Assembly (NCBI GenBank): GCA_001777655.1
Contig: MFER01000005.1
Coordinates: 14,587-47,420 of the forward strand
Source of the DNA: Candidatus Doudnabacteria bacterium RIFCSPHIGHO2_02_FULL_43_13b
GTDB taxonomy: Bacteria; Patescibacteriota; Doudnabacteria; UBA920; O2-02-FULL-48-8
DNA: 32,834 nt
Direction of reading: 5' to 3'
In this document: positions 1-32,834 of the stretch, in pieces
Layout: each line of letters opens with the position of its first letter
Position numbering within the stretch: the stretch's first letter is position 1
Translations under genes and position numbers: made by a program
Notes under the pieces: generated by a model
Seen by the model: the letters and a program-made list of their open reading frames with translations, nothing else
What the model was told of the DNA's origin: nothing
Databases searched by the model: none

Positions 1-126
1 CAAAACCAGCAAACTTGAATAAAATAAGCCCATTATTGGGCCAAAATAGACGTTATTTACCCTTTTTAGTCAATTAATATCAAAGGCTGTCCACACTTGA
101 GTTTCCAAACAAAAAACTGCCCCAAA

Positions 127-185
127 TCCAGTGGTAGAAATTCGATAGTCTCTCGGCTGAAATATTATCGAATTTCACTACTGGA
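127..185. repeat. Inverted repeat, CAGTAGT family, copy A
   Basis: A 59-nt imperfect palindrome. Its left arm begins TCCAGTGGTAGAAATTCGAT and its right arm is the near-exact reverse complement, ending ACTACTGGA. The motif GTAGAAATTCGAT recurs inside the repeat at 28101-28236, and the arm layout resembles the neighbouring repeat at 209-276. No coding gene covers it. The rest of the left 200 nt shows only a short hairpin, GCCCATTATTGGGC, near position 29. Confidence 0.6.
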
Positions 186-208
186 CAAGTCAGCAATTTT
201 TTACTTGT

Positions 209-276
209 CAGGTAGTCAAGTTTGATTGCAACTTTATGTTGTAATCTGCAAAAGCAGATCAAACTTGTACTACCTG
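209..276. repeat. Inverted repeat, CAGTAGT family, copy C
   Basis: The arms CAGGTAGTCAAGTTTGAT and ATCAAACTTGTACTACCTG are near-perfect reverse complements around a 31-nt centre that holds a smaller hairpin. It ends 1 nt before the stop codon of the small acidic ORF at 278-391, so it could act as its 3' end structure. It looks like a diverged relative of the repeats at 127-185 and 28101-28236. Confidence 0.55.
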
Positions 277-277
277 A

Positions 278-391
278 TTATAAGTCAGTTTTTTCGTCCG
301 TCTTTTCATCACCATCATCCCCCATGCCTTCATCTTTGCTTGCTGTGTCATCCGCGGGAGTCTGGCTGGGCATCTTTGGGTCATCCATCAT
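278..391 (-). CDS. Small acidic ORF (37 aa), function unknown
   Basis: This ORF is too short for usual gene callers. It begins with two ATG codons (391 and 388) and encodes a strongly acidic, Asp/Glu/Lys/Pro-rich peptide with a DDGDEKTDEKTD tail and no hydrophobic segment. The main support is a near-consensus promoter at 448-476 that points at it, with about 50 nt of leader. No family is recognised. It may be a disordered acidic peptide, or the transcript may be a small RNA and the ORF incidental. The stop lies beside the inverted repeat at 209-276. Confidence 0.35.
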   Translation of the reverse strand: MMDDPKMPSQTPADDTASKDEGMGDDGDEKTDEKTDL

Positions 392-447
392 AATAATATT
401 TGACTTTCTGATCCATCTGCCTTTTTGGATCTTAATAACTATTTAAC

Positions 448-476
448 ATTATATTTGATTCCTACCGCTTCGTCAA
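448..476 (-). promoter_or_regulatory. Sigma70-type promoter TTGACG-17-TATAAT
   Basis: On the minus strand, TTGACG (476-471) is followed by 17 nt and TATAAT (453-448). The -35 box lies within the last codons of the upstream membrane-protein gene (stop at 462). It points to the small ORF at 278-391. Confidence 0.7.
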
Positions 477-698
477 TAAAAACTTAAATATATTTACCAA
501 ACTATCCCAAATATTTTTTAGGATTGGAACCGAGGCCGGCAACAAAACGATCAGTAATATTAAATAAATAAATTCGCGCTTAATTACCTTAACAATTCCT
601 ATGACTAGCAAAACTGCTAAGGCTAAAGAAACAATCCCATGCAGATTGGATGGAAAATAACTTAAAAATTGATTATAGATTGAAAAAATTTGGTCCAT
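462..698 (-). CDS. Small membrane protein (78 aa), unknown
   Basis: A 78-residue hydrophobic protein with two predicted membrane segments, around residues 22-38 and 43-60, and a short basic C-terminus ending LLTKR. It starts 5 nt after the stop of the winged-helix gene at 704-1279, so the two are probably co-transcribed. No family is recognised. Small two-helix proteins like this are common in reduced genomes, and the pairing with a regulator hints at a membrane partner or target, which is only an inference. Confidence 0.6.
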   Translation of the reverse strand: MDQIFSIYNQFLSYFPSNLHGIVSLALAVLLVIGIVKVIKREFIYLILLIVLLPASVPILKNIWDSLVNIFKFLLTKR

Positions 699-703
699 AT
701 AGT

Positions 704-1279
704 TTATTTTGGATGAGCCTTGGATTTAGTGTGATCAATCGCAAAAACGGGATTATTGTCCATAATGTTTTTAACAAATCGATCATTCATCATGGTACGG
801 TATTCAAACTCCTGCGAAGTCAAAATTGTATAACCGATCTCATGTTCGGCAAATTTCTCAGCCATCTTTAGCGCTCGAATCAATTTAGGTGGAGTAATTT
901 TCCCGACAAAAAGAATGTCAGTTTCAATTCGAGGCTTGCCAACAAATACTCCGGTCAGCGCGACTAGTTTACAATTACCGATTCGACTTAACGTTTTCAC
1001 CAACAGGTCTTGCGGCACACGTTTCACTTTTCTTAGCAAATTAATCAATTCGGGATAAAGAGCAAAATGCCTATTCATCTGGTAGTATCGAATTTTTTTC
1101 TTTTCAGTTACGGAAAGAAATTCCATCCTCACCAATTCCCTTAAAGTCAGTTTAAGTAATTTGCCGCTGCAACCAGAAGAGACACGAAGTTCAGTAGCTG
1201 AAAAGCTCCGGGTTGGGTGGGCCAAAAATAAATTAATCAAATTCGTCTTTGGTTTCGAGGATAGTAATTGGGCGAGCAT
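704..1279 (-). CDS. Winged-helix DNA-binding protein with C-terminal nucleotidyltransferase-like region
   Basis: A 191-residue soluble protein. Residues 10-75 fit a winged helix-turn-helix: a helical start, the SFSATELRVSSGCSGKLLKL helix pair, then a basic wing around KKKIRYYQMN. Residues 100-175 (KLVALTGVFVGKPRIETDILFVG and following) resemble the compact nucleotidyltransferase-like domain often fused to such HTH proteins in candidate-phylum bacteria. The usual GS and paired-Asp active-site signature is not evident, so catalysis is doubtful. It is divergent from the gene at 1328 and upstream of the small membrane protein. The TATAAT box ends 6 nt before the ATG, so the mRNA is probably leaderless. 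Confidence 0.6.
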   Translation of the reverse strand: MLAQLLSSKPKTNLINLFLAHPTRSFSATELRVSSGCSGKLLKLTLRELVRMEFLSVTEKKKIRYYQMNRHFALYPELINLLRKVKRVPQDLLVKTLSRIGNCKLVALTGVFVGKPRIETDILFVGKITPPKLIRALKMAEKFAEHEIGYTILTSQEFEYRTMMNDRFVKNIMDNNPVFAIDHTKSKAHPK

Positions 1280-1285
1280 GGGCTA

Positions 1286-1294
1286 ATTATAGCA
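1286..1294 (-). promoter_or_regulatory. Extended -10 promoter (TGCTATAAT)
   Basis: On the minus strand TGC TATAAT reads at 1294-1286, six nt before the ATG at 1279. No good -35 box is seen. The spacing puts the expected transcript start at the initiation codon, as in a leaderless mRNA. Confidence 0.55.
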
Positions 1295-1309
1295 TAAATT
1301 CTTTTATGT

Positions 1310-1315
1310 TATACT
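1310..1315 (+). promoter_or_regulatory. -10 box TATACT of the PP2C-like gene
   Basis: TATACT lies 12 nt before the ATG at 1328. An ATG at 1316 directly abuts this box and would lie upstream of the expected transcript start, so 1328 is the better start. The -35 region is weak. Confidence 0.45.
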
Positions 1316-1327
1316 ATGTTAGAGTTT

Positions 1328-3235
1328 ATGGCGAAACTAGAAACACAAATTGATCAAATCTATCTCTTGCACCCCGAGGCGAGGAAAACTTCCTTAATTC
1401 TTTATGATGAGGATCTAACAGGCGCTCATCATCTGTTCGTTTTAGCTGAACTGCGGGAATTGAAGAAAAAAACCGATGAGGCTGATTTAAAGCGCATCAC
1501 GGAAATCATTTTGGTTTCCTTTCGCAGCCAAAAACGTTTATCTGCTGAAAATTTATTTGAAGCAGCGTTAAGCCAGATTAATCAAAACTTGGCTGATTTA
1601 GCCCATGAGGGGCGGAAATCTTGGGTGGGAAAATTCTCTTGTTTAATAGCGCTAAAATCCGGGGAAAATATTTTTGTTGCCAACAGCGGACCAACCAGCG
1701 CTTGGCTAAAAAGAAAATCAGAATTGTTAGAAATATTGGGCCTGGAAAAACTGGGAATTCATCCAATCAAAATGTTCCAAAATTTCACCCAAGGAAAAAT
1801 CCTTGGAGACGATAGTATAATTTTAACTACTTCAAATATTTTTAACTATATTTCATTGGAATTGTTCGGGAAAATTCTAAATCAGTTCCCTCCCTCAGAG
1901 GTTTGTCAAAAAATTTCGAAAATCTTACAGGATGCTGCGGGAGCAGATCAGGCTTTCGCTACCTTCTTTTTGTACTTTGGCAAAAAACGAGAATTTGCGC
2001 CGCTTGAAACAATACCGTCTTCGTCATATTTGCCTTCACCAGAAGAATTGGAGCCTGTTGCGCAAACTCCCATGAAGTTTTTTGAAATTTTTTCAAGGAT
2101 CAGATTGCCCAAATTTAATTTTCGTTTACCACAAATTCCCAAATTCAACAAACCCAATATCCCTTTAAACTTCTTCAATAAACTCAGCACGGCGGGTAAA
2201 TTTTTCTTTATTAGTTTTTCTATTTTCCTGATTCTATTTTTAATTAATTTAAGTCTTTACGGCTTTAAACTTCGCAGCCAACGAGTTGCAGAGCGAATCG
2301 AAGCGCAAGTCGAGATTCTTTCTGATGATATCGCTTCCGCCCAATCCGCCTTAATTTATAAAGACGAGGAGCAGGCTTTTAAATTTTTAATCAAGGCCGA
2401 GGATGATTATAAACAACTTTTAGAATTAGCGCCTAATCGTGCTTCTGAATTTAGCGCCAAGTTTGAACAACTCCACAACCAGGTTAACAAAACTAGCGTT
2501 GTTGATAACCCGAGTCTTTATGCTGAATTTAAACGGCATCCGGTTTACCTGGCTAAAAATCCTTCAGGGTTCTTGCTTTCCGGGACCGATTCGAATTCCC
2601 TCACAAACTTCGACGGAACCAATAATGATTATTTTCTCTTAAACAGCCTGGATCAACCGATTACCTCAATCAGCTACTGGCAGAGTGTCGGGGTGGCCGT
2701 ATCATTGAATGATAAAATTTATCGAATCAACGAAGCGCTTAAACAATTTGAACTAATGCTTTCTTTGGGTGGCTCGGAAATTATCCGGATGAAAACCTAT
2801 AACAATATTCTTTATGCATTGGATAAAAAAAATCAACAGTTGCTGCGGGTCGTTGCTTCGAAAGGAAAATTTACAACCCAATTATCTAAAAACGGATTAG
2901 ATGCGACGACTCGTGATTTTGCCATCGATACCAACCGTGACGTTTATTTTTTACAGCCTGACAAAATCGTTAAGGCCAGCGGTATCAATTTTCAAGCCTT
3001 CCCCCTTCCTTTCATGAGCGAGCCAATTACCAATGCCACCCGAATCTTTATCGGCAGCAGTCTCTATATTCTGGAACCAAATAAAAAACGCGTGGTCATT
3101 ATAAGCAAAGCTGGCAATTTAATTAACCAAATTGCTTTTCCCACCACGCAAACCCCGCTCGACCTTTTTGTTGACGAAGCACAAAGGAATCTATTTTTAT
3201 TAGACGATAATCTACTCTATCGAATCACTTTCTAA
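1328..3235 (+). CDS. PP2C-like domain, membrane helix and extracytoplasmic beta-propeller protein
   Basis: A roughly 635-residue protein in three parts. Residues 1-225 resemble a PP2C phosphatase fold: the strands around ENIFVANSGPTSAWL match the usual ANxGDSR region and GDDSIILTTSNIFNYIS matches GDxLLLxSDG, but the acidic metal ligands at these places are missing, so it is probably a pseudo-phosphatase. One membrane helix (FFFISFSIFLILFLINL, about residues 295-315) follows a Pro/Lys/Asn-rich linker. After it come a helical stretch and repeated short beta units of propeller type. The expected topology is cytoplasmic N-terminus and external C-terminus. ATG 1328 was chosen because the -10 box at 1310-1315 excludes the ATG at 1316. 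It converges on the giant gene, with only 2 nt between the stops and no terminator. Confidence 0.6.
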   Translation: MAKLETQIDQIYLLHPEARKTSLILYDEDLTGAHHLFVLAELRELKKKTDEADLKRITEIILVSFRSQKRLSAENLFEAALSQINQNLADLAHEGRKSWVGKFSCLIALKSGENIFVANSGPTSAWLKRKSELLEILGLEKLGIHPIKMFQNFTQGKILGDDSIILTTSNIFNYISLELFGKILNQFPPSEVCQKISKILQDAAGADQAFATFFLYFGKKREFAPLETIPSSSYLPSPEELEPVAQTPMKFFEIFSRIRLPKFNFRLPQIPKFNKPNIPLNFFNKLSTAGKFFFISFSIFLILFLINLSLYGFKLRSQRVAERIEAQVEILSDDIASAQSALIYKDEEQAFKFLIKAEDDYKQLLELAPNRASEFSAKFEQLHNQVNKTSVVDNPSLYAEFKRHPVYLAKNPSGFLLSGTDSNSLTNFDGTNNDYFLLNSLDQPITSISYWQSVGVAVSLNDKIYRINEALKQFELMLSLGGSEIIRMKTYNNILYALDKKNQQLLRVVASKGKFTTQLSKNGLDATTRDFAIDTNRDVYFLQPDKIVKASGINFQAFPLPFMSEPITNATRIFIGSSLYILEPNKKRVVIISKAGNLINQIAFPTTQTPLDLFVDEAQRNLFLLDDNLLYRITF

Positions 3236-3237
3236 GC

Positions 3238-6200
3238 TTACCGCCCTAAATTCTCAACCGAACGAATGCTAAAGTTAACTAGATCCGGATTAATTGTCCG
3301 CAAAATCAGATAAGAACTAAACAATAAAGCCAGACCGATTATCGCGCCCCAAAGGATTTCCACCCCTTTACTTGCTTGCTCGGCGTTGCCGGCGGCAGTC
3401 ATATACATATATCCGCCAAAAATAACCATCAATAATGCCAACAGAGCACCAATTCCCAACGACCAAATGTAAATTTGGTTAATTAATCGCGGAAGACTTG
3501 TCGTATCGGGGGTTGTGGGACTTACAGTGCCCGGCTGGGAACTTGTTGGGCTAATGCTCCGATCTTCAAATATGCTGGAGGTTGACGTTAATACGACGGC
3601 CGCGTAACCTTGGGTGCCTAAAGCCAGGGCACCTTGAGGCGTTACGACATTATTTGGATAGAAAGTTCCATAAGGTTGAACGGATGAATCCGGCGGGGCA
3701 ATCGCCTGGCGGATATTCAGCATAGATCCATCAGTTGTCATCTCCATCAGAATGGATCCTCCATCACTGTCCTCAGTACTGTTAAATATCGTGTTAGTCC
3801 AGGGGTTATAGTTGAGATGCGGGCCGCCGTATCCGCTCGAGTAAGGAAAAATATTTGTATTCAAAATCGCCTGTTCAGGACCGATCGTGTCATTATCATA
3901 AATTACTCTCCCCCATTGGCCAGCCCGATTAGCCGGAGCATTCTCTTGCCAAACTACCAAAGCCCGTGAATCTATCGGGCTATAAACAATCTCCGCGCGG
4001 CCAAAACGATTCTGGCCAAGATTTGGCTGGCTTAAAATTATCGGATCACCAAGCCAAGAATTCGTAGCTACATCATACCGATAAACCCCAACCTTGCAAT
4101 CCTCCAAAGTCGGGTCATTATTATTAATACACCCGACCATCGAAACCATATATTGATTAAGGTTGGAATTTACCGCCAGCGTTGGCTGGCCTTCATATTC
4201 CGAAGAAATCAACTGGGGAACTTTGATGTCCTGGCTGACTGTTCCGTTCGCGTCCACGGTTTTGATGAAATTTTCTCCGCCCGAGGAAAGCATGAAAACG
4301 AACTTTTTGTTTCTTTCGTCATAGTCCAAATCCATCAAAAAAGTATTTTGTTTTCTGATTTCAAAATCAGTTCCCTGCAACGTCCCATCTACTCCAACGA
4401 ACCTCGCGTACACATAACGGTTAAATTTGTCGCCACTTCTCGAATCTTCCCAAGCGACCAAGAATCGATCTTGGTCTGGAGAATACGCAACCATTGGCGC
4501 TTGGGCCCCTTGACCAATGATCGTCATCGGACCGATTTCGACAGCCATCGTATCCGGATTGATTATAAACCCAACTATTCCGCGCAGGTCTTTAATCGGA
4601 TCAAGGACAGCGGTCGAAACTACCAGCACCCGATCGTTACTGGATGAATAAGCGCTATCAAAACCCCAAGTTCCGGCCGCGGGCAGCTCCAGCGGGTTTG
4701 ACGGATCTTGACCCGGCGCGAACGTCTGCGGCGTTCCGTAGAGTAAATTATTAAAACTGCATTCTAACAAAGCCTCGGTATCGGTTGGTAAAGGATCGCA
4801 AATAATCTGGTCTACCGTTTGGCCTAATGAAGTAAAAACAGCTATTCTGACTGTCGGATTCCAAGTTGCCACGACATAATACCCTTGACTGTCAGTTGCC
4901 GCGCGAGGATCATGAGCTCTTTCGGTCGCCCAAATATTAAATTGCGTGGCGGGATCGTTGTTAAATCTACCAACAATGCCATTATCATTTCCTGGAATTA
5001 TGGTTGGGGGTAAGTTATAAGCGTCTGTTGCCACTGTCAGCGGACCAGCAAATGAGGCTGATACTCCCCAGGGCACAGCTGTTAAATCTGTGTCATACAT
5101 TACAACATTGCCACTAGGAAGTATTCTAGTGATTCCTGTTGGAAGACCACTTCTCAACACAACGGGGGTGCCGCCGCCAATTGGCCGACGGAATACTTTT
5201 AAGAAGCCGTCTTGTTTGTTCTGCCAGGCAATGTAACCGTTACCGATCGCCACCGGACGATTCCCGCTGCCTACTACTAGTCCCAAATCCTCAATCGCCC
5301 CAGTATCACTACGCCAAAGCTTGATGCGCTCTGGAATACACGTCGTTGGATCGACCGCGCAGGCGGAATTTTCCCCATCTCTAAAAATCATCCAAAGAAT
5401 ATTATTAAATACGCCGAGTCGTTGGAAGGCCCGGCCAACGCCGGAAAATGGAATCTGTGTAACTCTTTGATCGGTTAAATTCGTGGCAAAATTATATAAA
5501 TTTAACTTGCCATAATCACCCGGAGGCCCTTGCTGAACCGCCACCCATACTCTGCCATTAAAGAACACCGGGTCCGGGAATGTCCCAACACCTAAGTCTT
5601 TGGTGGTAAAAACCGTTGGAGGAGTTGGCACAAGGTTGCTTGTGCTTCCACTAATCAGCGCTCCCTTATACCCGGCCCCTCCCGCTATCCAGGCCCACAT
5701 AGCAAGCCATCGGGCATTAACCGGATCAGCGGCTAAGCCAGGATAATAGCCGGGAATTATTCCATCCCACGCCCCCAAAAAGATTTTCTTATTAGGATCG
5801 ATCGGATAACCATTATCTCCAAGTTCTACGGCATAAAGACTAGCACTGGAGTCAAGTTTACTGAGGAGTAGCGTCGTCTCGGTTCCGCTGTTGTATGCAA
5901 GCTTGACATCCCCCGCAGTCGGTCCAAAACTCTTAGTAAGATCTAGCGGGCCCATACTTCCATCCAAGTTAACAATACGAAAATCAGCCCAACCCGCTCC
6001 CCCTCGCGCCCAAGTGGTTACAAACTTATTTATTTTGGAATTATATACGACATCGGCATCCTGAATATTCCCGGCGGATTGATTATCAATAATATAGAAT
6101 AAACTTCCTAGGAGCGTCATCGTGTTGGAATTGAAACGTCTGCCATATGCTCCATTAATCGTATAGCCAACTGACAAGCAAATTCCATTAGTGGCGCAAG

Positions 6201-8028
6201 CGAGGCCTCGAGGGACTGCGAAATTAACACCGTCTCCGAGTGAAACTCCGGCAGAAACAACACCGGTCATAGAAAAACTGTGAATGTACGGCTGGCCAAT
6301 ACTCCCTGCCGTCAGATTAACAGGAGAACTAACAATAAACTTTGTACCACTCCAGACTAATACCGCCTTTTCCGAGGTATACCATGAATCCCTAACATCT
6401 ACGATCTTACTCCGATTACCGATCAAAGGAGATCCGCCGGCCTGATACCTGACTAGCCTTCCATATTTTGGATTAGTTACCTGGTCCCCGACAACATAAG
6501 TAACAAGAAACGTCGGGTCGGTGGCCGGTCCTCCAAAGGCGACATTCGGCCAAGCCGTGTTGGGTATGTTTTCAAGAGCAATCTTAAATGGATTACCGAT
6601 AGGAACTCCGTCTTTATTGAAAAACCAACCCGAGTCTCCCGACACGGCAAGATATACCTGGTTAACAGTATCGAAGGCTATCTTCACTAAACCTGCTCCA
6701 GGCCACCATATATTAGAATTTATGACGCTAATACCGCCCGCTGGAGTTGGTGTGGGAGTGGGACTTATACTAGGAGCCGGGCAATTCGTGCCGCAACTAA
6801 TACCAGCCACAAACCGGGTCAGTTGATAATCCATGCCTGAGATGGCGGCAAAGCTGCCATCTTGGGTATTAGCGTTAATAGTCGGGGTAAAATTGCCAAA
6901 TGCGCCACTCGTAAAGGTAGTGCCGCTGGCCACCTCTCGGCCGTTTGCATCCAGCACCACATAGGTGTTGCCGATGTCGTTCCAGTCTTGGCCGATTAGA
7001 CCATACAGGTTTGATTTAGAATTATAGGAAAGGCTGGGACGGCCGATTCCAGTTTTAAGAGTAAACATTTGGGTGGTGCTACCCGCTGCGCTACAATTAT
7101 TAATAAACCGGCCCTGTACTGATAAAGCATAGCCCGCATTCCAGCTGACTAAATATTTATTGGCCGCCGGATTATAAGCAATGCTGGTATCGGTCGGAGT
7201 CGCATTGGGGTTTTGCCTATTCGAATATAGAACCGCTTCCGCTCCAAGCGCGCCGGTCAGCGCGTCTACTCGCCTGACCACAACGTTCCCGGCGTTTCTT
7301 TGATCATAGGCCACGCAGTATTCATTCCGAGCTTCATTGATGGCTAAGGAAGGTGACCAACTAGCTAAGAACCCAGAACCTCCTGATGTTACTTTAATTC
7401 GCGGCCCCGGAACACCGGATTGGTCCACCGTGATCAAACTAACGTTAGGTGGAGAAGGCAGTCGAGTCTCCCAAACAAATACAAATTTTTTATTCGTCCC
7501 ATCGTAGCGTAGAATTGAATTAGTATACAAATAAGCTTCTTCGACTCCCGCAACTGTAAAAATCTCAAACTTATCTCCTGGGAAAGTTCCGTCAGGATTA
7601 ACAAATCGGCCATAAATAATTGGATCACCTGCGTCACCGAGTGGAAAGCCAATCCAAACCACCAAATATTGATTTATGTCGGCAGCAAATACAGTTTTCG
7701 GGGCGATTTGTTGCGTGACGCCGCCTTGGTTTGGCATAATTTCAAATTGATTCATGACAGGCTGTCCGTCATTGCCCATGATCCGGCCGTAAATCGCGTC
7801 GCGGCCGCCGTCGCTTGTGACCAACCAATTATTCTGGAACGGATTATATGCCAAACTCCCTTCCCATCCAAGAGTTGCGACGACGAAGGATGTGGGCCCG
7901 GCTGGAGTTGGTGGGGATTGAGCTTGAACCGTCCTGTCAAAAATTGACATCGAAAACAACAAGACGATTACAACAACCGTTGAACCAAATTTTAAATAAA
8001 AATTCGACCGATTATCGGTAGCCGGCAT
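3238..8028 (-). CDS. Giant secreted repeat protein (1596 aa) with VirB2/TrbC-like two-helix tail
   Basis: The N-terminus is a signal peptide or anchor (hydrophobic residues 14-30, then VQAQSPP). The body is built of repeated beta units with the pattern aYNPxxNxYLVxW...G..I.GRxVxxDG (for example VAYSPDQDRFLVAWEDSR), typical of beta-propeller blades. A PTPTPTP linker near residue 420 splits it into a smaller and a larger block. A Ser/Thr/Pro-rich stalk near residues 1485-1515 precedes two membrane helices. The tail, with FGGYMYMTAAGNAEQASKG between the helices, matches the VirB2/TrbC-like pilin pattern frequent in candidate-phylum genomes. AGGAG lies 7 nt before the ATG, and the start overlaps the preceding gene by 17 nt. 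It is the last gene of the surface operon starting near 9620. A role in adhesion or surface assembly is inference. Confidence 0.75.
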   Translation of the reverse strand: MPATDNRSNFYLKFGSTVVVIVLLFSMSIFDRTVQAQSPPTPAGPTSFVVATLGWEGSLAYNPFQNNWLVTSDGGRDAIYGRIMGNDGQPVMNQFEIMPNQGGVTQQIAPKTVFAADINQYLVVWIGFPLGDAGDPIIYGRFVNPDGTFPGDKFEIFTVAGVEEAYLYTNSILRYDGTNKKFVFVWETRLPSPPNVSLITVDQSGVPGPRIKVTSGGSGFLASWSPSLAINEARNEYCVAYDQRNAGNVVVRRVDALTGALGAEAVLYSNRQNPNATPTDTSIAYNPAANKYLVSWNAGYALSVQGRFINNCSAAGSTTQMFTLKTGIGRPSLSYNSKSNLYGLIGQDWNDIGNTYVVLDANGREVASGTTFTSGAFGNFTPTINANTQDGSFAAISGMDYQLTRFVAGISCGTNCPAPSISPTPTPTPAGGISVINSNIWWPGAGLVKIAFDTVNQVYLAVSGDSGWFFNKDGVPIGNPFKIALENIPNTAWPNVAFGGPATDPTFLVTYVVGDQVTNPKYGRLVRYQAGGSPLIGNRSKIVDVRDSWYTSEKAVLVWSGTKFIVSSPVNLTAGSIGQPYIHSFSMTGVVSAGVSLGDGVNFAVPRGLACATNGICLSVGYTINGAYGRRFNSNTMTLLGSLFYIIDNQSAGNIQDADVVYNSKINKFVTTWARGGAGWADFRIVNLDGSMGPLDLTKSFGPTAGDVKLAYNSGTETTLLLSKLDSSASLYAVELGDNGYPIDPNKKIFLGAWDGIIPGYYPGLAADPVNARWLAMWAWIAGGAGYKGALISGSTSNLVPTPPTVFTTKDLGVGTFPDPVFFNGRVWVAVQQGPPGDYGKLNLYNFATNLTDQRVTQIPFSGVGRAFQRLGVFNNILWMIFRDGENSACAVDPTTCIPERIKLWRSDTGAIEDLGLVVGSGNRPVAIGNGYIAWQNKQDGFLKVFRRPIGGGTPVVLRSGLPTGITRILPSGNVVMYDTDLTAVPWGVSASFAGPLTVATDAYNLPPTIIPGNDNGIVGRFNNDPATQFNIWATERAHDPRAATDSQGYYVVATWNPTVRIAVFTSLGQTVDQIICDPLPTDTEALLECSFNNLLYGTPQTFAPGQDPSNPLELPAAGTWGFDSAYSSSNDRVLVVSTAVLDPIKDLRGIVGFIINPDTMAVEIGPMTIIGQGAQAPMVAYSPDQDRFLVAWEDSRSGDKFNRYVYARFVGVDGTLQGTDFEIRKQNTFLMDLDYDERNKKFVFMLSSGGENFIKTVDANGTVSQDIKVPQLISSEYEGQPTLAVNSNLNQYMVSMVGCINNNDPTLEDCKVGVYRYDVATNSWLGDPIILSQPNLGQNRFGRAEIVYSPIDSRALVVWQENAPANRAGQWGRVIYDNDTIGPEQAILNTNIFPYSSGYGGPHLNYNPWTNTIFNSTEDSDGGSILMEMTTDGSMLNIRQAIAPPDSSVQPYGTFYPNNVVTPQGALALGTQGYAAVVLTSTSSIFEDRSISPTSSQPGTVSPTTPDTTSLPRLINQIYIWSLGIGALLALLMVIFGGYMYMTAAGNAEQASKGVEILWGAIIGLALLFSSYLILRTINPDLVNFSIRSVENLGR

Positions 8029-8530
8029 AACATGCTCCTAAATATTTATTAACCTCTCCATTGAAGATAGCCAAACAGTAATCCTGACCTGTGATCATAT
8101 CCGTGATTGTTGTCCATTGCGTTTTCATTATAGCTTGATTTTTCGCCTCATCCAAAGCAAGAAAAGGGTCAACGACTGCTTCGCCAGCTACCAGGGGTTT
8201 AGAATTTAAGGTTAGGGCGAGTGCAAATTTAGCGTAAGTTGATTGCAGCATATAACCGATTGCTTGATCACTTTCTTTATCCTGTAAAAATCCTGCAAGC
8301 GTGGTTGCCGCTTGTGCATAAAATTCTTCTACGCCTTCAAATACCTGACCAAATTCTTGTAAAAAAGGATTGTCTGCCCAAGTTTGTTGCCATGCAATTG
8401 ATACCTGTTTCGTAATTATTGTTTTAAATTCTAAAATTTCTTGGCTCTTGCTTGGCTGCAATACGAAAAGCGTCGCTGCTAAAACGAAAATACTGATGGC
8501 ATTAAATAGGAAGATGGCCTTCGAATGCAT
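8012..8530 (-). CDS. Single-pass membrane-anchored protein (172 aa), unknown
   Basis: An N-terminal membrane helix (residues 5-24, FLFNAISIFVLAATLFVLQ) anchors a mainly helical external domain. The first helices are rich in Trp, Gln and Phe (SIAWQQTWADNPFLQEFGQ). Two Cys (in DYCLA and GACYA near the C-terminus) could form a disulphide. It follows the gene at 8542 after 11 nt and overlaps the giant gene by 17 nt, so translation of the two is probably coupled. No family is recognised. The size, topology and place match the two upstream proteins, suggesting three parts of one surface system. Confidence 0.6.
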   Translation of the reverse strand: MHSKAIFLFNAISIFVLAATLFVLQPSKSQEILEFKTIITKQVSIAWQQTWADNPFLQEFGQVFEGVEEFYAQAATTLAGFLQDKESDQAIGYMLQSTYAKFALALTLNSKPLVAGEAVVDPFLALDEAKNQAIMKTQWTTITDMITGQDYCLAIFNGEVNKYLGACYAGYR

Positions 8531-8541
8531 GAAAAATTAAA

Positions 8542-8976
8542 TTAGCGTTCAATCGAAATTCCAGAAATCTTGGGCGTCCAATCAACCATGCTGCTAGCAT
8601 CCAAAAGTGCAATCATCTGCACGCTTGCTTGGTCAAAAAAACTGCTCATTCCCAAATAGACATTGGGAATTTCCCGGACGGATCCCGAAAGATCCAAAAG
8701 CGACATCATCTCGTCCGTAGCCAGTTGGTAGAAAAGATTGATACTATCCACCAAATCAATAACTGGAGTCAGAGTTGAGACAACATCTGATGATGTTTGC
8801 TTTGCTGCCATTGATACATCAAAAATTGATGTTGCTTCCGTAAGGTTGCTATTGCTTGCCGAACCAAATACCATTCCTTCCACTAACAATACCAAGCCTA
8901 AAGTTAAAGCCAAGTAGTGGATTGGATAATTTTTTGATTTTCTGTTTATTTTTTTATTTTGTTTCTTTTTTTGCAT
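8542..8976 (-). CDS. Single-pass membrane-anchored protein (about 144 aa), unknown
   Basis: A very basic N-terminus (MQKKKQNKKINRKSK) precedes one membrane helix (YLALTLGLVLLVEGMVFG) and a helical external domain of about 105 residues. Just after the helix region the motif IFDVSMAAKQ recalls IFDLHDQAQQQ at the same place in the upstream protein at 9123-9596, so the two may be distant paralogues. ATG 8976 was chosen; a TTG at 8988 is in frame but lies at the edge of the inverted-repeat element (8988-9093). Second gene of the surface operon. Confidence 0.55.
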   Translation of the reverse strand: MQKKKQNKKINRKSKNYPIHYLALTLGLVLLVEGMVFGSASNSNLTEATSIFDVSMAAKQTSSDVVSTLTPVIDLVDSINLFYQLATDEMMSLLDLSGSVREIPNVYLGMSSFFDQASVQMIALLDASSMVDWTPKISGISIER

Positions 8977-8987
8977 ATTTTTTCTCA

Positions 8988-9093
8988 ATCCCGTTAGAAA
9001 TAGCGATTAGTTAATAAATTATTATTTTTTATGATCAAGCAGATTAAATATTATTTCCACCGGTGCCAACCAACGTAAAATTTCTAACGGGAT
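8988..9093. repeat. Repeat element with 14-bp terminal inverted repeats ATCCCGTTAGAAAT, copy 1
   Basis: The element begins ATCCCGTTAGAAAT and ends ATTTCTAACGGGAT, perfect inverted ends 106 nt apart. It fills most of the gap between two genes of the surface operon. The internal stretch TTTATTAACTAATC (minus strand) is shared with the copy at 24715-24820, so the relation goes beyond the ends. No ORF lies inside, as in a MITE-like element. Confidence 0.7.
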
Positions 9094-9122
9094 AAATCAC
9101 GATCGACCAAAAATTCGTGAAA

Positions 9123-9596
9123 TTAATTAATTAATTGGTATTTTAAATAATTTAATGTTTGCGGCGGAGCATAACTATAGGGCAGCACTAAATGCTCTTC
9201 TGAAAAATGTTGGCCGCAACCTCCGGAAGTTGTAGAAGCCGATAAATCAATCAATGCCCCCAAAACTCTTCCTCGTGTTGTAAACGTATCATCAGGCAAA
9301 ACCGCGACTTGAGTAAAAGCTACGTAAAACCGGTCCAAAAAAATTTCTGACGACTCAAACATCAATTGAATCACTGCTAACTGCTGTTGTGCTTGATCAT
9401 GCAGATCGAAGATTGGTACTGCTTTTACCAAGTCCGCCTGGTTCTCAAAAGATAATTGCGAAAAACCCATAGCCATGATAAGGCTTAGGCCAATCACAAT
9501 AGTTATGACCACTGACGCGTCAAAGGAATTCAGATCCTCATAATCTGTTTTCATGCCTTTTTTAGGTTGGATTTTTGGTTTTTGTGTCTGCGCCAC
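9123..9596 (-). CDS. Single-pass membrane-anchored protein (157 aa), unknown
   Basis: First gene of the surface operon. A basic N-terminus (KPKIQPKKG) is followed by one membrane helix (SVVITIVIGLSLIMAMGFSQL, about residues 29-48) and a helical external domain with a GGCGQ turn near residue 126. The start shown is GTG 9596; an in-frame ATG at 9554 (MKTDYEDLN) is the main alternative, and neither has a strong ribosome site. A perfect-consensus promoter at 9627-9655 drives it. No family is recognised. The post-helix motif IFDLHDQAQQQ is similar to that of the next gene. Confidence 0.6.
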   Translation of the reverse strand: MAQTQKPKIQPKKGMKTDYEDLNSFDASVVITIVIGLSLIMAMGFSQLSFENQADLVKAVPIFDLHDQAQQQLAVIQLMFESSEIFLDRFYVAFTQVAVLPDDTFTTRGRVLGALIDLSASTTSGGCGQHFSEEHLVLPYSYAPPQTLNYLKYQLIN

Positions 9597-9626
9597 TTTG
9601 GGGCGAATTGAAATTTTCTTATCTTT

Positions 9627-9655
9627 ATTATAGCAAATTTTTGTGCTTCTGTCAA
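9627..9655 (-). promoter_or_regulatory. Perfect-consensus promoter TTGACA-17-TATAAT with extended -10
   Basis: On the minus strand TTGACA (9655-9650), 17 nt, then TGC-TATAAT (9632-9627). This is the strongest promoter in the window and implies high expression of the surface operon at 3238-9596. Confidence 0.85.
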
Positions 9656-9703
9656 CTCCACGCTCCAGTCGGAGTTCCGACTCCCGCCTTGGCGGGGCGT
9701 CGG

Positions 9704-9730
9704 AAAAAAACCCCGGGATAGTATCCGGGG
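9704..9730 (-). terminator. Intrinsic terminator after rplL
   Basis: On the minus strand a GC-rich hairpin, CCCCGGATA-CT-ATCCCGGGG, is followed by seven T. It lies about 90 nt after the rplL stop and before the surface-operon promoter. Small palindromes rich in GTCGGAG and GGCGGG lie just beyond it. Confidence 0.75.
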
Positions 9731-9748
9731 CCTGGCCCCTTTCATCTC

Positions 9749-9807
9749 GTCATTCTGAACTTGATTCAGAATCCAAAAACTGGATCCCGCATCAAGTGCG
9801 GGATGAC
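9749..9807. repeat. REP-like palindromic repeat (GTCATTCTGAA type)
   Basis: Two linked palindromes: TTCTGAACTTGATTCAGAA and ATCCCGCATCAAGTGCGGGAT, bounded by GTCAT and ATGAC. This is the widespread bacterial repeat often seen between genes. It sits directly behind rplL and merges with the palindrome at 9805-9830. Confidence 0.7.
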
Positions 9808-9830
9808 TTTGAAATAGTTATTTCAAAGTC
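9805..9830. repeat. Perfect 26-nt palindrome spanning the rplL stop codon
   Basis: GACTTTGAAATA and TATTTCAAAGTC are perfect 12-bp arms around a 2-nt centre. The right arm encodes the last residues of L7/L12 and its stop, and the left arm continues into the REP-like repeat. A duplication made when the repeat arrived is one explanation. Confidence 0.6.
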
Positions 9831-10195
9831 ACCTTGGCGCCCGCTTCTTCTAATTTTTTCTTCAGCTCTTCGGCTTCAGCTTTCGCGATATTTTCCTTAA
9901 TCGGTTTAGGAGCCGCGTCTACCAAATCTTTGGCTTCCTTCAAACCCTTACCAGTTACTTCTCTGACAACCTTGATAACGTTGATCTTATTTGCTCCTGC
10001 TTCGGAGAGTTCCACCGTAAACTCTGTCTTTTCTTCTGTTCCGACGCCCGGCGTAGCCGTGGTCGGAACAACTCCGACTGCAAACGTCGGAGCTGCTGAT
10101 ACGCCAAATTTTTCTTCCAAAACTTTAACTAACTCGGATAATTCCAAAGCGGTAAGTTTTTCAATTTCTGAAACTATATTATCGAAATTCGCCAT
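9818..10195 (-). CDS. rplL: 50S ribosomal protein L7/L12
   Basis: The stalk protein of the large subunit, which recruits translation GTPases. Its 125 residues show the full family layout: an N-terminal dimerisation region ([19 protein letters not shown]), an Ala/Pro/Thr/Val-rich hinge (about residues 33-55) and the C-terminal domain with [20 protein letters not shown] and the closing [16 protein letters not shown] strong AAGGAGAA ribosome site lies just before the ATG. It follows rplJ by 12 nt, the usual order. Its stop codon lies in a perfect palindrome (9805-9830). Confidence 0.97.
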
Positions 10196-10207
10196 ATGTT
10201 CTCCTTG

Positions 10208-10738
10208 TCATACTCCTCGACCTTTTACATCTTTAATTGCGTTTAATACATTCAACAATTTTTTGGTATTTCCGGATAATACCGTGACCAATCCGCGGGC
10301 AGGACCTGTCAATACAGAAACCAATTGCCCCAGCAATTGAGGTTTAGTTGCTAACGATGCCAGTCGCAAAACTACGTCTGGTCCAACAATCTCTTGGTTG
10401 AATACTCCCCCGTCAAAAACCAACTGCGGGTTATCTTTAACTAAACTTTTCAAAATCCGCGCAGGGGCCGCTTCTTCATCAACTGATGTTGCCAGAGCTA
10501 CTGGCCCGTTATATTTAAAATTATCAAGTTTGATACCTAACGCTTGCAAAGCTTTTTTCAACAATGTTATTTTGACCACCTGATATTTCACATTTTCTTT
10601 ACGCAAAATTTTTCGCACTAAATCTATCTGCTTGACGGTCAGTCCGCGATATTGCGTAAAGACAATTCCTTTGGCGCTTTTAAGCTCTTGGGTAATCGCG
10701 GCGAGAGTGGTTGTTTTTTGCGCTTTCGATTTGGCCAT
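10208..10738 (-). CDS. rplJ: 50S ribosomal protein L10
   Basis: L10 anchors L7/L12 dimers to the ribosome. This 176-residue protein has the typical N-terminal rRNA-binding domain: AKGIVFTQYRGLTVKQIDLV, then RKILRKENVKYQVVKITLLK, with LLGQLVSVLTGPARGLVTVL further on. A C-terminal helical tail for L7/L12 binding ends KDVKGRGV and is short. It is translated with rplL from the promoter at 10931-10959 behind an L10-type leader, so feedback by the L10-L12 complex on its own mRNA is the expected control. Confidence 0.96.
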   Translation of the reverse strand: MAKSKAQKTTTLAAITQELKSAKGIVFTQYRGLTVKQIDLVRKILRKENVKYQVVKITLLKKALQALGIKLDNFKYNGPVALATSVDEEAAPARILKSLVKDNPQLVFDGGVFNQEIVGPDVVLRLASLATKPQLLGQLVSVLTGPARGLVTVLSGNTKKLLNVLNAIKDVKGRGV

Positions 10739-10845
10739 AAAAAACTGTCCTTAATCCAAAGACAGTAAGTGTTCTATCCTGCGTAGCAGATTAATCCAGC
10801 TCCAGTTTTTCAAACTGGGGCTGGAGGCTACGGTCTTTGGACATA
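10739..10845 (-). promoter_or_regulatory. L10 (rplJ) autoregulatory leader
   Basis: The transcribed leader contains GTCCAAAGACCGTAG near its 5' side and ACTGTCTTTGGA just before rplJ; the CCAAAGAC and GTCTTTGG halves pair. A hairpin (CCAGTTTGAAAAACTGG) and a bulged CTGCTACGCAGG arm lie between. This is the layout of the L10 leader family, bound by L10(L12)4. The ribosome site AAGGAC lies at the base of the last arm. Confidence 0.65.
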
Positions 10846-10848
10846 TTT

Positions 10849-10917
10849 ATCCCGGTTAGAAGTAAGTTGCCTTTCGGCAACTGCCGATGCCGTTTGGCAT
10901 CGGACTTCTAACGGGAT
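10849..10917. repeat. Repeat with inverted ends ATCCCGTTAGAAGT, copy 2, three-way-junction fold
   Basis: On the minus strand the ends ATCCCGTTAGAAGT and ACTTCTAACCGGGAT enclose two perfect hairpins (CCGATGCC/GGCATCGG and GTTGCC/GGCAAC), forming a cloverleaf-like cruciform. It lies inside the rplJ leader, between the promoter and the L10-binding region. It belongs by its ends with the elements at 8988-9093 and 24715-24820 but has a different interior. Confidence 0.6.
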
Positions 10918-10930
10918 TAAGTTCTCAAAT

Positions 10931-10959
10931 AGTATATACGTTTACACAGAGTCCGTCAA
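10931..10959 (-). promoter_or_regulatory. rplJL promoter TTGACG-17-TATACT
   Basis: On the minus strand TTGACG (10959-10954), 17 nt, TATACT (10936-10931). It starts directly behind the mltG stop codon. The expected transcript start near 10924 gives a leader of roughly 185 nt. Confidence 0.8.
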
Positions 10960-10962
10960 GGC

Positions 10963-12048
10963 TTATTTCAAATTCAAATACTTAGCTTTATTCACGTTAT
11001 GTTCAGCTAAGGTTTGGGCGAATACAGCCTCCCCATCAGACTTGTTGATAAAGTAAAAATAGCCGGATTGGGCCGGGTAAATGGCCGCCATGATCGAACC
11101 GAGGCCGGGATTGGCGATTGGCCCTGGCGGCAATCCAGGGTTTAAATAGGTATTATAAGGCGACTGAGTCTTAACCTGATCGAGGGTGGGTATGCCGCCG
11201 GTATGCCCGAAAATATAGTTAATCGTGGCGTCAGCCTCCAAGGCATGCCCAACCGCCAGCCGGTTATAAAAAACTGAGGCCGCCAACTCTCGCTCCTGTT
11301 GCATAATCTCCTTTTCAGCTTGGGTAATCGTCTCTTTATTTCGGCCGACTTCTTTTTCAATAATAGAAGCTAAAATAATAATATCCTTCAGACTTCTGCC
11401 GGCGGCCTTGGTATCGGAAAGCATTTGATCAGTAAATTTATTTTCAAAGTTCGACAACATTTTTTGAGCTAAGGATCCTGCCCCGTCGTTTTTGCCGATT
11501 TGATAAGTGTCAGGAAATAAAAATCCTTGGTAATTAAAACTTTTTGCGTCTTCGATAAATTTGAAATCAAACTGGGACCGCTGCAATATATCCGCGAACT
11601 CCACCGGTTTGGTAACTATTTGACGAGCCGCTAAATAAGAACTGATCTGGGCGTTGGTCCACCCCTCAATTGTCGTAATCGTCCGCGCCGAAGAGACTAC
11701 CCGCCCATGGGTTAAGATATCAACAATTTCCGTAATCGACATATTGGCATCCAGGGCATATTCGCCGGCTTGAATTTTATCATCCGCGTTGTGCAGTTTT
11801 ATGTAAACCAAAAAAACCCAATTGTTCCGGATAACGCCCGAGGTTTCCAGTTTTGCACCAACCTGTTTAGAATTTGTCCCCTTCTCTATGACAAAACTAA
11901 CCGCCCGGCTTTCAGAACTGGCGGCTTGATTGACCTTGGTCAAGTAGTAAACTGTCATTACCAGTAAGGCCACTGCAACCAAAGTAAAAATGAGTTGGAG
12001 GATTTTTTTGGGGGCTTTGGTCGTTGTTTCTATTTCATACTCATTCAT
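10963..12048 (-). CDS. mltG: Endolytic murein transglycosylase MltG (YceG-like)
   Basis: MltG cleaves nascent peptidoglycan glycan strands near the membrane. The 361-residue protein has a short cytoplasmic tail, one membrane helix (ILQLIFTLVAVALLVMTVYYL, about residues 16-36), a LysM-like region (VSFVIEKGTNSKQVGAKLETSGV) and the YceG catalytic domain. The catalytic Glu is in LASIIEKEVG, and DATINYIFG, PYNTYLNPGLPPGPIANPG and YFYFINKSDG are clear family motifs. The -10 box CATACT ends 6 nt before the ATG, so the mRNA is probably leaderless. The presence of this enzyme shows an ordinary peptidoglycan wall. Confidence 0.95.
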   Translation of the reverse strand: MNEYEIETTTKAPKKILQLIFTLVAVALLVMTVYYLTKVNQAASSESRAVSFVIEKGTNSKQVGAKLETSGVIRNNWVFLVYIKLHNADDKIQAGEYALDANMSITEIVDILTHGRVVSSARTITTIEGWTNAQISSYLAARQIVTKPVEFADILQRSQFDFKFIEDAKSFNYQGFLFPDTYQIGKNDGAGSLAQKMLSNFENKFTDQMLSDTKAAGRSLKDIIILASIIEKEVGRNKETITQAEKEIMQQERELAASVFYNRLAVGHALEADATINYIFGHTGGIPTLDQVKTQSPYNTYLNPGLPPGPIANPGLGSIMAAIYPAQSGYFYFINKSDGEAVFAQTLAEHNVNKAKYLNLK

Positions 12049-12054
12049 GAGTAT

Positions 12055-12083
12055 AGTATGCCAAAAAACAAAGACAATGTAAA
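12055..12083 (-). promoter_or_regulatory. mltG promoter TTTACA-17-CATACT
   Basis: On the minus strand TTTACA (12083-12078), 17 nt, CATACT (12060-12055), then 6 nt and the mltG ATG. The predicted start of transcription coincides with the start codon. Confidence 0.6.
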
Positions 12084-12088
12084 AGCCC

Positions 12089-12568
12089 CTACTTTTTTAG
12101 AGTAACTTTGTTTACACTACTGCCAAAAAATTGTACAACCAAATTAGTATTGTTTTTATAAATTATCGCCAAACCAACTTCTTGATAAAACGGCGACAAA
12201 ATATTCGCCCGGTGGGTTGGAGAAGCCATCCAATTATTTTCCAAATCAGATGCGGAGTTAAAACCGGTGGCCAAATTTTCACCGGCATATGTAAATTCAT
12301 AACCCAAAACCGACAACCAATACCAAGGATCGACCCCGGCGGGGCTGCTGTGGGCAAAATAATTAGCCTTAATCATATCGTTTGCTTTGGCGTAGGCAGC
12401 GAGAGTCAACGTAGGGTTCTCAGTCAATTTTGGCAAACCTCGCATAATCCGGTCTTGATTGACCAATTTTAAGACCTCAACGCGCGTCAAAAGCTTCGGT
12501 GAGGAATTGGCACCCAAAAAAATAACCACGCTTGCTAACAAAATAGCAAAACGGACCTTATTTTTCAT
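12089..12568 (-). CDS. Secreted CAP/SCP-domain protein (YkwD-like)
   Basis: The 159-residue protein has a signal peptide (hydrophobic residues 6-20) followed by one CAP domain. Visible family motifs are LVNQDRIMRGLPKLTENPTL, the first conserved His in YFAHSSPAGVDPW, the GENLATGF segment, and NNWMASPTHRANIL with the second conserved His. The fold is shared with PR-1 proteins; in bacteria the activity is usually unknown, with cell-envelope or sporulation-related roles proposed. It has its own promoter at 12614-12642. Confidence 0.9.
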   Translation of the reverse strand: MKNKVRFAILLASVVIFLGANSSPKLLTRVEVLKLVNQDRIMRGLPKLTENPTLTLAAYAKANDMIKANYFAHSSPAGVDPWYWLSVLGYEFTYAGENLATGFNSASDLENNWMASPTHRANILSPFYQEVGLAIIYKNNTNLVVQFFGSSVNKVTLKK

Positions 12569-12613
12569 TTGTTGTTTTATTTTTCTTTCTCTCTTCTCAA
12601 ACTTTCTATTTAT

Positions 12614-12642
12614 AGTATAGCAAATTTTTCGACAAAAAGCAA
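12614..12642 (-). promoter_or_regulatory. Promoter TTGCTT-17-TATACT with extended -10
   Basis: On the minus strand TTGCTT (12642-12637), 17 nt, TGC-TATACT (12619-12614), pointing to the CAP gene. The -35 box lies inside the terminator of the upstream gene. Confidence 0.65.
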
Positions 12643-12658
12643 CCCTGGTTTGGGTTGC
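12634..12658 (-). terminator. Intrinsic terminator of the TM-helix protein gene
   Basis: On the minus strand GCAACCC, a 6-nt loop, GGGTTGC and five T. It shares bases with the -35 box of the next promoter. Confidence 0.7.
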
Positions 12659-12741
12659 GTATTGTTTTTTGATGGAAATATAAAGAACTAAAAATATTTC
12701 TAGGCGTTTCTATAACCTATCACCTAAAACCTATAACCTGT

Positions 12742-13431
12742 TTATGACTTGATATCTTTCTCTATTTTGTCCAAAACTTTGGACGCGTGATCTCGACCGC
12801 CCAATCCAAACGCCAATCCCCCAGCAATTGCCAACATAGCAATAATGCCGGTGAACAAGGTTTGAACGAACGCTGTGGCAACTTGCAATTGATCCAAGGT
12901 TGCTAAGATGGTAAAAACCATCACTGACCATTGGGTAACAGTAGCTAACATATCCGCGGACATCAGTCCCGCCGCTTGAACGCTGTGACGAACCAATTTA
13001 GCGAGGAAGCCGGCGACGAGTGTTCCAACCAAAAGGATCGCGGCGGCAGCAACAACATTAGGAATGTAAAGCAAAACCTGGTTTAAGAATTCTGAAACCT
13101 GGGTCAATCCCAAGATATCAGCGGCTGCGAGGAAAATCGCAATCAACACAAACCACTTCACAACCCATGCTATTGCTCCGGAAACACTCAGTTTCATCCC
13201 GGTACGTGCAGAGAGTTGATCTAAACCGAGCTTGTCTCCCAGCTCGTCTAGTCTTGCAGAGTGCAAAACTTGTCGGAGCAATTTGGCGACAAAACTGGCG
13301 ACGACCCAGCCGACAATCAAAACGATAACTGCGACTAGGAAGTTTGGCAAGAAACTGAGAAATCTTGCGTAAAGATCTTGCAGAGAGCCCGCTACCGCAT
13401 CAGAATAGTTGGTAGCATAATAATCTGGCAT
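12742..13431 (-). CDS. Mechanosensitive-channel-like TM-helix repeat protein
   Basis: A roughly 229-residue integral membrane protein with two copies of the conserved TM-helix unit found in MscS-type and CmpX-like proteins: NFLVAVIVLIVGWVVASFVA with LDELGDKLGLDQL, and NVVAAAAILLVGTLVAGFLA. A final amphipathic Gly/Ala-rich segment (AIAGGLAFGLGGRDHASKVL) is the MscS-type pore-helix pattern. The MscS beta domain is lacking, so it is probably a small or partial channel. ATG 13431 was chosen because AAAGGGGGTG sits 6-7 nt before it; the in-frame GTG at 13440 overlaps that site. The leader is about 187 nt long. Confidence 0.85.
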   Translation of the reverse strand: MPDYYATNYSDAVAGSLQDLYARFLSFLPNFLVAVIVLIVGWVVASFVAKLLRQVLHSARLDELGDKLGLDQLSARTGMKLSVSGAIAWVVKWFVLIAIFLAAADILGLTQVSEFLNQVLLYIPNVVAAAAILLVGTLVAGFLAKLVRHSVQAAGLMSADMLATVTQWSVMVFTILATLDQLQVATAFVQTLFTGIIAMLAIAGGLAFGLGGRDHASKVLDKIEKDIKS

Positions 13432-13624
13432 TACTTTCACCCCCTTTCCTTTCCCCCCAAACTTGAGACGACCTTTTTAAATATTTTTTCCAAAAAATTT
13501 GGAAGCAAGTTTAATCCCCATACCGGGGCAAGACAAAAAAACCAGGCCCTGAAAATGCAGGATTACTTGGTATTTGGCGATTCCGGTTGTCGTTTGGTTT
13601 CCATCAAAATTTACTCTTATATAT

Positions 13625-13653
13625 ATTATAGCACATTTTACAAAAACCGTCAA
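13625..13653 (-). promoter_or_regulatory. Promoter TTGACG-17-TATAAT with extended -10 and long leader
   Basis: On the minus strand TTGACG (13653-13648), 17 nt, TGC-TATAAT (13630-13625). Between the expected start (about 13618) and the ATG at 13431 lies an untranslated leader. It contains a hairpin-like CCTGCATTTTCAGG next to GGCCTGG and a run of seven T, which might be an attenuator. No known riboswitch is recognised. Confidence 0.75.
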
Positions 13654-13654
13654 A

Positions 13655-13733
13655 CCCCGACGCAAGGTCGGGGTTTGCTCCGACTTTAAAACGTCGGAGC
13701 AAACAAAAAACCGCCTTGAGGGGCGGATTTTTT
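13655..13733 (-). terminator. Three tandem hairpins, including a bidirectional terminator, after HU
   Basis: Reading away from the HU gene: CCGCC/GGCGG flanked by A6 and T7 (13705-13733; works in both directions), then TTTGCTCCGAC/GTCGGAGCAAA (13674-13703), then CCCCGAC/GTCGGGG (13655-13673). With the promoter and leader next to it this fills the roughly 300-nt gap between genes. Confidence 0.75.
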
Positions 13734-13746
13734 GTTCTTCCTAACT

Positions 13747-14034
13747 TTAAGCTAAGATTGCGTCCTTGGCTGCTTTAGCTACGCGGAACTTGCAAACAGT
13801 CTTGGCAGGGATCTTGATCGATTCCCCGGTGGCTGGATTGCGGCCCATGCGGGCATCGCGGTGCTTCTTTAAAAGCTTACCTAAGCCCGGAATTGTGAAT
13901 TCGCCCCTCGATTTTGCTTCAGCATAAGCGAGGTTCACGATGGCGTCTAACATTTCGCCGACTTCTTTGCGAGTCTTACCGGTTTTTTCGGCAAGGGCAT
14001 TGAGAGTTTCGGACTTGGTCATTCCTTTGGCCAT
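13747..14034 (-). CDS. HU-family DNA-binding protein
   Basis: HU dimers bend and compact DNA. The 95-residue protein has the complete family layout: helices with MTKSETLNALAEKTGKTRKE, the GEFTIPGLGKL strand turn, and the beta-arm segment RMGRNPATGESIKIPAKTV with the DNA-intercalating Pro, closing with FRVAKAAKDAI. The second start residue (MTKSE at residue 5) is in frame, but AGAAGGGACC before the first ATG supports the longer form. It is expressed alone from an extended -10 promoter at 14106-14114. Confidence 0.96.
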   Translation of the reverse strand: MAKGMTKSETLNALAEKTGKTRKEVGEMLDAIVNLAYAEAKSRGEFTIPGLGKLLKKHRDARMGRNPATGESIKIPAKTVCKFRVAKAAKDAILA

Positions 14035-14105
14035 AAGGTCCCTTCTAGTCCGCCGTAGCCTTCTGGCGAAGGCGGATCGTTTAATTTATTAAAGTTACGT
14101 AAGCT

Positions 14106-14114
14106 AGTATAGCA
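14106..14114 (-). promoter_or_regulatory. HU promoter, extended -10 (TGCTATACT)
   Basis: On the minus strand TGC-TATACT (14114-14106), about 70 nt before the HU start codon. The leader contains a hairpin GATCCGCCTTCGCC/AGAAGGCTACGGCGGA. The -35 region is poor. Confidence 0.55.
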
Positions 14115-14141
14115 AATCCCCAATATTTACGCTAGTAGGGC

Positions 14142-15890
14142 TTATTTGGCAAATCCGCCGGCTTGGATTTCCCACAGTTTTTGGTAAACCCCTTGTTTTG
14201 CTTTAAGTAGTTCTTTATGTTTCCCTTCCTCCACAACCTTACCATTATCAATCACGATAATTCGATCCATCTGCATAATAGTGCTCAATCGATGCGCAAT
14301 GACAATTGTGGTTTTGCCCTTCATTAAGTTTTTCAGCGCATCTTGGATCAGCAGTTCGGATTCGGAATCCAAACTCGAAGTGGCTTCGTCCAAAACCAAA
14401 ACCGGGGCGTTTTTTAAAATCGCCCGAGCAATCGCTACTCGTTGCCGCTCTCCGCCGGAAAGTTTCACTCCCCGCTCTCCGACAAACGTCTCATAACCTT
14501 GAGAAAATTTCCTGATAAATTCATCGGCATGGGCAAACCTGGCAGCTTCATAAACTTCTTGTTTGGAAGCTTGGGGTCTGGCATAGGCGATGTTGTCATA
14601 AAGCGAACGATGGAACAATATCGGATCTTGCGGCACTAAGGAAAGGTTTGCGCGCAAACTGTCCTGAGTAACCAAAGCGATGTTTAGACCATCAATTAAA
14701 ATCTTACCGCCTTGTAGATCGAAGAATCGAAATAGCAATTTCACGATCGTGGTTTTACCGCCACCCGAGGGCCCAATCAAAGCTACTCTCTCCCCTGGTT
14801 GAATCACAAGATTAAATTTCCTAAAAATGCTCTGTTCACTAAGATAACCGAAATTTACATCCACAAATTCAATCTTCCCCGTTCGTACTTGTAACGGCCT
14901 GGCGTTTTGAGCGTCTTGAACTTCATGAGGGGTGGTTAGAATCTCTGTCATTTCTTCCGCATCAGCCAAACGTGAATAAAGATTCTTGATGTGTCGACCC
15001 AAATCCCACAACCTATTGAAAATCTGGATCAGGTAAGCTTGAATCAAAGCAAAGTCACCAATAGTCAAAACCCCTTTCCGCCAAAGCCCGATGGCAAAAT
15101 AAAGAGTTGCGAACTCAAGCAAAGCCATCAGCGCGCCTTGAATCGCTTCGTTGATTGAACCTAAATCCCAAGTCCATTTACGAATCTTATATAATCGATG
15201 ATTGAGTTTCTGAAATGAGGTCAGTTCTTTTTTGGTGCCGCCAAATAATTTAATGGTGATGTTGTTGGTAATCGTGTCGGCCAATCGCCCGCCAACCTTC
15301 GTATCCATGGCCGCGTTTTCGATATCGAACCTCAATTTATATCTGGCAAATGCGACGCTAAACCACCAATAAAGCACTGACCAAACCAAAACTACAACTG
15401 ACAAAATCGGCTGCACAAAATATAAAATCACTAAGACGAGAGCAATTTTAAAGACGGCCGGAAAGATATTCCAGAAAATTTGGTCAGCGATATCCTCAAA
15501 CGCGCGCTCATACCGTCCAACTTTTTTTACTAAACTGCCAGCAAAGTTATTCGTAAAAAAACTATACGCGTGATTATGCAAGTACTCAAAACAAGTATTG
15601 AGTAAATCGCGCATGACGATCGGCTGGAAAAAATTATTTGTGAAAGTCGCGATCCGCCAAAAACCCCAGATGATGAATTGAAAACCCAAGATCAACCAGA
15701 CTACGTGCATTAAATTCTCATAATTGCTACTCCCCGCGATTTGGTTGAACAACCGTCTATACAAAAACGGAACATAGGAGTCTACCGACCAAGCCAACAA
15801 AATGCTGACTGACAAAGCAAAAAACGCCCAAGGATAACGCTTGGAATGTTGCCAATATATTCGTAAAGTTTGCTTCGTTGCTTTTTTCAT
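14142..15890 (-). CDS. ABC transporter, fused permease and ATPase (MsbA/MdlB-like exporter half)
   Basis: A roughly 582-residue half-transporter. The N-terminal 320 residues contain about six membrane helices of the type I exporter fold, with SVVVLVWSVLYWWFSVAF the clearest. The C-terminal ATPase has Walker A GPSGGGKTTIVKLL, the Q-loop LVPQDPILF, signature LSGGERQRVAIARAI, Walker B VLVLDEATSSLD and the H-loop IAHRLSTI, so it should be active as a dimer. The substrate cannot be told from the sequence. ATG 15890 was chosen over an in-frame TTG at 15899. The gene is divergent from tRNA-Thr, with overlapping promoters. Confidence 0.93.
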   Translation of the reverse strand: MKKATKQTLRIYWQHSKRYPWAFFALSVSILLAWSVDSYVPFLYRRLFNQIAGSSNYENLMHVVWLILGFQFIIWGFWRIATFTNNFFQPIVMRDLLNTCFEYLHNHAYSFFTNNFAGSLVKKVGRYERAFEDIADQIFWNIFPAVFKIALVLVILYFVQPILSVVVLVWSVLYWWFSVAFARYKLRFDIENAAMDTKVGGRLADTITNNITIKLFGGTKKELTSFQKLNHRLYKIRKWTWDLGSINEAIQGALMALLEFATLYFAIGLWRKGVLTIGDFALIQAYLIQIFNRLWDLGRHIKNLYSRLADAEEMTEILTTPHEVQDAQNARPLQVRTGKIEFVDVNFGYLSEQSIFRKFNLVIQPGERVALIGPSGGGKTTIVKLLFRFFDLQGGKILIDGLNIALVTQDSLRANLSLVPQDPILFHRSLYDNIAYARPQASKQEVYEAARFAHADEFIRKFSQGYETFVGERGVKLSGGERQRVAIARAILKNAPVLVLDEATSSLDSESELLIQDALKNLMKGKTTIVIAHRLSTIMQMDRIIVIDNGKVVEEGKHKELLKAKQGVYQKLWEIQAGGFAK

Positions 15891-15903
15891 TCGTTTCAAT
15901 CTA

Positions 15904-15932
15904 TTGAAATATTAGCATTTTTCTGTTATATT
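15904..15932 (+). promoter_or_regulatory. tRNA-Thr promoter TTGAAA-17-TATATT
   Basis: TTGAAA (15904-15909), 17 nt, TATATT (15927-15932), followed after about 50 nt by tRNA-Thr. It physically overlaps the opposite promoter at 15909-15938. Confidence 0.65.
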
Positions 15933-15938
15933 ATCCAA
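15909..15938 (-). promoter_or_regulatory. ABC transporter promoter TTGGAT-18-TAATAT
   Basis: On the minus strand TTGGAT (15938-15933), 18 nt, TAATAT (15914-15909), about 18 nt before the ATG at 15890, giving a leader of about 11 nt. It overlaps the tRNA promoter almost completely, so the two directions should compete. Confidence 0.5.
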
Positions 15939-15986
15939 GCAAGTTTATAGGGTTCCCAAAAAATGCCATGCATTTTTTTGGGACGT

Positions 15987-16062
15987 GCCCAGATAGCTCA
16001 GCTGGTAGAGCAACTCCATGGTAAGGAGTAGGTCAGCGGTTCAAATCCGCTTCTGGGCTCCA
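15987..16062 (+). tRNA. tRNA-Thr (anticodon GGT), CCA encoded
   Basis: Acceptor arms GCCCAGA/TCTGGGC, D arm GCTCAGCTGGTAGAGC, anticodon arm ACTCC-ATGGTAA-GGAGT with GGT at positions 34-36, T arm AGCGG-TTCAAAT-CCGCT, and a genomic CCA. A palindrome, TCCCAAAAAA/TTTTTTGGGA, lies just upstream. Confidence 0.95.
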
Positions 16063-16087
16063 GAAACTGTCTTCCAGAAATTAATAA

Positions 16088-16141
16088 CGAAAAAATTGAG
16101 TCGCAGTCCGGTCGAATGACCGGACGAGAACAATTTTTTCG
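16088..16141. repeat. Nested palindrome between tRNA-Thr and rpmG
   Basis: The outer arms CGAAAAAATTG and CAATTTTTTCG are perfect reverse complements and enclose a second hairpin, GTCCGGTC-GAAT-GACCGGAC. A further small hairpin (TTTTGCGAAGCAAAA) lies downstream before rpmG. It could process or end the tRNA transcript, or be a repeat element. Confidence 0.55.
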
Positions 16142-16210
16142 AGAGGAGCAGTACGTCGACCGGAGCGTATTTTGCGAAGCAAAATCGCGCAGGTTCGACC
16201 CATTACGACG

Positions 16211-16366
16211 ATGTCACAAGATAACCTGATAATGATGGAGTGCATGAATTGTCATCATGTGAATTACCATTCCAGAAAAAACAAGAAATTGACACCGAAT
16301 CGGTTGGTGCTCAAAAAATTTTGCAACTGGTGTAAAAAGCACTCCGAACACAAGGAAACCAAATAG
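16211..16366 (+). CDS. rpmG: 50S ribosomal protein L33
   Basis: A 51-residue L33 of the zinc-binding type: the pairs CMNC and CNWC carry the four Cys, and HHVNYHSRKNKK, LTPNRLVLKKFC and HSEHKETK match the family. The open frame extends upstream to 16172, but that part (RSKIAQVRPITT) lies in repeat-like DNA, so ATG 16211 is used. It lies between two tRNA genes. In many bacteria rpmG-tRNA-Trp is followed by secE-nusG; here hicBA follows instead. Confidence 0.92.
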   Translation: MSQDNLIMMECMNCHHVNYHSRKNKKLTPNRLVLKKFCNWCKKHSEHKETK

Positions 16367-16467
16367 TAATACGGTATACGTTGTCGCGGCGCGTATTCGG
16401 AGTTACGTCTAACGTTTAACGTAAACCCATGCGCGCGGCGCTGCCGTAAAACGTATTCTCGTTTCTT

Positions 16468-16541
16468 GGGGGCGTCGTATAACGGTAGTACAGCGGTCTC
16501 CAAAACCGCTTGCGTAGGTTCAACTCCTACCGCCCCTGCCA
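16468..16541 (+). tRNA. tRNA-Trp (anticodon CCA), CCA encoded
   Basis: Acceptor GGGGGCG/CGCCCCT (one G-T pair), anticodon arm GCGGT-CTCCAAA-ACCGC with CCA at positions 34-36, T arm GTAGG-TTCAACT-CCTAC, then G and CCA. The 100 nt before it (16367-16467) holds only short GC-rich partial repeats and no gene that I can support. Confidence 0.95.
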
Positions 16542-16546
16542 AAGAA

Positions 16547-16575
16547 TTGACACGTTTATAGTTAAACTTTACAAT
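16547..16575 (+). promoter_or_regulatory. hicBA promoter TTGACA-17-TACAAT
   Basis: TTGACA (16547-16552), 17 nt, TACAAT (16570-16575). It begins 5 nt after the CCA of tRNA-Trp, and the hicB ATG follows the -10 box by 8 nt, so the message is expected to start at or within 2 nt of the start codon. Confidence 0.8.
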
Positions 16576-16583
16576 TGATCTAT

Positions 16584-16802
16584 ATGATACAACAGTTTAC
16601 GGCAATTTATCAAAAACACGGGAAGTGGTTTTCGGCATGGATAGAAGAAATCCCAGGAGTGAATACACAAGGCCGTACTTTGAAAGAGGCAAAAAAAAAT
16701 TTGAAAGAAGCGTTATCCTTGGTGATCGAAGTTAATCGAGCCATGAGCAGAAAGGAAATTTCCGGTCAGATTATTCGTGAGCCGTTAAAGCTATCCTTAT
16801 AG
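16584..16802 (+). CDS. hicB: HicB-family antitoxin
   Basis: A 72-residue protein with the partial RNase H-like fold of HicB: TAIYQKHGKWFSAWIEEIPG, then VNTQGRTLKEAKKNLKEALSL. It lacks a clear C-terminal HTH or ribbon-helix-helix extension. ATG 16584 was chosen over the in-frame TTG at 16575 because that TTG overlaps the -10 box. The antitoxin comes first and hicA starts at the very next base after its stop, so they should be translationally coupled. The pair sits directly behind tRNA-Trp, which suggests arrival by insertion at a tRNA end. Confidence 0.88.
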   Translation: MIQQFTAIYQKHGKWFSAWIEEIPGVNTQGRTLKEAKKNLKEALSLVIEVNRAMSRKEISGQIIREPLKLSL

Positions 16803-16994
16803 ATGAAACGTGTAGATCTGATTCGTTATATTTTTAAACAAGGGTGCGTTTTCATCAGAGAGGGCGGTAATCACAGTGTGTTTTTTAATCCCCAGTTCAG
16901 AAAAATTTCTACTGTTCCTAGGCACAATGAGATTAATGATTTTTTAGTCAAGAAGATCTGCAAGGACTTGGGAATACCACCAACAAAAAAATAG
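16803..16994 (+). CDS. hicA: HicA-family mRNA interferase toxin
   Basis: A 63-residue double-stranded-RNA-binding-like toxin that cleaves mRNA when free of HicB. The family signature is clear: KRVDLIRYIFKQGCVFIREG, the catalytic His in GGNHSVFFNP, and STVPRHNEINDFLVKKICKDLGI. The ATG follows the hicB stop without a gap. The 3' end runs into the stem of the terminator for the opposite operon. Confidence 0.92.
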   Translation: MKRVDLIRYIFKQGCVFIREGGNHSVFFNPQFRKISTVPRHNEINDFLVKKICKDLGIPPTKK

Positions 16995-17019
16995 CTCCTG
17001 TTAATTTCTAACAGGGGCT
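16985..17019 (-). terminator. Intrinsic terminator of the kinase/transglycosylase operon
   Basis: On the minus strand an 11-bp stem (AGCCCCTGTTA/TAACAGGAGCT, one G-T pair, loop GAAAT) is followed by ATTTTTTT. It overlaps the stop codon of hicA on the other strand. Confidence 0.8.
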
Positions 17020-17041
17020 GCCAAAAAATTTCCTAATTTAT

Positions 17042-18376
17042 TTACTTTAAGTTATCTATATCTTCCTGATACTCGGCAGCAAGCTTGACCACGTTGTCTC
17101 CATAAAAACGATACTTGGTGTTGGTTGAGCCGGAAAAATATCTCATCGCCGCGGCCCATTCCCCATCCTGACTGCCCGCACCTCCGGCTTTGAGTTTGAT
17201 GGCCGCGGCCAAAAAAGCATCCCGTATATCCCAAGGATTAGCAGGCTTACCCGTAAGTTCTGCGACCTTGTCTTTGTATCCCATCCAGGTGGATGGGATA
17301 AACTGCGCTGGGCCCATGGCTCCGCCCCAGCCGATCCGATTGCCATTCTTGTCCCTCATCGGACACGAAACCGGGGTAATTTCCGGATCCATACCCAATT
17401 GCGCGGTGATCTTCAAAAACGGCTCGATGTCTCGGTCTGGCTTCATGATGACTTTATAACTTTTGGAAGGCGGATCGCCTGGTCGATTGCAGGTGCCCAC
17501 GTTTTTTCCAAGATTTGATTCTTGAGTTAATACCGCCAATAAAAACGCGGAGCGGACCCCGGTCTGTGCAAAAGCCCAGTTCGCAATTTCAACTGCCTGG
17601 CCGAAAGTAATTTCTTTGCTAATCCCTAACATTTCATAAAGACGATTTCGAATTTGAGCAGCTTTAGCTTTCGTGTCATTTAAGACTGATTGATAGTTAG
17701 CCTCAATCCCCTTAGTTTCGGCAAGCAGGCTGTCTTGTTGGGTTAGGGCACCCAAAAGTTTTCCCCTCTGAAGATTCTGAATCGCTAACAGATTATTGGC
17801 TTCCTCTTGTTGGTCAGAAAGGTTTTGTTTATAAATGGCGAGTTCCTCGTTTGTTTGTCGCAGTTTTTCCGCGAAATCGTGAAGACCAGTCGATACTTTG
17901 ATATAGATTTCAAATTCAGTCAAAATGTCGGATAAATTGTCTTTCGCCAAGAGCAGGTATAAAAGTGAATAATCGTCCCGTTGGTAAAGCAACCGAACAA
18001 CGTCTTTGATCTTTACTTTTAAATCTTCAACTTTTTCCAAATTAGTCTGGATATCCGCTTCGGTTTGGTCTAGCTGGTTGTCGATTTGGGTAATTTGCAG
18101 GGTCGTTGCCTGGATCTGCAAAGTCAATTTAGCCTGCTGTTTTTTCAGCTCGTTGAGTTTATTCTGTAAAGTTTTTTTCTCACCCCTAATCTGACTTAGT
18201 TGTTGTTCATATTGGCTAATCTCGGCCTGGATCTGATCCAGTTGTCGTTGCAGTTCAATTTTTTCCGAAGCACTGATAGAATTGCCATCCGTCTGGGCTA
18301 GTGAAAACGAAAAACCCGCAAGTAAAATTGCGACCAGAAATCCGCCAATAATTTTCTTAAATAGAAATCGGTTCAT
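17042..18376 (-). CDS. Coiled-coil secreted lytic transglycosylase
   Basis: A 444-residue exported protein. A signal peptide (IIGGFLVAILLAGFSFSLAQ) is followed by about 220 residues of EnvC-like coiled coil (QRQLDQIQAEISQYEQQL onward) and a C-terminal lysozyme-like lytic transglycosylase domain. Motifs are LLAVLTQESNLG with the likely catalytic Glu, GGAMGPAQFIPSTW and NPWDIRDAFLAAAIKL, as in MltB/SLT-type enzymes. The coiled coil resembles activators that hold cell-wall hydrolases at the division site. It is the last gene of the signalling operon, 4 nt after the second kinase, so wall cleavage may be its output. Confidence 0.88.
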   Translation of the reverse strand: MNRFLFKKIIGGFLVAILLAGFSFSLAQTDGNSISASEKIELQRQLDQIQAEISQYEQQLSQIRGEKKTLQNKLNELKKQQAKLTLQIQATTLQITQIDNQLDQTEADIQTNLEKVEDLKVKIKDVVRLLYQRDDYSLLYLLLAKDNLSDILTEFEIYIKVSTGLHDFAEKLRQTNEELAIYKQNLSDQQEEANNLLAIQNLQRGKLLGALTQQDSLLAETKGIEANYQSVLNDTKAKAAQIRNRLYEMLGISKEITFGQAVEIANWAFAQTGVRSAFLLAVLTQESNLGKNVGTCNRPGDPPSKSYKVIMKPDRDIEPFLKITAQLGMDPEITPVSCPMRDKNGNRIGWGGAMGPAQFIPSTWMGYKDKVAELTGKPANPWDIRDAFLAAAIKLKAGGAGSQDGEWAAAMRYFSGSTNTKYRFYGDNVVKLAAEYQEDIDNLK

Positions 18377-18380
18377 AAAA

Positions 18381-19109
18381 TTATATTGACCTTGTGATCG
18401 GTAGAGTCAGATAAAACGTGGTGCCTTTGTTTTCTTCCGATTTGAACCAAATTTTGCCTCCTGAGGCCTCTACGAAAGCCTTGGCGATATACAAACCCAA
18501 ACCAGTACCGGTGGTTTCTAGTTTTTTGACATTCGTGCCGCGGAAGAACCGATTGAAAATTTGGCTTTGTTGATCTTTCGGAATCCCAACCCCGCTATCG
18601 GTTATCGTAACCTGGGCCATCTCGCCTGATCGCCTCAAGTCTATGCCAATCTTTCCACCCTCTAAAGTAAAAGCTACCGCGTTAGAAATAATATTGCTTA
18701 GAGCTTGTTTGATTTTATTTAATTCAGTCCCAACCAAGGGAAACGGTTCCTGCTCGATGCTAAAACTTACTTGCAACTTCTTGGCCTTAATTTCTTTCTC
18801 TTTTTCCTTGATCAGTGCTCGAATCACGGGAGAAAGATCAGTCGGCTGTAAGTAAAGCTTGGTTTGGCCCTGTTCAATTCGGGACACTTCCAACAGATCA
18901 TTAACCAAAGCTATCATTCGTTCATTGGAAAGATAAATTTTTTCGATAAAATCTTTTTGTTTTTTGTTGAGGGTGCCGGTATCGTTTTTTTGCAATAATT
19001 CCAACAACCACTTCATACCCGACAACGGCGTGCGTAGTTGATGTGAAGTCAAATTAATAAAATCTGATTCGGTTTTATCGATTTTTCCTTTATCTTTATT
19101 TTTGTTCAT
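18381..19109 (-). CDS. Soluble histidine kinase without sensor domain
   Basis: A roughly 242-residue kinase core only. The H-box is TSHQLRTPLSGMKWL (phospho-acceptor His about residue 23), the N-box LNKIKQALSNIISNAVAF, with G-boxes TDSGVGIPKDQ and TGTGLGLYIAK. No membrane segment or sensory domain is present, so it probably receives its signal through a partner, perhaps the kinase encoded just upstream, with which it overlaps by 14 nt. ATG 19109 (MNKNKDKGK) was chosen over the in-frame start at 19163, which would lie deep in the upstream gene. Confidence 0.88.
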   Translation of the reverse strand: MNKNKDKGKIDKTESDFINLTSHQLRTPLSGMKWLLELLQKNDTGTLNKKQKDFIEKIYLSNERMIALVNDLLEVSRIEQGQTKLYLQPTDLSPVIRALIKEKEKEIKAKKLQVSFSIEQEPFPLVGTELNKIKQALSNIISNAVAFTLEGGKIGIDLRRSGEMAQVTITDSGVGIPKDQQSQIFNRFFRGTNVKKLETTGTGLGLYIAKAFVEASGGKIWFKSEENKGTTFYLTLPITRSI

Positions 19110-20829
19110 ATGGTAATAAACAATAAAAAGTTGAGCCTTTTCCAACTTGGGAAAAAATGCCAACCCGGCCGCCGTGCGCTTCTATAATACCTTTCGTAAT
19201 CACCAATCCCAGCCCGGTCCCCTTTTTTTCAGAAAGCGCTGATTGTTCTAGTTGGGTGAATTTGTTAAACAGTTTGTTAATTTGATCCTCCGGAATGCCA
19301 ATACCGGTATCCGTTACTGCCAAAACTAATTCATTGTCTTCGGGAGAAAAATCTTTAATCCCAGGCCAAATCATGCCAAGTGAGGTGGTTTTTTTTAGCA
19401 AGGATCCCCCTTTTTTTAGTAAAAACGCCGAAACGACGATCCTGCCTTTGGTCGTAAATTTGATGGCATTAGACAACAAATTGTTAAAAACCTGACTTAT
19501 TTTATTTTCATCCAGTTCAAATACGGGAAGATCCCCCTCAATTTTGGTCTCCAGTTGGACACTGCTCTCGGCCGCCAAGGAACTAAACGATTGGACGCGA
19601 ACCTTGATGGTGTCAGAGATATTAGTCGGCTTGCGCATTATCTGAAATTTTCCAGCCTCCAGCTTCGCCACATCCAGCAGATCATCAACCAAATCTAACA
19701 TTGACGCCGAATTCGAAACAATCAGTTCTATAAACTCTTGGTATTTTTTTTGTTCATTTTTGATTTTTTCTTCTTTAAGTAGATTGGCGATTGACCTAAT
19801 CCCGGTCAAAGGGCTTCGGAGCTCATGGACCATCATCGAAGTAAAATCGTCGCGCATTTTTTCAATCGCCTTTTCTTTGGTGATGTCGTGGAAAAGCACC
19901 ACTGCTCCCAAAGGTTGGTTGATCGCATCCTTCACCGGACTAATCAGCACTCGCAAAATTATATTTTGAATTTTTAATTGTTCCTCAACTGTTAATCTGT
20001 CGGTCTTGATGCTTTCTTCAATCTTAGTGCGCAAATCCATTTTGGAAGAAAGCACATCCAGCACGTCAAAAATTGAAGCCCCAGATTTGGTGATCCCCAA
20101 CATCTGTTTAGCTGCCGGGTTAATCACCAACAGCCGATTTCTCGTATCAACCATGATCACTCCGTCGGCCATGGATTCGACCATAGAATTAAGCTTGCCC
20201 TTTTCTTGATTTAAAAGATTCTCTAGTTTAGAAACAGCGGTCGAGGCTTGATTCATGATTGTAAACAAGATGGTCATTTCTTCTTCTTTATAGAGTCCTT
20301 CTTTCGTCGAAGAAATATTCAAAAGCCCCATCGGCTGATCGTTAATCACCACCGGGACATTGAAAAAAGATTTTATCGGAGATTTATTAGTTTCATCGGA
20401 AATCGTACCTGATACGCTCTCGTCAATTTCCTCAGTTTTAATACCTCGACCGCTTAGCGTTTGGAGGGCCTCAATCATACGCTTTCTTACGACTTCAATA
20501 AAATTATTATTAACCGGCTCTTCCAAAACGCAATGGAAAATTACCCGACCATCATCCCCTAAAATTAGATAAGAAACCGTTGAATAATCGAGTAATTTAC
20601 GTAAAGACCCGGTTATCACGTCAACAATTTTTTGGACGTTTAAAGAATAGCCGATCCGATCACCAAGTTCTTTTAAGATGGTAACCTCGTACATTCGACG
20701 CTGCATTTCGTGTTCTTTGCCAAGCAGGCTTTTGCGTATCCGCCGATTTTCAATCCAAATAAAAATAATGACAATCACCGTGTAGATTGCCAAATAAAAA
20801 AATAATTGATTTGGTTCGAACTTCAACAT
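19096..20829 (-). CDS. Membrane sensor histidine kinase with GAF and PAS domains
   Basis: 577 residues. One N-terminal membrane helix (FFYLAIYTVIVIIFIWI) is followed by a GAF-like domain (about 45-205), a PAS domain (about 212-325, SMADGVIMVDTRNRLLVINP), HisKA (FTSMMVHELRSPLTGIRS, His near 335) and HATPase_c (N-box ENKISQVFNNLLSNAIKFT, G-boxes TDTGIGIPED and GTGLGLVITKG). All core motifs are intact. The domains suggest sensing of a small ligand or redox state in the cytoplasm. A CCGCCTTTGGCGG hairpin lies in the 44-nt gap before it and might tune translation. Confidence 0.93.
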   Translation of the reverse strand: MLKFEPNQLFFYLAIYTVIVIIFIWIENRRIRKSLLGKEHEMQRRMYEVTILKELGDRIGYSLNVQKIVDVITGSLRKLLDYSTVSYLILGDDGRVIFHCVLEEPVNNNFIEVVRKRMIEALQTLSGRGIKTEEIDESVSGTISDETNKSPIKSFFNVPVVINDQPMGLLNISSTKEGLYKEEEMTILFTIMNQASTAVSKLENLLNQEKGKLNSMVESMADGVIMVDTRNRLLVINPAAKQMLGITKSGASIFDVLDVLSSKMDLRTKIEESIKTDRLTVEEQLKIQNIILRVLISPVKDAINQPLGAVVLFHDITKEKAIEKMRDDFTSMMVHELRSPLTGIRSIANLLKEEKIKNEQKKYQEFIELIVSNSASMLDLVDDLLDVAKLEAGKFQIMRKPTNISDTIKVRVQSFSSLAAESSVQLETKIEGDLPVFELDENKISQVFNNLLSNAIKFTTKGRIVVSAFLLKKGGSLLKKTTSLGMIWPGIKDFSPEDNELVLAVTDTGIGIPEDQINKLFNKFTQLEQSALSEKKGTGLGLVITKGIIEAHGGRVGIFSQVGKGSTFYCLLPYEQK

Positions 20830-20873
20830 GTTTTTGTCCCGCCAAAGGCGGTGATTTTTTGGCTTACGATTTC

Positions 20874-21179
20874 TTAGGCTTTGGTGGCTTTACCCAATTT
20901 CGAAAAACCGATCCCCAAAAAAACCAATCCGATGACGTTGAAAGCGTCTTGTGCTAAGGCTAAATTCGATGAGGAAAAAATTATATTGGCGTTAAGCAAC
21001 ACCCGCTCGATCACCGCCACCGTGATAAACAACATGCCGATCCCCAAAAGACGAATGGCCGCGCCGATCAATCCGCCATAAACTTTCGTCGTTTCCCAAA
21101 TATTATAAAATATTCCAATAATGATCGCAGCGATACAGCCTTGGATAATCAGGTTGGCTTGAGAAATAAAAGGGTACAT
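20874..21179 (-). CDS. Small membrane protein (101 aa) of the two-component operon
   Basis: Three predicted membrane helices: IIQGCIAAIIIGIFYNIW, LLGIGMLFITVAVIERVLL and AFNVIGLVFLGIGFSKLG. Short loops leave little room for a catalytic site. It starts 5 nt after the 90-residue gene and lies between receiver and kinases, so it may be a membrane sensor or scaffold for the kinase. No family is recognised. Confidence 0.65.
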   Translation of the reverse strand: MYPFISQANLIIQGCIAAIIIGIFYNIWETTKVYGGLIGAAIRLLGIGMLFITVAVIERVLLNANIIFSSSNLALAQDAFNVIGLVFLGIGFSKLGKATKA

Positions 21180-21184
21180 AAAAT

Positions 21185-21457
21185 CTAATTAATTGTCATT
21201 TTTATTTGAGGGTATTTGGCAAACACCGGGCTTAACACGTTTTTGACGATTTGCCCGGACAGCGCGATATACTCATTCACCAAATTTTGCAAAACCTCTT
21301 GGGGATCGCCTTTGATTTCAACCACCTGCCCCCGGTCATCCAATTTTAAACCCCTAACACTGCGTGCTTTCAGTAAAACAATATCAGGACCCAAAATAAC
21401 AGTTTGCTTGGCAAGGATATCATTAATCAAATTTTCGTAATCTGTATTAATCGCCAT
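21185..21457 (-). CDS. Small soluble protein (90 aa) of the two-component operon, unknown
   Basis: A 90-residue mixed alpha/beta protein. A helical start (NTDYENLINDILAKQ) leads into short strands with GPDIVLLKARSVRGLKLDDRG and VVEIKGDPQEVL, and then an amphipathic helix (NLVNEYIALSGQIVKNVLSP). It lies 3 nt after the receiver gene and 5 nt before the membrane-protein gene, so it is surely part of the same signalling unit. I recognise no family. A compact adaptor between receiver and membrane protein is one reading. Confidence 0.6.
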   Translation of the reverse strand: MAINTDYENLINDILAKQTVILGPDIVLLKARSVRGLKLDDRGQVVEIKGDPQEVLQNLVNEYIALSGQIVKNVLSPVFAKYPQIKMTIN

Positions 21458-21460
21458 GCC

Positions 21461-21868
21461 TTAACCTAACTTTGGCATACCGGTATGCTTTCGTTCTAAA
21501 ACAGTTTTAATTTTGGTTACCAACTCTTCCAAACGATAATTAGCCTTCACTAAATAATCCATAGCGCCCAAGGACAAAGCGTCTGAGACTTTATCATAAT
21601 CGGAGAGATTGGTTAAAATCACGACTGGAATGTCTTTGGTTTCTGGATTTGCTTTCATCTGTCGCAATGCCCCGATTCCATCTAGTCTGGGCATGACTAA
21701 ATCCAGCAGAATTAAATCTGGTTTTTCCGACGCTGCTTTTTCCACGCCCTCGACCCCGTCTTTCGCCCCAGCGACGTCAAACCCCTCTTGCTTGAGTTCT
21801 TCGGACAGGGCGGTTAGTAATATTTCCTCATCTTCCACTATCAAAACCTTGGTTTTTTTATCTGGCAT
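21461..21868 (-). CDS. Single-domain response regulator (CheY-like)
   Basis: A 135-residue receiver domain without an output domain. The acidic pair is in VLIVEDEE, the phospho-acceptor Asp56 in LILLDLVMP, the conserved Thr region in PVVILTN and the Lys in MDYLVKANY. It ends shortly after the receiver (KHTGMPKLG), so it must act through a protein partner and not on DNA. First gene of the operon, driven by an extended -10 promoter at 21912-21920. Confidence 0.93.
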   Translation of the reverse strand: MPDKKTKVLIVEDEEILLTALSEELKQEGFDVAGAKDGVEGVEKAASEKPDLILLDLVMPRLDGIGALRQMKANPETKDIPVVILTNLSDYDKVSDALSLGAMDYLVKANYRLEELVTKIKTVLERKHTGMPKLG

Positions 21869-21911
21869 ATTATTATTGGTTATTGGTTTCTAATAATAAA
21901 ATTGTATATTA

Positions 21912-21920
21912 ATTATAGCA
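21912..21920 (-). promoter_or_regulatory. Extended -10 promoter (TGCTATAAT) of the signalling operon
   Basis: On the minus strand TGC-TATAAT (21920-21912), about 43 nt before the response regulator ATG. No convincing -35 box at the right distance. Confidence 0.6.
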
Positions 21921-22031
21921 TATATTACTCCGACGCGCAAAACGGCGGTCGGAGCCCCGGGCTCGCTTCTACCCGTTCGAATCCGATTCTACAAAAAGAA
22001 AAATGTCCGATCTTTCGATTGGACATTTTTC

Positions 22032-22118
22032 TGGTGGGCAGGATAGGATTCGAACCTATGTAGCCATAAAGGCGCCAGATTTACAGTCTGGAGTAATTGA
22101 CCGCTCTACCACCTGCCC
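22032..22118 (-). tRNA. tRNA-Tyr (anticodon GTA), CCA encoded
   Basis: Class II tRNA of 87 nt with a long variable arm. Acceptor GGGCAGG/CCTGCCC, anticodon arm CCAGA-CTGTAAA-TCTGG, T arm ATAGG-TTCGAAT-CCTAT, ending ACCA. It follows tRNA-Thr(TGT) after 1 nt, so they are cut from one precursor. Confidence 0.95.
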
Positions 22119-22119
22119 G

Positions 22120-22194
22120 TGGAGCCGCCCCCCGGATTTGAACCGGGAACCTTCACTTTACAAAAGTGTTGCTCTGCCGTTGAGCTAGGGCGGC
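22120..22194 (-). tRNA. tRNA-Thr (anticodon TGT), CCA encoded
   Basis: Acceptor GCCGCCC/GGGCGGC, D arm GCTCAACGGCAGAGC, anticodon loop TTTGTAA giving TGT at positions 34-36 by standard numbering, T arm CCCGG-TTCAAAT-CCGGG, ending TCCA. The outermost anticodon-stem pair is mismatched (A27-A43). Shifting the loop by one base would read GTA instead, but the D-arm count supports Thr. Confidence 0.88.
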
Positions 22195-22217
22195 ATGACG
22201 CAACCATCAATATTATA

Positions 22218-23069
22218 CTATATCTTAAGTTTCATCAACTTCTCACGAGCAGTCTTGTTCGTCGGATCGATCGATAAAATTTGCTCCAAGACTTCCTCAG
22301 CCCGCAGGTGGTTGGGAACTTTCAGATAAGCATCTACTAAAAGAGTTAGATAATTTAAATTATATTTATCCAACCCGACTGCCGAAGTTAACGCTTTAAC
22401 TGCTTTAGGATAATCTTCCAGAGCGGAAAAACAAAATGATAAGTTAACCCAACGGGTTGGGATTTTATTGTTAATACTTAAGGCTTGTTCATAGGACCTG
22501 GCGGCTTTTTGAAACTCTTTTAGCGAAAAATATGCTAAACCTAAATTGCTGTGATAAGTGTCTCGGCTCGGACTGAGCTTAATCAAATGTTCAAAAATTT
22601 CAACGGCGTCTTTAAAATTTTTGTTTTGTAAATACAATCGGCCCAGTGCCTCATAAGCCTGCTGGTCCTGCGGGTTCTTCTGAATGGCTCGCAAATATAA
22701 TTCTTCCGCAGTTTGGTTCGGCTCTTGCTTGGTCGCCAGTTCCGCGGCTTCGGGCAGCCACTGCGGATCAGCTTCCGATGAACGGATCCGTATCCGGAAC
22801 GCATTTTTCACTTTCTCGACTTGCGTCTGTAAAGTTTTAGTCGTGGCTGGTTTTAAATCTTTCGCCTCCAAAATAAAGTGCCAGATTTTATTAACAATTG
22901 ATCCAAATTTTGTCTTAAAATATGGCCAAATCCGATCAGCGTGAATGGTCTTATTATCTAGATGATTTCGGGCCGGTAAGTGATTTGACACCTGGCCAGC
23001 CTTTACCAAAAACATACTCGCCGCGATTAAAAAAGATAGAATAAATAATACTATGGTAAAAATTAACAT
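22218..23069 (-). CDS. Membrane-anchored TPR-repeat protein
   Basis: A roughly 283-residue protein. One N-terminal membrane helix (MLIFTIVLFILSFLIAASMF) is followed by a linker and at least five TPR units (for example EALGRLYLQNKNFKDAVEIF and HSNLGLAYFSLKEFQKAARS). TPR arrays bind other proteins, here probably at the outer face of the membrane. The open frame continues upstream to a TTG at 23168 inside tsf; ATG 23069, just after the tsf stop, gives a conventional anchor and is preferred. Confidence 0.82.
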   Translation of the reverse strand: MLIFTIVLFILSFLIAASMFLVKAGQVSNHLPARNHLDNKTIHADRIWPYFKTKFGSIVNKIWHFILEAKDLKPATTKTLQTQVEKVKNAFRIRIRSSEADPQWLPEAAELATKQEPNQTAEELYLRAIQKNPQDQQAYEALGRLYLQNKNFKDAVEIFEHLIKLSPSRDTYHSNLGLAYFSLKEFQKAARSYEQALSINNKIPTRWVNLSFCFSALEDYPKAVKALTSAVGLDKYNLNYLTLLVDAYLKVPNHLRAEEVLEQILSIDPTNKTAREKLMKLKI

Positions 23070-23091
23070 ATTTCTATATTTAATCCGAGCG

Positions 23092-23550
23092 TTATTCCCC
23101 TCCGAGGACGAATCGGGTAAATCTTCCGACTTGGATGTTTTCTCCCAATTTTCCAACAGTTTCAGCAATTAAATCTTGGATTTTTTTTTCAGTTTCTCGC
23201 ACGTATGGTTGCGCTAACAATTCTTCGGTATCGGCCGGTCCCATAGCTGCGATATGCAGCACGATTTCGTTCGCCAGCTTGATAAACTCGTCGTTGCGCG
23301 CAACAAAATCTGTCTCACAATTAAGCTCAAGCAGTGCTCCGATTTTTCCACCAGCGTGGATATAAGACACGACTATTCCTTGTTTGGCGGATCTGGTGGA
23401 TTTTTTTGACAATGAAGCGTGGCCTTGTTTGCGAAGTAAAGCAATAGCGTCGTCAAAACTACCAGCCTCCTGCAGCGCTTTTTTAGCATCCATAACCCCA
23501 GCCCCGGTCATCTCTCTTAGTTTTTTGATATCGTGTTGTGTAAATTGCAT
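23092..23550 (-). CDS. tsf: Elongation factor Ts (short form)
   Basis: EF-Ts recharges EF-Tu by nucleotide exchange. The 152-residue form has the N-terminal UBA-like domain (KKLREMTGAGVMDAKKAL) and the core with the essential ELNCETDFVARNDEF motif, closing with GENIQVGRF. The second core subdomain and coiled coil of long EF-Ts proteins are missing, as in some short bacterial forms, so this looks natural and not truncated. It follows rpsB by 89 nt, the classic order. Confidence 0.96.
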   Translation of the reverse strand: MQFTQHDIKKLREMTGAGVMDAKKALQEAGSFDDAIALLRKQGHASLSKKSTRSAKQGIVVSYIHAGGKIGALLELNCETDFVARNDEFIKLANEIVLHIAAMGPADTEELLAQPYVRETEKKIQDLIAETVGKLGENIQVGRFTRFVLGGE

Positions 23551-23639
23551 TGTTAAACTTAATTTATAATTTTGAATTTTGATTAAATTTCGAATATTTT
23601 AATATTCTAATTTCACTCAAAATTCTTAATTCTAATTTA

Positions 23640-24371
23640 TTACTTCGCTACCGCAGCACCCTCAGTTTGAGTCATGATAGTTGTCGCCATTTGCGCGCGA
23701 CCTTCGTTAATCGCTTCCGACAAAGCTTGCGCCATGAACGTAATTACCTTGGTCGCGTCGTCATTTGATGGAATCACAAAATTAACTTTACTTGGATCAG
23801 AATTAGTGTCCACCAGACCAATAACTTTAATCTTACTTTGTCTAGCTTCTTCCACTGGGATATGATCATACTTTGTATCGAGAACGAAGATTGCTTCTGG
23901 CAATTTTTTCATCTCTTTGATGCCGGAAAAAAATGTCTTCATTTTATCGACTTCCCGGGCGATCATCAACTGCTCTTTCTTGGTATATTTTTTAATTTCA
24001 CCGTCAGCGATCATTTTTTCGTAACGCTCCATTTTCTTGATCGTTCTCTGAATAGTTCGAAAATTAGTAAACGTCCCGCCTAACCAGCGAGTGGTAACAT
24101 AAGGCATTCCACAGCTTTCGGCCGCTTTTTTCACTTCTTCTTTCGCCTGCCGCTTCGTCCCCACAAATAAGATCACACCGCCCCGGCTAGCTATGTCTTT
24201 GGCAAAATTTATAGCTTCAATTAATTTCTGCCGGCTTTTCTCCAAATCCAAAATATGAATCCCGTTACGGGTCGTGAAGATGTAGGTCGCCATTTTTGGG
24301 TTCCATAAACTCTTTTTATGCCCGAAATGCACGCCAACTTTTAACATGTCCATCAATGCGATGGGTTGCAT
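23640..24371 (-). CDS. rpsB: 30S ribosomal protein S2
   Basis: A 243-residue S2 with the expected motifs: VGVHFGHKKSLWNPKMATYI, NGIHILDLEKSRQKL, FVGTKRQAKEEV, RWLGGTFTNFRTI, PEAIFVLDTKYDHIPVEEA and GLVDTNSDPSKVNFVIPSND. The C-terminus is short and Ala-rich. It heads the rpsB-tsf unit behind a roughly 215-nt structured leader (24372-24586), which suggests S2 feedback control. Confidence 0.97.
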   Translation of the reverse strand: MQPIALMDMLKVGVHFGHKKSLWNPKMATYIFTTRNGIHILDLEKSRQKLIEAINFAKDIASRGGVILFVGTKRQAKEEVKKAAESCGMPYVTTRWLGGTFTNFRTIQRTIKKMERYEKMIADGEIKKYTKKEQLMIAREVDKMKTFFSGIKEMKKLPEAIFVLDTKYDHIPVEEARQSKIKVIGLVDTNSDPSKVNFVIPSNDDATKVITFMAQALSEAINEGRAQMATTIMTQTEGAAVAK

Positions 24372-24586
24372 TTGGTTTATCGAGGGTTAGTTTAAGCCTT
24401 TCAGAGGGGGCTTTTATTCCTCGTCCTTATACTTCTACTTTTATCATCTGACTTGAGGATCCCTAAGGTTCATTGCCTTGATCCTTAAGAACAGGGCCCA
24501 AGTCATCCACCACCGCCAAAAAGCGGGGTCCCGCCTGCAATTAATAATTAAATATAGTGGCGGGAAAAGTATGTAAAATTAGTTGC
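24372..24586 (-). promoter_or_regulatory. Structured rpsB leader RNA, possible S2 autoregulatory element
   Basis: Transcription from 24594-24622 gives a leader of about 215 nt without an ORF of note. It can fold into a long central arm: TGACTTG pairs with CAAGTCA, and within it AGGATC pairs with GATCCT and AAGG with CCTT. A GC-rich CCCGCC/GGCGGG pairing lies upstream. The bulged rod also recalls 6S RNA, but the position before rpsB favours a ribosomal-protein leader. No known family was matched with confidence. Confidence 0.4.
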
Positions 24587-24593
24587 ATAAGCA

Positions 24594-24622
24594 AGTTTAA
24601 CACAAATCAGTAAGTTTAACAA
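24594..24622 (-). promoter_or_regulatory. rpsB promoter TTGTTA-17-TAAACT
   Basis: On the minus strand TTGTTA (24622-24617), 17 nt, TAAACT (24599-24594). It is back-to-back with the rpmE promoter at 24673-24701. Confidence 0.6.
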
Positions 24623-24672
24623 GGCTGACATTTTTGCTCTTTTATAAAAAGAAGCCGATAACCAGACAGCCC

Positions 24673-24701
24673 TTGTCTTGTCAACCAATTTATGCTAATA
24701 T
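24673..24701 (+). promoter_or_regulatory. rpmE promoter TTGTCT-17-TAATAT
   Basis: TTGTCT (24673-24678), 17 nt, TAATAT (24696-24701). The transcript should begin near 24708 and include the whole repeat element at 24715-24820 as its leader. Confidence 0.65.
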
Positions 24702-24714
24702 TTCGTGGCAATGA

Positions 24715-24820
24715 ATCCCGTTAGAAATAGTCATTAGCGACTATTATTACTAACTAATACCCTAGCGGGATAAAATATAAATAAGCGAATTTATTAACTA
24801 ATCAAAATTTCTAACGGGAT
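24715..24820. repeat. Repeat element with 14-bp inverted ends ATCCCGTTAGAAAT, copy 3
   Basis: Perfect ends ATCCCGTTAGAAAT and ATTTCTAACGGGAT, 106 nt in all, the same length as the copy at 8988-9093. It shares TTTATTAACTAATC near one end with that copy. An inner partial end, CCCTAGCGGGAT, gives an alternative shorter hairpin. Its last two bases are the A and T of the rpmE start codon. Confidence 0.7.
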
Positions 24821-25067
24821 GAAAGATAATCTTCACCCACAATATTTTACGAATGCCAAGGTGGTTTGCGCCTGCGGCAACTCTTTTATTACCGGTTCCA
24901 CGAAACAGGAACTGCGAGTTGAAATTTGCTATAATTGCCATCCTTTTTATACAGGAAAGCAACACTTGCTGGATACCGCAGGTACTATTGATAAGTTCAA
25001 AAAACGCAGCTCCAAAGCCGCGGAACTTAAATCCAAGCGGATTGCCAAAAAACTTCATCCTGCTTAA
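24819..25067 (+). CDS. rpmE: 50S ribosomal protein L31
   Basis: An 82-residue L31 with the zinc-type Cys pairs (VCACGNSF and ICYNCHPF) and the typical [20 protein letters not shown] segment, plus a basic tail. The start codon is built from the last two bases of a repeat element and the following G, so the element supplies the complete leader and any ribosome site (GGGAT is no good match). It probably heads an rpmE-prfA-prmC transcript. Confidence 0.96.
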
Positions 25068-25127
25068 GATTACAAGGGACGCTTTTTAAGATACAATTGT
25101 TTTAAGGGCGTCTATTTATTTACTTTC

Positions 25128-25232
25128 GTCATTGCGAGCGATTGCTCTAATAATAAGAGTTTGCCTAGGCAATCGCGAAGCAATCTCAACTTTTGGTTAG
25201 ATTGCCTCGTCGCTTATGCTCCTCGCAATGAC
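25128..25232. repeat. GTCATTGCGAG-type palindromic repeat before prfA
   Basis: It begins GTCATTGCGAG and ends CTCGCAATGAC, perfect ends of a 105-nt composite palindrome containing GCGAAGCAATCT and AGATTGCCTCGTCGC. The same family lies inside prmC twice. An open reading frame joined to prfA runs through it, but that is incidental. Confidence 0.8.
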
Positions 25233-25247
25233 AATATCAAACCCTCT

Positions 25248-26300
25248 ATGCACCTCAAGCATTCCATTATCAAAAAAGAATACGCGGAAATATCCGAAAA
25301 ACTCAGCCAAACCACTGATCGAGACGAGATAAAAAATCTGGGCCGGAGACAATCGGAACTGCTGCCGTTGGTTCAAAAAATTGAACAATTAGAAACACTC
25401 AACAGAGAAATTGAGGAGCATCAAAAAATCTTAGGTGAAAACTCCGAATTATCCGAAATTGCGAAAACCGAATTGCCTGATCTTTATGCAAAACAACAGG
25501 CCTTGGAGAATGAAATCACGACAGCAATGTTATCCAAAAACCCGTATGATGAAAAAGACATCATTATGGAAATTCGCGCTGGCGCTGGCGGTGACGAATC
25601 TGGGTTATTTGCCGCGGAACTTTTTCGGATGTACTCGAAGGCTGCGGAAAAATTAAATTTCAAAACCCATATTTTATCATCCAGTCGCACTTCGATCGGA
25701 GGATTTAAAGAAATAATCTTCGAAATCAATGGCCGGGGTGCTTATTCCAAATTTAAGTATGAATCAGGGGTGCACCGCGTGCAACGAGTGCCGGAAACTG
25801 AAAAATCCGGACGGGTTCACACTTCGACGGTGACGGTTGCTGTTATGCCTGAAATTGAGGAAATGGATTTTAAAATCGACCCTAAGGATCTGAAAATCGA
25901 AGCCACCACTTCGTCAGGTCATGGCGGCCAATCCGTTAACACCACTTATTCCGCGATTCGCTTAACCCACATCCCCACTGGAACTCAAGTCGTTATTCAG
26001 GATGAACGAAGCCAGTCCCAAAACAAAGAAAAAGCCATGAATATCATGCGGGCCCGCCTAAAAGCCTTGGAAGAAGAACGAAAAACGAAAGAGTTGAGGG
26101 ATAAACGAAGATCGCAAATTGGGACAGGAGACAGATCGGAAAAAATCAGGACATATAATTTTCCCCAGGACCGCATCACTGACCACCGCATCAATCAAAA
26201 TTGGAGTCAAATCCAAACCATCATGAACGGTGATCTGGGCCAAATCACCGACGCTATGATTGCCGAAGACCAGAAACGACAGTTGCAGAAATTGACCTAA
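25248..26300 (+). CDS. prfA: Peptide chain release factor 1
   Basis: RF1 reads UAA and UAG and releases the finished peptide. The 350-residue protein has the helical N-terminal domain, the [15 protein letters not shown] segment, [20 protein letters not shown], the catalytic GGQ at about residues 226-228 ([12 protein letters not shown]) and [12 protein letters not shown]. An in-frame start at 25161 would add translated repeat DNA, so ATG 25248 ([12 protein letters not shown]) is used. It precedes prmC, whose product methylates the GGQ glutamine. Confidence 0.96.
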
Positions 26301-26412
26301 TTGACCTAATTTCTAAACCTTGGGGCTTGGGACTTGGTACTTATTTAGATCAATTAGAAATTATCATGCCAGAGGCAGATCCGCCTCCGGCGGAGAATAA
26401 TTAGAAATTTTT

Positions 26413-27372
26413 ATGACCCTCAATGAATTGATTAGTTTTGGCACGACAAAATTATCGAAAACCTCTGACTCGGCCACTCTCGACAGTGAGGTGCTTTTGG
26501 CTTATGTTTTAAAAAAACCGAAAGAATATTTATCTGCTAACCCTAAACAATTTTTGCTCAGTAATAAGCTCAGTAAATATAAACGATTAATCGATCAACG
26601 CGCCAAGGGCTGGCCGGTAGCTTATTTGACTGGCCACAAAGAATTCTTTGGCTTAGATTTTATCTTGGACAAAAACGTGCTTATCCCACGTCCAGAAACT
26701 GAAAGCCTAGTCGAATTAGTGCTCGAAAAAATCAAAGATAAAAAAACAAAAATAAAAATTTTGGATATCGGCACTGGCTCAGGCAATATTATTGTTGCGC
26801 TAGCAAAAGTGCTTAGTTTTGTCTTTGCGAGCGGAGCGAAGCAATCTCATTCTCGGGTCGAGATTGCTTCGTCGCTACGCTCCTCGCAAAGACAACTTTT
26901 CTTCGCCTCTGATATTTCCACTGCCTCCTTACGAGTTGCCCGCCAAAACGCTAAGCGCCATAAAGTTAAAATCAATTTCAAAACAGGCGATCTATTGAAA
27001 CCTTGGAAAAACCAGTCCTTCGATATTATCGTTGCTAATCTACCCTACTTGGCCAGAAAAACCGATCCATCAACTAAGTTTGAACCAAAAACAGCCTTAG
27101 TGGCAAAAAACCAAGGCCTAGCACTTTACGAGGAGCTATTTAAATCCATTGCGAGGAGCGAAGCGACGCGGCAATCTTTCATAAGATCGCCACGCGACCT
27201 TCGGTCGCTCGCGATGGTTAAAAATACTCTACCCGCTTTTGTCTTCGTCGAAATCGGACATAACCAAGCAACCCAAATTAAAAGCCTGGCCAAAAAATGC
27301 TTACCAGGCTTTCAGGTCACTTTTTTCAAAGATTTATCAGATCGGGTTCGTTATTGCCAATTGCAAAAATAG
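26413..27372 (+). CDS. prmC: Release factor glutamine methyltransferase with two in-frame palindrome insertions
   Basis: PrmC methylates the GGQ glutamine of release factors with SAM. The 319-residue protein is longer than the usual size of about 280. It shows PVAYLTGHKEFFGLDF, PRPETESLVELVL, the SAM loop LDIGTGSGNI and the substrate motif as NLPYL, where NPPY is usual. Two extra segments (residues about 137-161 and 245-268) are encoded by palindromic repeats at 26821-26893 and 27146-27217; both fall in surface loops of the fold and keep the frame, so the enzyme may still work. The stop is 1 nt from the converging rplY stop. Confidence 0.93.
   Translation: MTLNELISFGTTKLSKTSDSATLDSEVLLAYVLKKPKEYLSANPKQFLLSNKLSKYKRLIDQRAKGWPVAYLTGHKEFFGLDFILDKNVLIPRPETESLVELVLEKIKDKKTKIKILDIGTGSGNIIVALAKVLSFVFASGAKQSHSRVEIASSLRSSQRQLFFASDISTASLRVARQNAKRHKVKINFKTGDLLKPWKNQSFDIIVANLPYLARKTDPSTKFEPKTALVAKNQGLALYEELFKSIARSEATRQSFIRSPRDLRSLAMVKNTLPAFVFVEIGHNQATQIKSLAKKCLPGFQVTFFKDLSDRVRYCQLQK
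26821..26893. repeat. In-frame palindromic repeat inside prmC, first
   Basis: Perfect outer arms GTCTTTGCGAG and CTCGCAAAGAC, inner arms GCGAAGCAATCT and AGATTGCTTCGTCGC. It encodes about 24 residues of PrmC, between the SAM-binding helix and the FASDIS strand. Same family as the element at 25128-25232. Confidence 0.85.
27146..27217. repeat. In-frame palindromic repeat inside prmC, second
   Basis: Imperfect outer arms CCATTGCGAG and CTCGCGATGG enclose AGCGAAGCGACGCGG and GACCTTCGGTC. It encodes ARSEATRQS and RDLRSLAM-like residues between YEELFKSI and LPAFVFVEIG of PrmC. Same family as the first. Confidence 0.8.
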
Positions 27373-27373
27373 C

Positions 27374-28099
27374 TTATTCTTTTTTCTCGATCTTCTCAGG
27401 TTTTTCGGCCTTGGCGGCGGGCTTTTCAGCTTTGCCTTCCTCGCCTTCGGCCGCTGCTTCTGCGGTTACTTCTGGTTTGACCACGCCTTCAACTGCAGTA
27501 ACGTCTTCTTTGACTTCTTCTTCCAAGGCTTTGAGTTCTTCTTCAGTTCGAGGCGGCGCAATGTTAGCGACTACTTCCTCTGGGTTTGCCAAAATAGTAA
27601 CGCGGGCGGAAACTCCAAGCGCTGAAACTCGAATCGCATCCTCGAAAGTTGCCAGCGATGTGATGTCTACTTCAATTGAATGGGGCAAATCAGCCGGGAG
27701 ACATTCGACTTCGATATCGTTCAAATTTTTTACCAAGGTGCCGCCCATGGCTTTAACCGCGGGCGAATCACCGTAAAAATGCAGAGGGATTCGAACCTTA
27801 ATTTTTTCTGTCATATCCACGGCATAAAAATCAACATGGATGGGCTGCCCAGTAAGATAATGGTTTTGCACCTCATGAATCAGCACCGGTTGAGTTTTAC
27901 CATCAACGACTAGATTAACGATAGTGCTTTCTCCGGCCATCTTAAATGCCTTGGCAAAATCTTTTTCATTCAATTCAATTGGTTGGTTATCAACTTCGTG
28001 ACCATACAAAACAGCCGGCAGTTTGCCGCTCTTGCGAAGCGCATTGACTTTCCTGCCTGTTACTACCCGTTTAGTTGCTTGGATTAAAATTTGTTCCAT
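27374..28099 (-). CDS. rplY: 50S ribosomal protein L25 (general stress protein CTC type)
   Basis: L25 binds 5S rRNA. The 241-residue protein is of the long CTC type: the N-terminal 5S-binding domain (ALRKSGKLPAVLYGHEVDNQ, VLIHEVQNHYLTGQPIHVDF) and the C-terminal beta domain (DLPHSIEVDITSLATFEDAI). A low-complexity tail of Glu, Ala, Lys and Val of about 60 residues follows. It converges on prmC with 1 nt between stops and no visible terminator. The promoter at 28261-28289 gives a leader made mainly of an inverted repeat. Confidence 0.95.
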   Translation of the reverse strand: MEQILIQATKRVVTGRKVNALRKSGKLPAVLYGHEVDNQPIELNEKDFAKAFKMAGESTIVNLVVDGKTQPVLIHEVQNHYLTGQPIHVDFYAVDMTEKIKVRIPLHFYGDSPAVKAMGGTLVKNLNDIEVECLPADLPHSIEVDITSLATFEDAIRVSALGVSARVTILANPEEVVANIAPPRTEEELKALEEEVKEDVTAVEGVVKPEVTAEAAAEGEEGKAEKPAAKAEKPEKIEKKE

Positions 28100-28100
28100 A

Positions 28101-28236
28101 CCCAGTAGTGAAAATTTGATTAATAGTTAATAATTTATTTTATTTAACGCAATTGTTGCGCCAAAAGTAGAAATTCGATTCAGTGCTTTTGATCTTCATC
28201 CTGCCTGCGGCGGGATATCAAATTTCTACTACTGGG
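28101..28236. repeat. Inverted repeat, CAGTAGT family, copy B
   Basis: The ends CCCAGTAGTGAAAATTTGAT and ATCAAATTTCTACTACTGGG are near-perfect reverse complements, 136 nt in all. Inside, GTAGAAATTCGAT repeats the arm of the element at 127-185. It abuts the rplY start codon and makes up most of its leader. Confidence 0.65.
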
Positions 28237-28260
28237 CATAAATAAAATTAGCTGCTCAAA

Positions 28261-28289
28261 AGTATAGCAGCAAAAACACTAAACGTCAA
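28261..28289 (-). promoter_or_regulatory. rplY promoter TTGACG-17-TATACT with extended -10
   Basis: On the minus strand TTGACG (28289-28284), 17 nt, TGC-TATACT (28266-28261). The leader of about 155 nt includes the repeat at 28101-28236. Confidence 0.8.
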
Positions 28290-28293
28290 TCCT

Positions 28294-28650
28294 TTATTTC
28301 AATAAAGTCCGAAAATCCCCGTCGAACGATTTTAAAAACTCATGGGTCGCAAGAACATCGTCGGAAGAAATCGGCCGGATATTTTTAAACTTTGAGGTAT
28401 CGTGCGAAGTCAGATCGGTAACCATGCCGATGGAGAAAATCTCAGGACCATCAATGGCGATTGAGAAGACAACCGAACTTTTACAACGAGCGCAATCCGT
28501 GTGCACCAACAAATTTCGGCCCAAAATTGATCTTTCTTCCCCACTATCAATTACCCTAGTTTGATCCGCGCTGTATTTATGCCCGCAGACGGGACAGCGC
28601 AGAATATAGGCAAGCCACTGAATAATTTTGTTGAAATCAAACTTTGGCAT
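28294..28650 (-). CDS. Zinc-ribbon protein (118 aa), unknown
   Basis: A 118-residue soluble protein with two Cys pairs, CPVCGHKY (about residue 19) and CARCKSS (about residue 53), which can form one zinc ribbon. A C-terminal helical stretch has ISSDDVLATHEFLKSF. Proteins of this layout are met in candidate-phylum genomes, but I know no assigned role; nucleic-acid or protein binding is likely. It has its own promoter (28662-28690), and its stop is next to the -35 box of rplY. Confidence 0.7.
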   Translation of the reverse strand: MPKFDFNKIIQWLAYILRCPVCGHKYSADQTRVIDSGEERSILGRNLLVHTDCARCKSSVVFSIAIDGPEIFSIGMVTDLTSHDTSKFKNIRPISSDDVLATHEFLKSFDGDFRTLLK

Positions 28651-28661
28651 CTGTTATCTAT

Positions 28662-28690
28662 ATTCTAAAGCTGATTTATTCAATCGTCAA
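28662..28690 (-). promoter_or_regulatory. Promoter TTGACG-17-TAGAAT
   Basis: On the minus strand TTGACG (28690-28685), 17 nt, TAGAAT (28667-28662), 11 nt before the ATG at 28650. The expected leader is only a few nt. Confidence 0.7.
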
Positions 28691-28705
28691 TCAAACCATT
28701 AAACG

Positions 28706-29821
28706 CTAAAATCTTACGGCTTTCTGACGGGCGACCACGCTTTGGATCAACCCTAATGCCAACATGGTCGAGACAAGTGAGCTGCCACCATAACTGATGA
28801 GGGGAAGCGGAATGCCAGTCACTGGAGCTAAGCCGATATTCATCCCGATATTTATCAAAACTTGCGTTAACAACATAAAGAAAATCCCTAATGATAAATA
28901 CATGCCAAAATTATCTCTGGCGTGTTTTATGATTTTAACCAGTCGAACAAAAATTACCCCAAACATCGTGATGATAAACGCGCTGCCCAACAGCCCTAAC
29001 TCTTCCGCCGTTGAAGCAAAAATAAAATCTGTCTGGCGTTCCGGTAAAAATTTCAACTGGGATTGCAGTCCCCTTCCCAATCCTCGACCGGTAATGCTGC
29101 CCGAACCAACTGAGATTATTGATTGAATAACATTGTAGCCGCTGCCCTGCGGGTCTTGGTTCGGATCCAAAAATGTATAAATTCGATCCTTCTGATAATC
29201 CTGCAAAATAAAAGCCCAAAAAAACACTGAAAGCAGACTTAAGATTAACAAAAGCACGACCAGATGTTTTTTGCTCATTCTCGAAAACAAGAGCATTAAT
29301 AACCAGGTGAAAAAAATCACGAGCGTTGATCCCAAATCTGGCTCGATTAAAATAAAAAATACAGGAATACCGACGTAAAGCGCTGATAAAAGTACGTACC
29401 GCCAATCTTTCAACTTCTCCCCGCTTTCGGCCAAAAACTTCGCCATAATAATCACCATAATCAATTTCGCGAATTCAGCCGGCTGGATCCGAAAAATTCC
29501 CAAATCAATCCAGCGCGTGGATCCCCGAATCGAAGGCCCAAAAAACCAAACTCCTAAAAGCGCCAAAAGAATAATCAGATATAAAACCCCGCTAATTTTT
29601 TTGATTTTCCGGTAATCAAAAAAGGCCAAACCCAGCATCCCCAAAAAACCTAAAACCGCAAACACAATTTGTCGAAGCATCAGGTTGGTGGAACTCTCCA
29701 AAGTTGTGGAGTAAATCATGACCAAACCTAAAATCAGCAGCAAAAGACTGCTTGAAAAAATATATAAATCAAAATGGAGAAATCCCCGCCTCTGTAGTAA
29801 TAATTTTACGGTCGAAAACAT
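28706..29821 (-). CDS. rodA: SEDS-family peptidoglycan polymerase, RodA/FtsW type
   Basis: RodA and FtsW polymerise glycan strands from lipid II together with a class B penicillin-binding protein. This 371-residue protein has about ten membrane helices and the family motifs GSTRWIDLGIFRIQPAEFAK, EPDLGST with the catalytic-region Asp, FLPERQTDFIFA, EELGLLGS and GIPLPLISYGGSS. The overall length and lack of long tails favour RodA over FtsW, though the choice is not firm. The ATG lies 53 nt inside the upstream gene; a downstream TTG is possible. Confidence 0.88.
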   Translation of the reverse strand: MFSTVKLLLQRRGFLHFDLYIFSSSLLLLILGLVMIYSTTLESSTNLMLRQIVFAVLGFLGMLGLAFFDYRKIKKISGVLYLIILLALLGVWFFGPSIRGSTRWIDLGIFRIQPAEFAKLIMVIIMAKFLAESGEKLKDWRYVLLSALYVGIPVFFILIEPDLGSTLVIFFTWLLMLLFSRMSKKHLVVLLLILSLLSVFFWAFILQDYQKDRIYTFLDPNQDPQGSGYNVIQSIISVGSGSITGRGLGRGLQSQLKFLPERQTDFIFASTAEELGLLGSAFIITMFGVIFVRLVKIIKHARDNFGMYLSLGIFFMLLTQVLINIGMNIGLAPVTGIPLPLISYGGSSLVSTMLALGLIQSVVARQKAVRF

Positions 29822-30599
29822 TGATTTCTGGATTAATTTCTGCCCGAATCGCTTCCGCTATGCCACTCGGCCAAGAATATTGAAAACTTCTGGTTTCCGA
29901 AGCGCTGACATCGTTAACATAGGTAAAATTAACAGCGATAATTTCATTTCGACTATTAAACACAGCCACTGGAAGATCTACTTGTTTTAAAATGAATGGA
30001 CTTAGGTTTTTAAAAGCGGATGAAACAATCAAACCGTCCTGATTGTTCTGCAAACTAGTCCTTTCAATATCGAAATTCAATGACAATTCCGGTTTATGAA
30101 CAAAATGACTGTCAGCCAAACTTATCACCAACTCATCAGGTTTGGTTGGAGATGTAAATCTTGGGAGTATTACCAGTTTTTCCGATGCCGGTAAAATAAA
30201 AGTCGTTCGGCTTGCTTGGTTTATGATCGTCCCACCAAATGTTTTAAACTGTACGGTATATGTCTGGTTGGGCACGCCCCATTCCAATTCGATGTTTCTA
30301 ATTTTAAAATAACCCGAATAGGTTTGATCAGGTCCGCCAGTGGGCGAAGTAGACAGTGTAAAAATTTTTTTATCTATCACCTGTAATGGTTCTTTGGCTT
30401 GTAACGTATAAATAATTGCCGGTCCAGTATAGCTTCCTACCATTGCTTCGATGAAAAGAAACCTGATCACAAAATATCCAGGGATAGCTGAAATTAAACA
30501 AACCAAAAGCCCATACCACCAAATTTTTTTAACTGGGGCCAGTTTGTCGCCGATTAGAATAAAAAACTCCTGAATCCGTTCATTATCCGTAAATGCCAT
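29769..30599 (-). CDS. Single-pass membrane protein with external beta-rich domain (276 aa), unknown
   Basis: A short cytoplasmic start (NERIQEFFILIGDKL) is followed by one membrane helix (WWYGLLVCLISAIPGYFVIRF, about residues 27-47) and a large external region rich in beta strands. Two similar blocks (around YTVQFKTFGGTIINQASRT and VAVFNSRNEIIAVNFTYVND) suggest immunoglobulin-like or late-embryogenesis-like strands. It ends with TGA, the one clear TGA stop I saw, overlapping rodA by 53 nt. Close coupling with rodA hints at a cell-wall role. No family is recognised. Confidence 0.6.
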   Translation of the reverse strand: MAFTDNERIQEFFILIGDKLAPVKKIWWYGLLVCLISAIPGYFVIRFLFIEAMVGSYTGPAIIYTLQAKEPLQVIDKKIFTLSTSPTGGPDQTYSGYFKIRNIELEWGVPNQTYTVQFKTFGGTIINQASRTTFILPASEKLVILPRFTSPTKPDELVISLADSHFVHKPELSLNFDIERTSLQNNQDGLIVSSAFKNLSPFILKQVDLPVAVFNSRNEIIAVNFTYVNDVSASETRSFQYSWPSGIAEAIRAEINPEINVFDRKIITTEAGISPF

Positions 30600-30626
30600 G
30601 TTTATGTTTTTTTAAATTTAATGTAT

Positions 30627-31763
30627 CTAAAGTATATCACTATTTTTAAATAACCAATAATTACTCAACAATTCTTGCTTAATCTGCTTTGTCTGCCCAT
30701 GCTTTAAAAGTCCCAGGTAAGATTGGAGACTATCATCATTGGGTCTGATTTTAATCCGCTTCATCATTCGTCTTTTGGTGGAGGTTCGTAATGTTCTATG
30801 CTGCGGGAAATTCACCCAACCCAAGAAATCAACACCCGACGAAAAGGTTTTTATAATAACCTTATTTGGATGCAAGCTAAGATTTAATTCGTTGTTCAAG
30901 AATACTACGATACGAGATAGTATCATAGTATTAATCTTCTTATCAGGTCCAAGGATCACAAAATCATCAGCATAGCGAATATAATATTTCGCTTTTAACT
31001 TATGTTTGACGAACTGGTCAAATTCGTTTAGGTAAATATTCACCAGCAATTGCGAAGTAAGGTTACCCAGAGGCAGTCCTCTTGCGCATTTGCGAGGTGG
31101 CCGCAACCCAGAGCGAAAGGTCGAACCTTTCGCAAAGGTTTCCCTTAAGTTAAGGTTCGACCTTAAACCCTCCTTGCGGCCGACCTGCCCGCCGACGAAG
31201 CAATCTGTTCCAAAGCTATCTATAATATTATCGAGCAACCTCATAATATCCTGATCGGGAATATATTCTTTCAAAATCTGTTTTAAAACCTCATGGTCAA
31301 TGCTGGCAAAGAACTGGCGGATGTCGAGTTTGAGGACCCAGCAGGTTTTACGGTTATAATCCGAGGCTTCGAGAAACATGGAATGCAATCGCTTAATCGC
31401 TTTGTGTGTCCCTTTACTTATTCGGCAGGAATACGAATCATAGATAAATTGTTTATCAAAGAAGGGATATAAAATGCGGTAAACGGCATGATGAACTAGT
31501 CGATCGCGCACACTGGCTTTACTTATGTTTCTGGGCTTCGGATCAGAAATATTAAACTGATGATACCCGCCATGCTGATAGGTCTTGTTGGCAAGATCGT
31601 TATGAAGCTGTAAAATATTATCGATAAGGTTGCGACCGAATTTCTGCACATCTAGCTTGCCTCTTTTCCCGCGAATAAACTCTTGCCAAGCTAAAAATAA
31701 ATTTTCGACAGAAATAATATTTTTATATGCCAATAAGCCCCCCCCAACAAATTTTGAGACCAC
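30627..31763 (-). CDS. DGR-type reverse transcriptase with in-frame palindrome
   Basis: This RT copies the template RNA of a diversity-generating retroelement. Seen: the first catalytic Asp in LDIRQFFASID (about residue 147), the DGR hallmark LPLGNLTSQ (group II intron RTs have QGxxxSP there), YIRYADDFVIL with the catalytic YADD (about 264-267), and VDFLGW near the end. It has no maturase or endonuclease domain. Residues about 193-223 are encoded by a nested palindrome and have no counterpart in usual DGR RTs. The ATG at 31763 reads through eight G; a TTG at 31733 just after the G run, giving an AYKNIISVENL start, is equally likely. The TR, VR and Avd lie beside it. Confidence 0.93.
   Translation of the reverse strand: MVSKFVGGGLLAYKNIISVENLFLAWQEFIRGKRGKLDVQKFGRNLIDNILQLHNDLANKTYQHGGYHQFNISDPKPRNISKASVRDRLVHHAVYRILYPFFDKQFIYDSYSCRISKGTHKAIKRLHSMFLEASDYNRKTCWVLKLDIRQFFASIDHEVLKQILKEYIPDQDIMRLLDNIIDSFGTDCFVGGQVGRKEGLRSNLNLRETFAKGSTFRSGLRPPRKCARGLPLGNLTSQLLVNIYLNEFDQFVKHKLKAKYYIRYADDFVILGPDKKINTMILSRIVVFLNNELNLSLHPNKVIIKTFSSGVDFLGWVNFPQHRTLRTSTKRRMMKRIKIRPNDDSLQSYLGLLKHGQTKQIKQELLSNYWLFKNSDIL
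30631..30639 (-). promoter_or_regulatory. Extended -10 promoter (TGATATACT) inside the RT gene end
   Basis: On the minus strand TGA-TATACT (30639-30631) lies within the last codons of the reverse transcriptase gene and points at the gene starting at 30599. The -35 region is weak (TATTGG). Confidence 0.45.
31096..31185. repeat. 90-bp nested palindrome inserted in the RT gene
   Basis: Outer arms GGTGGCCGCAA (31096-31106) and TTGCGGCCGACC (31174-31185); inner arms AAGGTCGAACCTT (31117-31129) and AAGGTTCGACCTT (31152-31164), which are perfect reverse complements. The length is 30 codons and the frame stays open. It lies between RT motif 3 and GLPLGNLTSQ. It differs in sequence from the prmC elements. 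Confidence 0.85.
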
Positions 31764-32115
31764 AAATCTGCCAGTTGTTCAGAAGTTGTCATCAGCGTTT
31801 AAACTTTGGAATAATTATTTACCTCGAGTACCGCGATTAATTAGATATTCTTTAGGAGAAAAAATAACTTCTTTATTTATCGAACTTACTGAACTTATTC
31901 TAATTGCCGGATATTCGGATAGACCGCAAAAGCTACAAATTTTACAGAAAGCTACGATTAAGCTAGATTTACTAAAATATTTTCTGCAAACAGCCCTGGA
32001 ACTCAATGCCATTAAGCCAAATATGCTGGTAGAATTATCAAGTCCTTTAGGTGAAGTCGGCCGCCAACTGGGCGGCTGGCAAAAACAACTGGCTAAACAA
32101 ACTCCTCCACAGTAA
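31727..32115 (+). CDS. avd: Avd-like accessory protein of the DGR; ATG one base out of frame
   Basis: Avd is the small basic four-helix-bundle partner of DGR reverse transcriptases, needed for template copying. The frame ending at 32115 encodes LPVVQKLSSAFKLWNNYLPR, then SLGEKITSLFIELTELILIA, KLDLLKYFLQTALELNAI and the closing GEVGRQLGGWQKQLAK, all typical. No ATG is in this frame; the ATG at 31727 reaches it only if the C run at 31738-31745 has nine C and not eight, which would give 129 residues, the usual size. TAATAT ends 6 nt before that ATG. An assembly error, slippage or a non-ATG start are the options. It is antisense to the TR-RT direction and divergent from the RT gene, with overlapping 5' ends. 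Confidence 0.82.
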
Positions 32116-32129
32116 TGGAGGAGTTTTCA
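32099..32129 (+). terminator. Terminator at the avd stop, hairpin just downstream of the TR
   Basis: AACTCCTCCA and TGGAGGAGTT pair around CAGTAA, whose TAA is the avd stop, followed by TTTT. On the other strand the same hairpin lies about 15 nt after the end of the TR and could shape the 3' side of the template RNA. Confidence 0.8.
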
Positions 32130-32141
32130 GTCCAAAGAAAG

Positions 32142-32236
32142 TTGCGACCGCCGAACCAGTTGTTGGAGTTCCAGTCGTTGCTGCTACGGTTGACGTTGAC
32201 GTAGCGCTTGTGGTCGTCCCGGTTGAAGTTGGCGAT
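32142..32236 (-). other. DGR template repeat (TR), 95 nt
   Basis: Aligned without gaps to the VR at 32595-32689, it matches at 80 of 95 positions. All 15 differences fall on a T of the plus strand, that is an A of the TR strand (11 A-to-G, 4 A-to-T in the VR); 13 more TR adenines are unchanged. Read as protein it is rich in AAC-coded Asn (RYVNVNRSSNDWNSNNWFGG). The 18 nt at the 3' side in the coding direction (32142-32159) are identical, as expected of the initiation end. TTGACA-like boxes at 32367-32372 and 32338-32343 (minus strand) are possible promoter parts, but no good -10 box follows. Confidence 0.95.
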
Positions 32237-32473
32237 AATGTGCGCAATACCATCCGATCTTCTTTTAAATGCCTTTCTTATTTTTTGCGGGAATAAAACC
32301 CGACCAGTATTCCGCACCAAGTTTCTTTGAAACTTCTTGTCAAACGGTACGCTGTCGTAAACTTAATGTCAACGACATTCTGGCGATCTGACAATGCGAG
32401 ACAAACAATCTGAAAGACTGGCTCTCGCAGATATTTTCAAATTTGTCTGAACTTAGTTTAACAAATTTTCGGG
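32237..32473. other. Gap between TR and target terminator, no gene supported
   Basis: I see no convincing coding gene here. The stretch holds a hairpin AAGTTTC-TTT-GAAACTT (32320-32336) and two minus-strand TTGACA boxes that might belong to a template-RNA promoter. A minus-strand open frame joined to the TR (KAFKRRSDGIAHIIANF and following) may be a remnant of a target gene. Confidence 0.5.
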
Positions 32474-32513
32474 CAAAAGAAAACACGGCTCGATCTTGCG
32501 AAAGAGCCGTGTT
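32474..32513 (-). terminator. Intrinsic terminator of the DGR target gene
   Basis: On the minus strand AACACGGCTC and GAGCCGTGTT form a 10-bp stem, followed by TTTTCTTTT. It lies about 70 nt after the target stop. The region between them repeats the word CTTGG several times. Confidence 0.85.
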
Positions 32514-32581
32514 GTGTGTGAAGTGCCAAGCGTCCGAAGGCTCCAAGGCCCAAAAGAACCAAGGGTCTTAGCATCCAAGAA

Positions 32582-32834
32582 CTACTTGGAAACCTTGCGA
32601 CCGCCGAACCAGAAGTCGGAGCTCCAGCCGCTGCTGCCACGGTCGACGCTGACGTAGCGCTCGTGGCCGACCCGGCTGAAGTCGGCGAAACACCAGTTAC
32701 CGTCGGCATCCTGCCAGCTGTCCCCATTGGGATGCTGGTCGGCAAACGCTGGGATCAGTGCGTTGATCAGGGCCTGGACTTCCAGGTCACGAATCAACTC
32801 CCGCATCGTTCGTTCGGTCTCGACGGCCGCGTCG
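32582..32834 (-). CDS. DGR target protein, C-terminal part (runs off the window)
   Basis: The frame is open to the right edge, so the N-terminus is missing; the ATG at 32806 is internal or a late start. Visible are a helical ETERTMRELIRDLEVQALIN segment, then DADGNWCFADFSRVGHERYV and GSSGWSSDFWFGGRKVSK. The last 35 or so residues are the variable region, with a pattern of aromatic and Gly residues around changed sites, as in C-type-lectin-like DGR targets; the fold class is not certain from this piece. Changes against the TR alter 14 residues. The invariant part at 32691-32834 is 62% G+C by hand count, well above the surrounding genes. Confidence 0.85.
   Translation of the reverse strand, partial: DAAVETERTMRELIRDLEVQALINALIPAFADQHPNGDSWQDADGNWCFADFSRVGHERYVSVDRGSSGWSSDFWFGGRKVSK
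32595..32689 (-). other. DGR variable repeat (VR), 95 nt
   Basis: The copy of the TR inside the target gene. It starts after NWC of the target and ends 10 nt before the stop codon. Substitutions against the TR lie only at template adenines. The protein-level changes include N to D, S or F, D to V or G, K to E, S to G and I to F. The final 18 nt are unchanged. Confidence 0.95.

Follow-up and report, generated by a model that had tools for sequence, protein, structure and literature searches.

A giant secreted protein with a VirB2-like pilin tail at a surface locus of Candidatus Doudnabacteria

Candidatus Doudnabacteria are tiny bacteria that are probably host-dependent, which raises the question of how such bacteria hold on to their hosts and gain access to them. 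The closest described systems are the T4SS of Patescibacteria, whose VirB2-like pilins make up the family T4SS_pilin (PF18895) and include tandem arrays; in the sections of the survey that treat them, no PrgB-type adhesin was found (PMC12102498), and the phylum has no known T4SS adhesin. The T4SS is essential, as is the pilin array, in Southlakia epibionticum, the only strain tested according to the part of a review that covers it (PMC12857230). The searched passages of the two articles (PMC12102498, PMC12857230) contain no mention of pilins fused to large ectodomains, and in the literature searched, as far as its relevant passages go, no pilus has been shown for the Doudnabacteria group.

We analysed a stretch of 32,834 nucleotides (the window; G000:C5:14587-47420) from a genome of 776,513 bases, the nearest named relatives of which carry the title Candidatus Doudnabacteria in every record. 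The family sample comprised 14 genomes (G000-G013), ten of which (G000-G009) are at least 86% complete and were counted as near-complete.

The giant protein and its pilin tail

Four genes in the window are transcribed in the same direction behind a promoter, and the last of them encodes a giant secreted repeat protein that ends in a pilin domain (Table 1). The ORF coordinates of the four genes and the position of the promoter, all on the minus strand, agree with those of a preliminary description of this DNA when compared with the ORF listing. Hydropathy analysis of the giant revealed one N-terminal segment (12-30) and two C-terminal segments (1519-1537 and 1552-1570). Its repeats follow the pattern PxVAYNxxxNxFLVVWEDxR...IYGRxV..DGT..G..F.I, which is also present in proteins of many phyla, and with their FLVVWED-YGR-DGT-G-F-I core they fit the blades of a putative beta-propeller, for which blades of about 45-50 residues served as the yardstick. 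A sequence search of solved structures gave no useful match for the repeat domain, of which residues 41-397 form a second copy, and a Pfam search at E <= 1 returned only PF18895 and a sub-threshold DUF7015.

Table 1 Features of the surface locus, with positions in the window and the evidence for each
Feature	Position	Strand	Evidence or detail
Neighbouring convergent gene product, 639 aa, with one TM between N-terminal half and propeller-like C-terminal half	1316..3235	+	TM 296-314
Giant secreted repeat protein, 1596 aa, C-terminal T4SS_pilin domain	3238..8028	-	ORF, PF18895
T4SS_pilin (VirB2-like) tail of giant, aa 1509-1577, two TM helices around loop	3298..3504	-	PF18895, 39.2 bits
Conserved propeller-like domain of giant, aa 1092-1479	3592..4755	-	in all six giants; profile i-E 2e-176
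First propeller-like domain of giant, aa 41-397	6838..7908	-	conserved-domain profile match, i-E 1e-31
Signal peptide of giant, aa 1-36, ends VQA	7921..8028	-	hydrophobic segment 12-30; cleavage by inspection
small3, single-pass, 172 aa	8012..8530	-	one N-terminal hydrophobic segment
small2, single-pass, 148 aa	8542..8988	-	one TM at 26-44
106-bp dispersed element, between small1 and small2	8988..9093	.	14-bp terminal inverted repeats
small1, single-pass, 157 aa	9123..9596	-	one TM at 27-45
Promoter TTGACA-17-TATAAT of operon	9627..9655	-	12/12 match

Relatives of the giant were found in five other genomes. The six proteins have only their last ~520 residues in common, consisting of the repeat domain, the tail and, between the two, a proline-rich linker, with 33-43% identity to the window's protein; the exception is G006, where the similarity extends back to about residue 806. 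Their N-terminal parts are variable, with almost nothing present in G007 and G009, and GH5 (Cellulase) domains were detected above cut-off in G005 and G006. The GH5 domains, the variability of the N-terminal domains and a GH-like domain (by inspection) on the gat-linked pilin of G021, a genome of another family, would all suit a giant that is mainly a carbohydrate-active protein, surface-bound or secreted, which binds or degrades host or environmental polysaccharides, with the pilin domain helping the protein to be exported or brought to the T4SS and not serving adhesion. In the window's giant, however, only propeller-like repeats were found, no part of it being recognised as a catalytic domain, and we consider such a function unlikely to be the main one.

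The tail had been described as VirB2/TrbC-like, with a GNxExxxKG loop between two helices. The loop reads GNAEQASKG and is indeed flanked by two helices. The family assignment stands for T4SS_pilin, where the window's tail scores 39.2 bits against a cut-off of 26.6 and all six giants match, but not for the TrbC/VIRB2 family (PF04956), which gave no match at E <= 1. In NCBIfam, the tail was matched only below cut-off, by a family of pilin-like conjugal proteins of Mycoplasma (20.4 bits against a cut-off of 40).

Like PF18895 pilins, the giant has two TM helices around a short charged loop and an N-terminal signal, as judged by hydropathy, and like the systems in which these pilins occur, the window's genome also has a pilin array and a T4SS core, with a VirB4-type ATPase (P-loop_TraG, 87 bits) and PrgI (31 bits) on contig C1. 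The giant is encoded on contig C5 and is thus not close to virB4; in the part of the survey concerned, such proximity was seen in 1135 of 1948 assemblies, so that it is not required for T4SS_pilin (PMC12102498). Unlike in the array pilins, the pilin domain forms the last 5% of a 1596-residue protein encoded away from both virB4 and the array, and it belongs to a separate, gat-linked subclass.

The hairpin layout of the tail is also that of the conjugative pilins of PF04956, to which the stand-alone gat-linked pilin has a sub-threshold match (20.7 bits against a cut-off of 27.9). Those pilins are small (~10 kDa after processing), unlike the giant, which itself lacks a match. Only in its proposed role, as an adhesive protein on a VirB2 pilus, does the giant resemble the VirB5-type pilus-tip adhesins as outlined in the corresponding passages of the review (PMC12857230). 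VirB5, unlike the giant, is a separate protein that is not fused to a pilin, and the giant showed no sequence match to the VirB5 family (Pfam, E <= 1).

The fusion of a pilin module to a giant protein had been called unusual, which proved half right, as PF18895 on large ectodomains recurs across the phylum. PF18895 was found in 56 of the 59 genomes sampled across the phylum and, among the best-scoring matches listed, at least 12 lie in frames of at least 430 residues, in ten genomes from ten families, the window's genome included. Because the domain sits in such frames in ten sampled families, its fusion to a large ectodomain is, on the evidence of these matches, a recurring architecture. Examples in the comparison set carry PKD or lytic-transglycosylase domains. 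The PKD protein of G052 (L058:3814-8472) and the SLT protein of G039 (L059:6573-7766) resemble the giant in combining a pilin domain with a large extracellular domain, and differ from it in that their pilin domain lies near the N-terminus. In the G039 protein, T4SS_pilin (26.1 bits, cut-off 26.6) adjoins the SLT domain, which makes it in effect a VirB2-VirB1-like fusion. As far as the literature searched shows, the C-terminal position of the pilin in the giant and its genome-by-genome match to a gat-linked pilin are new.

Pairing of the tail with a gat-linked pilin

The window's genome contains eight PF18895 matches, namely six in the array on contig C13, the giant, and a 132-residue protein encoded on C5 between gatA and gatB. 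All 14 family genomes have this gat-linked pilin at the corresponding site of the tRNA amidotransferase operon, flanked by gatA and gatB (L036:6852-7250 and orthologues). In another family of the order, a pilin gene was found beside gat genes in G017, G021, G025 and G029, of which G017 and G029 showed both gatA and gatB. At its N-terminus, the G021 protein (L062:1397-2884) has a domain judged GH-like by inspection, and TAA and TAG codons interrupt its reading frame.

Each of the six giant tails has its best match in the gat-linked pilin of its own genome. In the short 70-residue block on which the comparison rests, the identities are 72.9, 74.3, 78.6, 88.6, 90.0 and 90.0%, the window's tail being one of the two at 90%, and the next-best matches reach 65.7-78.6%. 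The similarity ends sharply at this block, and outside it the nucleotide identity drops towards background. When giants and pilins were permuted, 1 of the 720 pairings reached the observed identity sum, which is the true pairing itself. In a maximum-likelihood (ML) tree, the giant tail and pilin of one genome come out as a pair in five of the six cases (bootstrap 94-100), while the tree does not resolve the pairing in G005, and an AU test rejects one clade of giant tails (p=6.8e-14).

The array pilins served as a control. They group by orthologue, nine orthologues from nine genomes together, in a tree of few columns and long branches of which only the starred forks were used, and the clade of gat-linked pilins and tails is separate from them (100/100). 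This control rules out general convergence in membrane composition as the cause of the pairing.

At fourfold sites, the agreement between tail and pilin does not exceed chance in G005, G006, G007 and G009, but does so in G000 (11/24, 6.5 expected) and G002 (16/26, 8.5 expected). The chance-level agreement in four of the six genomes indicates that the amino acids were conserved long after the last homogenisation. The pairing means that the tails have time and again been homogenised with the local gat-linked pilin or derived anew from it, with the amino acids remaining alike after synonymous drift. Pairing by genome would also arise if each giant had been fused recently and independently to its local pilin, instead of descending from one ancestral fusion that was kept matched. 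Against this, all six giants have the conserved repeat domain and Pro-rich linker at the same position ahead of the tail, and synonymous sites at chance in four genomes mean that the events were not recent. We regard a set of independent recent fusions as highly improbable.

Proposed co-assembly and its main rival

The simplest functional reason for the pairing would be co-assembly of the tail with the gat-linked pilin. In the mechanism that we propose, the giant would be exported by Sec, its variable N-terminal domains and conserved repeat domain would stay outside the cell, and its C-terminal pilin hairpin (out-in-out) would sit in the membrane. There, the tail would co-assemble with the gat-linked pilin, a stand-alone protein of its own subclass, and a pilus or pilin ring would bear the ectodomain at its base or tip. 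Recurrent homogenisation, by gene conversion or by repeated re-fusion, would maintain the match between tail and pilin within each genome. To this picture of the giant as a pilin-anchored accessory surface adhesin or enzyme, co-assembling with the gat-linked pilin and kept compatible with it by recurrent homogenisation, we give an even chance, and the protein might serve in host attachment. The GH5-like domains of other giants and the S74-chaperone fibre-like neighbours of the locus in G001 were counted in favour of co-assembly, and the location of the virB4 locus and the giant on different contigs, the shortness of the 70-residue block and the behaviour of G005 in the tree were counted against it. 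Because the gat-linked pilin persists in genomes without a giant, the giant may depend on the pilin and not the reverse.

The main rival to co-assembly is neutral conversion plus ordinary purifying selection, since homogenisation, with each copy afterwards under such selection, would produce the same traces even if the two proteins were not physically coupled. The tail would then be a mere ready-made membrane anchor, gene conversion a by-product of similarity, and the giant would never enter pilin assembly. Consistent with this, two-helix hairpins are able to anchor any ectodomain, PF18895 occurs elsewhere in fusions with PKD, SLT and other domains, gene conversion can be neutral where genes are similar, and an excess of synonymous identity is kept in G000 and G002, as conversion predicts. 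A single TM helix would serve equally well as an anchor, however, as it does in the three small proteins, and amino acids are still matched after synonymous saturation in four genomes. Homogenisation is moreover seen in five or six tails and not in the array pilins, although the latter are more diverged and so convert less easily. A tail that acts purely as an anchor is in our estimation a serious contender, if on the doubtful side.

Returning to co-assembly, a large ectodomain on a VirB2-like pilin, matched in each genome to a partner pilin, would be a concrete candidate for a T4SS adhesin, and matched versus mismatched pairs of tail and pilin make the adhesin question testable. Tentatively, the VirB2-like pilins of Patescibacteria could form a general display scaffold for large adhesins and for wall- or glycan-active enzymes, each fused to a pilin domain that recurrent homogenisation would hold compatible with a dedicated stand-alone pilin, the gene for which would in Doudnabacteria be built into the gatCAB operon. 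This wider scheme is possible, but we would not yet lean towards it.

The surface locus and its conservation

The promoter had been described as the only perfect one of the window, and within bases 1-32000 it is the sole 12/12 match, with TG preceding the -10 element; four sites score at least 11/12 when both strands of these bases are counted. In eight of nine family genomes, the 300 bases 5' of the operon contain a site that scores at least 11/12, always with a perfect TATAAT and a spacer of 17 bases, and, set against the four scores of at least 11/12 in bases 1-32000, this conservation makes the promoter more than a chance match. A palindromic intergenic repeat (GTCATCCCGCACTTGATGCGGGATCC...), with partial matches elsewhere in the genome, lies 5' of the promoter (window 9690-9831).

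Within the operon, small1 starts with GTG, with an ATG 14 codons further in. The start of the giant overlaps small3 by 17 bases, its ATG being preceded by an AGGAGC ribosome-binding site, and similar overlaps of small3 and giant were found in G002, G007 and G009. The element between small1 and small2 is a MITE-like dispersed repeat. Its terminal inverted repeats (CCCGTTAGAAAT) are 100% complementary; 16 further matches, several of them 103-106 bp long, are present in its own genome, and the element is also seen at about 24714-24820 of the window. In six family genomes, the small genes are preceded by a gene for a protein of 73-94 residues, which by inspection looks like a helix-turn-helix DNA-binding protein. 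It is absent at this locus in the window's genome, where the best match elsewhere is weak (26% identity).

Hydropathy supports the description of the three small proteins as single-pass, with one N-terminal hydrophobic segment each, and none of them matched a Pfam family above cut-off. Two of them had been thought to share a Q-rich IFD motif. The motif is present in the first two proteins; its Q-richness is not conserved, and profile comparison relates small1 and small2 only weakly, at 64% probability in the IFD region. The relation between small2 and small3, which share an FYxQA motif, is clearer (95.8% probability). An extra 278-residue protein of G005 contains the IFD/LFD motif five times.

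All ten near-complete family genomes contain small2 and small3, which stay together in every one, and nine contain small1 (absent in G004). The giant occurs in only six (G000, G002, G005, G006, G007 and G009). The operon is conserved in relatives, but the linkage of all four genes is not strict. Because the small genes occur in nine or ten of the ten genomes and the giant in six, the four genes amount to a core surface locus to which the giant is an accessory. The small proteins belong to the core of this locus, and may chaperone or hold the ectodomain.

Where the giant is absent, small3 directly abuts the convergent gene (G001, G004 and G008), or the giant's place is taken by a 93-residue ORF and a protein of 563 residues that lacks a pilin tail (G003). 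In the window, the stop codon of the convergent gene lies 2 bases from that of the giant; in G007, two ORFs, purN- and purD-like by inspection (purine synthesis), lie between the two genes. The convergent membrane protein is present in all ten near-complete family genomes and in 36 of the 40 genomes of the order, and in the order outside the family it was the only product of the locus found. Weak matches to DUF5128, a 6-bladed propeller, were obtained in 4/6, no family scored above a cut-off, and the sequence search of solved structures gave nothing useful. A PP2C-like assignment of its N-terminal half was dropped, the PF00481 match occurring in one member only (E=0.15).

Alignment of the C-terminal module of small3 gave the pattern TGxxYCVAIYNxEVNKYLGxC, which resembles a two-cysteine stretch near the end of two fibre-like proteins of G001. 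These proteins, of 1270 and 723 aa, have S74 endosialidase-chaperone domains and are encoded just upstream of the small genes (L164:6330-12310), and one of them contains a collagen-like stretch.

Follow-up and report, generated by a model that had tools for sequence, protein, structure and literature searches.

The Bordetella phage BPP-1 DGR (mtd-avd-TR-brt), in which avd, template repeat (TR) and reverse transcriptase (RT) are co-directional, combines an RT, Avd, a TR and a variable repeat (VR) that is changed specifically at adenines; the VR lies at the 3′ end of the target gene and an inverted repeat stands just after it. The BPP-1 TR RNA is flanked by avd on its 5′ side and by a spacer before brt on its 3′ side, and activity of the DGR requires Avd (PMC12875486). 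Clade 2 of the DGRs described by Roux et al. 2021 (PMC8144416) consists of cellular DGRs restricted to Patescibacteria (CPR); the words "avd" and "orientation" are absent from the main text of that paper. A different kind of system is given by phase-variable contingency loci based on poly-G/C or short repeats, such as those of Campylobacter (PMC3025981). In loci of this kind a short repeat in the 5′ coding region varies in length, and the frame is random among relatives. The gene that would be switched at the locus analysed below differs from these in being part of a targeted hypermutation machine. A constantly active mutator would presumably be costly. To our knowledge, how cells gate DGRs is largely open, and we know of no phase-variable component of a targeted hypermutation machine; none surfaced in a literature search.

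We analysed a 32,834-nucleotide stretch of DNA (the window) from Candidatus Doudnabacteria bacterium RIFCSPHIGHO2_02_FULL_43_13b, in which a prediction made from the letters alone (the original prediction) had placed a complete DGR with an inverted avd. The RT is encoded on the minus strand at 30627..31733 (368 residues from a TTG at 31733, AlphaFold mean pLDDT 85.9), or in a longer open reading frame from a GTG at 31763 that lies upstream of a poly-C tract. It carries the LPLGNLTSQ and YADD motifs noted in the original prediction and matched Pfam RVT_1 (E 3e-23). Across the aligned RTs LPLGNLTSQ and the Y-DD motif are kept, as expected of DGR-type RTs. An RT profile search gave relatives that are nearly all CPR, and from these hosts we infer that the RT probably belongs to clade 2 of Roux et al. 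2021 (PMC8144416), whose hosts are likewise CPR. The Avd-like frame held up as well, with a match to PF22296 (bAvd, E 8e-13) that exceeds the cut-off of that family and one to NF033474 (DivGenRetAVD, E 5e-18) that at 65 bits falls below the curated cut-off of 80. The avd gene occupies 31727..32115 on the plus strand, with a likely ATG start at 31727, the conserved Avd frame from 31750 and a stop codon at 32113-32115.

The TR (32142..32237, minus strand, 96 nt with 28 adenines) is paired with a VR of 96 nt, VR1, at 32595..32690 on the minus strand. VR1 lies at the 3′ end of a target open reading frame that stops at 32582-32584 and extends at its 5′ side beyond the window; the target fragment in the window had no Pfam or NCBIfam match. 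All 15 differences between the TR and VR1 fall on TR adenines (hypergeometric P 3e-10), as had been claimed for TR/VR pairs in the plural. The window holds a single VR, and the second lies on another contig (C17:622-717), where all 17 differences from the TR are at adenines; a comparison of the two VRs shows 14 differing positions. The second target gene (L037, positions 609-1358 of C17) encodes 249 residues and has a C-terminal region in common with the first target. Just 3′ of VR1 is a CCAAG-TAGTT-CTTGG inverted repeat (32575..32589, minus strand), an identical copy of which stands beside the second VR, and which by analogy is taken as the counterpart of the DGR target hairpin. A hairpin with a T-rich run, read by eye at 32483..32512 on the minus strand, probably terminates transcription of the VR target gene and would set the target apart from the TR. 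With a DGR-type RT, an adenine-specific TR/VR pair, an Avd and a VR that ends its target gene next to an inverted repeat, every DGR feature that can be tested on the sequence was found, and by these features the locus is a true DGR whose mutagenesis is specific to adenines and whose avd is inverted. The description "complete" needs qualifying: the avd frame does not join its likely ATG in the assembled sequence, and the RT carries an insert.

The avd gene lies antisense between the TR and the RT, as originally described, and the co-directional layout of BPP-1 is absent; avd diverges here from the RT. The original prediction had implied that this inversion is a peculiarity of the locus and had suggested a comparison of gene order with other DGRs. 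In a first set of related loci avd was antisense and head-to-head with the RT in nearly all, and among 80 GTDB loci found with the RT profile, 74 of the 75 having avd near the RT had it antisense. The set was then enlarged to GTDB loci plus a sample of 380 Patescibacteria genomes and viral contigs. Antisense avd was found in 159 of its 174 unique loci, including nearly all CPR ones, and the 15 sense cases came mostly from viral contigs, those whose RT was least similar. On the RT tree avd orientation changed twice, compared with 13.7 times for shuffled labels. Among the sampled CPR/Patescibacteria DGRs an antisense avd is the norm, and we rejected the notion of a local oddity. Avd orientation in CPR DGRs was not found described in the open literature, and an earlier mention may exist, the search having covered open papers only.

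The original prediction had also pointed to a difficulty of joint expression, as any RNA running from the TR toward the RT would be antisense to avd, and had assigned the hairpin after the TR to avd as a terminator. This hairpin (32100..32125, arms 32100-32108 and 32117-32125) holds the avd stop codon in its loop and its polarity in the window itself is ambiguous. Among 110 post-TR hairpins of relatives, a tail with 6 or more T in 10 positions follows on the TR strand in 70 and on the avd strand in 8. The T-rich tail therefore makes it look like a terminator of the TR RNA, and its assignment as an avd-only terminator was dropped. A scan of the relatives that sought the TR within 400 nt of the avd stop and required adenine bias found a TR in 133 of the 159 antisense loci, 132 of them on the RT strand with the VR upstream, at a median distance of 19 nt from the avd stop; the ratio of adenine to other TR/VR differences was 2271:48, a value conditioned by the adenine bias that the scan demanded. 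Upstream of the TR, TATAAT-like sites of the relatives cluster at about -250 to -221 and -80 to -51. Sites of the first cluster are often followed by GGTAGTAG and are promoter-like and fixed in position; the second cluster is part of a conserved leader motif. From the position of the conserved site a possible -10 element (TAAACT) of a TR RNA promoter was picked by eye at 32455..32460 on the minus strand. It is weak: the window copy (L036) had no site that qualified in the -10 search. A simple consensus scan of the window for promoters and terminators called no terminator and gave nothing useful.

The leader itself is an RNA that folds as a three-way junction, found just 5′ of the TR at 32235..32337 on the minus strand (54.5 bits, with helix P3 degenerate in this copy). 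In an alignment of 63 leaders the junction comprises 22 pairs, 20 of which show compensatory double changes; 94.5% of cells are paired, compared with 36-53% in slid versions, and the covariation score is 0.746, compared with 0.294 for shuffles. The covariance model matches CPR DGR loci, many of them outside the set from which it was built, and on viral contigs eight antisense loci were positive and no sense one. In the compared loci the leader ends within a few nucleotides of the TR 5′ boundary (32237 in the window). Rfam held no described family for the leader and gave two sub-threshold chance matches in the stretch searched, nor was the leader found described in the open literature on DGR RNA structure; the conserved fold is apparently new to description. 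The TR thus looks like a separate RNA gene, preceded by a promoter-like site and a structured leader of its own and followed directly by a terminator-like hairpin, an arrangement that departs from BPP-1. Because the TR is apparently transcribed on its own, the concern about transcription antisense through avd is weakened, and the puzzle of joint expression would largely dissolve.

A further departure from BPP-1 is a repeat tract at the start of avd. The inferred 5′ ends of avd and the RT overlap head to head, and there lies a run of eight cytosines (C8, 31738..31745 on the plus strand), a putative phase-variation tract just inside the inferred avd start. At C8 the likely start codon at 31727 does not share the avd reading frame, which C9 would restore; the related locus L069 (genome G006) has the same start, C9 and avd in frame. 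Two in-frame TTG codons of the window lie upstream of the tract, within the RT on the opposite strand. A short repeat is present at the avd/RT junction in 125 of the 159 antisense loci, usually as poly-C (108 loci) and otherwise as CT, CA, GA or TC units (17 loci), with in addition one CAAT array in L317. As the units differ at one and the same place, the conserved property seems to be the capacity to slip and not the sequence itself. Tract length also varies between closely related loci whose flanks are conserved, with C10 in L174 and C8 in L203. Genome background was rejected as the source of the tract, since runs of at least eight C or G numbered 64 at the avd/RT junction and 2 elsewhere in 596 kb, and the whole 776,513-bp genome has only three. 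Its other two long C runs are not comparable, one encoding glycine in an open reading frame read as RuvB and one being intergenic. A poly-G ribosome-binding site for the RT was also rejected, because dinucleotide units occupy the same place and, by eye, the tract is often well upstream of the RT ATG. The avd-start repeat was not found described in the open literature on DGR phase variation.

Scoring a locus as ON when avd is in frame with an ATG, we found such an ATG in 42 of 125 repeat loci, a fraction based on assembled tract lengths, as against all 32 evaluable antisense loci without a repeat (Fisher P 4e-13, with the loci related by ancestry and the counts accordingly not fully independent); L308 (N-masked) and L317 (the CAAT array) were set aside from the latter. 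The nearest open ATG of the repeat loci was distributed over the three frames as 37/49/39 (chi-square P 0.37), and in the 71 repeat loci that lack an ATG, GTG or TTG after the tract the frames were 26/24/21. Of 124 loci, 120 had an ATG open to the tract no more than 50 nt away, compared with 56% of control windows, these being antisense-RT windows, a stricter control than base shuffles. Mapped on the tree, presence of the repeat required 16 changes compared with 39.8 when shuffled and is inherited; the ON/OFF state required 34 compared with 33.3 and has no phylogenetic signal. The type of repeat unit follows the tree whereas the frame does not, and tract length is without significant signal. 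As in contingency loci, the repeat is in the 5′ coding region, given translation from the putative upstream ATG, and the frame is free among relatives. The sequence case for a randomised avd frame is strong. The random frame of repeat loci, set beside the intact frame of loci without a repeat, suggests that DGR mutagenesis in CPR is probably phase-variable through the repeat at the avd start.

The avd gene is conserved in both ON and OFF loci (dN/dS about 0.04-0.12 where estimable, dS often saturated); three OFF/OFF pairs with estimable dS gave dN/dS of 0.045, 0.067 and 0.075, at dS above 2. TR/VR pairs are about equally frequent in OFF (73 of 86) and ON (33 of 39) loci, and the fractions of adenines changed are 0.548 and 0.547, respectively. 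In 42 OFF loci the tract is followed by a candidate start (ATG, GTG or TTG), mostly TTG at a conserved leucine, and such a start codon might give basal Avd. When the codon at the conserved leucine of the avd Leu-Pro was scored, TTG was found in 23 OFF loci and 1 ON locus; it is a possible backup start.

Our reading, to which we give a probability of about 0.8, is that the locus is a DGR of CPR/Patescibacteria type with a stand-alone TR RNA and an avd switched by slippage. The TR RNA would start at a promoter ~235 nt upstream, run through the leader to the TR 5′ boundary and beyond, and end at the terminator-like hairpin ~20 nt after the TR. Copying by RT and Avd would introduce errors at adenines, and the resulting cDNA would replace the VR in at least two target genes. 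The RT and avd diverge, with overlapping 5′ ends, and avd would open on a hypermutable repeat; changes in its length by strand slippage, presumably reversible within a population, would decide whether avd is in frame with the upstream ATG. With the avd frame set by tract length, mutagenesis would be ON stochastically, in about one tract state of three, and in the other states OFF, without retrohoming. Switching would remove Avd only, because the RT starts beyond the tract.

We consider it rather likely that across CPR the avd repeat toggles DGR hypermutation in single cells and that the template is a stand-alone RNA in which the 5′ three-way junction marks the end of the cDNA or recruits RT-Avd. 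If so, the switch would be a general and testable answer to DGR gating in a very large, mostly uncultured bacterial group, and mutation of the mutator would decide which cells diversify. The leader, a concrete RNA domain, is a candidate for binding RT-Avd or for terminating the cDNA, and it predicts a template organisation in CPR DGRs that differs from the BPP-1 spacer model.

Much of the same evidence bears on other readings. Transcriptional slippage or ribosomal frameshifting at the tract could supply low, constant Avd whatever the tract length, with no switch. Leaky expression of this sort explains the purifying selection on avd equally well and accords with the location of the tract, whatever the frame, in the presumed 5′ coding part of avd; however, dinucleotide and once tetranucleotide repeats replace poly-C, which is typical of DNA slippage and less so of RNA polymerase or the ribosome, and the unlike lengths in L174 and L203 also speak for changes in the DNA, so that we regard this reading as unlikely. 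The tract might instead tune the divergent promoters or 5′ untranslated regions, through element spacing or RT translation, with avd starting after it at a weak codon. That 42 loci lack any in-frame ATG, GTG or TTG argues against this, as do the in-frame ATG of every evaluable locus without a repeat and the open ATG that precedes the tract almost throughout, despite the position of the tract upstream of the RT start as well and the candidate post-tract starts of the OFF loci; we hold it to be improbable.

A decaying DGR, with a frameshifted avd and an RT broken by a repeat insert, would also account for the out-of-frame ATG at C8. The insert, about 36-40 residues (31086..31208, approximate, minus strand) between IIDSF and GLPLGN, is built from a dispersed palindromic repeat that encloses a second palindrome, and its flanks match many short places in the genome. 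Among the aligned RTs its position is common to G001 and G006 only, most relatives lacking it. In both genomes, though, the same-site insert is in frame, and AlphaFold modelled it as a disordered loop (pLDDT below 50 at residues 179-196 and 200-214) within an RT that is otherwise intact and confidently predicted. The presence of more DGR remnants in the genome favours decay, whereas the adenine-only differences of both VRs (15/15 and 17/17) show no background decay, and two-thirds of the repeat-bearing relatives are likewise out of frame, with TR/VR pairs as frequent as in ON loci. Decay of this DGR therefore seems very improbable to us, and the slippage-switched avd remains our preferred reading. 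The insert, the leader RNA and the tract had all been overlooked in the original prediction.

The genome has three copies of the leader, at this DGR (54.5 bits) and on contigs C12 and C3. The C3 copy (4371-4483, 104.8 bits) belongs to a remnant (L359) with a TR at about 4484-4600, a VR at 4033-4149 and a truncated avd; no RT was found adjacent. Either decay of a DGR or contaminating sequence in the bin (contamination 4.8%) could explain it. More DGR-type RT loci of the same genome lie on C13 (L088), C12 (L089) and C8 (L090): one is partial without avd nearby, one has an RT split by a stop and one is intact. In L089 and L090 avd is antisense and the repeat is absent. Dispersed palindromic repeats (GATTGCTTCG... 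/ ...CGAAGCAATC) occur in frame within coding genes not only in the RT (31086-31208) but also at ~26825-26885, within an open reading frame (26413-27372) read as prmC, and recall the Rickettsia palindromic elements.
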